This document shows, one piece after another, positions 1-64,000 of a stretch of 64,000 nucleotides of DNA. Source of the stretch: Lotus japonicus (lineage: Eukaryota > Streptophyta > Magnoliopsida > Fabales > Fabaceae). The stretch is taken from the NCBI RefSeq assembly GCF_012489685.1, contig NC_080041.1, forward strand, positions 22,817,802 through 22,881,801, written 5' to 3'. Every line of letters begins with the position of its first letter. The stretch's first letter is position 1. Below the pieces are notes generated by a model. That model did not search any database, was not told where the DNA came from, and worked only from the letters and a program-made list of their open reading frames with translations. A program made the position numbers and the translations under genes.

Positions 1-234
1 CAATTAAGGTGACCTCAAGTATAAAATTAAAGAGTGACATCCCAAGCTTGTAATAGCCATGTGCAATTAGGGTTTCAGAAGGCAAAGTAAGGAATCCAAC
101 TAATCAAACTCTGTCCCTGGGATTTACGTGAACATTTAGCACCTACTGCAGAGCTCAATAAACTTTCCCAAGCCTAATCTTTTGAACTTACAATGGACTT
201 TTCTTATTAAGGAAAAAAATACAATTGATTCTAA

Positions 235-592
235 GAGCATCTACATCCATCATACTCACTAAAATATTTACACTTCATTTTTCTCCATAATGCCACATCA
301 TCTACACCACTTTACTAACTTTTTACTCCAACCTAACAACTCTTAAAAGTTTCTATAGTAGATCTCACCATCAACATCACATTTGTATATTTTATTCTTT
401 ATCTCCATTTTAATCTAATTATATTAATTGTAAGTGCTTGTAATAAATACAAGCTCACTTTTTAAGTTTAGTGTAGAGTATCTATTCTCACATACTCATA
501 TTTGTCATGTTGGAATTGAATATGTATTCTAATGGTAATAGATACTCATATGAGTATGTATTTAACATTATATACTACCATTGGAGATGCTC
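235..592. mobile_element. Tourist/PIF-Harbinger-type MITE
   Basis: The ends are inverted: GAGCATCTACATCC on the left and the complement of GGAGATGCTC on the right. The element is flanked by TAA on both sides (232-234 and 593-595), the usual Harbinger target duplication. The interior is AT-rich and has no coding potential. The same GAGCATCT terminus recurs in the MITE at 31707-32131. Confidence 0.6.
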
Positions 593-2639
593 TAAACAAA
601 GTAAAAAAGAAAGATGAAAATGGGTACCTTTAATGTTTTTCTAATCAAGTTGAAGTAACCTAGAATTAACTCAAGGTGGGAAAAATGCAAGAGAAAGTGG
701 GGGAAAAGTTGATTTGGTTGACTCTCTCCCTTCCCACACGCGGACCTCTGTTGTCTCATTTGCATTTGTTCCAGTTTTATTTGAAGGCATTGGTATTGTC
801 AATGTAAGCACTTAAATTACTGCATGTGTATGCATTTGATAAATAAATGAGGAATTATGGTATAGAATATAGAAACATGCATGCTGGCATCACATTGAAA
901 CCATTTTAGGAAGAGGAGGGGGAAAAGAGTGAATAGAGAGGACTTTGTGAAAGAAAAAAGCATGCTTACATATGACAAGCCCACTGCTATATATTAACCT
1001 AATTATAATGGCAAATGATAAATATGGGTGATAAACAGAGTGATGTCCTTGTTTTTCTTCTTCTTAGTGGAAAGTGACCAAGAAGCTTAAGCTAGATCAT
1101 GGGGATCTGTTATTAGTTGCAAATGTCCTATTGGCTGAATTAGCATTATGTTCAAAGTGTAATATATTAAAGAAATCTGGTAATAAAGTGACCACGATCA
1201 TAAAATAACATAAAACAAGCAAAAGAATTGGTTTTATTAATAAACTTATACACCAAAGTATAGTTTTTTAATTGTAAAGGAATAGATCATGCTTTGCATC
1301 TCAATTAGTATTTAGTGCGGCTGTTTTAAGTGGCATAAAAAGGTTAGACCCAATAGGATATAGTGATTAAAGGGAAGAACTTGATTGGGCTCGTTCATTG
1401 TTCCCTTCACTCCAAACAAGAGAGCATGAAAGTATGCATACTCTTAGTAATTTAATAAGCTTTGGGTGCCTAGAGATCTTCTTCTCTGAGCATAAGATTT
1501 CTTTCAGGTGATAAAATCATGGGTTCCACCCCCTTTTGTATTTTGTTAGTGGGTGTGGAACCATGCCGTGTTCATTCACATGCTTTCTCTTTAATCTTTG
1601 ATTATTTTATCTTATTAGTCTATTTCATCCCTGTTAAGGTACTATTTGACATTGTTTCTCGTGAAAAGTGCTGAAGAGAAACATAATACCAATTCTCTTA
1701 TAGAGACAATTAGAACAACCTTACTGATACAAAAGCTAGCTTCTTAGAGATTAATTGCCCTGTTCCGGCCAAAAGGTGTAAAATCCAATAGCATCTCAAT
1801 CAAATTAAAAGTATTGCAATTGAGCGAGCACTACATTGTCGGATGAGATGACTTTAGTTAAGAAACATTTCTCCCAGCTAAGATTGAATGTAATGACCTC
1901 GACTCACCGATGATGATTACATGAAAGTTGTCCAATGGCAACTAAGATCTCCGAACAACTACTATAGGGCTTCCTAAATACTTTGAGAGCAAACCACAAC
2001 GGTTACCGAACCCATAATACAAGTAAAGTAGCTCCTTGACACATACATTACTCATTAGGTTAAACTTTGAGTTCTTTTGAGATTTTGAGATCATGTCTTT
2101 GCTCGACCTCTCACTAACTTGGACGTTAGAGTGTCGTCTACCAGTACATCCCTCATATTGTCAACGTAGCTCAATCATGCAAGTAAAACCAATCAAGGTC
2201 GCGCACCACCACCGAAACCAAAGAGATGCAGGCAATCACATTTCTCGAAGAACATTTGCCACTGCTTATGGGAAATGACAGTCCAAGTTCGTAGATGTCC
2301 ACCATTCGGTGATTTATCTCCATCAAAGGAAATTTCTCTACGGGAGCATTCTCAGAGAGAGCATTCTTCGAGAACCTTCTCCACAAATGCCACTAGTGGA
2401 CAGCGCCAATGATGCACTTCCATGAGTTGAGAAGACGATACTTGATTTGGAACGACCATTTATGTATTGGAAATTCTGACTCGTAGTCAACACACTGATA
2501 AATCTCTTGATCAACATGCTCTTCAAGAGTGATTAAGGAAACCAAAAGAACCAGAATACAACCGAGAGAAAACGACAATCAATTTTGAGGAAGGGTGAGG
2601 CCAAAATAAAGAATTGTTGACAAGAATCAAAAGTCATTT
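593..2639. other. AT-rich spacer, no gene recognised
   Basis: No reading frame of credible length or composition is present. The short frames near 2093-2578 overlap each other on both strands and resemble no family I know. The part after about 1740 is less AT-rich and may be decayed leader or LTR sequence of the gypsy element whose gag remnant follows, but I see no LTR boundary. Confidence 0.4.
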
Positions 2640-3160
2640 TTCCTTAGAGATCATGGCGATCGATATTCTGAAAGTATTTCGAAAGTCTATCAAAATAGAG
2701 CTGTACATAGGAGATCATGACCCAACTGAGCATCTGGATGCATTCCTGATGGCCATGTCCTTTCTAGGAGCCACAAATGCACTCATATGAGAACTTTCCC
2801 TTTAGCACTAAGTAAAGCAGCCATGCGATTAATGTTCTTACTCGCACCCTCCTAATTCTGTTTGAAACAGGGAGAAGTTGTACACACAATTCATTTATCA
2901 CTTTATCACTACTAAGATCTTACAAATTAAAAACTTCACACACTTTGGGGCAATGTAAGAACGAGACGTTGGAGGATTTTCAAATTAACTTTTATAAGAT
3001 AGAGATGCTTGTCCTAAGTCTCGACCTAAAGGTCAAACTTCATTTAATCTGAGAAGCGAATATGATTGATACTCCGTTCTACACCTCCTTGAAAATTCAC
3101 CGCCATAGGTGTGAGAATTTCAGGAACCAGAAAAGTAAAACCCCATTTCCAGGTGAATGA
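2640..3160 (+). pseudogene. Ty3/gypsy gag remnant
   Basis: The frame opening at 2653 reads a gag-like stretch containing GDHDPTEHLDAFLMAMSF and then GATNALI, followed by a stop. This matches the conserved start of plant gypsy gag (DPxxHLxAF...GATDA). Further gag-like pieces continue in shifting frames to about 3160, with many stops, so the copy is dead. No LTR, protease or reverse transcriptase was found nearby. Family placement rests on recalled gag patterns. Confidence 0.55.
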
Positions 3161-3694
3161 ACCTTAGGTCATCTTTCATGAAAAAGAGTATGGCACAATT
3201 CAAGCCAACCATGATGGACCAATTGCAATCTAAACATTGTCATTGCACCATGTCGTATGTTTTCATAGTCATTCGTTGCTTTTCTAGCAATAGTGGCTCC
3301 GCCGTCAGTGGTGGTGGTTAACCTAGCTAAAGGACTTATTTGAAATTTTAAAAATTTCTAACTAGTTAAAGTTACTAAATTACCCTGAACTTTTTTGGGT
3401 GTATACGATGCACCACTTTCCTTGTTGGCACACAATAGACTCGTCTAACTTACCCACTCAAAACTAACCATTAATCACAAGCTCTAAAGTAATTTACGAT
3501 AAAATCTCAGAATTGATATTTAAAAAAATTTAACATGTGGCGAAAAAAAAGTGTGTTGGTTAAGATTATAATTAGGATATTATGAGAAAAATCAATTCCA
3601 AAATTTGGAAATGGTTTTTCTCCAACTCACTATGTTTCATCAAGCTCCAATTGAATCTTGGCAAATATTTTAAAATTGAGAATCTATTAATCAA

Positions 3695-5088
3695 GGCTTA
3701 AATACTCTGGAGGTCCCTGGAATTGTATGGCGTACGAAAATAAGTCCCTAAATTTTTTTTCCCGATTCGGGATCCCTAAATTTTTTTTAATCTAAATAAG
3801 TCCCTACGGGTGTTTTCAGCCTATGTGTCACAAATTTTACCATGTCCACGTGGCTTTTTATGTATCCTAGTCATTTTCTTTAATTCCACAACTTATTAAA
3901 TACTCAAAAATAAAAATCCGAAAATAAAAAATTATTAAAAATATAAAAAAACCAGAACATTCTTCATCTTCTTCTAATATCTTCATCATCTTCAAACATC
4001 TTCATCATCATCTTCAACATAAAATCCAGAAAAATCCAAAAAATGAAAAACCAATCCCTTCAAACCCACTCAAACTTCAATCTCCTTTATCCCCACGACC
4101 TACATCATCTGCATCATTTTCATCCCCACCATAACCATCTTCATCCCCACCGTCCCTTAAAATAAAAAATCCAGAAGCTGAAATTCTCCTCTCTTCCATT
4201 CTCTATTCATCAACCTCTCTCCCTCGAACCCCTCTCCCATCCTTCCAAAGTAAATCCCTTTCTTTGCTCATTACAACATAGACTCTGAAAACCAGAGAAA
4301 GAGAGGAAGACAAGAACCAGATCTGCAAAGGGGAAGACAAACCCTCCAACCAGAAATCTGCAAGATGGGTGTGGGTTGGGGGAGCACTGCTGAAGCCGCC
4401 ACTACCACAGCCTCCTGGACCCCCAAACCCGTCACCGTCGCACACCACCACCGGACCCAAACTGTACCTACTTCCGGACCCGGATCCAAATCCAAATCCC
4501 CATCCCCTACCAGTTTCCCTGATCCTGAAACAGGATGATGGCTTCTCAGGCAACGCCGGAGGAGGAGGAGAAGGCGAAGGAAGGAGAAGGAGGGTTCGTG
4601 AACAGAGGCTAAGAAGAGAGACGAAAGCATGGTGGTTTGCATTTTCCGTCTGTGGATTTTGATGCAGAGGAAGTGTTCGTTCAGACTTGTCCATAGATCT
4701 TACGAAGCACCATGTGCCCAAAAAATTTCTGGATAAAGTTGCTTAGAGGACAGTGAAGCTCATCAGAATTCCAACATATGTGTTTTTTCATCTTAGGTAT
4801 AGGTTTGTTCTTGATTAATTTGTTAGGGATTAGGGATTATTAGATTTAGGGATTAATTTTAAGATTAAAATGTTTAATTAGTATTTATTAATACGTGTGT
4901 AATAAAAGAAAAATAAAAAAAGACACGTGAAATTGATGACTGTGCAAAAATAGAGTCACATAAGTACATAACACAAGTAGGGACTTATTTAGATTAAAAA
5001 AATCTAGGGATCTAGAATCGGAAAAACAAACTCCAATGACTTATTTTCGTACGTCATACAATTCCAGGACCTCCAGAGTATTTAAACC
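3695..5088. mobile_element. Non-autonomous Mutator-like element with 9-bp TSD
   Basis: Terminal inverted repeats of about 100 bp (3695-3800 and 4980-5088) begin GG(C/T)TTAAATACTCTGGAGG and continue with high identity through the GTACGAAAATAAGTC block. The exact 9-bp repeat ATTAATCAA flanks the element at 3686-3694 and 5089-5097, as expected for Mutator. There is no transposase. The interior (about 4080-4740) is far richer in GC than the surroundings and encodes proline-rich and serine-rich frames on both strands, which suggests captured host sequence, but I could not name the source. Confidence 0.85.
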
Positions 5089-5097
5089 ATTAATCAA

Positions 5098-8000
5098 TCA
5101 TAAGACTTAACAAGTGTACTCTTATATACCTAATTCTCCAATTATGCTATCTCAACCCTTTATGATGTAGAATTTTATTTAACCAATGAAAAATGGTTTT
5201 TTTAGTAGTAGATTGCTGTCTGTTGAAACAAAGTATAAACCTCTATATTGATATAAATCAACTCGGGTGATAACTCTTTTTCAACCCATCTCAGTCCAAG
5301 CCATAATGATATTTAGACGTGTGCTTAGAAACAGAACCTTTCACTTAATCACATCAAGAAAAACAAAACTCTTGACAAATCACAATTTATGGTTTGGAGT
5401 GCAAGATGAAAATGAAAAAGAAAAAATAAAATTTATGAAAGAAAAAAACTCAGCCTTTTCTAGGGTGATAGAACAAAGGAGCCAAACAAAAAAAGTGGAC
5501 CAATTCAAGTGTGGTTGTGAAAAGTTGTAGTCAGAGCACAAAATTAAAACAGAAAAAAGTTGAGTCTGTGAAGTGAAAAAAAAATCTACAAGCATCTATC
5601 AACCGGCTTATAAAATGGATTAGACTTTGAATATATCAGTAAAGTTAATAGGCGTGGTAACCACACAAATTTAAAGTTACCCACTAATGAGTTGAAAGGT
5701 TAATATAAGAGATAAGGAAATGTAGATTAATATATAGAGGTTAAATATCAAATATGTAATCAGCCATTGGACATTTACAAAAAGGATGATCTGGCCCCAA
5801 GGAAACACTTACACGAGAAGGTTAATAAAACAAGAGGTGTCTTATCTTCAATCTTAAGTTAATATTTTTTTAGAGTAAAAAAATATATTAAAATCTAGTA
5901 GAAGAGGTACTTCAATCTAATGCAGAGTAGTATTTCAAACATTGCTAATAGAAGATACCCTACAATCCCAACCCTAATAAGGAAAGACCCACTTAACAAA
6001 AATCCCTCTCCTCAGTTTCAGTTGCATGTCATTGGACTTAACTTGTTACACCGGCCAGCAAAAGAAATCCAGGGACGAGACACAAACTTTAAACAACAAC
6101 TTTGTATCCTGAGTCTAGGACTAGCAAAGAGGATTATATAATCCCTTATCTGACGTCTGAGGTATGGAGCCACATTTACAGAACTACTCAAGTGCCTAGT
6201 AGGTGGGAAGTTTTGAATCATCACTTCACTGTCTGCTGGGTTTGTTGCTACTTATGACTCCTTAGTTCGCGCGATAAACCCTTGGATAGTGCACCTTTGA
6301 CTTTCAAGTGGCTTCGAGCATGGATGATTACCATGAGCGTTTTGAGGAAATTTGTAATGGCACAGTCGTTGCAAGGATGGTTTGTTCTCAGGTAGTAGGG
6401 ATGACTTTCCTGGCCCTATGTGATTTTGGCCAAGGGATTTAGGGTGGTTGACATGGTCACATTATTTGATGGCGGGTATGGCTTCTCATGGTTGAATGGG
6501 CCAAGAGATAGTATCGACTGCGAGGAAATATGGCTAAGTTATGAGTCTTGATCAGAAAAGGAGATTGCTGCACTTGGTTGTGACGGACAATGACAACCAA
6601 TGAGTATGTCTTGATGACCGAGGTGCAGGTCTTAATCGGATCAACAATCCCAAGCTATGACTATCATAGATAGTGATGGTTGAGAGATATACCCTGACTG
6701 TCGAGAGATTTTACTATACCATGGCTAAGGATTAAAATATTGGTGTGTTTTGTGCTTGATGCTGATTTGATACGAGTCCCGATTGATACCGTGAAGAATT
6801 AAAGTAGAGTGCTAAGCACCCAGATGAGGGTGCTAAGCATCCAGATAAAATAATGAGCACCTAGAAGATGGCGCTAAGCACATTGTACTCTCATATTTAT
6901 ATAAAAGTCATTTGTCATCAGATTTGGAACCAACTAAATTGGAACTGGAAGCTGGAGAAGGAAGCTCGAAATTTAAAGAGATACAAAAGAGTAACCTTGG
7001 AGACTTTGATCCACGACCATCCATCGAGTTAGGGACATGCCGAGGACGTCACGAACCTTCATGTTCTTCATAGTTTTTCTTTGTAAGCTTTATAAGAAAT
7101 TCATAACTATGGGTTGCTAAGTTTCTTTGTTGGGATTGGATGTAACATTTGACTATATAGTGTTTTTTTAGTTTCTATATGAAATTATTGTTTATATCTC
7201 ATGATTCAATTTTTTTTTGTCTTGATCATAATGTTATGTTTTAATTTGCGCACCTAGAACACATTGCTTGCGATTTAAGAGTGATAACTACATCGTTTTG
7301 AGTTTGAATCATAGTTAATCATCTAATAATCCTAATTTCTAGAGATAGAGTTAGGTTAGTTAGTCGCTTAAACACCTAAGCTTCATGATAACTTTATTTC
7401 TTAATCATGTAAGAAATTAGTGTTTAAGATTAGAGAGTTATTGTTATTCTCTCATGCAAGAGATCGATGATGTAGGGTTGAACTGGTGTAGATAAATCAT
7501 GGATATGAATGAATTTGCATATAAAATCATATATATGATTAGGATCCAATGGAGTTAAAGGGTGAACTCCAATTCTAACAGTTTTCTCATCTTGATATCA
7601 ACACCTTTTTATATCGCTTTATATAAATTTCATGTCCATTTGATCTCCAAACAAACAATAAATCTGCTGAAAATCCATTGCTTGAGTAAAGAACGGTATT
7701 TGTGTTAATAATTTCCTCCGGATAATAAAACCCCAAACCCATCCTACAATTCAAGCACTAAAAGCCCAACAAGGCAACAACCCAACTTGCTCTCTTATTC
7801 ACATTTTATCATGCAAAATTATTTTCATATTTCCTCACTTGACCATATAAAAATTTCTGATGCGTAGATAAAATGTTAATTTTGAATTATCTTGTTTGTG
7901 ACATGCAAAAACTATTTAAGTATGATAAATTTTAATTGTAGAACCAATTGTAAAAAATTCCAAACATACACGATACAAAGAGGGAGAGTACTTTCCTAGG

Positions 8001-8600
8001 CTTATATATGATTGTTGATTATTAACATAATAGGAATTCCAGTACCACTGTCCACTGCACATGAGCCATGAGGTTTGAGCTCAACTTATAATCAGCACTC
8101 CACATGATGAGATTTCATTTCAGGTTGGTGTGGGTGAAAGTAGATTCGTCCAGGGAAACGGAGACAAAGCCAACAGGACTAACCACACCGCGTGCTTTGG
8201 TTTGGTTCGAACCTCTACACATGCATATAGTAACTAGTAAGTAAGGTCAACAATAAACAAATTAACCAAGACTAGTCACCAACTCACTCTTGCGAGTGTT
8301 AATTGACTCCAAAGCAAAAAAACAAAAACATTCACAAGAACCCATAGGCCCACACCACACATGGAGAGAGAGAATGAAAAACCATTAATTTAACCTTTTT
8401 CTCAAAACTATCATCATAAGACTAATCTTCTCAAGCCTTAGAGAATTTTAAGTTGATAGACATTTTCTAACAAATCTTTCTCTATACACACGACTCAGAA
8501 ATTGAATGCTTAGCTAAATGCTTAAGGAACTCATTTATCTACAAACTGTGCTGGATCTTATCGGTACCATTAACTTAACCTTAATTAGGCTAGTGTGGGT
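5098..8600. other. Intergenic, probable retroelement debris
   Basis: No intact gene is present. The less AT-rich stretch from about 6200 to 7100 has repeated GTGCTAAGCACC-type words near 6810-6870 and a TATATAAAAG box near 6898, which would suit a decayed LTR. I could not find paired LTR ends. The rest is AT-rich spacer, ending in the promoter side of the bHLH gene. Confidence 0.3.
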
Positions 8601-8736
8601 GGGTGGTTGATGATTGTACACTTAATAGCTTGCGTGCACTCCTGTGTCCTCCTCAACCCTCACGCACGGGCACGTATTGAATCAATGAATGAATCAACCT
8701 TCCACATCACTCACCATTTCTTTTCATCTTTTTTTC

Positions 8737-8738
<2 letters not shown>

Positions 8739-8783
<45 letters not shown>
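8739..8783. repeat. (TTA)n microsatellite
   Basis: About 15 uninterrupted ATT/TTA units lie roughly 40 bases upstream of the TATA-like TCTATATAATT of the bHLH gene. The tyrosine- and leucine-rich frames that cross it are artefacts of the repeat. Confidence 0.9.
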
Positions 8784-9767
8784 TCATGCACTTAGATCAA
8801 GGGCATATGTGTCAATGCATCTTCTATATAATTCAACTTCTATTCTCTCTTCTTGGCTATTCTTCCACTTTGACTGTGCCAAACTCACGCTTGCTCTCAA
8901 CTCTCAACTGCTTCCGTTTCTCTCTCTCCCTTCAACTTTCCTCGTAAGTTCTTGTTTCTCCACGATGATGCTGTTCCTCTTCACGATTCCTGTGTTTTTT
9001 GTTCTGATTACGCTTTACAACGTTGTAAATTTGGTTCAGTTTGAGAATAATTTGCTGTTCAAGGTGTTTTAGTTTTGGAAAATTTCAGTTTATGCATATA
9101 GGTTCATTTATTGTATCAGATCTTGTGTTGAATTTGTTTTTTCCTTTGAAATCTTCAATAATCTTTCATTTTTTTTGGCTAATTTGAGCTTGGTGCTCTT
9201 GAATTTTTTGTTACATTATGAACTGAATAGAACTGTTAACCTTGAAAATTGTTAGATCTCTGAACTCTGAATTTTTTTGCAGAGTGCTAAACTGGTTTTT
9301 GGCTAAAGGAGTAGTGGTGGCTTCTTCTGATTTTTTTGGATAAGGATACAGCAGCATGCGGTGGAGGCTTAGTCTATCTATTGATGTTTTTCGCTTAGTC
9401 ATTTCCTTGAACCTTTACTGCAAAGTGATTCTGTAGCTCTCAAATCTTGTTACCAAAACCATTTTCAATCTTCTCATTCATTTGTTTTCCTTACCTTATT
9501 TCAATGGGATCCAATTTTTTCGTTGTTATTCCTTGTTATGTTCGTCAGATCAGCTGAAGAATAGACTACCCACTTGTTTTTAACACCATTTGTTCATCTG
9601 GGTCTACTTTGATTTCTCTTTATAATCCTTTTTCAGTTTTTCAATTAGTATTTTAGTTTGTGTTCAGTTGATCAAGATCTGAATCACTGGGAGTTTTCAG
9701 CTTCAGATTTAAGATCATTTGTCTTTGGGACATTGGTTGTTCTTTTTGGAAGGGTTGCAAAGTAGTT

Positions 9768-10050
9768 ATGGTGTGCCAAGCAGCTAGTCAAACCAGATTT
9801 CGGGCATTGAAACACGAGAATGGATTTGATGGGTGCTCCACCATAGTTGTTAGAGTTATAGCATGCTTCCAACCTCTCACAGATTGCCAGGTATGTAACT
9901 CAAAGATTGAAGAAATTGGGATACATCTGAGATTATTGGTTTTTCTGTTTTGAGGGATGGGGTTTGTAATATTTCTGTTGTTCTCATGATTTCTGGTTGT
10001 GTGTTTTTCAGGCTGAATACTTTCGTCAGTTGCTCAAACCTGTGACGTAA
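9768..10050 (+). CDS. Conserved peptide upstream ORF of SAC51 family (spliced)
   Basis: Joining 9768-9890 to 10012-10050 across a GT-AG intron gives 53 residues. They start MVCQAASQTRFRALKHENG and end in the family's signature tail AEYFRQLLKPVT. Exon 1 supplies 41 codons and the intron falls between complete codons. In Arabidopsis SAC51 and its relatives this encoded peptide represses translation of the downstream bHLH frame, and thermospermine relieves the repression. Conservation of the tail, which is created only by splicing, argues that the mechanism is kept here. If the intron were retained, the peptide would instead have an unrelated C-terminus and stop at 9953. The main start codon follows 355 bases downstream in genomic DNA. 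Confidence 0.93.
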
Positions 10051-10219
10051 TCGTTTTGTTTAGTCTTGCTCTTTTTGGGTTAAATTGGTGGTTTTAGTTG
10101 TTTTCCTTGTTGGTGAAAGAGAAACCAAAAGTAAGAGATAGCTCTTGATTGAAATAGTTTTTTCTTCAGGTATGTATTGCATTGTTAATTTCCTGTCCAC
10201 TAGTTGAAATTGTCTTTTT

Positions 10220-10317
10220 AATATGTTTGGAAAACCTTGCCTAAAGGCAAAATCAATTCTGGGAGATGCTTTTGTGAGTAGCTTCCAAAATTGATTCTGA
10301 TAAGCTAATCCAAACAT
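10220..10317. repeat. Short inverted repeat in the leader
   Basis: ATGTTTGGA at the left end and its complement TCCAAACAT at the right end bracket about 100 bases with partial internal pairing, including two facing AATTGATTCTG-like words. It looks like a small MITE relic. It lies between the conserved upstream ORF and the main start codon, so it is either in an intron or in the leader. No clear target duplication was seen. Confidence 0.45.
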
Positions 10318-10404
10318 GTTATTATTCTACTTGTCTTTCACTTTTGTTATTTCTTGATTGATGGCATAATGTTTTGAAAATGTCTAGGTGATTGTTGTGG
10401 TTGA

Positions 10405-11547
10405 ATGGTGGGTGAAGATTGTGGAACCTGGATGCCCCAGGTGCAATTTGATTTGCAATCATCCAATTTGAATTCATTTGGTGCTCCCCTTCATGTGGGG
10501 AAGCAAAATGCTACATATGCAGCTGTGAACCCGGGTGTGAATGTGGTCACAAGAAATGAGGGTGTGAATGTGGTCACAAGTAATGAGACGGTGTCACCCT
10601 CTGCACTACCTCCCTTGCAACTAGGAAGTGCTAATGAACCTCATGGTTGGTTTTATTGTTTGCCTCGCTTCCGACAGGGATTTACGCCTGCTCCGAGCTC
10701 CACTGCTGAGGTTAAACCCCCTGCTAGCCATGGGAAAAGTTTAAGGGATGAAAGTGTACCAAATAGGGATGAAAGTTTGCCTCAGAAGCGGTTCCTGGTC
10801 ATTGACCAAACAGGTGATCAAACAACTCTCATATACAGTTCCAGGTTTGGGAGTCCTGTTGAGTGCCTTGCTTCCTGGGACTCAAAACTGCATGGTCCCA
10901 ACAATTTGAATACGCACAATGAACCTCCTTTGAGAGGAGACGTGAATAATGTGGTTGGAGTTGGACCAGCTTTAGACGATAAAGTTGATGAAAATCAGGG
11001 AACTGACACTGAAAGCGAGATGCATGAAGATACAGAGGAGATAAATGCATTGCTTTACTCTGACAGTGATGGTTATTCATCTGAGGAGGATGAAGTTACT
11101 AGCACAGGGCATTCGCCTAGTACCATGACCACTCATGATAACCCGGCACCCTTGTTAGGAGCCGAGGAAGAAGTTGCCAGCTCTCGTGCTGGAGAAGCAA
11201 AGAAGCGGAAGCGAGCCGATGGGGATGCTTATGGTGATCATATGCAGTTCATGGACACTGCCAATTCTCTGAATCCGAACCGGCCCATCGACATTGAAGA
11301 TGATGATGCAGAATCAAGATGCTCTAGCGACAATTTCAGTCAAGGTGAAATGGGTTCCTTAACAGGCAATAAGAAGATGAGAAAGGAGAAGATACAAGAT
11401 GTTTTAAGCGTTTTGCAACACATTGTTCCTGGTGGGAAGGACAAGGACCCAATCCAGCTCCTTGATGAAGCCATACGTTGCTTGAAATCCTTGAAAGTCA
11501 AGGCTAGAGCACTTGGACTCGATGCCTTGCAAGATGGAGAATTCTAA
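10405..11547 (+). CDS. SAC51-like atypical bHLH transcription regulator
   Basis: This single-exon frame of 380 residues starts MVGEDCGTWMPQVQFDLQ, the typical N-terminus of the SAC51/bHLH143/bHLH145 group. An internal duplication, VNVVTRNEG then VNVVTSNE, lies near residues 48-62. An acidic middle (ESEMHEDTEEINALLYSDSD) is followed by a basic KKRKR nuclear-localisation-like cluster near residue 270. The C-terminal helix-loop-helix spans about 323-372 (KKMRKEKIQDVLSVLQHIVP, then LLDEAIRCLKSLK). The basic region lacks a normal E-box-reading His-Glu-Arg set, so it probably acts through protein partners. In Arabidopsis this family restrains xylem over-proliferation under thermospermine control. 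The upstream conserved ORF supports the assignment. Poly(A)-like AATAAA words occur near 11622 and 11837. The start is the first ATG of the frame and matches the family N-terminus. Confidence 0.93.
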   Translation: MVGEDCGTWMPQVQFDLQSSNLNSFGAPLHVGKQNATYAAVNPGVNVVTRNEGVNVVTSNETVSPSALPPLQLGSANEPHGWFYCLPRFRQGFTPAPSSTAEVKPPASHGKSLRDESVPNRDESLPQKRFLVIDQTGDQTTLIYSSRFGSPVECLASWDSKLHGPNNLNTHNEPPLRGDVNNVVGVGPALDDKVDENQGTDTESEMHEDTEEINALLYSDSDGYSSEEDEVTSTGHSPSTMTTHDNPAPLLGAEEEVASSRAGEAKKRKRADGDAYGDHMQFMDTANSLNPNRPIDIEDDDAESRCSSDNFSQGEMGSLTGNKKMRKEKIQDVLSVLQHIVPGGKDKDPIQLLDEAIRCLKSLKVKARALGLDALQDGEF

Positions 11548-14379
11548 GCCTGCTACATTGTTACTTATCACTTATGTAGTAGCAGCATGTTATTATTATA
11601 TTTTGAGTTTTGGTCTGCAGAATAAACTAGGCAATGGCACATTCATGCTTTATCAGCAAATGAGGTTCGGAAGAGGTGTGAAATCTGATTATTGGAGTCT
11701 GAAAGTGTGAATTCAACACACCCTTTACGCCCTTTTCAGTTATTGAGATTGAACTTCAGAAATCAGCTGGTTTTGCCTATGTAATTTGTGTGTGAAAAGT
11801 GGGTGGAGATATTGACAATTGAGGATATTATGGTGCAATAAAGGAAATGTGAATCATCATTAGTCCATGTCTTAGGGGTTAGGGAAAGTAGCACTAACTA
11901 TGGCATGGGATATGAGCTGTTTTGAATGAGAAGACTGGTTGTTGTTCCAAAAACAAGAGTGCACGCCTCTTGGCTGTCATGGGACCCAACCTCAATTCCC
12001 CTTTTTGTATCCTTGTTGTCATCTTCAATCCTTTGTGGGGTTTACCTTTTTCCCTGATGTACAATTTTCATATCAAGCCAATTACACCTTCCCTTTTGTG
12101 AGAAGACTGAGACAACAACTCTGGTTAGAGGTGGTCCTCACATATTCAACAATTTTCCACTTCAAGGATGGTTTGGACTAGTAAATGTAACTTGCTTATG
12201 GGGAACTCTGATCTTGTCTTGTGTTCTATGTTATGTTTAGTGCTATTTTTATGGGGTTCTTTTGTGTGTATCGTAGTTGGGATATGTATTTGTTAAAAGT
12301 AAAGATGATATCTTTGTTGGATGTACTAGTTATTCAATGTGGTTGTTGTTGTTGTTGTTGTTGCTGCTGTTGTCTTTTAGCTTGTGTAGTTACCTCGCAT
12401 GCACGCATTTATTATGAGAAAGTGATGTGTTTAATTTTTATTTCTCATATTTTGAAATATATTATTGTTGTTATTAGTTACTAGTATTATTTAGATGATT
12501 CCTATGTGATGAAATGTATGAAAAGTTCTTTGCTCCATGGGTGGTGGGTGACAGTCAGGGACCACAGCGTTGAATTATTAGTGAGGAACATGCATATGAC
12601 ATATGTGTGCATATAAGAGAGAGAGAGAGAGAGAGGGGCATGGGCGTGGTTGTGGATGTGGTGAGTAGTCAATAGTCATATGGGGTAGGGTATCAAGGGA
12701 AAAGAGAGAATCTTTTGTGCAGTGTTTTTATTGAAGTCTTTGGATTTTCTACACTGCAAAGGAAGCATGCTATTGCTTGAGCAAGCTGTTCGATTGTGTT
12801 TTTCTTGAGCTCTTCTCTAGGTGGGATGGCAGAGTGGCTTAAAATAGTTTGCTCATTTTTCTATTTTTATTCTAGGATGCTGGTCAGTTAAATTTTAGTC
12901 ATATATAAAGCAAAGACTAGGGTGGACACCTTTTATAGTCTACCGGTGAACTAGCATTAACAACGTTAGATCTTTAAATTTATGAATATTCTTTAGATGA
13001 CTAGGATTGAATCAGAGATAAAATGATCTCTAAGATTAGTCGCGGCCACCACCTGTTTCCCCTTAACAACCACATTTGAACTTGTCCTCTTCTCACCACC
13101 CCTCCCATTCTCACCTCCCTCAAAGGTTTTTATCAAGCTCGACCAACGTGAAGTTGACTTCCTTGTTGTTCCTCACCACGGTCATCACTACATCATGCAA
13201 CATCGCCTCACACTCCCTGTGCCTCCATGAGCACCGGGGGTAGTCTTCGTCGCCGTTTGCCTCCATGAGCACTGGGAGGAGGAGGAGTCGCCGTTTCATG
13301 CTCCCTCGCCCCTGGCTCAGCCTCATCGCTGGAGACTTAACATAAGGTCTCCATTAGCACAGTTTATAGTGCCTACTGCCTAAAGAATCGAATAAATTAC
13401 TCCCATAAGATGACCAAAGGGAATGCATCTAGACACAAAAATAAGCATTCACCACTTTTCACATGCTGTATTCGGATTCTCCAATATCTATCTATCTATC
13501 ACTTTCTTAATCTTTTCAAAATTATAATTTGCTGGCCGCAATTGGAAATACTTTAGAGGAAGTCTTTATCTACACTCTAGTAGTCTAGTGTGTCCACATG
13601 TAACAAATATATTAGTACACTGGAATAAGTTAGAACTTAGAAAATATAAGAGACAAATTAAGTTTATATTTTTTAAGTCTTTGATTTCATTATGTTTCAT
13701 TATATGATAATATGATATTAAGTTTTCTTGAACACGATAGCACTTATGATTTGAGTATGAAAATCACTCTAGGTTTATCACAAACGATATCATGGCAAGA
13801 GAAGCAATTTGTACTTCATATCTTACTGCAATCAGTGCCAAATGGAATGGTCTTATGACTTCATTAGATTTCTTACTCAGCTTTTAGCTCTTCATTTAAA
13901 TTTCCTCATAGTTGACTGAAGCTTGTTTGCATATATGGCCCATATTTCGGTCCAGCCCAAATATCTGGTCATTTATTTTGGTCGATGATAAGTTAGGCAG
14001 GCTCTTGTTTGACCAAAAACAAAGTTAGGCTCTTCAAGTTCTTCATTTTACAATCACTTCATTGGCCCAATTTTGTTGTCTTGTACCCAAGGTCCAAATC
14101 TAAAAATAATGGAAGACCAACATTAAACTCCAACCGTATTATATTTGGATGAATTGTATTTCGTGATTATTATTGATACTAGACAACGTATTTATACAAT
14201 TGAGAGTTGACTGAACAATAAAATCTAAATAAATCTAAACCCGATTACATGTGTAATTACATAGGTAAATAAATAAAGAATATTGTAACCTTAATATTCT
14301 ATTATATTATAACAATTTCACACAAGGTTCCATTCCATTTCACAAAACTATGGCATTGCCACATAAAATATTGGCATGA
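11548..14379. other. 3' flank and spacer with microsatellites
   Basis: The bHLH 3' UTR is followed by spacer. A TGT/TTG repeat lies at about 12342-12374 and a GA repeat at about 12617-12636. A locally GC-richer patch at 13030-13330 carries short proline- and histidine-coding frames that match nothing I recognise. I see no gene here. Confidence 0.4.
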
Positions 14380-14780
14380 TGAAGTAATGAAGTTGCTTGC
14401 AGTTTCTTTAATTAATTGATTTGTGAGGGCCTTAATTTGGGCAGAAATGAGAGTCATGGTGTCAACTTCATGCTTATGACCCCTCTACGGTTCTCTGCTC
14501 TCACTAGCCAATTAGTATTGACTGTGGGCTATGTTCTTAATGAAATCATACACCTCATCTAAGCTCTTGTTCATCAATCAATACTTCTCAAGAAGCAGAG
14601 TCCAGCTGGAATTTGGATTTGTATGTCAATCCATTGTAGAAGATGTGGATAATGAGCCACCTTTCCATACTATGGTGAGGGCACATCTGAATTAGTCCCC
14701 TATATCTTTTCAATGCATCAAATATATATAGGGGTATGTTTGTCTTAAATATAAAAAGCAAAAGAAAATAGTAAGACATA
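14380..14780 (-). pseudogene. Athila-like gypsy gag fragment
   Basis: On the minus strand, 14588-14760 encodes DALKRYRGLIQMCPHHSMER followed by WLIIHIFYNGLTY. This is the hallmark plant Athila/gypsy gag block (W/KRYRxLLxxCPxHG...FYNGL). Downstream, in interrupted frames, are EVYDFIKNIAHSQY- and TLISAQIKALTNQ-like pieces in the expected gag order. Several stops break it. The MULE at 14788 starts just beside it. Confidence 0.65.
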
Positions 14781-15276
14781 AAGTCTAGGCTTAAAGGGTC
14801 CAAAGACCCCTGAAATTATAAAGAGAATCAAATCCAGGACTTAGAAAAATTTTGCATCAAATTGGGTCCCTAGAATTTTTTTTTTTAATTCAATTAAGGC
14901 CAAAGTGTGTCACAGCTCAATTTTGTCCTAGTCACCTTTACCACGTGGCTTTTTTTTATTTTTTTTAATTAGAAAAATTAATTAAAAATTAAATTTAAAA
15001 TCCAACTCAATTATATAAGCAGAAAAAAATAAAAAAACTTAATAAAATCTCTAATCTAAATAAAATCCCTGAACTAAATTCAAATTAAACACATAATCTT
15101 CATCACTCTTCTTCAATCTTCATCTCAAGAACAAAACCCAGATAAAATGGTCTTCATCTTCTTCACTAATCTTCAGCCTCTTCTTCTTCTTTTGTTAACC
15201 CCAACATCTTCTCCCCCCACAATGCCATCCTTCACCACCACAGCACCACCAACAATCACACCCAGAAACATGAGGT

Positions 15277-15552
15277 TTTTTTTCCGGTTAAGTCAAGTAA
15301 TTATATAAATAGAAGCACCAGAGGTGCTGGAATATACAAAATTCAGCATAAAAGCAAAAGAAAGAACAAGGACAAACATGAGAAAACAAGAAGCAAAAAA
15401 AAGAGCAAATGGTAGAGAGCAAAACATAATTGCTCAAAAATAGCAGCAGAACACGAGACAGTAAACAGACAAGGAGAATCAATTAGATGAAATATGCCCC
15501 AGGCTTCAAAAGCTTTGAATCTCCTATCACCACCCATTGTCCTGTGAAACAG
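15277..15552 (-). mobile_element. Short LINE-like 3' end insertion with 17-bp TSD
   Basis: The 17-bp direct repeat ACCCAGAAACATGAGGT occurs at 15260-15276 and again at 15553-15569. Between the copies is a 276-bp insert whose left end is a run of T, that is, a poly(A) tail on the minus strand. Variable-length target duplication plus a poly(A) tail is the signature of target-primed retrotransposition. The body encodes nothing I can name, so it is either a strongly 5'-truncated LINE or a SINE. Confidence 0.7.
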
Positions 15553-15629
15553 ACCCAGAAACATGAGGTGAAGATTCATATTTTCCACCCCACCATCATC
15601 CCCAACCTCTGTCTAGCCACCTCAAATCC

Positions 15630-16190
15630 TTGCAATCCAAAGAAACCCTAAAGTCAGTTTTCATGAACACCTACAACGAAGAAGGTACAACAACAACAAC
15701 AATCAAAGCCAAGAGCAGAAAATCCAAACCCAATTTTCATGACCACCTTAAATACGCCTTCTTCCACCCCACCGATTCCTCCGCCGCATTCGACACCACC
15801 GCCACCTTCTCCTCCTCTGTCATCCTCGCCACCAGCACTCCTAAACCCCATGCTATCAAAGTTTACCTCTGCGATCTCCCACGCAGGTTCACCCACAGTG
15901 TTATCTACCACCACTCCCTCGCACGTGGCTTACGGGCCGATGAGAACGATATGGCGTCGCTCAATTACCCCGGCCACCAACACATGGCAGAGTGTCGGAT
16001 CGCTCCAGATCTGAATCCAATCGTGCGGGTTTGCCGTTGGTTAAGGTTCTAGATCTTGACGAGGCCGATTTGTTCTTCGTGTTGTTCATCTTGTCGCTGA
16101 GATTGATCGTGAACCTGGCCCGACCTGTTGGTTCTAATTTTGGTTCGGAGTGCTGTTGTGGTGGTGGTGAGGAATTGTTGTGAGAGGGGA
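15630..16190 (+). pseudogene. Captured GT47 exostosin-type glycosyltransferase fragment
   Basis: One frame reads IKVYLCDLPRRFTHSVIYHH, then YPGHQHMAE. The next frame (from about 15992) continues SESNRAGLPLVKVLDLDEADLFFV in two parts and LIVNLARP. Plant exostosin-like GT47 proteins have the same order: KVYMYDLPRRF, YPGHQHMAEW, RAG(S)PVVRVxDPxEADLFFVPFF, LIVN. A frame change near 15990-16000, loss of the conserved FFVPFF proline and lack of the rest of the catalytic domain show a truncated, non-functional copy. It lies wholly inside the 14788-16491 element. GT47 proteins are Golgi enzymes that build cell-wall polysaccharides, but this piece cannot do so. Confidence 0.8.
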
Positions 16191-16974
16191 GAAGATGGTG
16201 GGGTTGAAGATGGTGAGGTCTTCAGATTAGGATTAGGTTTAGTTTTAGTTAAATTTAGGTTTTATTTTTTTAGGAAATGAGTTGGAAATAAAATAAAATA
16301 AAAATATTAATTGATATTTAAAAAAAAAAAAGCCACGTGGTAAAGGTGACTAGGACAAAATTGAGCTGTTGCACACTTTGACCTTAATTGAATTAAAAAA
16401 AAAATTTAGGGACCCAATTTGATGCAAAATTTTTCTAGGTCATGGATTTGATTCCCTTTATAATCTCAGAGGCCTTTGGACCCTTTAAGCCTAAAATCTA
16501 AGATAATTAAGTTGAAGAAATAGAAAGTAAGAGAAACAAAATAAACAAAGGATAAAGAGATGAGGTAGTGATTGGTATCAAAGATCTCCGTAACCTTTTG
16601 CTATCACTTTCCAAAGTCTCGAAGTCATGTACATCCCCTATAGCTGTTAATTTGGATTCTAACCCGCAAACCAACTGAGCCCAACACAGCTTGCTAGCTC
16701 ACGGGTTAAAAATATTAAAATTGCGTCGTTTCGTTAGACTTTAAATTTATAATGTTTTTTTGAAATCAAAATTTAGAATGTTGATAGTTATGTCATATGC
16801 TACAAATTGGGGCTTATCCAAAAAAAATATGCTACAAATTGGGTCTATATTAGTATTTCTGGAGTGTAAAGAATATTTGTATATTATTTAGTTTCTGACT
16901 AGAAATCCATATATATCTTCCATTCTGTTCAATTTGCTAGATGTATTTGTATTAGAAGTCAATCAACGCAAGTA

Positions 16975-17280
16975 CTCCCTCCGGTCCTATTTATAAGCAT
17001 GAAAGAGAAGAAAAATCTTGGTCCTTTTTATAAGAACCAAATGAAAGTTTGAGCTATATTAATTAATTTTTTTCCAATGATGCCCTTATTAATTCTAACT
17101 TGTAAAATGTGTCTCATTAATTATTCTCTCTCTTTTCCACTTTCCAACACTAATAATAAAGGGTAATTTTGGAAGTTCATTTTAATTTAAGACAAATTTA
17201 ATGCATTTTATCTAGTTTAACTACATTTCTTAAACTATGTGAATTTTTTTTTTGTTGCTTATAAATAGGACCGGAGGGAG
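16975..17280. mobile_element. Stowaway-type MITE
   Basis: Near-perfect terminal inverted repeats of about 25 bp start CTCCCTCCGGTCCTATTTAT, and TA flanks both ends (16973-16974 and 17281-17282). The element is 306 bp, with no coding capacity. CTCCCTCCG termini with TA duplications are typical of Tc1/mariner-related Stowaway elements. Confidence 0.85.
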
Positions 17281-17404
17281 TATAAGCATTAATTAATTAT
17301 TTATTGATTATAGTAGTTTCAATTTTTACATCATTTCAATAACTTCTTTTATAATTTTCTATTTTTAATTTTTTTCCCTAAAACGAGCTTGCTGCGCTAA
17401 CCTT

Positions 17405-18815
17405 GGGTTCAACTTTAGCTAGCTCGTTAAAATGTGAGTCGAGCAGTCGAGTTGTAAGCTGATCCAACCTGTTTTTCTAACAATTCGCTGAATCAATTTG
17501 GATGGATCAAGCTGATCTATATTGACAGTTCTGCCCCTGCGTATATATACAAGAGCTATGAAGTACGGAAACCTCTCACATATGAAGTGTTCCGGTGTCA
17601 GACACCGACACGACATCGTCACTTGTATGACACCCACATGACACGTGTCAGACACTTTTTCGCGGCATCTGATTAAAAAAGTATTTTTTGGCGGCTCGGA
17701 TACTTGGATCTGCAATTCATTCTTCTTGGCTGGATACTTCTAGGACACTTGTATTTTTGAAAAACATGTAATCTTTAAGAGTGAAACATGAAAGAAATTG
17801 TTAATTTATCACTTGAAGAACCAAAGTCAAAGACATTTTCAATGCTGATGATCATTAAGTGAATGATAACCAATAGATAGATAAGCCCTTTTTGTAGATA
17901 AGTTAGCATTTTTACAAAAAAAACATCAAAACAATTTCCTAAAATTTATGACAAGAGATTCAGAAAAAAATACCAAGGGGTATATATATATATATAGTTT
18001 TTTTGTTTTTAATTGTGTCGTGTCTGGGTTTGAATATGTGCTTCATTGTATAAGAGTAACTTATGTCACGTCTATATCCTCTTCCAATCAATGTTGTCAT
18101 GATTAGGATCCTTCTTAGGATCGGTTAGGAGGTAAAAGATCGTAAATCCTTGGATTGTAGATCCTTTAAGATCCTAAAAAAGTGTAAATATATCCTTCAT
18201 AAATTACATATACATAAAATTTCACAGAGATAAGTTAATTGGGTTCAACTTTTGCTAGCTCGTTAAAATTTGAGTCGAGCAGTCGAGTTGCAAGCTGATC
18301 CAACCTGTTTTTCTAACAATTCGCTGAATCAATTTGGATGGATCAAGCTGATCTATATTGACAGTTCTGCCCCAGCGTATATATACAAGAGCTATGAAGT
18401 ACGAACACCTCGCACATATGAAGTGTTCCGATGTTAGACACCGACATGACATCGTCACTTGTATGACACTCACACGACACGTGTCAGACACTTTTTCACG
18501 GCATCTGATTAAAAAAGTATTTTTTGGCGGCTCGGATACTTGGATCTGCAATTCATTCTTCTTGGCTGGATACTTCTAGGACACTTGTATTTTTGAAAAA
18601 CATGTAATCTTTAAGAGTGAAACATGAAAGAAATTGTTAATTTATCACTTGAAGAACCAAAGTCAAAGACATTTTCAATGCTGATGATCATTAAGTGAAT
18701 GATAACCAATAGATAGATAAGCTCTTTTGGTAGATAAGTTAGCATTTTTACAAAAAAAACATCAAAACAATTTCCTAAAATTTATGACAAGAGATTCAGA
18801 AAAAAATACCAAAGG

Positions 18816-18852
<37 letters not shown>

Positions 18853-19080
18853 GTTTTTTTGTTTTTAATTGTGTCGTGTCTGGGTTTGAATATGTGATTC
18901 ATTGTACAAGAGTAACTTATGTCACGTCTATATCCTCTTCCAATCAATGTTGTCATGATTAGGATCCTTCTTAGGATCGGCTAGGAGGTAAAAGATCGTA
19001 AATCCTTGGATTGTAGATCCTTTAAGATCCTAAAAAAGTGTAAATATATCCTTCATAAATTACATATACATAAAATTTCA
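17405..19080. repeat. Tandem segmental duplication, unit about 836 bp
   Basis: Two head-to-tail copies (about 17405-18236 and 18241-19080) are nearly identical, with both units beginning near GGGTTCAACTTT and ending near ACATAAAATTTCACA. Corresponding short frames lie exactly 836 bases apart. Differences include scattered substitutions and a longer TA microsatellite in copy 2 (about 18818-18850, against 17980-17996). No TG...CA ends or target duplication were seen, so this is not an LTR pair. The left end of the hAT-like MITE at 18945 is present in both copies. Confidence 0.9.
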
Positions 19081-19541
19081 CATACATAAGAAAATTAACT
19101 CATGATTCACATCAAATTTCACACACAATGACATAATAAATTCACAACTCAAGAATCATAATCCAAGGTGTATATTCACTCTATTGGTTCAATGGTTCGA
19201 AACTTAGGAAAAGTTAGGGGTTGTCGCTTAGGGATTGCCACTCTTAATTTTTTTTATTAAAAAACCTTTTTCACATTATGAGTTTTTGTTGAAATTAGAC
19301 ACTTTTTTTTTAATTCTTAAATGGGACGTTAAAATGTGCTAAAATTATAAAAGCCCAAGTGTGAAACTCCCTCTCTTCAGGATCGCAGGATCAGGATTCA
19401 AGGGATCCTTGCTTCGTGGATCGGAATCCTGATGAGATCCAATCATTCTCCGATCCGGCAATTGATCCAAATTGTTGGGGCTGTCTTAAGTCCTAAAATC
19501 GTAAGATCTTGGAATCCGGATCAGAAATCTTAACAACATTG
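18945..19541. mobile_element. hAT-like MITE
   Basis: The left end CAATGTTGTCATGATTAGGA pairs with the right end, which ends CTTAACAACATTG. The flanks are CTTCCAAT (18937-18944) and CTTACAAT (19542-19549), an 8-bp duplication with one mismatch as expected for hAT. The interior is rich in GGATC words. The first 836-bp duplicate contains only its left part. Confidence 0.55.
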
Positions 19542-20120
19542 CTTACAATGGTGTTTCTCGAGTATTGCTGTTTAATTTATAATTACCGTCTACCAATGTC
19601 ATAATAAATCTACCAATGTCATAATAAGTAATTTTAAACACTTTAATATTTTTAGGTGAAAACACTTCACACAGTAGTGTGTAAAAGTACTACATTAACC
19701 TAGGCCACTTGATCATGATTATACTTGGTTCATGATCATACTTGGTTTATGGTGGTCAAAGGGCATGGACAAATATGGAGCGTTCTCCCTGTATTCTGGC
19801 TATGGACATTTTTAGAATTCTTGGGCGTTTAACCAATAAATTAATTAAAGCCTTAAAAATGGGAGTGTGACTGGTTTGCTGATTTTAATATAGCAAAGTT
19901 TTAGAAAACAAAAAGGAAACGGAAAAGGAAGGTAGAAATGAATGAGACTTGTACGTGTTAATAGCATGATGCTTGTGCCTAGTGGTAACCATCTTTCCAA
20001 CTTCCAAGTGTTGGAAGCAATTAATTATAGATGCACTCGTGGAGCCCTCTCTAGCTACCAATTAATCTACCACGCTCTCTACCTTTCTTTGATCAATGCA
20101 TTTACTTTGCAAAGGGGATA

Positions 20121-20171
20121 TTTATTATTATTATTATTATTATTATTACTGTATTATTATTATTATTATTT
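20121..20171. repeat. (TTA)n microsatellite
   Basis: About 16 ATT units with one ACTGT interruption. It sits immediately left of the LINE RNase H fragment at 20193. Confidence 0.85.
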
Positions 20172-20192
20172 TTAAACTTTAGTCTATTGAAA

Positions 20193-20500
20193 CTAAGCGG
20201 GCACAGAGGTCAAAATGTCACAATGAACAAAAGCATCCAGCCCCGACGGTCCCTCCTCTATCCAAACCAAAAAAGAGGAAGCACCCCGAACTAAGAAATT
20301 TGCGGTACAATTGCCAGAACGACGGACAAAAGACACATCCATATTTATAAAAGAAACAGAGAGCGAACGACAATCCGAAATAATTAAATCTAAAAAAAAA
20401 AGACCTCTACTATGACGTCTCCACCACTGGTACAACTGCAAGGAGTCAGTCTCAAAACAGACAGTACGAAAGCCAAGGTTGAGCTATAAAGAACTCTTCT
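20193..20500 (-). pseudogene. LINE-type RNase H fragment
   Basis: On the minus strand the frame reads GFRTVCFETDSLQLYQWWRR, then a gap, then DVSFVRRSGNCTANFLV and GPSGLDAFVHCDILTSVPA. This is the C-terminal RNase H-like (RVT_3) module that ends plant L1-type LINEs and related host copies: FETDSLxL, then FVxRSGNxxADFLARxA, then D(V/I)xSxPA. The ADxLA position is altered to ANFLV and there is no start codon or upstream reverse transcriptase, so it is a relic. The (TTA)n repeat beside it may have replaced the 3' tail. Confidence 0.7.
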
Positions 20501-21390
20501 AGTTATATTTTCTATCCTTTTAACTTTAATATTTTATATTACTTTTGCGTTACCTAAATTTAAAGTTGCATGTCAATTTTTGTTATTTTTCAGTGACTTA
20601 AACATAACAGCGAAGAAGCCCCTAAATATAATTGTATTTTATGAAAAAAAAATTGAACTCCATTTTATGAAATTATAAGAGAGCTAATTACTATGTTTAA
20701 TATATTACATACTTCACAGAAAAATAAAAGTTCAAATTGTGACGAACAAGTAACTTCATCGTTCAATTATAAACATAAAAGACAACAACATTTCATTCTT
20801 GTGACCAAAAAGAGAGAGAAAAGGGGAAAAATGAAAAGGGCGAGAGATGCTAATTGTGTTTTCTTGTTTATGGAAAATTTCTGCACGAGGAAAATACTTT
20901 TGTTGTCCTTTTTCTTAAATAATCTCACTTTTTTTAGACGTTAAAAATAATCTCACTAATATAATTGTTACCAACCACTTTGTTGTAGTGATCTCACCAG
21001 AACCAACTACGCCATATATCCGACAGAAGCTTAGCTTTATTATCGTCAACAAATACTAGATTGCCTACCCCATGGTGGTCGTGACCTAAACAATCAATGT
21101 AAGCCTCGTCAGCACTCCATTGTCACATGTAGAAGAGTAAGTTTATCCAACTGCCATCTGTTTGGTAAGATTGGCTATAGTCGTTCTGAACAAAATAAAT
21201 TTCATGTTGAGTGGCATCAGCATGTAAAGGAATACTACAAGGGTGCATTAAAAAATCTCTGAGACATGATTTCTTATTTTGGTTTCTTAACATTATTCTC
21301 TATTATTTATGTGGGCTCGTACTGTCACATTAGATTAAAGAACTCCTAAGGAACTACAGCAGATTTTGCTCAAACCCATGATTCCTTAAA

Positions 21391-22423
21391 GAGAATTATT
21401 CAGACCTCTCATAGCTATTTAGACCTCCAAAAATGTGGGAAATGTCAAAAATACCCTTAATGAAAATAAAAAAATTGAAAAATACCCCTCCCTCCTCCTC
21501 ACCTTTTTCCTAATGCTATGTTGAACCCCCCCCCCCCCTCTCACCACATTCTCTTTCTTCTTCCAAACCCACTCTCAACTTCCCTGAAAGTGCGACAGAG
21601 ACACACACTGGGAGTGCGTTTATCTATATTTAGTATGAGTTTACCTAACATTACATGAACTTTATCAAATACTTAACAATATAATTGATCATTTTGAAGG
21701 TGCTTATTTCAAGTGACTTTCCTTTGCCAACGGTTAATCCACAATGGATGTATCATTGTACTGTTGAAGCTCGTGGTTGGCAGCTACCATATCTGGATCG
21801 CATGGCCCTATTCAACAAACTCTCCCGAGAAGCATATGTAGACATACATAAGGTCGATGGAATCATAAATCTCGTTGAAGATTAGTTTCGTGATGTTGTA
21901 GTATCAATGACAAATTATAATGTAAGATTTAACTTGAAGTTTATAATGTAACATTGTAATGTATCAATGACAGATTAGTTTCTGTTGAAGTTTCTGTTGT
22001 GTTAAAATTTCTGTTTCTGTTGGAGTTTCTGATTTTGTTTGTTCCTGTCAAGTTTCTGCAAAACCTCGCACTTTGGAACTGCGTGACCAACGCACTTTCA
22101 GTGTGCGATGGTAACACCTTTATAAAGAGCGACTCATATCACGCACTTTGTAACGACGCGACTAACACACTTCACTAAGGGCGTATATGTGCCTTTCCTA
22201 TGTATAGTCAGATACTGGGACATCAACTCTAACACTACTTAATCGCACCTTCAACGTGCGCTTGCATCGCATGTTCAAGGTGCGTCTACGTCACTCCGTG
22301 GGTAGGTGCGATAGACACGCACTACAAGGGTGCATTCGAAAGGGGTAATTTCGGGTTTTAGAAAATTCCTTCGGTTTAAATAGCTGTGGGGGGGGGGGGG
22401 GAGGGGTCTGAATAACAATTCTC
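21391..22423. mobile_element. Mutator-like element with 9-bp TSD
   Basis: The exact 9-bp repeat TTCCTTAAA flanks the element at 21382-21390 and 22424-22432. The termini are inverted: GAGAATTATTCAGACC on the left and the complement of a GAGAATTGTTATTCAGACC end on the right, followed by a shared inner AGCTATTTA(G/A)ACC. A poly-C run near 21530 and a poly-G run near 22390 lie near the two ends. The interior has several GTGCG words. There is no transposase. Confidence 0.8.
21685..21885 (+). pseudogene. Unidentified captured coding fragment
   Basis: A 66-codon frame inside the MULE contains WMYHCTVEARGWQLPYLDR and ends INLVED. Its composition looks more protein-like than neighbouring frames. I do not recognise the family. 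Its position inside a transposase-free MULE suggests a fragment captured from a host gene. Confidence 0.3.
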
Positions 22424-22432
22424 TTCCTTAAA

Positions 22433-25400
22433 TTACTATTACAAAGGTTCCCACCATATCACATTAATTTATATTATTTATTTTCACCCAATGTAGATTT
22501 AAAGTTAATACTAAATCAATTCTCCATTTAAATATTACTCCAATATAAAATTTTACACCAATTAAATATTAACAGTTGGACTAATGTTAAAAAACATTTG
22601 GGTTGATCAGAGGGGTACTGTTGACTAGTATGCAATACGAGTTGGGTATTACACGGTGCCATAACATGGAATGACCAATGGGATATGGACACCTTTCACG
22701 GAGGGATTGGGTAACCTTGTGTTCGGGTAATAGCAATTTTTAATATATTTGAAATAAACTTAGTGTAAGGCCCTAAAGCCCCTACTTTTAAACAACACAC
22801 ATAATTGACCTTTCTCTCCATCGATCCCATGCTACTCGTTCTAGATATGCAAACAAACCTCTCATAGTCTCTTCCTTTCTCGATCCACCATCCCTTCTTC
22901 TTCCTTCTCATTTGAGATATGCAAATAAGTCAGCACTTGTACCACGCCAGCCCCAAATAGTCCAACGCCAGCTCCAACCGGTCCAAAACTTGCCCTAACG
23001 TTAGGATGACCGACTAAATCGGTCACCTCCTATAAGATTCCAAAAGTCACCCTGTCACTTCAAACCCTACCTCTCTCACACGTTTCACACTCTCTCTCAG
23101 CCTCCTTCAAGAATTTTCTCTTCCTCTTCCTCTGCTCCACCACTCTCTTTTCCTCTCCGCCTGTCCCCATCATCAAATCCTCCATACCCACATCAAATCC
23201 TCTCTCAAAACCTCGAATCCTACCTCTCTAGAGCCTATTCTCTTCTTCTCTCTTCGCGTTCGCTTCCTCTCCCCTTGAATCCATTGTTTCATCGTCTCTC
23301 TTCACCACCTCGAATCCACCCTCACTAGTTCGCATCCCTTCTTCCTCTCCCCTTTCACTCCTCTCATCTCCAAAAGCCATATTAGATAAGAGGTTTCCAC
23401 GCCATATTCTAGGCTTCCACGGCAACATCGAAGGTTTCTAAGCCATATTAGAGGCTTCCACGGTGAGATAGGAGCTTTCCAAGCCATATCTGAGGCCTCC
23501 AAGGCAGGATTGGAGTTTTCCAAACTTTATCTGTGGCTTCCACAACGAGATCAGTGGTATGCAAGACAAGAAGACCTCAGATCAGGGCTATATTGTTTTT
23601 TTTTAACTGTAAGAAAAATAATTTTTGAGAAATTTTCATTCTTTATGTAATGAAATTGTGATTTTTAGTTGTTAATGGATGAATTTGTGGTTGGTTTTGT
23701 GTTTCGGTTCATCTTCTTTTCACTTCTGTTATTGTTCCCTAGTTTTTTTGTTGATGGATGTGGGAGAAATTAATGTTATTTTAAGCTAAGGAACCAAAAG
23801 CTAGAGTTTAATTTTAAGGAACCAAAATGGCAACTCAACACTCTCCAACGAGTGAAAAAATAAGAAACAGTTCTTAGCATCTTCAGCTGGTTTAAGAAAC
23901 CAGCGTTGGAGATGCTCTTTGGATTTGTTTGATTATCAATATAAAATAATGAATGATAGTTGGAATAAAATAATTGTATTAGAGCAAGTATAATATATTA
24001 TGATAATCTCTCATTCTATTTAGATGTAAAATACAATGAGATGATATAATAATATAAATTATATATATGATTTGTATATTGTAAAGAAAGATATGGGTTA
24101 CAGATTAAAAGTGTGGCTGTGCACATTAGATTTAGCACATAAAAGCATATTACAACTAATATGTATTAAATTAAATATTAATTGTAAAACATGATTCGTG
24201 AGGGGATCAATATTTAACATGGTCTCCCATAGAACTGCTCCTATATGTAAGCAATAAAATTACCATTTTACTAAATGTAATGGTAGCTAGACTATCATAA
24301 GGATTCGATGACTCGACCAGTCAATCTCGTGAATGTAAGACCCACATTAGTTCTCCTTCTAGAAGAACGTATAAGTTAATATGTTTTAATGATCACAAAA
24401 ACTATGAAGACCATGATATAAAACCATGAAGACCATAACAAAGCTATGGAGATCTAGAGAACTCAACAAAGACAAGAAGACTAGGTCAAAACAACAAGGA
24501 CAATGATAAAACTTCAGCTTCAGGATAAAGAGAAGATCAACATGATGAATATGAAGATCAAGACGAAGTCAAGAAAAAGCAAAGACCGGAGAGGGACAAG
24601 GCAAAGAAGATCAAGACAAAATGTCTCTTAGAAGATCGATAAGAAAAATGGAGAAGACAAGCTCAAAGAAGAAACATCAAAGACTTGAAAACAAAGGACA
24701 AAACACTAAAGTCAATGCAAACATCCAAGACCAATTGGACAAAGTCCATGGTAAGACATTGTCCATATGTTCAACAATTCTAAGTCCACAAGTCTCGTCT
24801 GAAGCTACGAAGTCTTCTTCTGAAGACTCCAGAATTCAACCAGCAAAACTCAACATCCAAGAAGAAGAAGAAGCATTAGAGGAGAAGAACTGAAGACAAC
24901 AAGGAAATAGTCCTGACATCTCATGAATGTCAGAAGACTTGCATCAATATGAAAGCAATAGTTCAACTCAATCAGACATCATCACTCGAAGCATCAAATA
25001 TCCACTCCACAAAGAAGAACCAAGATTACTTATGAGAAAGATGAATGATGCAAAGGAAAGACTATGAGACCATGTCATCCCAACAAGAACTAAAGTTTGG
25101 CAGCGTCTTTACATTCATAGTATGATGAGTTGAAGTTCTCAAAGATACATTCATAGTATGATGAGTTGTTATCTAACTTCCACTTTTGTGCAAGGAAAAG
25201 TTGTTCAAAGGATAAGCAAAGTCATGATGACTCAAGCATTCTGAAGAGGAACAAGGCTCCTGAGGAAGTAACTAGAATCAAGCTTCACTCCAAAAGAATT
25301 AACTGAAATCAAGAAACTAGAACCAAGCAACCAAAGTCAAATACTATGCTTTGAGGCTATCAAAAAGTACCAATCAAGGCACAAAGCTGTTACTTTCGCA

Positions 25401-26519
25401 GAAGCTATGAGGAGCGCCTATGGGTCGAAAGCAGACATGTCAAATTAAGCACAAGCTTCTATGACCAAACGACTACATAGATTCAAATTAAGCCCATGTG
25501 TGATGCGATGAGACAACCAAACATATACTACAACCATCATAGACGATGAAGACCGAGCTTAAGCATACTCAACAACGCCGAAAGTCTTCATCCTTCTAAC
25601 AAAGCTGAGAAGCTGACTATATGTACCTGTGATCAAAATGACTATTTTCTACTTAAAAGAAAAAATATTTACTACCATGCTTTTTCTAAACACAGTTTTA
25701 GATAACAGAAAAATACACAAATAAAATGACACACTTATTTTGAAGGATTTAAACCTCAACAGCCGTTCAGTCCTCTACTGCCCTCAAATCACCTTGAGTT
25801 ATTGATCTAATTACTTTCGATAATATAATGCTATTGTGCACGAGTAAATAAAGCACGAAAAAAAAATAAAGCACGAGAGTGCACGATTATTATTAAATCA
25901 TATTTTTCTTAAATAAAAATAGAATAGAAAATAAGTAAGTCCTAGAGGTTAGCTCTCAATTCTACTAAGTCCTGCAAAGTGTGCATGTGGCTTGTCGTGC
26001 CACTGAATTAATTTCTTTATCTTCTAAATTTTCCCTAACAAACAAAACATTAATCTAATTATTGACCGTGCGGTGGGACAAAGGAAGAGGGATTATAGTT
26101 CTCTCAATGTGGAACCAGAAAGTGTGGTGGCCTAGGTTCCCTCTAAATTCCTCCTTGCCTTTTTGGCCTAGCCATTGTCTCGTTTTGGTATATTAGAAAT
26201 CCTCGTCTACCATTCACTTTCGGGGCCTATGATTAAGCCAGGAGAGGCTAAGAAACCATGACCACGACCCATCCTTTGGAATATAATGGGGAAAATTGGA
26301 CCTATACATAAATCAATCAATTACTTGGACCTATATACAAATCAATCAATTAATAATTCTATTAATTCTTTTCTAAAGGCTGGCTAGCTTAGAAAAATAA
26401 GGAAAATATTTATTGATACTTCAATTTTAACCGCATTTTTTTATGAAAATAATTAAATGAATTGATGTAGTAGTTTAACACTATGTTTTAAACAATTGGT
26501 TAGAGTTTTTAAGCAACCG
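22433..26519. other. Spacer with repeat debris
   Basis: No gene was found. At 23370-23560 a degenerate unit of about 30 bases (AAGCCATAT..GAGGCTTCCA) is repeated several times and gives Trp-rich false frames on the minus strand. From about 24340 to 25640 a strikingly purine-rich plus strand (AAGA, GAAGA, CAAGA words) carries a Lys/Glu-rich 90-codon frame at 24621-24893. It may be internal or LTR sequence of a copia-type retroelement, but I found no polymerase motif or LTR pair. Confidence 0.35.
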
Positions 26520-27240
26520 TGCTCTGCCCCAGTGGAGGATGCGCTCCACTACCTTCATGAGTGCTCTAATTCATGAGAGCTATGGATGAAGTTGGGAGCG
26601 TTTCATTGGAGGAATTTTTGAAATAATGATATAGTGGGATGAATTTTGGATCAGGTAAAGGGAGAAATAGTTTGAAGTTTCTCACTGGTTTGTATGGAAA
26701 TTGGAAGTGGAGGAACCATATGGTGTTTGAAGAGAAACATTGGTTGGTCAATGGCGCGTGAAGGCAAACTTGACATGATCATGATCATGGTAAATTCACG
26801 ATGAGTGAGGGAGGGAGGGAGGGAGAGAGAGAGAGAGAGAGAGCGAGAGAGAATGTGTGTGTGTGTGTTGTGTATTCGTTGGGAGCCACTAATGGCGGAG
26901 TATGTCAAGTTGAATGTTAGTGGCAACTTCTTTGAGCAAGAGAATTGTATGGTGCTTGTGGCCTAATCCGAGATGCGAATGGGTAATAGATGGTGGGTTT
27001 TGCAGTGTTTGAGAGAGGGGGGGGGGGGGGTAATCCTCTTGTGGCTGATGCTTTGGACTGCGAGTACCTGTTAGTTTCTTTGGAAGACGCGGATAGTCCT
27101 ATCTCTTTTCGACTGTGAAAGAGATTACTGATATGTTGGCGAATGATTGGTTAATGTCTCTTCGTCGGATCCCTCATGAGTGCAATGGTGTGACAAATTG
27201 CATTGCACAGTATGGAGCCTTCTCTCTCTTCCTCTACCTG
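26520..27240 (+). pseudogene. L1-type LINE C-terminal remnant (zf-RVT plus RNase H)
   Basis: Reading across frames gives HESYG, KLGAFHWRNF, then LKFLTGLYGNWKWRNHMVFE, then PLMAEYVKLNVSGNFFEQEN, and near the end DMLANDWLMSLRRIPHECNG followed by AQYGAFS. This is the order seen at the C-terminus of plant LINE reverse transcriptases: zinc-binding module, GNWKWRNxxVF linker, RNase H start, and the REANGVADxLAKxGA ending. Stops, frameshifts, a GA/GT microsatellite (about 26812-26870) and a poly-G tract near 27018 show decay. The reverse transcriptase core is absent. Confidence 0.72.
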
Positions 27241-27622
27241 TCTAGGTGCCAGATATTCCATTTTAGGAGTTAGAGTCTTTTATGTTAAGTGACTCATTTT
27301 CAGTTTGTTGTTTGTTTATAGCGTTGTAATTATTCAACCACTTATGTAAAGTTATAATTGCCAAATTCTTGCTTATATATAATACAATTTGATTTGTAGA
27401 ACATAAAATCAAACACCAAAAAAGGATAAAAGAATTTGTTCATACTCCATCTATTTCACAGAGATTGTTGTTTTAGACTATATTCATTTTTTTTCTTTCT
27501 AAAATGTTTATTGTTTTATGTAACCAATATATTTTTTTTCATCCATAACCAACTACAACAGTACACTTCTTTATCAACTGCATTCTTCTTTATCCAAGGT
27601 AGAATTTATAATTGCACATAGT

Positions 27623-28097
27623 CAGTGACGGATCCAGAAATTTTATGTAGTGAGGGCAATATATACATATAAATTCGTAATAAAAAAATTAACATATTTT
27701 ATTAGAAATGAGAACATTTTTTATCAAAAGAGACACAAGTGAAGACATTTTTTACCAAATGGACCATAAAAACCACATACTTTTACTACTCAAGTGATGA
27801 CACTTAATAATGTGGAACACAAGTGAGAGCATTTAGCAATGTGAAATATAAGTGAGAGCAATTTTTATCAAAGGAATCATAAAAAACCACATATTTTTAC
27901 TACTCAAGTGATGACACTTAATAATGTGGAACACAAGTGAGAACATTTAGCAATGTGAAATATAAGTGAGAGCAATTTTTATCAAAGGAATCATAAAAAA
28001 CCACATACTTTTACTACTCAAATTTTTTTCTAATGTATTCTTCCATATTTAAGTGAGGGCACTTGCCCTCATACTCCTCCACTTGGATCCGTCTCTG
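27623..28097. mobile_element. hAT MITE with 8-bp TSD
   Basis: The ends CAGTGACGGATCCA and TGGATCCGTCTCTG are inverted. The exact 8-bp CACATAGT lies on both sides (27615-27622 and 28098-28105). CAGTGxCGGATCC is a common hAT terminus. Inside, a unit of about 120 bp around ACTACTCAAGTGATGACAC is repeated in tandem. A 70-bp host segment just left of the element (27525-27600) recurs imperfectly to its right (28136-28205). Confidence 0.8.
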
Positions 28098-28750
28098 CAC
28101 ATAGTCCTAGTAAAACTGAATTAAGGTGTTTTAATTTTTTTCATCCATAAACAACCACAACAGTATACTTCTTTATCGACTGTTTTCTTCTTTATCCAAG
28201 CAAGGGCTTTAGGCCTCCAATTTTTTTTATTTTATTTTACCAAGTACAAAAAGACATTAAAACTTTTTTTTACTAAGTAAAAAAGGCCCAAAAAATTTAA
28301 GAAATAAATATTTTTTTATGTAAAAAAGCCTCACTTTTAAAATTTGTTTTAGGTCTCGTTTAGTGTTGGGCCAACCCTACTTTTTGTGCCACAGCCTTAA
28401 ACAACGACTTTTATGAAATAGAGAAGTAAAAATAAGATAGAAAAAAAGAGAAAGTGAGATAAAATTTAAACAAAATGTCCCTATCCCTCTCCATTATTAA
28501 ATTGATTTCCCTCCCCCACATAGCAACCCCAAAATCGTGTATTTATATACCCAACAAACTTGAGAAACACGGTGACACGGAAACTCAAGTCCACCTTTTT
28601 ATTTATATGGATCAAGAAAACTTGGTTTTGTCATTTGTGGGTCTCTCCTCCTCCTCTTTTTATGTGGCCATTGGCTTATAGTTTTTATTATTCATCATCA
28701 TCATCAACTCAATTATATATCAACACAAACCATTCTCTCTCTCTCTCTCA

Positions 28751-28780
28751 ATGAGAAACAGCACATACAGCAAAACATGA
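28751..28780 (+). promoter_or_regulatory. Ten-codon upstream ORF overlapping the PHD gene start
   Basis: An ATG at 28751 opens nine sense codons and ends in TGA at 28778-28780, sharing the ATGA overlap with the main start at 28777. Such an arrangement could lower or couple initiation at the main ATG, but only if the transcript starts upstream of 28751. A TATA-like TATTTATATA near 28539 makes that likely. Confidence 0.45.
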
Positions 28781-29580
28781 CAAGCAACAAAGGAACTGAA
28801 CAACCCAACACAGAGTGTTGCATGTGTGGGGATCTTGGCTTCTCTGACCAGCTTTTTCAATGCAGAGTCTGTCAATTCAGATCTCAACACAGGTAACAAA
28901 CATTAAAAGAATACCCAAAAGCTCCCCTTTTTTCTCTTCTATGATCCTTTCATCAGAGCTAAAATCACAGTGCACAGAAGCAGTTTTCATTTGCTTTTAG
29001 AACTATTCACAACAATTTTGATTTCACCATAGTTTTCGTCGCATATCCAAACATGCACTAATATGTTTTTGGGTTGTGTTAATTGCCAATTAATTTCCTT
29101 CAATTTTGCAGGTACTGCAGTAATCTCTACCCAAAAGATGAGTCTCTTAGAACCTGCAACTGGTGTTTGAGCCAGAACCAAGGGTCACCAAACTCATCAA
29201 ATTCTTCATCTACTTATAGGAATTACAACCGAACCACCGAAGATGAGAGCAATAAGAACAAGAAAATCAGGATTATTAACAGTTCTCATCAGAATATTGG
29301 AGTTAAGAAAGGGCTTCAGAAACTGATTAATAAGAAGCCCAAGTCTCCACCTGAGGCTGGATCATCATCACCACCATCTAGGTCCACATCGGTTACGGTT
29401 TCGACCCGCAAGAGGATCATCACCAACGGTGAATTGGAGGAGAGGCTGAGGAGGACAAGGTCAGAAGACATCATGAACAGAAGTAGTGGCGGTCACGGCG
29501 GCGGCGGAGGCGGTGCTGCTAAACCGGTTTTCAAGAATAAGGTTAGAAGGTACAAGCTTTTGGATGAAGTTTCAAGTTGA
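28777..29580 (+). CDS. PHD-like C4HC3 zinc-finger protein (two exons)
   Basis: Joining 28777-28892 to 29112-29580 across a GT-AG intron that splits an Arg codon gives 194 residues. The N-terminal finger has the ordered ligands CCMCGD, CRVCQF, then H and C in QHRYCSN, then CNWC, which fits a PHD-type C4HC3 cross-brace within about residues 14-65. The intron falls inside the finger, just after the His ligand. The rest is low-complexity: Ser/Asn-rich, then a basic LQKLINKKPKSP, a Gly run (GGHGGGGGG) and a conserved-looking tail FKNKVRRYKLLDEVSS. Small plant proteins with this layout are annotated as RING/FYVE/PHD-type without known function. It is presumably nuclear. The start was chosen because it is in frame with the finger and just downstream of the TATA region. 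Confidence 0.85.
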
Positions 29581-31706
29581 GATATTTTTAAGAGATGAAT
29601 GAATATAGAAAAATGGAAAGGGAAAGGGTCTTGTTTTTTGGCTTTCTTTTTCCTTACTCTTCATAGTTTTGTCCGGATACAATGTACAGAACAACGTGGT
29701 GAATGAATGAACGAGTTGAAACTGTTTAGCCTGAATTACTGGCGGGTTTTTATCTCTTTTTCCGTTTCTCCTTGAATGCCATTCTACTTTGGTTGCAAAT
29801 TTAGGATTCAGGAACAATATATACTACTCTAGGAAGAGTGTTGCAAGAAATGCAGGAATGCTTACATGACAAATTTAACTATGTTAGTGGGTAACTGTCA
29901 CTTCTTAAGTCTCGTAAAGTAATTTTTAGTATTTTCCTTTAGAATTTAGATCATGATTAGAAGAGTTTTAACTTATTTATTTTCATAATCTCATCGATTA
30001 AATTTAAGAATAAGAGTTTACACTCTTATAGATATATTTTCATGTTATTTTAACAAATTTATCAAATTAACTTATAAATATACGCTAATGCGACGAAAAG
30101 TGTTTAAAGTCTCACATTACTGTAGATATTACCACGATAGTAATTATTAAGGATAAAACAAACCTCACATTGAAACTAGTTTTTGAGGTAATGAAATCTC
30201 AATTCCTAATATGGTGATGTCTATTACAAATTTTACGCTTTAGATGTTAAGCGGGAGAAACTAAGTTAAAAGTCTTACATTAACTATAAATATAAATATG
30301 ACCCAGAATAATTCTTATAATGGATAAATCAAGTCTCATTTTTAAACTAGTTTTTGAGGTTGAGTTTAAACTTCAAAACTCTAATAATTAACTCTTATTG
30401 CAAGCAGTCCTTAATATACATGTTATGCTCACTTTATCGTGAGTTACGTGCCAACGGTCAATTTGTGGTACTAATCGTAACTGATATAGATTTTCAATGG
30501 AATACTCAATGAGCTTTGTGGAATAATTCTCTAATATCATAACTACCAAAAAAATAATGCTCTAATAACACGATTTATCTCATATTTAGTACTAGATGTG
30601 ATTAATATTGAATGTGAGTTAATGCAAAAGAATGTGTATGAGTGTTCTAGAATTACACTTACAATCATGCACCTTCATTGTAACCAAGAGTCATATACCC
30701 TCTTATTTTTTACTATTTTATTAGTTTTTTTTATATCGTTCTAATGTGAATGAGATTTGAGCTCAAAGAAAGGGAACAAGATTCTCAAGTCTTAAGTGAG
30801 TAATGAAAGAAACCCATTCTTTCATGTCAAAAAGTCTTGCAAGTTTGCTAGAAGTTTCTAGGCAATACCGGTGGACACGCTTTAAAGGGAGACTTGGAGA
30901 ATCAATTTTGTGTATTTTTGAATTTCAACTGGATATGGTAAAATTATGTTTTTCCACTTCATGTTAAAATCAACATCTACGTAGAAGTTAACGTGACGTT
31001 AAATTTAATAACATGACGCAAAATTTAACGTGATAAATAATAATTTCTTTATAAATACCGATACGTGAAATCTCATTTGCGTCTCCAGGTACATAAAACC
31101 AAACAAGAAGCATACATAAACCAAAGACAGGGAATTCAAATGCTAATTGCGTCAATGTTAATTTTCCACCAGTCCTTGCAAGATACTAGCAATCCTTGGT
31201 GGTAGTGGTAGTGGAAGCCAATTTGCTTTTCACGAGAATAATTTCTTGCTTTTTTGAATTTGGATTGCTCACGGCCATAGATTCCTAGGAAAATATTGCA
31301 AAGATGATTTGATTTAATGCCTAATTTAGAGGAAACTATTCATTGGAATAAGTTGATTTGTAATATGCACAGTGGAAACCTGATGCCATATATATCACAC
31401 AAGTCAAGCACTTTTCTTTTTGAGTATATCCAATAATAGTTTTTAATGGTGAGTTATTAAGTTAATAACTAAAAATGAAATTTTTAAGCATTGAAGATGA
31501 CTGACGTTGAGTTCTTAATTCTTAAAAATAAGAACTAGTTCTTATATAAGCAACTTTGTTTTTTGAGTTTTTAGCATTAAAATACATTTTTTTTCTCTCA
31601 TTCAAATTATTTTATTACTTTATGAGTTTTGTCTTATTGCTTTATGAAAATAAAAAAAAATAAATATGTGGTATGCTGGGACTAGATGAATAGTGCTAAG
31701 AACTAA
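29581..31706. other. 3' flank and AT-rich spacer
   Basis: The PHD gene 3' end is followed by AT-rich spacer. Two imperfect direct copies of a unit of about 170 bases (near 30110 and 30270) share AGTCT(C/T)ACATTA and AAACTAGTTTTTGAGGT. I see no gene. Confidence 0.4.
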
Positions 31707-32131
31707 GAGCATCTCTAATGTTAGTTCTTAGTTCTTAACACTATTTATGTGATCCCGTACTGCTATATGTGCTTCAGCAACTCTGTGCAAATTTTGCTCC
31801 AACCATGAATTCTTAGGTCTTAGCACAATTCATCCGGTCTCACAATACCATTATATTAATATTTTTTATTTTCATTTCATCAAAAAAAAATTATTTTCAT
31901 ATAATTTTGATTTAAATTTAAATGATAATTCAATACTTAAATTAAATGAATGAGAGATAAAAAAATTATTTTTTTATGCTAAGAACTCAAAAAGTAAAAC
32001 TTCTGATATAAGAACCTAGTTCTTATTTTTAAGAACTAAGAACTCCACGTCATCCTCTCAAGTGGTTAAGAACTTAGTTCTTAATTCTTAACTAAAAAAT
32101 AAGAACTAAGAACCTTACATTGGAGATGCTA
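31707..32131. mobile_element. Tourist-type MITE
   Basis: The left end GAGCATCTCTAATG and the right end CATTGGAGATGCT are inverted, with TAA at 31704-31706 and 32132-32134. The interior is a long imperfect palindrome built on TTAGTTCTTAGTTCTTA and its complement. Related, more decayed sequence lies on both sides (31440-31700, 32140-32220 and 32545-32580) and near 21290-21390, so this family is repeated in the window. Confidence 0.6.
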
Positions 32132-32222
32132 TAAGAACTCATGCATGGTTGGAGCAAAATCTCCAAAAAGTTGTTTAAGCACATGGTGCAATACGAATCC
32201 ACATGAATAGTGCTAAAAACTA

Positions 32223-32541
32223 TTCCCTCCGTTCCAGAAAGTTTGTAGTTTGAGGTTGTGACACAAAGAGTAAGAAAACAATTATTGATAGCATAATTTA
32301 ACTAGATTACCCTTATTTAATTTTACTAGTATGATGTGCAACTATTAAGATAGAGAATAATGTAATTAATAGAGAAGAGTTGTGGTTGGTTAATATGAAA
32401 GGTGATAAGTAATTGAAAATGTATTAAATGAGGGTAGAGGTGGAAAAAATTAGTAAAAAATGCATTGGTTTTCTAAAACAACAAACATTTTGGGATATTG
32501 AAAAATGGTGCAAAGCAACAAACTTTCTGGAACGGAGGGAG
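32223..32541. mobile_element. Stowaway-type MITE
   Basis: The ends TTCCCTCCGTTCCAGAAAGT and the complement of ACTTTCTGGAACGGAGGGAG pair. TA flanks both sides (32221-32222 and 32542-32543). The element is 319 bp and non-coding. It sits inside older Tourist-like sequence. Confidence 0.8.
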
Positions 32542-32812
32542 TACAGTAAAAACTAAGAACCTAACATTGAAGACGTTCTTATCTCACTCTTAAACAGCTC
32601 ATGTGTAATGACTACCTTCCTTTGTGTGTGAATGTTTTTATTTTTTGAACTTGTGTGTGTATGTATTGCAGATGCTACTGACTAATAAATCTTTGCATTA
32701 AATAGGTTGTTATCCTAATTAACTTTATCTTGCAACTTGGAGCGTTGAAAATATAAATCGGCACAGGTTTACTTGTTAATTAAGGGCCCCTAATTGAAGG
32801 GCGTGGATAAAG

Positions 32813-32996
32813 GGGTAATGATATATACACACCTCTTTTTTTATACACTTAATTTTCACCTATTTTTATTTCTATCTCTTTCCTCTTATCATCTATCACA
32901 TCTTATACTTTCTCACTCTTACTTTTTCTTTTCTTCCTATCTCTCTCTTCCTCCATCTCATTCCACCTCATTTTGAGGTGTGAATAAATAATTATT
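32813..32996. mobile_element. Small Mutator-like MITE
   Basis: An exact direct repeat GTGGATAAAG (10 bases; a 9-bp duplication plus one shared base) lies at 32803-32812 and 32997-33006. The ends are imperfect inverted repeats, sharing ACACCTC about 20 bases in. The pyrimidine-rich interior has no coding capacity. Confidence 0.6.
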
Positions 32997-33466
32997 GTGG
33001 ATAAAGCATCATTCTTTTTTTTTTGTGTGCAATAGCATCATTCTTTGGCGCTGCTCAAGAAGACTTTTATGTATCGAGAATGTTATAAAGGCCAAAAGGG
33101 ATACTGATTGCATATAAATTAGTGGACGGTATTGTATATTGTTGAGGTTATCTTCAATTTTAGAGTTATATTCTTGGGAAGTAAAAAGTATTTTACTCGT
33201 ATACCTCTAGAATACTAATCCTCCGGTTTAAAATGTTTGTTGTTTTAACTTTTCACATATTTTTTAAAATGGTGGTTATTTTAGAATTTCAAGACTATTT
33301 TATCACATTTTCTTCTATATATACTATAATTTAATATTGTATCTCTCACCTATCAACTCCAATTGTCATCAATTACAAGTCTTACATACCACTTAACCAA
33401 TGACCATCACTCTCTCTCTTTAATAAAACTCAACTTTAAATAAGGGTGTTTTAGCCAAATTTTATA

Positions 33467-33968
33467 CTCCCTCCGTCCATAATTATAAGGTAACATTGAG
33501 ATATATGTGGTGTTACTAATATTCCCTCCGATCCTTTTTATAAGAAACACTTTGGAGATTTTTCTTGGTCTTTTTTATAAGAAACACTCTTATAAAATTA
33601 AGTCAAATAATCAATACCAATGCAAAGGGACTTATTCCCAATACAAAAATATGGAGGAAAATTGCAAGCACCCAATAGGTATGATCAACATTTATGGTAA
33701 TTAGCATGATTGTTCTTGTAAAAATGAAAAAACATCATTGGAATTAAGTATAGTAGTTAATTTTATAAAAAATATTAGTTTCCTTGGTTTGTGTGATTTT
33801 GTCCAAGTTTTTCTTATAAAAAGGACCAGAGGGAGTATAAGTTAACTATGCAAAAGTTAATATTTTTTTTCTTCATATTTGTCCTTGCATTTATTGCTTT
33901 TTCAATTCCAAAATTTTGAAATTGAAATTCACTTTTACAACTTTAACTTATAATTAGAGACGAATGAG
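33467..33968. mobile_element. Middle Stowaway-type MITE of the nest
   Basis: The left end CTCCCTCCGTCCATAATTAT and the right end CTTATAATTAGAGACGAATG are inverted, with TA flanks (33465-33466 and 33969-33970). It interrupts the outer element and is itself interrupted at 33522-33835. Confidence 0.65.
33522..33835. mobile_element. Inner Stowaway-type MITE of the nest
   Basis: The left end TTCCCTCCGATCCTTTTTAT and the right end ATAAAAAGGACCAGAGGGAG are inverted, with TA at 33520-33521 and 33836-33837. At 314 bp it is the youngest of the three by position, and its ends resemble those of the MITE at 16975. Confidence 0.8.
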
Positions 33969-34035
33969 TATCAATTAATGAGCTCTTAAACAATGTGCAT
34001 TTCTTTAAATAACAACCATTTTGAAACGGAGGGAG

Positions 34036-35389
34036 TATACTAATAGGTCTTAACCGTAAATAGCGGGTCTCCTTAAGTATTTAGCTTTTAGCTTTTACTT
34101 AGATGAGATAACAATTTTAATATACTTTACCTTGTTAGTCTATAAGTTTGATGACTGAATTTTTTAGTCTACTCGAGTATTATTATAAAGCATGCTTTTA
34201 AATAGACTATCAGGTCAGACTGGACTTTCAAAAAGCTCATATTTAGGCCTAAAAAAGATCTATGATAGGTACTAGGCTAGACTTAGACCTTAAACTTTTA
34301 AGTACACCAGACCTATTTAACCAAAGTTTGGCCTAGATTTCATCATCTCGGACACGGAAGTTTGATCATGTTTCTACTTGCAGTAAATGTTACACTCAAA
34401 CTTGATTTCTTTCTCCAAAAGTGTATTCCATCTCTCAAGTTATCTTCATTCCTTCATCAATTGTTCACCAAATTGAGGAGCCTATTGAGGAATTCATACC
34501 AGAGGACACCCCTAATGATCAATCTATAGTCTTGAATTCCATTGCTGCAACTGATGAACCTCCTGCTTATCTAGGAACCGCTTTTGTGTAACTTTGTTGA
34601 GAGTTGGTTTGAAAACCTTGAAATAAAGTGAAATCGTCTATCAAGAAGATGGTACATTGAATCCATATAAGAATAATACACCACCAATTGATAAACAAGA
34701 CCTCCATGGTACATTGGAAGTATGGTATGACGAAAATTGATTAAGTTACTTAATCGAGACACAACTTCAACTTTATAAAAGATAACAGAAACAATGCTTC
34801 ACTTCAGAAGTTTTGTCTTACTAGAAAAGTAGAATCTTCGACTACACAAGTCTATATTCCTGTTGTCAAAGACCTACCGCTACCTAATGGACATACGCAT
34901 TTAATGCGCAACAAAGAGACATTTTGAAAGTATCCATTGGAACAAAGCTATCCTCTCAGCTCACTATCGTCTATGGTCGAATATAAAAGGAAACACTTGA
35001 AGAAAATGAGAAGTAGAACGATTAGCTGAACCTTATTTATCATCATCAACAAAGAAAGCTTAAGAGTCAAAAACTGAAACCTCTGAAAGAAAACTCATTT
35101 TGTTGAGCGAATCTTCAAGCCTCTAAGAATAACCCAAAGGGTCAAACCTCATATCTAATACTTGGGAGCTAATCGAGCTTCATCTTTCTACAATCATCTT
35201 CTAAGGAAAATCGAAGCAGAAAAATACCTTCTGTCAAAATAGGTTAGAAGAAGTCTTTGATAATACTTGTAGGAGAAGTTCTTAATAATACTTGTAGTAG
35301 AATTCATTGATTATACTTGTAGGAGAAATCCTTTATAACACTTGACTCAATTGAGTGAAAAAAATTGATGGATACCAAGGAGTGGACAT
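34036..35389. other. Probable copia-type LTR-region debris
   Basis: From about 34420 the plus strand reads PIEEFIPEDTPNDQSIVLNS-like sequence, the style of a copia gag-pol linker. It is followed by a stretch with a GAATATAAAAGG promoter-like box near 34978 and repeated TAATACTTGTAG(T/G)AGAA units (35260-35340) resembling an LTR R/U5 region. No paired LTR or intact frame was found. Confidence 0.35.
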
Positions 35390-36010
35390 AGCCTAATTTG
35401 ATTGGTAATGTTTACGGGCCACTTGATGCGGCTAAGAGGGCGGAGTTTCTGGGAACTTTAGCTAGTTTTGTATATGCTCATGAGGGGGTTGTGTTGTTGT
35501 GTGGAGATTATAATGCAATTTTGAAAGAGGGAAAAAGGTAGGGAAGGGGGAGGATTCCAGGGATGATGTGTTTAAGCATTTTGTTTTTTATGGTGAGGGA
35601 TGTACGAAATTGGATTCCTTCTTAGGGACTGATGTTTAAGTTTAAAGTTGATGGCTCTCCTAGGGGGAAACTAGGCGTTAGTAGAATGGGTGGCGGGGGT
35701 GTTGAGGAATCAAACTAGACAAGTATTGAGTTACTTTTCAAAGTCTGTGGGGGTTTCAAATAGGCTTGTGAGGTCGAGGTGCTGGAAATTTTGCATGCTT
35801 TGTTATTTTGTCAACAATCTAATTTTTAGAATGTTATAATTGAGAATGGCCCTACTTTGGTTGTAGAATGGGTTAGGAGGGTTGGAATATGCTCTAGTAA
35901 TTGAGAAATGAGTTGAATTTTTTATGCTTGTGTCTTGTTTTGGTGTGAGAACTAGCTAGCTGATTATCTAATAAAGGGTGGAGGTGAAAGAGGCACTCCT
36001 ACGACGCGAT
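35390..36010 (+). pseudogene. LINE remnant: endonuclease start joined to RNase H end
   Basis: The 5' part reads NVYGPLDAAKRAEFLGTL, then EGVVLLCGDYNAILKEGKR. This is the APE-type endonuclease block of plant L1 elements (N(I/V)YGPxDxxxR, GDFNxIxxxxER). After a gap the 3' part reads EVLEILHALLFCQQSNF, then NVIIENGPTLVVEWVRRVG, then LADYLIKGG, matching the RNase H module. The whole reverse transcriptase between them is missing, so a large internal deletion has joined both ends. Multiple stops are present. Confidence 0.7.
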
Positions 36011-36803
36011 CTGATGTACATATTTACCCATATGAGAAGGTTAATTTCATACATTAATTATTGATTAAATAAAGTTGTGTTAAAAAAAATCAATTGTAAT
36101 TATTATCTAAAAGAAATTAAAATTAAACTATTTGGACAAATAATTTAAATTATTATTTTTTTATATAATTAATATGATAGGAATAATATTTGATTAACTC
36201 ACATAATTTATTTAAAGAGGGACAAAATGAAATTATTATCTATTTTTGGGGACCAAAAACATATTTAACCTTTAATTTTTAATATATTTAAATTTGTTAC
36301 TACCATAATGAATAATATAAGATTTTACATAGAAAAATTACTGTGATAATTTTAACCTAGTATGAAAATAACAATATTAAAATAAGAATCATTTAGTGAA
36401 GATAATATGTATTGAATGTAAAATTTCAAGAGAGTTTTATATGTATTAGTCTTGAATGGGAAATATTGTAACACCTCAACTTTTGAAAGTCACAATAGTA
36501 ACATTTTCCAAAATAAACATGCTGGCTTTCTTTTAGTAAACATCAAAATGTCATGCATACCTCCCGACAGTAAATAAACCACATCAGTCATCAAATATAC
36601 AAAGTGCCCGAAGGAAAACATCAGTCAAGTATAGCAATGTCAATATTACCCACGTCCACGAACATTCGCGGATAAAAACTCGTTATTGGTGAAATTACCG
36701 GCACCCATGAATATATTTAAAGGATAATTTCACCATCCATTTATTAACGAGGCAGGTTGATGTATCATTACTTAGGATACTCACCCGATATATGAAATAC
36801 AAA

Positions 36804-36843
<40 letters not shown>

Positions 36844-39800
36844 CATAAAGAAATGGATATTGAGTCTAATCTCTAATAACGTTGTGCTTGGGCCTTGGGT
36901 TGTGATTCTCCTTCAAGTAAACTTGTATAATGAAAATGGTAAAAAGAAGCAGTTCGACCCAAAAAAAATGGGACGCAATTAAAGAAATATTTTCCTTCAC
37001 GCATGAGTTGTGAGTCTAATCTTGTATTTAATTTTCAATATTATTTCCACTTGTACAAATATATGTGAATTCATATCTAGGCATGGATCCTCATAGGTAT
37101 CTACGAATTTTTTAAAATCCGCTAAAAATGAACTTAATGAATATCCATGTGGATAAGGAGTGGGTATTGTACATATTTTTACTAGCAGAGCGCGTGGTGA
37201 TATACCCTACCCATGCACGCCTGTAAAATTTAACACCCCTAGTCAAGTAGAATCATCATAACAAAAGGTGAATCAGACCAGCCTTTGAGATTCTATAGTA
37301 AAAAAGATTTCATATGTCCGATATACACCCTTCGATTCTCATGCAATAGAACAACCCAAATTAATATACTGCAGTAGGTGCACTACCCTCCTTTGTACAG
37401 AAAACTACCCCGAACACTAACCAAGCTCTTCCTCGTCTATTAGGAAGTCCATCGCCTCATCTATCAATGGATCAGTCTCATCATCCGAGTCGTGGTTCAT
37501 CAACACCTCGCTCCTTAAGTCCGGGACCATCGTCTGCACCACCATCTCTTTGACAAACACATGAGGGTCTATGTGATACACCAACGTCGAATAGGGTGTA
37601 TAAAGGATAAGGAGGAGGAGATAGAGGCTTTGTCTTCACTAGAATATGATTCGTCTCCGAAGGAACTTGTACGGCCTCGAGAACCACGGTAAATGAAGAA
37701 GACTCCGCTGTCATCGTCGTCCCAACAACTTAAGGGTTTTCTCCGCTAGTCATGGGGAATAGAGGCAGTGGCCAACTCAAGGTCATGTGGTACGCCGTAC
37801 ACTTCATCAGAATCTCGTGTGCATCAATGCACGACTCAAACACCCGACCTGTGTAGATCGTGCACTGGGAGGGGTGATTTACCTCCCACCCAGTTAGATC
37901 TTCTCGGTGTGAGAGAATTAAAAATAGACTTCCCCAAGTTTTGGACTCTTGTCCTCTGATAGAGACACCCAAGGTAAATACACAAAGAAAGAAATGCAAG
38001 GATCAATTTCTTAATACAGTTCATGATACGACAATACGATAAACACAAGATCCTACAACGAAGCATTTCAGACAGTAACATGCATCTCGTCAGATAACAT
38101 ACGCACCAATATCGCAACAGAAAATAATCATGTTATCATACCTCAACACAAATCACATAAGCATACATAGTCAATAACGTTGAAGTTAGTCTATATGTCA
38201 GGGTTGTGCAAACCTCATCATTATCCGGATATAAACATTAGTGCATAGTGGAGGTGGGACAACACTTAGATCATCCGTCTGATAACCAATTTGTCATCAA
38301 CCTCTGACTATTGAACCCCACTTAGTTGATCACCACTCAATCATCAACAATTGAACACATGATCACTCTATCATTCTACAGATGCAAGCATGACTGCTCT
38401 TCCATCCTGCAAATACTAGCACAACCGCTCTGTCGTCTCGCAAAATGTAAGCATTCATGATATGAATTCATGGTTAGACGCGCAAACAAGAATGCTTCTC
38501 TAGCGTTCATGTTTATTGCCAAAAACGATCGCACCAGAATCACCTGATTTGGGTCTGACTGCCACATCACGAATGATTGCACTCCACTATGAGTGGATGA
38601 GCTTCACACCACAAGCGGCTGCACTGCACTATGAGCGACTGAGTCTCATTAAGTTTCATCTTAATTTTCTCAAACCATTGATTAAAAGTCTCATTTGAAA
38701 ACCTCTTTTTCATTCTTTAAAAGTCTTACGTTGCAAGAAAACTTCTTTTTAATTTAAAAAATATGTGTACACATTAATTACTTGCATTTAATTAGGTTTA
38801 TATGTAAGTCATTAATAAGTTCCTTCTCTTTTAGAAAATTTGGTAAATTTGAATAAAGTTCCCGCCCCTTCCTATCTCTTTTTGAGAATCGACTATCATT
38901 TTCAAAACAACACCAACTCAAAAGCATGTTTGATCTCTCATCTAACCAACACTCGTTTAATCCTTCAGCTTTCACAATTGATATACAACCAACAAAAAGT
39001 CAATATTATAGCCAATATGGAAAGCATATAATACATAGGCAGCAGTAAAACATCATAGATATATACTCAATCATGCACTAAAAGTGCCAGCATACTACAA
39101 CAATCACAAGTCAATTAACACGTCAATACAAACAACAATCAATCGTAAAATAATAAAAAAAACTGGAGGGGTTATCACTTGAGGCACTTTTCTTCCCACT
39201 ATCTTGATCTGTCCCAAGTACGCGCCCCGCACCTTTGCACATAACAAACATCACTTCTTAGCTACTTTCTCAAATACTCCTCACTAAGGCAAAACACTAT
39301 TTACTTAGGTAAAACAGTATTCATTTGGTCACATACCAACTGAGCAAGGATTATCGGGCTAAAAGTTTAGGCATACAACTGAGCAAGTGTTTTTTTGCTT
39401 TAACATACTCAAACTTTAAAGTTTCACATCTCAACTTAGTAAAAATTACATAGGCATCAAACTTAAAATTTTCTCTCATTTTCTTTTAGGTTTTAAGCCC
39501 TATTGAGACATTCATTGAGGTTTAACACAACAACAAAAACCATTATTTTTCTAAAGCTTAAAACTCAAGTGAAACAACAACCGCAAAATGTTTTGCTTGG
39601 AAACCTTTCCATACCCAAGCCATCAAACAGAAAATATAGGTTTAAAAAGAAGCTTTCAACGCCAAAGCCTTGCTCATGATATTGACCCCATAAATGAGAA
39701 GATGAAGATAAAGACTAACATATTAGTGAAAGCAAGAATCAAATCCAATAAAGGTTTTGTTCAAAACTCATATTTTCACAAAACCATAACCATCAAATTG

Positions 39801-41090
39801 TTTCTCATGAAGAGCTTGATCTCTTTTGGGAAGAGGAGAATGCAACAAAAGAAATGGAGGTGGTTAAAGAGATGAGGAAAGGTGGCGGTTGGAGTGGTGG
39901 TGGGGGTGGTTAATGAAGTATTTTAGGGGTTTCTCTTCTCTTTCACATCTTTTCTCTATATCTTCTCTCTAACTTACCTATTCAACAAAAAATGTAGCAA
40001 ATGAAGTGTCACTCTCCCAAAGGCTCCACGATCACCCTAACTCTCTCAACCCATGATGAACCCTTAACCACATCACCTGAACATGATTAAGTGGCCATGA
40101 ATAAAACTTAGTAAAATAATTAAGTATTAACCAAATCTCATCAGTCATCACTAACCACATGACACTTGGCTTCCTGTTGATGGAGCCACATGGCCACATG
40201 TTCCTGACCCCTAGTCAAATTTCAAAAAAATATCTCTAGATAGAGTGCCCCGAAATCGACTTGGTTACGACTCAAAAATTTTCACCGTTTTGATATTTTT
40301 TAATTTGATAAATGGATTCCTTACGAAATTTGAAAACATTTTGTGATTCTCATAACTTTACAAAAATTTCAGGATCATGACCGTTTGTCACCTCGAAGTT
40401 CTATACAAAACCATCGCGGTCTGTGAGGATTTTTTCTCTGGTCCGAAAGTAAAACAGTTTGATAGTACAATTAAAATTCACGAAATCAATCATACATCTT
40501 CATAAAGAGACCATGAGAAATTCATAATCCCATCATAATTAATTTGGTGACTAATTTGGTGTTTATATAGCAAGGGGTCGTTTTTCGAACGTTTTGAAAC
40601 GTAACCAAAATCGTAGGGAATGTTCCGAAATTCATCACTCAAATTATAATTGCATTGAAAACGAGACATGAAATTATTTTATATTAATCACACACTTTCT
40701 TACAAACATATTTAAGTTGACACGAACTTAAGACGTAAAGTATCCCATCAAAAAAAAAAAGACGTAAAGTAAAAAATTAAATTAAACTGTGAATTTATTC
40801 TCTGAAACTCTTAGTCTTACAAATACATAGCAATACAATACAATATAAAAAATGTAATATTTTTATTGATGGATATGTTTGAGTTCAAAAAAAAATTGTT
40901 ACATGGAAGGGTTTGGCGTGATATAATATAATAATATAATGTAAGGTATTCTAATATAATATAAAAATATAATCTACTTTTTACCATCAATAATTACTTA
41001 ATAAAAAATTATAATAATAAAAATATCTATAAGAATCATTTAGTGATGAAATTATGTATTTAATGTAAAAGTTTTAAACATATACATTTA
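36011..41090. other. AT-rich spacer with non-coding retroelement-like sequence
   Basis: An (AT)n run lies at 36808-36841. A TGTAACACCTCAAC word at 36469 resembles the start of some plant gypsy LTRs. At 37400-38000 the minus strand has moderately protein-like broken frames (TLVYHIDPHVFVKEMV in one frame and IDAHEILMKCTAYHMTLSW in another), probably from a retroelement I cannot name. The GAC- and CGA-rich block at 40240-40640 also looks LTR-derived. I found no host gene. Confidence 0.35.
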
Positions 41091-44000
41091 CTAGTGTGAT
41101 GACCCGTGCATTGCACGGAAATTTTTAGGTTGTTCATTTTTTTATATATGAATGAATTAACTTAAATTTATTTAAATTGTGATAGTATGTATCTTTTTTT
41201 GTTGTTGAAGAAAACGTGATAGTATATATCTTACATGTTAGTTATATTGTTCTATAGTAAAAAATTCAATATGTAAACTGGATAATTTACTTAGTATAAA
41301 AAATAAGTAAATACATGTTTGTTCAATACAACAAACGTTAATTTTTCAATGCACAGAAAAAAAATACAACGAACCTTACAAAAAACTTACTTATACAATA
41401 CATTCAAAGTAGAAGTTTGTATGTTTATTGCATCATACAATATACGAATTTAAAAACCCCTCTTTGATTGTATTCTAGAGAGTGATAGGAACAACTGACC
41501 ATGAAGAAGAGAAAATGAGAGTATAAAAATTTTAAGAACCCCTCTTTGATCATACTCTAAAGAGTGTTATGTACAACTGACCGTGAAGAAGAGAAAGAGG
41601 AGAGTGTTACGTACAATTTCAAAATTACTTTAGTATAAATTTGTTTAACTGCTTCCACGAACAGTGAAAAAAGGTAATGTCATGTGATCCAACTACAATC
41701 CATCAATTTGGCCTAACATACTTAAATTCGAACTTAAAAATATTTCAATAATGCGCTCATCATATCCATTATCATTGTTGTTTCTTACATTAGATTTATT
41801 GGTGTGATTTTTTGCTTTGGCAAGACAATCAGTCTCTCGACTTGAAAAAGGCTCATAGACTCAAAAGGCTATATGGTTCAAAAGGCTCATATTTTGTCCA
41901 AGCCTTTGTCTCGTCTCATTTCTCCCTTTAAAATTCTATGCATAAAGTTAAAAGAATAAGTATGATGGGATGCAAGAATTCTGATTCAAGCTCATTGATA
42001 TTTTCTACGTCCATCAACCTAAAGAATACAACCTCATGTTGTCATCAACATCATAAGTGATGTCTAACATCAAATGACTGCAAACCAACAGCTCCTTGTA
42101 GGACATGGGTGCGCTAGTATCAAGCCCCTTGCCTTTGACAGATGACATATCTCCAATAAATTGTGCAATGATGATTGATGATAGATCTTACACCGGCACC
42201 CTAAATTATAGTCTCAAACCCTCAATTGAGCGTCTTTCAAATTGGATCATATCCAATGTTATCATAGCTTCCCTTGCTATCTGAATGCACAACTCCACAT
42301 TTAAAACATGGGCAGTTCAAAAAATCTAAATAAACCTTAATGTAATGCATAATATTTTTAATTCATAAATATGGTGTATTAAATCAATAGGTAGCAAAAA
42401 AAAAATTACAAATACATGAGATAAAATTGGTGTTGGTCATTTTTCTATGTACTCTGATCTGACTTCCAATTCTTCTTCTTGGTGCCCACCAACACTTGCA
42501 ATTTCTTTGCATCTGAATGTTCAGATCCAATGGGGTTTCCTTTTTCAACACCACCATTCTCATGGCTAACTTCATTGTTGAATAGTCAATGAGGTTAGCT
42601 ATATGTTTCACTAAAGTATGTTATGAAATTGAATCATCAATCTGGAGCAAGCTTGGAATAAACCTAGCAAGAAAACCATCAGAAGCAAGTACTTATCAAA
42701 AAACTTGGATAACTATACAAAAAAGAGAAAAATGCTTTAATAAGGAAAAGTGCATGAATATTAATGGTTTAACTTCATTTTTTCTATCATGCTCAATGAC
42801 GCCTTGACTAAAGGCAAGTTGAAGATTTCCTTCAGATGTATTGCTAGTGTGTGTGCATATCAGAATGAGTGTTAGAAAAATTTTAAAATTGGAGGGCCCT
42901 TAGGGTACATTTTTCAGTAGATATCTAATGAGTTAAAGCACAGTTATGATTATTACTTGAATAGTGCCACCAAAAGGATCAATTATGTACCAATGTTCAT
43001 TAATAAACTCCCAACCCAAAATCATAGAATTCTCCCTAGTCAAAATTAAATAACAATTTTAAGGGAAACTATTAATTTCCCAAAAACCTATTTTAAAGGC
43101 TGGAAACATGGTTCTCAAATGGAATTTGAAAGCAAAACAAAAGGAATAGTCACACAAGGGAGCAGAACTATGGAAATCATGTTTTGACATCTCCATCATC
43201 TATGAACTAACAAAACTGCGAAACAAACATCTAAGAGTTACAATCAAGGAAACCCCTGCTATCGACCAGAGCAAAAACATAAAAAATATTACCTTATTAT
43301 AATGCCAATAACCATAAACTTGAATTAGCTCTTAATAGCAAAGTGTCATAAAAAACATTAATATAGATCTTCGGTATAAGTTCCCTGCAAGGAAGATGAT
43401 GAAAACTAAATGATTAGAAAAATATTAGTCTAGATAAGAAAAACAAATCTCAGTGTAAAGCTACATCCTAGGTAAGAAAAGATTCTAGTTTTGTAAAGCT
43501 ACATCTTAAGTGACCAAAATCTTTAATTCGCACTTATTTACTCGCGCGTGCGCGCAAAGGCTATTGCTCTTAAATTATTTGAAAATAATTTTTTATTATT
43601 TTAACATGATGTATTTTCATGTAAGAATATTTCTCCTCAAGAGAGTATTAATTTCTAATCTTATATTTCATATTATCACCATCACTTCATCCAATAATTT
43701 GAACATAAAAAATATAAGTTATATATATGTGTATATATATATATTATGTTTTCTAACCTAAATACAACATATTTTCACTATCCAATTATCATACTTTATA
43801 TATATACTCCAAAAAGAGATAAAAAAAAAAAACCGAACAACCAAACAGAAGGGTAGCAAAAAAGAGATAAAAAATGAATCTTTAAATCGGTATCATGAAA
43901 AGGAACAAAAATAGTGTCGTACCTCGTAGAGCCTTCGAAGTCTCCTGATGTCGTGCGGTTATCTGAAAGTAAAACTATGGAAGGTTTGTCGATTGATTGG

Positions 44001-45317
44001 GAGCTCTGAGAGAGAAATTGCAAACCCTAGCTGAGAAGGTTGAGAAGGAGTGCTTCGTGCCATTGCCCTTATGAAAATCACACACAGCAAACAACACAGT
44101 TCAATTCATGGACGACAAAAGGAGAAGTAAAAGAAAAAGAAGATAAAAAAGTGAAATGGAAGAATGTGAAACAACGTTGCGTCTTGGCGCCGGGAAGGAA
44201 GATGAATCATAGCAGAGAAGATTGAATTTCTCATTGGGGTTGAAACCTTTTGAATTTTTTTGAAAGTTTAGAGAGAATGTGTTGCACGTAGTTATTGTAG
44301 ATAGAATTTTGTGTTAAAATTGGGATGAAAAACATAGCTGGATTTAAAATTGAAATTGGTGTATTGAATAAGATTTATTATGAGTTGAAGAAATAATTGA
44401 GGAAAAATCAGTGAGTGAAGTGATTTGATTGGTTGAGAGAAAGGTGGAGACATAAAAAACAATATATGCAGAAAACATATGGAAAATGGGTTCAGGTATT
44501 TTTTGTTGTTGGAAATGTTATGAAAATGTAGATTTTTATAGCCTTGAATGAATGAAAAAAAGAAACGGTATTTTTAAAAAATTAAATATTTTTAAAATAG
44601 TAAACATTGATTTCGTTTTTTTTCTAAAAAAACTCAATTTTAAAATTTTGGAAAAGGGCACAAATATTTTGTCAAAATTACCAATTATAAACAACAACAA
44701 AAATGCAATGGCCATGAATGCATGGGCAAAAAAAAAGTATAGTATCCATTCATTGTCATCCTTTTTTTTTAACGAAAGATTTAGTCAAAATATACTTCTT
44801 TTAGACCTTTAATTTTTGTAACGGTTAATTGGAAGAAAAAAAAATTAAATCATGTATCTGCAATGCAATGTGGCCATGAATGCATGGGAAAAAGTATAGT
44901 ATCCATTCAATCGGTATCACCATGGTCATCCTTTTTTTTTATGAACTGGTCATCCTTTTTTTTGAATGAAGGAATTAGTAAAAAAATGCTTCTTTTAGAC
45001 CTTTAATTTTTGTAACAGTGAATTAGAAAAAAAAATTAAAATCATGTATCATCTAACGGTTAATTGGAAAAAAAAAATTTAAAAGTTATGTATCACTAAT
45101 CAAATTAGGAAACAATTGATTTAATAACTTTTTTATGTATTGATTTATTTATTTATTTATTGACTCATTAAATTCGACCAATGAAAATTAAACAATGTGG
45201 ACCAATTAGAATATGACATTTGGAAATTCAATAGCAACAACCAATAGAATGAAAACATGTGGATATTAAGCAACAATGCGGCCCACTTTGGTGGATGGGC
45301 TTTATATATTATTAAGA
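41091..45317 (-). mobile_element. Non-autonomous Helitron
   Basis: On the minus strand the 3' end is a 7-bp hairpin (CCGTGCA-A-TGCACGG, 41104-41118) followed after nine bases by CTAG (41091-41094), inserted next to an A/T dinucleotide. The 5' end on the minus strand starts TCTTAATAATATATAAAGC (at 45317), preceded by A. This fits Helitrons: TC start, hairpin, CTRR end, A-T target, no target duplication. No Rep/helicase is visible. The interior has a 5'-UTR-like pyrimidine-rich stretch with a donor-like GAG|GTACGA (about 43920-44040, minus strand) and a 75-codon frame at 42384-42611 that I cannot identify. These may be captured host pieces. Confidence 0.65.
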
Positions 45318-45423
45318 TTTGTAAAAAAAAAATATACACTGATCGATATTTGTTAATTGATAATTTTTTTTTTCTCAATTTGTCATGAATAATGATAAAC
45401 TTATCCAAGTTTTACAATTAGTA

Positions 45424-47165
45424 CTAGATATTATACCCGTGCATTGCACGGGTTCACTTACAATATTTTTTAATATTATATATAAATTATTATAGTCTAA
45501 ATAAATAAAATTTAGAACATTTTTTAATTATAAATATATTAAAAATTGTGTTAATACATTTCAATAAATATCATTAGAGTTATTTTTTTGCAAATAATTA
45601 ATATGATTCAAACTTAATTATTGATATTTAATTATTATCATAGAAATAATTTTAACAATTTAAAAATATATTTATTTAATAATATGAAAAATTATTAAGT
45701 TAATTTTAAATATTTAAATTAAGTACAGAAGGTTAAGTAATAAGTGTTTAATATCATGAAATAAGTTTCAATATCATCTTTATACTTTTAGACAGGAAAG
45801 TCATTTATTGTGACCTGTCAAGACTATGAAAAATAAATAAATTTTATAAATTCTTTTGAAAAGGAAAATATTTTTAATAACATAAGAAAACTTGAGAAAA
45901 TATTTTTACTACTATATAATAGGTCAAAAAACACATTTGAAATTATTTTTCAAATAATACACACATGCGATATATTTAATAATAAATATCTTTAAACTAT
46001 TTTTCTATAGTGTTCATTAAAAAAATTTATCTAGAATATTATTGAATTTAAATTACTAATATTTTCTACATATCAATATATTTCTTTATTTTCCGCTCAA
46101 TTTATGATTGATAGTTAATATTCTAACTATTGTTAAAAACTACTTAATAAATTATTCTTTTGTATAAGAAACTGAAAAGTTGAAAATTAATAGTTAATAA
46201 ACTTTATAACATAAAATATTCATAAATAATTTATTATTATCATTTTAAGATAAATCCCAAGTAAATTTAAAATTATTTCTTAAAATAACACGTAACTACA
46301 TTATAGTTAATTTAAACAACATACAAAATTATTTCATATTTTAAAAGTAAATTTAAAATATATATTTACAAAAAGCATTCCACCATTAACTAATTTCAAT
46401 ATCTAACATGTTTATTTTATTTAAAATATATTAGTTTATGCTATCTTTGTATCTTTTATTTTTTTTCAACCTTAGGTTGATATTTAATTGAAATGAAAAT
46501 GAAAATAAAAATTAATTAGTCTTGCTAGTAATGTAGAACTCAAGTAAAATATTATGATATATATATATATAACTTATTAACATGATATCTAGCTTTTGTA
46601 TTTTGGTTCAAAAAAAACTTTAGTATTTAATTTGTTATTTATACATAAAAAGCAGTAATAACTTTTATTGGTTAATTTTTAAAATTCATCAACTTATGAT
46701 TAATAATAAAAATTAAAAGAATTTGAATTTTTTTACAATTAGTTATAAATGTAAAAGTTATTTTTACTATATATTTTTATTAATGTAAAAGTAGTCAATT
46801 TAAATTATTATTATTATTATTAAAAATTTGTCCTCAAGTTATGATTAACAATTAAAATTTAATAAATATTAAAAATTATTTAAAATATGAGAAATTGAAA
46901 AGTTTAACAATTATTAATTAGAGAAAATATTTCTTTTTTTTAATTTCATTAACTGACGTGACACATCTTGAAATTTGATTGGTTGACGGTGTAAAAAAAA
47001 TTTACACCGTCGGTGCATAGAAATTAAACTCTATTAATTAATATGATGAATAATAAAGTAGATGTTGTTTTTTTTAGTTTTGTGTTTAATTATCTAATGT
47101 ATTTAATACAAAGGTAAGGTAATCAATGCAAAAGTTCAAGTGTGCTTTACATATATATATATAGA
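45424..47165 (-). mobile_element. Non-autonomous Helitron
   Basis: On the minus strand the 3' end has a 9-bp perfect hairpin (ACCCGTGCA-A-TGCACGGGT, 45435-45453), then seven bases and CTAG (45424-45427) next to a T. The 5' end on the minus strand begins TCTATATATATATATGTAAA at 47165, again preceded by A. Both ends match those of the neighbour at 41091 in pattern. The interior is extremely AT-rich and non-coding. Confidence 0.6.
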
Positions 47166-47537
47166 TTTAATATAATCAATGAATAATATAAACAAATTAT
47201 TAATATCTAAATAATATTGTTATTAATGTGAAGTTCAAGTCAATTTCACTTTTACTTAATATTATTATTATATTATTATCATTAATTTTTTCAAATGATT
47301 TCCTTAAGTTTTAATTAAAATTAAAATTAAAAATATTATTATTTTCATGGTTGAAAAACTGAAATTTTTTACAATTATTAATTGATATAATGATTAATAT
47401 AAAATTTTATTAATAAATAATTAAATTGTTGATATTGATATTGGTGTTTATGGCAATAATTGATTTTGTGATATTAATTAAAATTCACTTTCCCTTTGTT
47501 ATTAAAATGATCATTTATGTAAAAGTCTTCATGTGCA

Positions 47538-47545
47538 TATAAATA
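47538..47545 (+). promoter_or_regulatory. TATA box of the secreted-peptide remnant
   Basis: TATAAATA lies 77 bases before the ATG at 47615 and is well placed for a transcript start near 47570. Confidence 0.5.
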
Positions 47546-47614
47546 GGTAAATATTGTTCTTTAAGCATCATAGTGAGCCTTTTTTGTTCAATCTGCAAAG
47601 TAAGTCAAGATATC

Positions 47615-47887
47615 ATGGCTTTTCTTAAGATCGGGTTGAAGCTAACATTGTTGCTTTTTCTTATTGTCAGCACAAATTTTGTGGGAACTGCACATGGGAT
47701 ACCCAAAGGACAAGAGAATGATATTGTGGAGGGAAAAGAAAACACAAAAGCGATAGGCAATGCATAAGGGATAAGATATGCTCAAAGTATAGATACTATA
47801 GACCAAGTACCTTTCACACCACCAGGCATTACTTGTTGCAGTTGTAAGAGGGTGTTTTCTTGTTGCCCCTGCTCTGCCTCCCGATAA
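47615..47887 (+). pseudogene. Secreted cysteine-rich peptide frame with one in-frame stop
   Basis: The ATG at 47615 opens a classic signal peptide (MAFLKIGLKLTLLLFLIVST, cleavage probably after ...FVGTAHG). The frame runs 50 codons and meets TAA at 47765-47767. With no frame change it then continues 39 further codons to TAA at 47885-47887, reading a prolyl spacer (PFTPPG) and a Cys-rich tail, ITCCSCKRVFSCCPCSASR. A secretion signal, an acidic propeptide and a cysteine-rich end in one frame is the build of small secreted plant peptides. The stop is therefore most simply a single nonsense mutation. Readthrough or an intron removing the stop cannot be excluded, although no convincing GT-AG pair frames it. 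I cannot name the peptide family. Confidence 0.6.
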
Positions 47888-47896
47888 AACTACAAT

Positions 47897-48074
47897 ATGT
47901 AAAAACTTCGTACATTTTCCTACAATTTATAATAAATGATTTGGGTTTGAGGATACCGCATTCTCGATGTAAAAATATCTAAAAACTTTATACCCTTTCT
48001 TACAATTTACAATAAATTATTTGAGTTTGAGGATACTGTATTTTTGATGTAATAATATCTAAAAACTTTGCACA
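47897..48074. repeat. Tandem repeat of about 80-85 bp, cut by a LINE-like insertion
   Basis: Two imperfect copies share TAAAAACTT..TTTTC.TACAATTTA.AATAAAT.ATTTG and the GTTTGAGGATAC block. A third copy begins TAAAAACTTTGCACA and is then replaced by the poly-T end of the next element. Confidence 0.65.
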
Positions 48075-48907
48075 TTTTTTTTGAAAGCAGAAGGTTGTAT
48101 TAATCGCAAGCTTTGGAAACAAAGTTCAAAAGTGGACAAAGAAGGATGGTGATTCTTACAAACAAAAAAAAAAAACCACGAACCATTGAAAACCAGACCT
48201 AAAATAACCAAGAAGGAAAGCTCAACAAAAACAACATACCATGATATACAAAAGAAACCTAAAACACCAACAACCAGCCCAAGAACTAAAAGATCAAAGC
48301 TAAACACCAGAGAAATCCCTAGAAGAAAGAGTGACCCTGCTGAAACAAACTAAGGGAGATATTTTGCGCCTACCCTCCAAACCCGTAGAAGGAAGAGAAG
48401 AAGAGCCCTGCAAGAATTACCTTAATCTTCTAGTAGCAATGTTAGCCGATATGTCTTCTACTGTTACTTCATCGAACAATCATAGGTCATCCCCAATATA
48501 ATACTCATCGCTAAGGCTTTCCTCGCTCTTATCATAACACCCTGAGGTTCTTGAAGCTCTAAGGAAAGAACCATCATATGGTTCTCCTTCAAAACATGAG
48601 GAGTCAACACAATCTCCTTCAGCACTCCTGAATCTTCTTCGATCAAAGCGACATGCTTATCCTTTTTTCTGTCATTTTGTTTCACCTTCTTAAGAAGAGA
48701 TCTCTTCCTAAGCAACACGACCTCAGAACCTCCATCTGTCAGCATCGTCAAAACTCTACCACAAAGTCCCAATGGTAGAATCTCTATAAACAAAGCCTCA
48801 TCTGGTATCCTTGATTCAAGAGCAACAAGCATGGAAGAAAGCAAAGAAATACTTTCTTCTTCCTCAAAACAACGTCCAATCTGACAATTGTAAAATAAAT
48901 GTGTCAT
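48075..48907 (-). mobile_element. Probable 5'-truncated LINE, 3' end and partial ORF
   Basis: A poly-T run at 48075-48082 is a poly(A) tail on the minus strand, preceded there by ATTAATACAACCTTCTGC, a typical plant LINE 3' end. A 147-codon minus-strand frame (48464-48907) has LPLGLCGRVLTMLTDGG and basic KKVKQNDRKKDKH segments, but I cannot place it confidently in LINE ORF1. I did not find a target duplication. Confidence 0.45.
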
Positions 48908-49214
48908 TTCCTTATATTTTGTTTAATGAATATAATGTTCCGAGTAATTTGTCTTTTGGCATGAGGTGGACTGGATAAAAATAATAATAATTACTCCTGC
49001 TGTCCTATATATCTGTCACTATTTTAATCATATTTTACCAATTATACCTTTAACTTAATGGTGGTAGAAACATTAAAAAGGTCAAAATGTGATGAGCTCT
49101 TTACGAGATGCTTGTCTTTTTCAGTACTTCACAATCTTCTAATTCTTAATGAATTCAACATGAAATTTTCATGTTCTGTCAAATATTTTATTGTTTATTT
49201 TATAATTATATGAA

Positions 49215-49405
49215 AGATTAATGATCAAATTAGTCCATGAGTTTGTAAGTGGGTTTGATTTTAGTCCTTCTAAAAAAATAACGTTTAGTGGCGGTCATTT
49301 TTATAACTACTGGCGGTTTTTTACCGCAACTAAATGTCATTTTTCCTCAGATGAACTAAAATCAAACTCGCTTATAAACTCAATGACTAATCTGATCGTT
49401 AACCC
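49215..49405. mobile_element. Small Mutator-like MITE with 9-bp TSD
   Basis: The exact 9-bp TTATATGAA lies at 49206-49214 and 49406-49414. Terminal inverted repeats of about 50 bp begin AGATTAATGATCAAATTAG on the left and GGGTTAACGATCAGATTAG on the right (read inward). The 191-bp element lies about 430 bp upstream of the GST start and could affect its promoter. Confidence 0.8.
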
Positions 49406-49771
49406 TTATATGAATGATTTGTAAATATTAAAGGCATGCTTGATATGATATCAAACTCATAATTTTCCACTTCATTTCCACCTTTATTTTATATCTATTT
49501 TTGTATTCTCTTTCAACCATATCACACATCACTTTTTCTCTTATAACCAAAAAAATCATATCCTCACATATCATATATCATATTAATCCCTAAAGCAATG
49601 CTTCCTTGGGGAAAACAAAACCAATCCACAACCAGCTAAAAAGACATTTGACTAGATTTGAAAAAATCAACTAACTTCCCGATTGAAACACTATTCTATA
49701 TCCAAACTAAAAACTTGAGGATCAAGTTAAAGACATGTCAAAATCTATTTAAACCTGCCCTCAAGATTAAC

Positions 49772-49822
49772 ATGAACTGCATCATCAGTTTCTATCACAT
49801 AGACAAAACAACTACCGGGTAA
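49772..49822 (+). promoter_or_regulatory. Upstream ORF in the GST leader
   Basis: A 16-residue frame (MNCIISFYHIDKTTTG) ends 15 bases before the GST start. A TATA-like CTATTTAAA at about 49744 lies upstream, so the upstream ORF may or may not be in the transcript depending on the true start site. Confidence 0.35.
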
Positions 49823-49837
49823 TATTGGTCTAGAGCG

Positions 49838-51580
49838 ATGGCAGAGGAAAGCAAGGTGATCCTACACGGTATGTGGGCTAGCCCTTATGCCAAGAGGGTT
49901 GAATTAGCCCTTGAACTCAAGGGGGTACCCTACGAGTATGTGGAAGAAGACTTGGTAAACAAAAGTGAGTTACTTATCAAGCACAACCCTGTTCACAAGA
50001 AGGTTCCAGTTCTTGTTCATAATGGGAAGGCTATAGCTGAATCCCTTGTGATCCTAGAATATATTGACGAAACATGGAAAAATAGTCCGAAGCTGCTTCC
50101 TGATGATCCTTATAAGAGAGCCCAAGTGCGCTTCTGGTCTAAATTCATCCAGGAACAGGTAATTTACTAAGTTTCTTTTATTTTAACTTACTCAAGCATG
50201 TGCATCAGGGCATGTCTCGCTTCCATGATGTTAATTAATATTGGTATTAATAGCTTAAACTTTTACTTAGTGTATGTTTTGTTCTGCATCTCAAACGCGG
50301 ATCTGAGCTCAAACATGGATTTGAGTCTCAAATATGGATCTCCGATGCAAAAGAGAATAAGAGATGTTTGTGTACTCACATATGAGAATCAGATTTGAAA
50401 TGGTATCTGTGTGGCTTTGCATCCATAACAGGTTGAAGAAGAAGAAATAATAGAGAGAAAACTGATGAGAACTAATAACATTTTTTTTGTCCTTAGCTCT
50501 GATCAGATCAGAAAGGGGATTTGGGTGGCTGTGCTCCTCCCTTTTTTTGGCTTGTGATGCGTGGCTCTGATTCTCCTCTGTAGTCAAATTTAATATATTA
50601 AATTGGAAACATTTATAAATATAGTTGGATTCTAAGCTTAATATCTTAATTAAAGGGAAACATTTTGAATGTGTAATGAAACAAAATAGCAGTTCAACCA
50701 AAAAAAACAGCAGAAATCAAAAGACTGATTTTTGTGTGTTGAAATTCAAGTGTGGGTGATGAAGAGAGTGTTTGCATTGTTTTAGAAATCCCTGATCAAA
50801 GGCTTCTATTTGAATAAGCAACTGGGTGTTGCTTATAAATATTTGACTAGGATTATATTCCAAATTAGTATCCAAACACCCGAGCTAGAAGTTTCACATC
50901 GACTAAGAATAAGTTAATTAATTAAGGGCAACATGTGTAAAGACTCCTAAACTTAATTACTACCTTACAGGTTTTAGGTGAAGTGAAGTCTACTCACTAT
51001 TCTGGTTTTATATAGTACCATACTTTGATATGAATTATAGGAGTGACTTTACAAGAAGTCGGTTTCAAGTTGAAAGTTGAAACTACTTGCATTAGTTTTT
51101 CTGAACTTGAAGATAGTTGGTTAGCATTAGCACTCAAAACAAAGCGCTACTGTACGTTCTAATGCCTTGTTTATTTTTTCCGCTCTAATTTTATGGCAGA
51201 TATTAGAGAGCACATTTCAAGTACTCAAAACTGAGGGAGAAGCGCAACGGAAAGCCGTTGATGAAGTGTACGAAAAATTGTATGTGCTCGAAAACGGAAT
51301 GAAGGCGTTTTTCACAGACGGCAGCAATCCTGGCTTTGAGGAAAACAATGCTGGAATCCTAGACGTGGTGTTTTGTTCGTTATTTGGGGCATACAAGGCT
51401 CAGGAGGAAGTTCTCGGTCTGCAATTCATAGTGCCGGATAAATTTCCCGTGTTGTATTCTTGGCTGATCACCATTGTTGAGCTCGAAGCAGTGAAAAAGG
51501 TTGCTCCTCCACATGATAAAACAGTGGGTATTCTTCAACATTTTAGGCGCTATGCACTAAAATCTTCCACCGCAACCTGA
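49838..51580 (+). CDS. Tau-class glutathione S-transferase (two exons)
   Basis: Joining 49838-50158 to 51200-51580 (phase-0 GT-AG intron after residue 107) gives 233 residues, close to the usual size for tau-class GSTs. The N-terminal thioredoxin-like domain has the catalytic serine in [13 protein letters not shown] (Ser15), the cis-proline turn [11 protein letters not shown] and the glutathione-contact ES pair in [14 protein letters not shown]. The single intron just after FIQEQ is the standard tau-class position. The C-terminal helical domain ([13 protein letters not shown] onward) contains [14 protein letters not shown], the usual ALD-V/I...G motif in altered form, and ends [11 protein letters not shown]. 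These cytosolic enzymes conjugate glutathione to electrophiles, herbicides and stress products. All key residues are present, so it looks functional. The start is the first ATG, just before the family's V(I/L)LxGxWxSP. Confidence 0.93.
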
Positions 51581-52656
51581 TAATGTTGAAGTACAAGTGT
51601 GAATGAAAGAAGTCACACATTAAATGTATGAAGAAGTAGGGATTGAGCTGTTTATATGTGATTTGGACATCATCCAGATACATCCACTCTGACATATATA
51701 AGAGGCCTATTGTCGCATGCTTCCTCTATCTTGAACGTTGTTCCTTCATAATTGCTGATTTGAGTTTCTGTTATATCAGCATTTGAATGTTTGTTGCTAA
51801 GTTGTCTATTTAAATTTTTGTTGTATCAATGATTTGAATATCTAATGTAATAAGCTTAGGCTTATCTGTTTGGCCTATATATACTGTATATATAAGCATC
51901 AATAAAATCAATCCTTTGATCCTTTCTACCAGTCTAAGTTTCTTTATGGTATCAAGAGGCTTCTCTGCTTAACCATTTCCATTGTGTGGTTCAAGCTAAA
52001 GTGGCCAAGCTTTTTATTCCAAACTAATTTCTCATCTTTATAGCAGGTGTTAAAGTTGTTGGCCAATTAGTTTTACTCTCTCTTGGCTAACTCCATTTAT
52101 TGTAACTCACTCTCTATTAACTCTTCACAAACTCATAGCAGTTGTGATAGATTCATCATGGCAAATTCGTATACCGTTGCTCAGGCTAGGCAGAAGGTTC
52201 GCAACATCTGGAGCTAACTCTGGCCAAGGAGTCTTCTTTGATTTTTCCTGAGTCCTAGTGAACCATTGATGTTTTGATGAGAGCTAGGAGAGCTTGGATG
52301 CTTGCCAAGCAGCTTAGTATTGTCTTTGATGAGTCTGATAAAGAAGCTATTAAAGGTTTAACATAGCATCTTAAAGCTTGTCACCCTAGATTATACGGTG
52401 ATTCTTAGAGGATTATTATTTGGCCTTAGGTTTCGTCTGTGATGGCTTGTTGATTGTCCTTTGACTTATTTTCCTGTTTTCTTTTAGGTTATCTTTTTGT
52501 GGTAGGGAATTCTCTATACATTAATTATGAATCTGAGATTTTCTCTTGTTTCTTTGGGGTTTGCTCTTTAAAGTTGAGGGGTGTTTAGCATTCTTTAGGT
52601 TGATGCTAAATTTGTATTTCTTTGAGAGCCTGCTCTCAAGTCCTTCCGTTTAGTAA
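51581..52656 (+). other. GST 3' flank with copia-like remnant
   Basis: From about 51700 the sequence looks like a copia LTR end: a promoter-like TATATATACTGTATATATAAG, CAATAAAATCAATCC, then TGGTATCAAGAGGCTTC at 51948, close to the methionine-tRNA primer site (TGGTATCAGAG). It is followed by ATGGCAAATTCGTATACC at 52159, which soon meets stops. No 3' LTR was seen. The region ends at the left target duplication of the large MULE. Confidence 0.4.
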
Positions 52657-52665
52657 TTCAATCTT
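52657..52665. repeat. Left 9-bp target-site duplication of the large MULE
   Basis: TTCAATCTT, identical to 63950-63958. Confidence 0.92.
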
Positions 52666-53568
52666 GGTCCCTTCTGTGGTGCCTCCTCCCAGGCGCAGGT
52701 ATGGTGCCTCTGCCTATTTGGACCAGTAAGAATGTGGCATGTATTAAATGAGTTGACTTTTCTTTTTTTCTGAAATGAATTAAAATAATAGGAAATGATT
52801 TTCAGAAAATATGGTTTTATAAAAATAAAATATTTATTAATTTGCTAACAGGTCCCTCAGTTAATTAATTACCACAGTAAAAGTAATACCCTCATTTGAA
52901 TTGATATGACTATTGATGTTCCCTCTGTTTTGATAACTGATACACTTCCTAAAGCAGAACATTCCAGAGAAAGAGAAGTGTGAGAGACTGAGTGACGGAG
53001 ACGATGAGAGTGATCGACGGTGGAACGGCGGTGGAACGCGACGACGAGGACCGACGGTGGAACGCGACGACGTGAGAGAAGAAGGCGCCAGCGATCTTCG
53101 CGATTTCAACATCACGGTATGTTCTTCATCTTTTCTTTTCGTAGTTTTGATCTTCAAGTATTCTCTTCTGGGAGTTAGATCTTAATGAAAGAATGGTTTT
53201 TTTTCTCAGGGTTTGTGTTCTGATATCGTTCTCATATCTTTGTCTGAGTTAAAGTTTTGATGTTTTGATGTTTTGATGTCTACGGTTATTTTTCATAACT
53301 TGTAATTACAATGATTCCAAATAGGCTCTAGATTTGAAAATCAACCTTGTATATCACATGCATGTCATTCCCCTTTCTTTGTCTGCATTAAAGGTTTGAT
53401 TTTTATGTTATTTATGGTTTGTAGATTTGTTATGGAACCTTGTTTATCACATGAGTGTTCTTTTTTTGGTGGGATTGAACCATATTTTTATGTTGATATT
53501 GAATTTTAAACGTCTGTGTTCACATTCTTAATCTGTGCTTTGAACTGATTATTTGTGTTTTTGAAGAG

Positions 53569-54818
53569 ATGAGTCATACAAGTGCTTATGGCCCTTACAC
53601 ACCTGGTTTCAATAATGTGATAAAGTTAAACCTGGTAATTTTTAGCTCCTTCCATTTGTGTTGGTATAGTTATATGGTTTAAACATCAATTTTAATAAGT
53701 TTTATTGGAAAAACATTAGGATGACGTGGAAGTTCCATTAGAGTTTATTGCACAATACAAATCTATGCTGGGAAATCATGTTGTTGTTAGGGATCCTGTA
53801 GGGGGGGAGTTCACCTTTCAGTTGGTTGTTGGTAATAATGGAGGTTTGCTCATTGATGTTGTGGACAAGTTTGTAAAAAGGTATGATTTGAAACGAAATC
53901 ATTGGGTAGATTTCTCCTATTGTGGAAAGAACAAGTTTTCTATCAGGATATTTGATAGAATGATGAATCAAATAAGCTATGGTGCTGGCCCTTCTGTAAG
54001 GCAACCTGATGTTGGGAGTTCAGGTAAGAATGGTGAAGAGGTGGTTGTTTCTGATGTTGGTGATAAGGATGAAGTTGGTGGGGAAGTTGTAGTGGCTGAT
54101 GTCGGTGGTAAGGTTGAAGTTGGTGGGGAAGTTGCAGTTCCAGTGGCTGATATTGGTGATAAGGATGAAGATGGTGTGGAAGTTCCAGTTCCAGTGGCTG
54201 ATGTTGGTGGGGAGATTCCAGTAGCTGATGTTGGTGGGCAGTTTATGGATGTGGATAACATTGAAGAGAATGATGTAATTATGATATCAAGTGATGATGA
54301 GGAGGATGATGGAATCGTGCAATTAAGTGATGAGGAGGAGGATGATGGAATTATGCAATTGAGTGATGGTGAGGAGGATGATGGTGTGGAGAGGGTTATT
54401 CATAATTTTGATAAGGTCATTAGCAGCTCTGATTCTGGTGGAGGCCAGACAATGGTAAGTACTTGTTTTTAAATTGTAGTGCTACTTGTTTTTAAAATTT
54501 CATTTGCTGTATGTGATATCTTACAATCTAATACAATGTTTATTTTTTTATTTTCAGGCATTGCCTAAGTTGTATGTGGTGAATCATATTAGGGCAAACT
54601 GGGAGAATATCGTTCTACAAACCCCTAGGGGTAGAACTTATAGTTGTCTGCTGAAAAGAAGGAATCCAAGGAAGATTGATACTCCAATCCACATTGCAAA
54701 GGATTGGTATCAATATGTGAAGGATCATGAGTTGAAGTATAGGGATGTTGTGCACTTTAGGCCAGTTAGCACTCACAACAATTTGGTTAATGTTACCATT
54801 ACCCGTGGGCAGCCGTAG
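53569..54818 (+). CDS. Two-domain B3-like DNA-binding protein of the MULE
   Basis: Exons 53569-53634, 53720-54454 and 54558-54818 join in phase 0 at GT-AG introns to give 353 residues. Residues about 24-110 form a first B3-like fold: VPLEFIAQYKSMLGNHVVVR, a strand-rich core, then HWVDFSYCGKNKFSIRIFD. Residues about 120-190 are degenerate (V)ADVGG(E/K/D)-type repeats, followed by three acidic QLSDEEEDDG-like units. The last 85 residues are a clearer B3 domain: NIVLQTPRGRTYSCLL, IHIAKDWYQYVKDHELKYRD, VVHFRPV, NLVNVTI. Two B3 domains split by an acidic linker recall plant REM-type proteins. It presumably binds DNA in the nucleus. A possible untranslated first exon ends at about 53117 before GTATGT. 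No lesions were found. The start ATG at 53569 gives an unbroken frame across all junctions. Confidence 0.78.
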
Positions 54819-55048
54819 TGAGTTTGATGTTTTGTTGATTTCCTATTAATGTTTTCAGTTTGGACCTTGTATGTTTTGCCTTTGTTTTGTGCAACTTTTG
54901 GACTGGCTTGATGCCCCTGGCTTGTTAGACCTTTTTGGATATGTTTTGTGCAACTTGGTGTTTTATGGATCTTAGTTAATCAATGACTTTATATGTTATT
55001 AAGGTTTCAATTATTTACTTATTAGTATATTTATGTAGTGTATAATAT

Positions 55049-55551
55049 ATGGCATCTCAATCATTCTCTTCGACACAAAGAAGAAATGGGATTGCTGATG
55101 GAAGGCTTTGTACTTGCGGCCTTACCCCAGCCCTAAAGACTTCATGGTCTAGTAGTAATTATGGACGAAGATATTTTCAATGTCCTTTGAAGGTAAATAG
55201 GGAGTTTTTGTTATGTATTCAGTTGACAACAAGGAATTTATAACTTATGAACTTAAATATACGCAGGCTTGTGGGTATTATGATTGGCTTGATCCCCCTG
55301 TGCATGGGCAAGTTGTTGAAGCCCCCATGACTGCTGCTGTGACTCCTGGTAAAGTTGTTCAAGCCCCCATGACTGCTGCTGTGACTCCTGGTCAAGTTGA
55401 TGATTGCTTTGAAGGATTAAAGAGGGCAGAAGCTTTGATCTCTGACTACAAGAGAAGGGAACAAATGTATTTCATCGTTGTTGTTGTCTCTTTGGTAGTT
55501 GTTGTGCTACTTATTTTGTTTAAGTGGTTTACACAAGCTTTGGATATGTAA
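55049..55551 (+). CDS. GRF-type zinc-finger protein with C-terminal membrane segment
   Basis: Joining 55049-55192 to 55267-55551 (phase-0 GT-AG intron) gives 142 residues. The finger spans about residues 21-60: CTCG, then TSWSSSNYGRRYFQCP, then across the junction ACGYYDWLDP. This matches the GRF zinc finger (CxCG...TxxNxGRxFxxCP...CxxFxWxD). Next come two direct repeats APMTAAVTPG(K/Q)V, a charged coiled segment (FEGLKRAEALISDYKRREQ) and one strongly hydrophobic helix (MYFIVVVVSLVVVVLLILF) near the C-terminus, so it is probably tail-anchored. GRF fingers bind single-stranded nucleic acid in larger proteins. Small plant GRF proteins with a membrane tail are common, with no known role. The gene lies about 230 bases after the B3 gene in the same direction. 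No breaks were found. Confidence 0.82.
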
Positions 55552-56281
55552 AACCTTTTATGAGAAGTGGTCACATGTATGTGTACTCTTTTTGAATTAT
55601 TAACTCTTTTATGAGAAGTGCTCACATGAGTCCTCTTTTTAAAATATTAACTTATCTAAATTTACATTTTTTAGTCTACATAGTAATTTAATTAAACTGT
55701 GTAAGTAGATGATGAGAAACCTCCAAAAATGACTATGATAAAACTATGACAAAAGAGCATACAAAAGAACCAAGAACATTTGCTATATTAAGTGAAAACT
55801 GGTCCAAATAAAATAGTGAGTAAATAGTGCTCTTGTCAAACTTGACTATGATTTACTATGACAAAAGATGTTACTATCGCTATGAAACATGTTTTCAACT
55901 GTTTTTAAGTGAAAATGGGTCCAAATAAGGTTGCTCTTGTCTAAGTTAGGTTGATCTTTCTATTGCTATGAATCATGTTTCTATTTTCAATAGAAAATGG
56001 TCCAAATATAATACTAAGTTGCGCACTTGTGTTCTTGTTTAAGCTATAACTATTATTGCATTTGAAGAAAACATGATCTAATAAACATGATATAAGACAA
56101 CCAACGCATAAAAATTTATAAAAGCAAAATTTGGCAACTAGTGCCTTAACCTGATCAACAAAATTTGGCAACAACAAGTGCCCTGAAAAAGGATTCAATG
56201 CGTCCACGCTTGCGCATACACAAAGATAAATCACGGAATAAAAAACATAGATTGTGTCTAACAATAACCAAGATTACAAAA
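55552..56281. other. Convergent 3' intergenic region within the MULE
   Basis: The plus-strand GRF gene and the minus-strand protease gene end toward each other across 730 bases of AT-rich sequence. Short duplicated words occur (TTTTATGAGAAGTG(G/C)TCACATG twice near 55557 and 55607, and TGGTCCAAATA-type words three or more times). No gene was seen. Confidence 0.5.
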
Positions 56282-58637
56282 TCAGCAAGTTTTTGGCACC
56301 CCTTTCTTCTTGTTTCCAGCTTCTGATATCCTGTTGTTGTACACCAATGATTTTGATAGCATAACTCCTTGAAGCAAATTATGTGAATGGAGAACAAGGT
56401 CCACAGCAAGTTTCAATCTTGTGAAGTTATCAACCTCTATCTTGTATCCATTTATCCCCATCTGGTTCATCCAAGTTGCAACAAAAACTCCACAGTCGTT
56501 TCTACATGACAGTAAACAATTTTCAATCAGTAAGTTAGATGGTTTCAAAAGTATAAAAGAATTAAATTGTTATATGTAACTTACGAATCTTTCTTTTGAA
56601 CCATAAGCCCTTCTGGGATAACCATTTTGAATTCAGACACAATAGGCTTAGGGCTATCATCGATGAGATAAAATGACTGGTCTTGCAGAAGTTCTTCCAA
56701 ATAAATACACTACGAGCAACAAGTTTTCTGTTAGTAACAAAATTAATAACACAAATCATGGAATTCAAAAAGTAAATTAATTATAAGGTTATACCAGTAG
56801 TTTGGTACGCCTAATTCTGGCAAGCATCCTGCCTTCTTTCGGATAGCTGTCAAGATACACTACTTGCTCATTCTTAAAGTCCAGGACTATAAGGTACCAG
56901 TGCTTATTGTCGTCGTTAACAGGAACAAATATCTGGCAGAAAGCAACCATGTAGATAAAGCTCAAACAAGCTACATTTTGAATGAAATAATATGTTACAC
57001 AATTATTGAGTTACCTTTTCAAGAAGGTCTACTTTCCCCATGAAATTTGCCTTAATTAAAATCTTCATAGAATTAGGGTTTGTAGTCCATGACAATATAG
57101 CTTGCTACAGTGGAAAAGAACAACTTCAGTGAACTTTATATTTCATTTTAATTAAACAGAACTTGCCATTAAGAATGAGCAGATGATATTACCGAAACAT
57201 TTGTTGGGAAAAACCATATGGGTGGATTTTGATTAAAAGACCTCTCCTTCTTGGTCAACAAGCAAGCGAGCAAATTAAGCAAATCCGTCACCAACTCTCC
57301 TTTTGGTTTCAGGCACTGCAACACACCACGGGTTCCATCCGAGAAAGGGATTTCAGGCTTCACCAAGGCCTCTTTCCTGCAATGAACATAACATGCATAT
57401 TAAATTAGCTCTTCTACTGAGTATCAAAAAATAATTTAACTACGTAAATAAAAACTCAAACATTTTACCAAGCCATGTCCTCTTTATTGGCCTTCTTAAA
57501 GATATAAGATGCCACAGCCGTCTCAGCATAAGATAGTTGGAATGTGTTCTCATTCTTGAATATCTTGTTCAGGAACTACAAGATACACATGTATGACAGT
57601 CAATTTAACAAGTAAAGTTCTTAATTAATGGGTCAAAATTTTGAAAAAACATAACTTACCGGTGGAACATAATGAGGGGTAACTAATTTCAGGTTTTTGG
57701 GGGATTGAAAGTCAGCATTGGTAATTTGGTTTCCTGGATTTGTGTCCTGTGACGTAACAGGTGGGCTGAAAAGCTTCCTAACAAGTGAACTGTGATTTTC
57801 TGTAGATGTTGGTGCGATCTCAACGGTTTCAGTTTGGATTTCAGTATTTGGTGTTGGTAGGTCAGCAATAGGTGTTGGGAGTTCAACCGTTGGTACAACA
57901 AACTTTTGCATGATTTTCTCTATCGCTTTAGGTATTGGTTCAACTGATGAAGATGGATCTAACTGTGCTCCTTTTGTGGGAAGAATCTGGACACATTTGG
58001 ACTTTATCATTGTCTGTGTCAACCACCCAATACTCGCCATAATAGCTTCCATGTTTGCCTCCAACGTATTAAATTTCTCTTCATTAACCACTCCCTGCAT
58101 TGTAAAATATAAAAAAAAAAAAAAATTAAACCTTGGCTATAGGTTTCACAGCTGTAATTTAAGCAGGGATTCAAGGGTTTCCTAATTTGAATCCATTATA
58201 TCAAGTTTAATTTGGCATACTACTATGGTAAGCAAGGGAATAAGATACGGAAAATTCAACTGAAGCAATTTAAGCGATTTAAGTGAAAAGTAATTCATTT
58301 TACTTCAAAACATACCTTTTTTTTCTTGTCATCTTCTTGTTGATCACCATAATATGGAAGATTCATGTTCAGCTGCAGCCCAGAATCTTGATTACTGCAA
58401 ATAAGATATGAATGTCAAAAACCTACGAAACCTAATAAATAAACACGACAGAACAGAAACATAGTTTTAGATGAGTAACACTGATTACCTCGAAGATATG
58501 AGTACCAAAGAAGGGTTAGCGTTCTGATTTGGAACGGTGAAATCCAAGCCCGACGAATTGACGGAGATGCAATCCACTTCTCGACGATTTCGCTTCCGGT
58601 GGCTTCGTCGAACAACTAGGGCTCCTTTCGTTTTCAT
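56282..58637 (-). CDS. Ulp1-type (C48) cysteine protease of the MULE, nine exons
   Basis: Exons on the minus strand are 58637-58489, 58394-58316, 58094-57660, 57575-57469, 57376-57193, 57104-57015, 56932-56795, 56709-56585 and 56501-56282. All have GT-AG borders and join without a frame break to give 508 residues. The N-terminus is basic (KTKGALVVRRSHRKRNRRE, likely nuclear) and is followed by a Pro/Thr-rich region. The C-terminal protease domain shows the His of DDNKHWYLIV, the Asp of YLDSYP and the Cys of NDCGVFVATWM, the triad of SUMO/ubiquitin-like proteases. The oxyanion Gln, normally six residues before Cys, reads Lys here (VQKKDSNDCG), with a Gln one position earlier, so activity is uncertain. 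Ulp1-like genes are known passengers of plant MULEs. A TATAAAA lies on the minus strand at about 58725-58719. ATG 58637 was preferred over 58707 because the latter frame stops before joining exon 2. Confidence 0.88.
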
Positions 58638-59069
58638 GGTAGACATCAATCAGATGATTTTGGACCGTAAATCTTCCACTGCTTGTTAGACTCTGAATCC
58701 CATTCATAATTGAAGCAATTTTATAGTACTAGGGGGAATTGATTGAAACCCTAAACCCCTTTACGAGTTTTGAGGCTGGAAGCTCAAACAACAAAGCTGC
58801 AATCAATTTTCCTCATTACTCCCCCTCTCATAACCCTATCAAGCATGCGGCCTCTCCATATTCCAATTTTGGAGCCACCTAAAGTGCTTAACTTCACCAT
58901 CTCCTCACCTTCCATTTTCGAAGCTTTATGGCACCATGGTTAGGAAGTTAAATGTTTTTTAATTTTTTATATTTAACTTATTTTAGAAATAATATTTATA
59001 AATAGGTATAAAAATTATTTATTAACATTATTTATTAATAAATACTATATAAATAATATTTAATGGTAC

Positions 59070-59765
59070 AACCTTAAGTTTGACTTAATATGGAGAGCGG
59101 CGGAGCAATAAGAGTCTTGGCAAAGCTTAGGACAGATAAAGACCTAATATGAAGCTTTGGTCTTACTTAAGCTTTAAGTATGACCTAATATGGAGAGCGG
59201 CGGAGCAATAAGAGTCTCGGCAAAGCTTAGGACGGATAAAGACCTAATATGAAGCTTCGGTCTTACTTAAGCTTTAAGTTTGACCTAATATGGAGAGCGG
59301 CGGAGCAATAAGAGTCTCGGCAAAGCTTAGGACGGATAAAGACCTAATATGAAGCTTCGGTCTTACTTAAGCTTTAAGTTTGACCTAATATGGAGAGCGG
59401 CGGAGCAATAAGAGTCTCGGCAAAGCTTAGGACGGATAAAGACCTAATATGAAGCTTCGGTCTTACTTAAGCTTTAAGTATGACCTAATATGGAGAGCGG
59501 CGGAGCAATAAGAGTCTCGGCAAAGCTTAGGACGGATAAAGACCTAATATGAAGCTTCGGTCTTACTTAAGCTTTAAGTATGACCTAATATGGAGAGCGG
59601 CGGAGCAATAAGAGTCTCGGCAAAGGTTAGGACGGATAAAGACCTAATATGAAGCTTCGGTCTTACTTAAGCTTTAAGTTTGACCTAATATGGAGAGCGG
59701 CGGAGCAATAAGAGTCTCGGCAAAGCTTAGGACGGATAAAGACCTAATATGAAGCTTCGCACGAG
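59070..59765. repeat. Seven-copy 100-bp tandem array
   Basis: TGGAGAGCGGCGGAGCAATA recurs at 59091, 59191, 59291, 59391, 59491, 59591 and 59691, exactly 100 bases apart and nearly identical. Copy 1 is the most divergent, and only a few positions vary among the rest (such as AAGTA/AAGTT). Each unit contains AAGCTTCGGTCTTACTTAAG, with facing AAGCTT/CTTAAG words. It is GC-richer than its surroundings and lies between the protease promoter and the transposase 3' end. Confidence 0.95.
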
Positions 59766-59849
59766 CTTAAGTTTAAGTTTATTAATCTTAACTCAATTAA
59801 ATACTCGCATTAACTAAATTAAATATTTATGTTTACAGTTTCATATCAA

Positions 59850-60095
59850 TAATTACTTCTAGCTTAGTGGTTTGTAGCATTCTATATTTCCCACATGTCC
59901 TAGGTTCGAATACTCCTATAATCAGTTTTTAATTATTTTTTTATTTGGTTATCCACTCAATAGCAACCAAACCGCATTAACCGTATTAAATATACTATTT
60001 AACTGTTTCTTACTAATAATGAGTGGTATCCCAGTGGTAAATATCCTCCTGTTGGTTCTACATGTCCCTGGTTCAAATCTCATGTTCTTCTTTTT
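59850..60095 (+). repeat. Two tRNA-like (SINE-type) A/B-box segments
   Basis: TAGCTTAGTGG (59860-59870) is followed about 32 bases later by GGTTCGAATACTC (59903-59915). A second set, ATCCCAGTGG (60028-60037) and GGTTCAAATCTC (60070-60081), lies downstream. The boxes and spacing resemble internal pol III promoters of tRNA-derived SINEs. No full tRNA cloverleaf can be drawn, so these are not tRNA genes. Confidence 0.4.
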
Positions 60096-60470
60096 TTAAC
60101 CCATTTTGTACAGATTATTGCAAACAAACTATAACATTGGTCTTTTTTATACAAGTACTGGATTGCATAAATATGGCACAAAGATGGTACCTGAAATATT
60201 TTAAACTAAGCATTGTCCAAATATGAAAGAACTCAAAAACTATGAATTAATAATTCGGCAATAAAATTCATTGGTCCAACATTCAATCATAATAAGTTCA
60301 AGACTTCATAAACAAAAAATACTTCAAAATCAGCCAGGACTTCAATAACATAGCCATATTAGTTCCCAGCAAAAATTACATGAAAAAAAACAGGTCCATT
60401 AATGGTTTAAGCAACACAATGCAATAGCAATTCCAAGCAAAATTCAGAGCCACATCCAATATTCAGTCTT

Positions 60471-63169
60471 TTACTGAGTGCCATAAGGCGATTGCTGGTA
60501 TGAAGCAAAAGGATGGAAAGATTGTAAAATCTGGCTCGCAGGGAATTGGGGAAACAAATTGAACCCACTAGGGAAACTCATTGGAGGGGCTTCAATATCA
60601 GGTTGAGGTTGCTCAATAGTTGGTGACACCATAGCTTGGGAACTTCCAGTGTTGCGTTTAACATCCTTTTGGGTTCTTCTATCTCCCACCTAAAATTCAC
60701 AGCCAAATATAAACCACCATAAACAACAATTTTACAACAGAACATGCCACTCAAATTTATACAACATAGTAAATATGACATATAACATGCCTTTCTTTTG
60801 GCTTTGATTGTACTCATTGAACTGGGCCCTCCATTATCTCCTCCTAATGATGGCACAGGCTGTATACAATTTAAAATATTAATGTCATACACATGGTAAT
60901 TGGCTGCAAAATAATCCAATCCAAAAATTATACAAACAACTTACAGTATCAGCAGTGTTATCACCATCAATTTCAACAGATGAATCTTCATCTTCTTCAG
61001 CATCTGCAAAACTTTCTCCAACTTCATTACCCTCAAATAATGTAGGACATGTCCTGATTGTGTGGCCACCCTTTCTGCAATTAGAGCATAGCCTTTTCGT
61101 CTTCTTATACTTCTTCTTCTTCTGTGGAGCGCCCTTGTTTTGACAACAGCTGGGTCACCAATGACAAATAAATTGGTTGCAGCAGAATTGGGATGACGAC
61201 ATTTCTGAAATTTCATGACAAGCTTGTATATGTCCTCCATAACATTTGAGAAATCAGAAGAGTCATCAGCACCATATTCACTCAGAAAGTTGCATGCAGC
61301 AGAAATTGCACCTCTACGCAACATTTTCATTCTATCAGTATCAACCTCCATAGCAGGGATAGATTGTAATGAATCAGCCTTTGCAGTCTTCAGCCACCTT
61401 TTAGAAACAAGACTAGCAGGGAATTCATTCATGTTCTCAGTTCTCATAGCACATATAATGTGAGAACAAGGTATGCCAACATATTCAGAAAACCCACAAT
61501 CACAATCAAACATGTTCTGATTCTTGTCATAAATGACCAAGAACTGAGTGTTTGGATGACGACAAATGCTAAACTTTATCATCACTGTGGTACCAATCTC
61601 TGATCGTTCAACAAGATTAAGGTTAAGTGCTCGTTGAATCATATGTCTCACTTCCCTAAACATATTCAATGTCAACAACTTTGCTGCTCCTTGTTCAATG
61701 TGACTCAAAGCAGTAATCAAGACAGGCTCACCATAACTTGACTTGAAATCAGAGGCTAACTCATTATGCCTATACTCCTCCACAGCTCTCTCAAAGTTAT
61801 AAATGAAATCAAGGATGCTATTTTTGCACTGCACATAGGGAGGTAGTCCTGATACCGGCAAAAAATTTCTCTCGCATAAACGCAGTTGCCCACATCTGCC
61901 TAGTTTCATACGTCTGTTTAATCCATTTTTCCTCACCAATACCATACTTTTCAATCACTTGTAGCCATTTAGTTTCAAAACGTTCTGGAGTGAAATTCCC
62001 ATAAATCAAAGTCTTAAATTCATTCAAGAAATCTGGAATCTTAATTTTCGCAAGACAGTTTTGCTGAATATGCCATCCACAAAGCCTATGAGTAGCATTA
62101 GGAAACACAACCTTTACTACTTCACGCATAGATTTGTCTCCATCAGTCACAACAGCTTTGGGTTGCTTTCCAAACATAGCTTCATCCAAGGCTTTCAGGA
62201 CCCATTTGTAAGTCTCAATGGTCTCATCACAAACCAAGGCACATGCAAAAATTGTAGTCTCCTTGTGATGATTGTAGCCAGAAAAGATAAAAACCGGTTT
62301 GTTGTACTTGTTCTTCTTGTAGGTGCTGTCAAAAACAATGACATCTCCAAACGCTTGGTAATCAAGGCGACTTGTTCCATCGCACCAAAACAAGTTTTCA
62401 AGATTTTCTTCACCTGATCTTGTGAATTTGAAAAAAACATGGGATCCTTCTCCCCCTTACGCTGCAAATAACTCAATGCACTGGCTGCATCTCCAGCACC
62501 TAAACTTATCCTTTTCTTCTTATCAACATGATTATATAAGTCCTTTTTCAAAAAGCCCACCGATTCATGCCCACCTTTCTGACCCATCAAAAGCCCCATT
62601 ATGTTGCAACTTCTCACCCCATACAGCTTTAGACTGTCTACTTGAGCCTTGTCACCATCAGTCAATCCCCTGAATGAGGGCATTAAATGAACGTGGGATG
62701 CAGGTGTCAACCCATGATTGTGTTCTAGTTCAAATAGCACAACCTTCCACTTGCTTGAGTCTGCATGAAAACGGACACGAAACTTTGCTGGGCAAGCAAC
62801 TCTGGTAATAGGCTTTGCTTCTTTGACTCGGCTAACCTTATTCAAATGCTTCTCATGTCTCTCACCTTCCCTATTACACACCAGTTGACGACTAATAATA
62901 TTACCCTTTCGATCACGACGGACATCATCTTTCCTTGCACCAAAACCTTTGAAATGGGCATAGTGTTGGTAAAATTCAACAGCATCCTTCTCAGAACAAA
63001 ACACCAGCTCCCTTATCTCATCAGCTGTCAAGTCAGGGATTAATTTGCAACGATCTGGATTAGAATTCTCATTATTGCCATCATCAGCCACAGCCTCAGA
63101 ATCATCATCCTCACTCATACCTCCATCATTAGACAAGTCAATAGAGAAATATTCATTCACATCTGCCAT
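60471..63169 (-). pseudogene. FAR1/MULE-family transposase with three frame lesions
   Basis: From ATG 63169 the product has in order: an acidic N-terminus; a FAR1-type zinc DNA-binding domain (ELVFCSEKDAVEFYQHYA to LFELEHNHGL); a MULE transposase core (VIVFDSTYKKNKYNKP, VVTDGDKSMREVV, THRLCGWH); a SWIM finger (CDCGFSEYVGIPCSH); and a CCHC knuckle (CSNCRKGGHTIRTC). The last coding parts are exons ending at 60945, 60859-60791 and 60689-60471, with a GC-AG donor after 60791. The frame shifts at the A run 62431-62437 (one base short), near 61831-61837 (a small deletion between TTSLC and YVQCKN) and near 61134 (one base short). MULE transposases cut at the terminal inverted repeats, and host FHY3/FAR1 regulators descend from them. 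The broken copy should be inactive unless the lesions are sequence errors. Confidence 0.88.
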
Positions 63170-63528
63170 GGCAGCAAACCTATGCAACGAAACCAATAAA
63201 TAAGTACAACACAAAGATTTTAAGTAAACAAAACCTGATTTTCGAAAACAACGAAATCAATTTTGTAAACCTTAAACGAAAAAAATTTCATTCCGATTTT
63301 TTAAACCCTAAACCCACCGATTCAAAAGCTTAAACCCAAAAGCACAATACCCAAAATGCGATTTAAACCCTAAACCCAGATTCAAAACCCACAAATATAA
63401 GAACCCCTGAATTTGAAATCAAACAACAGCAACGAATAATAGATGGGGATCCCTAATAGATTAGGAAAATGCGATTTTAGAACCAAAACAGACTAAACCC
63501 AGATTCAGAAACGGACTGTGCTATTTGA

Positions 63529-63655
63529 TGAAGAAGCTGGAACGTGAAGAAGCTCGAACGACAATGAAGAAGCTGGAACGTGAAGAAGCTGATGACGACA
63601 ATGGTCCTCGTGTGCGAAAAACGAACAATGAAGAAGCTGGAAGGTGAAAAAGCTG
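63529..63655. repeat. Degenerate 24-27-bp repeats near the right end
   Basis: GAAGAAGCTGGAACGTGAAG and close variants occur about four times upstream of the transposase start, in its probable 5' leader. Confidence 0.6.
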
Positions 63656-63949
63656 ATACTATTTAGGGTTCAAGGAAGAAGAAGAAGAAAATGGGTTGAA
63701 CTCAGAATACGAATAAGCTTGGTAAAAATTCTCAATGATGGTTAAAAGATAATATACAACTTTCAAACAATTGCTAAAAGGCCCCTCTGAAAATAAAATA
63801 TAAAACATTTTTGATTTTCTAAAAAACAATTCAAATTTGAACAGAAAAAAGAAAATTTGAAAATACTAATACACATGACAGCATATTATTTGCTAAAAGG
63901 GTTGGAGGCACCACACCCTTAAAAATAGGGGGGCACCACAGAATTTACC

Positions 63950-63958
63950 TTCAATCTT
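63950..63958. repeat. Right 9-bp target-site duplication of the large MULE
   Basis: TTCAATCTT, identical to 52657-52665. It follows the terminal ACC of the right inverted repeat. Confidence 0.92.
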
Positions 63959-64000
63959 TTGCTTTTGTAACAAATTAGTACTATAAAACATCAAAGAGTT

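What the first reader, a model, noticed from the sequence alone, without database searches (positions are those of the whole stretch)
52666..63949. Complete 11.3-kb MULE carrying B3, GRF-finger, Ulp1 and FAR1-type transposase genes
Matching inverted termini and an exact 9-bp duplication (TTCAATCTT) enclose four multi-exon genes plus a tandem array. Ulp1-like passengers are known in some plant MULEs. A DNA-binding B3 protein, a nucleic-acid finger with a membrane tail and a de-SUMOylase-like protease travelling together with the transposase look like an accessory module that could manage host silencing or DNA access. The functional idea is inference; the element boundaries are seen directly.
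Basis: partly seen in the sequence, partly recalled or inferred. Interest (0 to 1): 0.92.

Follow-up and report, generated by a model that had tools for sequence, protein, structure and literature searches.

The report
Four-gene jumping element in Lotus
A large cut-and-paste transposon of the legume Lotus carries, besides its own transposase, a DNA-binding protein gene, a small zinc-finger membrane protein gene and a protease-like gene; copies of two diverged families keep these genes in the same order, which suggests a built-in toolkit rather than random hitchhikers.

Summary
Window 52666-63949 is one Mutator-like transposon: 21-bp imperfect inverted ends, exact 9-bp duplication TTCAATCTT, four genes (B3, GRF-finger, Ulp1-like, FAR1/MULE transposase) and seven 100-bp tandem units. 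The transposase of this copy is broken by three frame changes; the other three genes are open. The host matches Lotus japonicus. Ten other copies read in full carry the same genes and array (one with part of B3 deleted); 10 of 11 (window included) have exact, all-different 9-bp duplications, the eleventh ends in N. A second family (Ulp1 DNA about 69% identical; two copies read) carries the same four genes in the same order, with similar ends and its own duplications. Between families dN/dS is 0.17 (transposase), 0.25-0.26 (Ulp1), 0.33 (B3), 0.45-0.46 (GRF). The module is therefore best read as an old, selected part of the element. The array slot is kept while its sequence changes, as reported for VANC anti-silencing targets; that function is inference. 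Family 2 has Ser for the Ulp1 catalytic Cys in 4 of 4 copies covering it, which argues against de-SUMOylation as the shared function. Ulp1 in Jittery-like MULEs was known; B3 and GRF partners were not found in the papers searched.

The parts
52657..52665 (.). target-site duplication, left copy (TTCAATCTT)
52666..52686 (+). left terminal inverted repeat, 17/21 to the right end; GGTGCC at offsets 12 and 37 from the end
52666..53568 (+). left non-coding end / presumed promoter and 5'UTR of the B3 gene; CpG o/e 0.9
   Evidence: promoter role inferred
53569..54818 (+). B3 gene: exons 53569-53634, 53720-54454, 54558-54818; 353 aa, two B3 domains joined by an acidic repeat linker
   Evidence: PF02362, E 5e-16, two stretches
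55049..55551 (+). GRF-finger gene: exons 55049-55192, 55267-55551; 142 aa, zinc ribbon then C-terminal hydrophobic (membrane) tail
   Evidence: PF06839, E 3e-7; KD19 3.33 at residue 115
56282..58637 (-). Ulp1/C48-like gene: 9 exons, 508 aa; H359, D376, C439 present
   Evidence: (PF02902, E 4e-12); triad assignment by alignment to yeast Ulp1 and recall
59074..59780 (+). tandem array, 7 units of 100 bp, each with two copies of GACCTAATATG(A/G)AG (first unit has one base changed in one of them)
60471..63169 (-). FAR1 + MULE + SWIM (+ CCHC-like, below cut-off) transposase gene, frame broken at three places in this copy; 3' part with two introns read by eye, the second with a GC donor
63170..63949 (-). 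right non-coding end / presumed promoter and 5'UTR of the transposase; CpG o/e 0.81
   Evidence: promoter role inferred
63929..63949 (-). right terminal inverted repeat
63950..63958 (.). target-site duplication, right copy (TTCAATCTT)

Best explanation
It is one copy of a recently amplified Jittery-type (FAR1-domain) Mutator-like DNA transposon family of Lotus. The lineage carries a standing accessory module: a B3-acidic linker-B3 protein, a GRF zinc-ribbon protein with a membrane tail, and an Ulp1-like protein, in a fixed order with the transposase. Shown: boundaries, past mobility, module retention in copies of two families, dN/dS well below 1 for all four genes between families. Inferred: the transposase of open copies acts on the ends (GGTGCC motifs) and moves broken and short copies in trans. 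Inferred, most likely function (about 0.35): the module is an anti-silencing or regulatory system that works like VANDAL VANC. The B3 protein would bind the element's own non-coding array or ends; the Ulp1-like protein would act through the SUMO or ubiquitin-like system, as binder or protease; the GRF protein would be the membrane-linked partner.
For: Exact, all-different 9-bp duplications in 10 of 11 copies read in full, the 11th ending in N. Same genes and array in all 11. Nine copies differ by a mean of 0.1-0.9% by region, so the burst is recent. One open transposase frame of 773-777 codons in 4 of 11. Second family: same genes, order, orientation and end type, exact 9-bp duplications in 2 of 2. 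dN/dS between families 0.17 transposase, 0.25-0.26 Ulp1, 0.33 B3, 0.45-0.46 GRF. Between the two sublineages of family 1 the three passengers show 10 synonymous: 10 replacement fixed codon differences against 14:44 among the nine copies (Fisher p 0.03; transposase 6:3 against 11:36, p 0.017). Array in 11 of 11 copies with 3-17 units; its majority unit differs between sublineages by 5-6 of 100 bases; in family 2 the same slot holds unrelated repeats. VANC target regions are reported as fast-changing tandem repeats (PMC5735166, PMC10398659, passages).
Against: No functional data of any kind. No DUF1985 or other VANC-type domain in the Ulp1-like protein at E up to 1. Counts of recent CpG decay do not show protection of the non-coding 5' parts: 5/234, 3/189 and 6/162 CpG cells decayed there against 0/88, 3/198 and 5/306 in gene bodies. 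None of the 11 copies read has all four genes open. Taken alone, B3 (p 0.34) and Ulp1 (p 0.29) are not significant in the fixed-difference test, and window against c01 gives 1 synonymous to 6 replacement changes in B3 (dN/dS 1.62). Array change could be ordinary minisatellite drift. The B3 fold was not confirmed: both models were poor. The copies read in full were the ten best-scoring left ends after the window, which favours similar, full-length ones. Family 2 rests on two copies read in full, one of which (f1) lacks the Ulp1 start and the array slot.
Confidence: 0.8

Rival explanations
1. Pack-MULE-like transduplication: the element picked up three host genes that ride along without helping it.
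For: MULEs often capture genes, and Ulp1 capture is reported as repeated and perhaps independent in grapevine (PMC2528002 section 10). Passenger frames are broken in several copies: complete B3 in 7 of 11, Ulp1 in 6 of 11.
Against: Same four genes, order and orientation in copies of two families; dN/dS 0.25-0.46 for the passengers between families; whole multi-exon genes rather than fragments; replacement-poor fixed differences for the pooled passengers.
Confidence: 0.1
2. The accessory proteins are transposition helpers (end binding, complex assembly, localisation), like MURB of MuDR, and have nothing to do with silencing.
For: mudrB is needed for MuDR insertion (as stated in PMC9168764 section 23). 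Genes kept with the transposase. GGTGCC motifs at the ends: both in 12 of 12 left ends, the outer in 6 of 10 and the inner in 10 of 10 right ends of family 1, and similar ones in family 2 and short relatives.
Against: Does not explain the kept slot of changing tandem arrays or the Ulp1-like protein.
Confidence: 0.3
3. True VANDAL/KI-MULE relative: the Ulp1-like gene is a VANC/KIU orthologue that lost DUF1985.
For: Ulp1 gene in a MULE with short degenerate ends and motif arrays; Ulp1-bearing VANCs are described in a review (PMC13317346, passages).
Against: FAR1-type transposase, the Jittery feature (PMC6446971 table passage; PMC9569675 passage). Ulp1 lies on the same strand as the transposase, whereas in KI-MULEs it is reversed (PMC2528002). 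No DUF1985 hit.
Confidence: 0.1

Closest known systems
Jittery-like MULEs (maize Jittery; melon and grapevine Jittery-like families with ULP sequences)
   Same: FAR1 domain at the N end, MULE and SWIM domains; ULP sequence downstream of the transposase in some grapevine Jittery-like families and ULP in melon Jittery-like MULEs (PMC2528002 section 10; JITA FAR1 domain: PMC9569675 passage)
   Different: The Jittery dicot/monocot subgroup is listed with one ORF (PMC6446971 table passage); here three accessory genes including B3 and GRF, an 11-kb element and a tandem array
VANDAL / VANC anti-silencing system of Arabidopsis
   Same: multi-gene MULE with degenerate ends, an accessory DNA-binding or Ulp1-bearing protein, and fast-changing non-coding tandem arrays (PMC5735166, PMC10398659, PMC13317346 passages)
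   Different: FAR1-type transposase, no DUF1985 hit, B3 domains and GRF protein not mentioned for VANDAL in the passages seen; anti-silencing untested here
KAONASHI / KI-MULE
   Same: MULE with an Ulp1 gene
   Different: Ulp1 opposite to the transposase in KI-MULE (PMC2528002), same strand here
Abermu family (barley Hvu_Abermu)
   Same: large autonomous-looking MULE with extra ORFs, Ka/Ks below 1 (PMC9168764 abstract and sections 16 and 23)
   Different: closer to MuDR; no B3/GRF/Ulp1 domain is named for its extra ORFs in the parts read
Sesbania bispinosa Ulp1 protein P0003
   Same: 33% identity over nearly the whole length including the N-terminal part; Cys kept
   Different: genomic context unknown; the model lacks the His-bearing stretch, possibly an annotation fault

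Membership tests
Mutator-like elements (MULE) | MULE transposase domain | tested here: met
   PF10551 E 1e-27 in the window piece, 3e-27 in an open copy
Mutator-like elements (MULE) | 9-bp target-site duplication and inverted ends | tested here: met
   10 of 11 copies exact, 1 undeterminable (N); ends 17/21 in the window
Jittery-like subgroup | FAR1 domain N-terminal, SWIM or CCHC C-terminal | tested here: met
   PF03101 E 4e-21; SWIM E 3e-4, at or just above its cut-off; CCHC below cut-off
Jittery-like subgroup | placement with Jittery in a transposase tree | not tested
   no Jittery sequence was fetched
VANDAL with VANC | VANC protein with DUF1985-type domain | tested here: not met
   no such hit at E up to 1 in the B3, GRF and Ulp1-like proteins; that VANCs bear DUF1985 is partly recall
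VANDAL with VANC | non-coding tandem arrays of a family-specific motif | tested here: met
   11 of 11 copies with the 100-bp array; other repeats in the same slot of family 2 copy f2. Binding unknown
VANDAL with VANC | protein removes methylation from its own family | not testable with these tools
   no methylome or expression data
KI-MULE | Ulp1 gene reversed to the transposase | tested here: not met
   both on the minus strand here; orientation rule from PMC2528002
Pack-MULE | carries host gene fragments, usually small and non-autonomous | tested here: not met
   transposase present in 11 of 11, one open frame in 4 of 11; passengers are whole genes
Active C48 (Ulp1) protease | His-Asp-Cys triad | tested here: inconclusive
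   family 1: H359 D376 C439 in the window, NDC string kept in 10 of 11 copies; family 2: Ser for Cys in 4 of 4 copies covering the site, a fifth does not cover it

The most novel reading that the evidence does not exclude
A second, independently assembled anti-silencing system of plant transposons: a transposon-owned B3 protein recognises a family-specific tandem array in the element, with an Ulp1-fold protein that need not be a protease (Cys to Ser in family 2) and a membrane-linked GRF protein, together keeping the element open. Array and B3 protein co-evolve, so each family opens only itself.
Probability: 0.25. Interest if true: 0.88.

Novelty: new variant of a known kind. Interest (0 to 1): 0.7.

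Why it matters
Anti-silencing by plant transposons is known from VANDAL elements. Here a different MULE branch keeps its own set of accessory genes over long divergence, with a tandem array whose place is kept and whose sequence changes. That makes convergence testable in a model legume with recent copies, and it asks what an Ulp1-fold protein without its cysteine does for a transposon. Copies of the B3 gene stand in databases as uncharacterized Lotus proteins, so annotation should mark them as transposon genes.

Tried and rejected
Structure prediction of the two B3 exon pieces from single sequences gave mean pLDDT 59 and 41; no fold search was made. A PDB search with the B3 protein gave six hits at E 0.46-0.81, chance level; one is a B3 chain, NGA1, at E 0.72. 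The idea that CpG-rich non-coding parts show lasting protection from methylation (array o/e 1.10, reached by 12 of 1039 windows outside the element; B3-GRF, Ulp1 and transposase bodies 0.18-0.38) was not upheld for the 5' parts by counts of recent decay. It stays open for the array (9 of 480 CpG cells changed to TG or CA, by my count's table, against 163 of 4320 other C/G cells), where homogenisation explains it too. SINE-like boxes near 59860 and 60030 were seen by eye; ARAGORN found no tRNA at 58700-60500 and Rfam no match at its gathering scores in the window. Protein searches found B3 relatives only as P0001 and P0002 (P0002 has no named source) and one Ulp1 relative, in Sesbania; the search is word-based and limited. 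Not held and not read: Sasaki 2022 and Holligan 2006 on Lotus elements; either may describe this family. B3 or GRF in MULEs was looked for only (listings seen; two searches returned none, the six hold no 'B3 domain', the two were not opened).

Full report
Boundaries. The 9-base word TTCAATCTT flanks 52666-63949 exactly. The ends match at 17 of 21 bases; of 17,670 control pairs of exact 9-base repeats in the window only one other does as well, a second element at 3686-5097. Each end also carries a second GGTGCC motif about 25 bases further in. The left end is followed by the B3 and GRF genes on the + strand; the Ulp1-like and transposase genes lie on the - strand with the array between them.

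Genes. B3: 353 aa, PF02362 E 5e-16 in two stretches (each stretch scanned alone is below the curated cut-off), joined by an acidic, repeat-rich linker. GRF: 142 aa, PF06839 E 3e-7, hydrophobic tail. Ulp1-like: 508 aa, PF02902 E 4e-12, nine exons with GT-AG introns; similarity to yeast Ulp1 E 1e-4. Transposase: FAR1 E 4e-21, MULE E 1e-27, SWIM E 3e-4 in separate pieces, with three frame changes. Its region is 2699 bases against 2732 in copies such as c05, and it lacks the stretch with CEG, which from recall holds the catalytic Glu.

Host and copy number. The B3 protein is 97% identical, over 78% of its length, to uncharacterized Lotus japonicus proteins (P0001, a cluster of 44 members). The window lies in a 553.7-Mb genome on contig C1. 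The left 435 bases gave 43 matches, with 40 of 109 candidates scored. An Ulp1 segment gave 29 matches, all 29 candidates scored: 21 at 98-100% over its whole length (window included), one at 85%, two fragments near each other at C1:118.95 Mb, five at 68-69%. Reading the two lists side by side, 19 of the 21 lie within 18 kb of a listed left end; the other two (C3:82.01 and C3:87.49 Mb) have none listed.

Copies. I read the window and the ten next best left ends in full, plus one copy (c11) that matches only the left end and part of B3. The 11 full ones all have the four genes and the array; in c04 414 bp of the B3 gene are missing. Ten have exact 9-bp duplications, all different and AT-rich; the eleventh (c03) runs into N at its right end. 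Several carry large extra insertions. Complete frames: B3 7 of 11 (c01 is open but without the stop), Ulp1 6 of 11, GRF 10 of 11 open to 120-142 aa, transposase one long frame in 4 of 11. Of those four, one (c05) keeps all three motif strings checked, FDSTY, VVTDGD and CEG; c07 lacks FDSTY, c04 and c08 lack the exact VVTDGD. No copy read has all four genes open. Nine copies differ from each other by a mean of 0.1-0.9% by region; the window and c01 are further off.

Short relatives. Of seven weaker left-end matches fetched, five (L033, L034, L035, L036, L039) are short elements of 1.2-1.6 kb with both ends; four of them (not L036) have exact 9-bp duplications. L037 and L038 showed no right end in the stretch read. 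They look like non-autonomous relatives of this and related families.

Second family. Two of the five 69% loci were read in full. Both have B3 (50-59% aa by stretch), GRF (47-73%), Ulp1 (30-54% by stretch, introns included in the alignments) and transposase (75%) in the same order and orientation, ends GGTGCCTGCTGTGGTG(C/T)CTCC and GGTGAATTCTGTGGTGCC, and exact duplications TTGTTTATA and ATTGCATAT. Copy f1 lacks the Ulp1 start and the array slot and has one stop in its transposase; f2 has an open transposase over the matched 755 codons but two stops inside Ulp1 exons. dN/dS against family 1: transposase 0.17, Ulp1 0.25-0.26, B3 0.33, GRF 0.45-0.46, with dS 0.6-1.1.

Selection inside family 1. 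Fixed codon differences between the two sublineages against differences among the nine copies: passengers 10 synonymous and 10 replacement against 14 and 44 (p 0.03); transposase 6 and 3 against 11 and 36 (p 0.017). Singly, GRF reaches p 0.048 on tiny counts; B3 (0.34) and Ulp1 (0.29) do not. Pairwise dN/dS of the window against the nine copies is 0.52 B3, 0.18 GRF, 0.47 Ulp1, 0.25 transposase; window against c01 is 1.62, 0.60, 0.51 and 0.55 on few changes. The pattern fits genes that serve the element and decay after insertion.

Array. Units of 100 bp, 3-17 per copy, in 11 of 11. Majority units of the nine copies differ from the window's at 5 (eight copies) or 6 (c08) of 100 positions and that of c01 at 2, against 1.4-2.3% (nine copies) and 1.2-1.3% (c01) substitution elsewhere. 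In f2 the same interval holds a 216-bp repeat and nine near-copies of a 17-base word found nowhere else in that 15.5-kb stretch; the family 1 motif is absent. This resembles what is described for VANC targets (passages in PMC5735166 and PMC10398659), but no binding is shown.

CpG. The array (o/e 1.10) and the non-coding 5' parts (0.74-0.90) keep CpG while B3-GRF, Ulp1 and transposase bodies do not (0.18-0.38). Recent changes among the nine copies do not show the 5' parts as protected, so I draw nothing from it.

Ulp1 nucleophile. Family 1 keeps the NDC string in 10 of 11 copies and Sesbania P0003 keeps it. Family 2 has NDSGV in 4 of 4 copies covering the site, three of them without exonic stops in the covered part. 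The four may descend from one recent source, so this may be one event. It still suggests that cleavage by Cys was not needed for amplification of that family.

Known and new. MULE membership is met. FAR1, MULE and SWIM domains place it with Jittery-like elements by domain content; no tree was made. Ulp1 in Jittery-like MULEs is in print (PMC2528002 section 10). A B3 plus GRF module in a MULE was not found; the Lotus element survey of 2006 and the 2022 VANC paper could not be read.

Noticed in passing
window 3686-5097: A separate 1.4-kb element with long inverted ends (20/21 in the first bases, similar over more than 100 bp by eye) and exact 9-bp duplication ATTAATCAA, probably another non-autonomous MULE.
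   Followed up: partly
window 59860-59920 and 60028-60095: Two stretches that look like tRNA-type A and B boxes (SINE-like), seen by eye; ARAGORN and Rfam gathering thresholds gave nothing.
   Followed up: partly
L040-L045 (family 2): Ser in place of the Ulp1 catalytic Cys in 4 of 4 copies covering the site.
   Followed up: partly
L033, L034, L035, L036, L039: Short elements of 1.2-1.6 kb sharing the ends; four of five have exact 9-bp duplications.
   Followed up: partly
window 40101-41000: AT-rich stretch with the highest CpG o/e of the window outside the element (up to 1.5 in 707-base windows), unexplained.
   Followed up: no
window 10405-11544: Host gene for a SAC51-type bHLH protein (PF23173 E 7e-9).
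   Followed up: no
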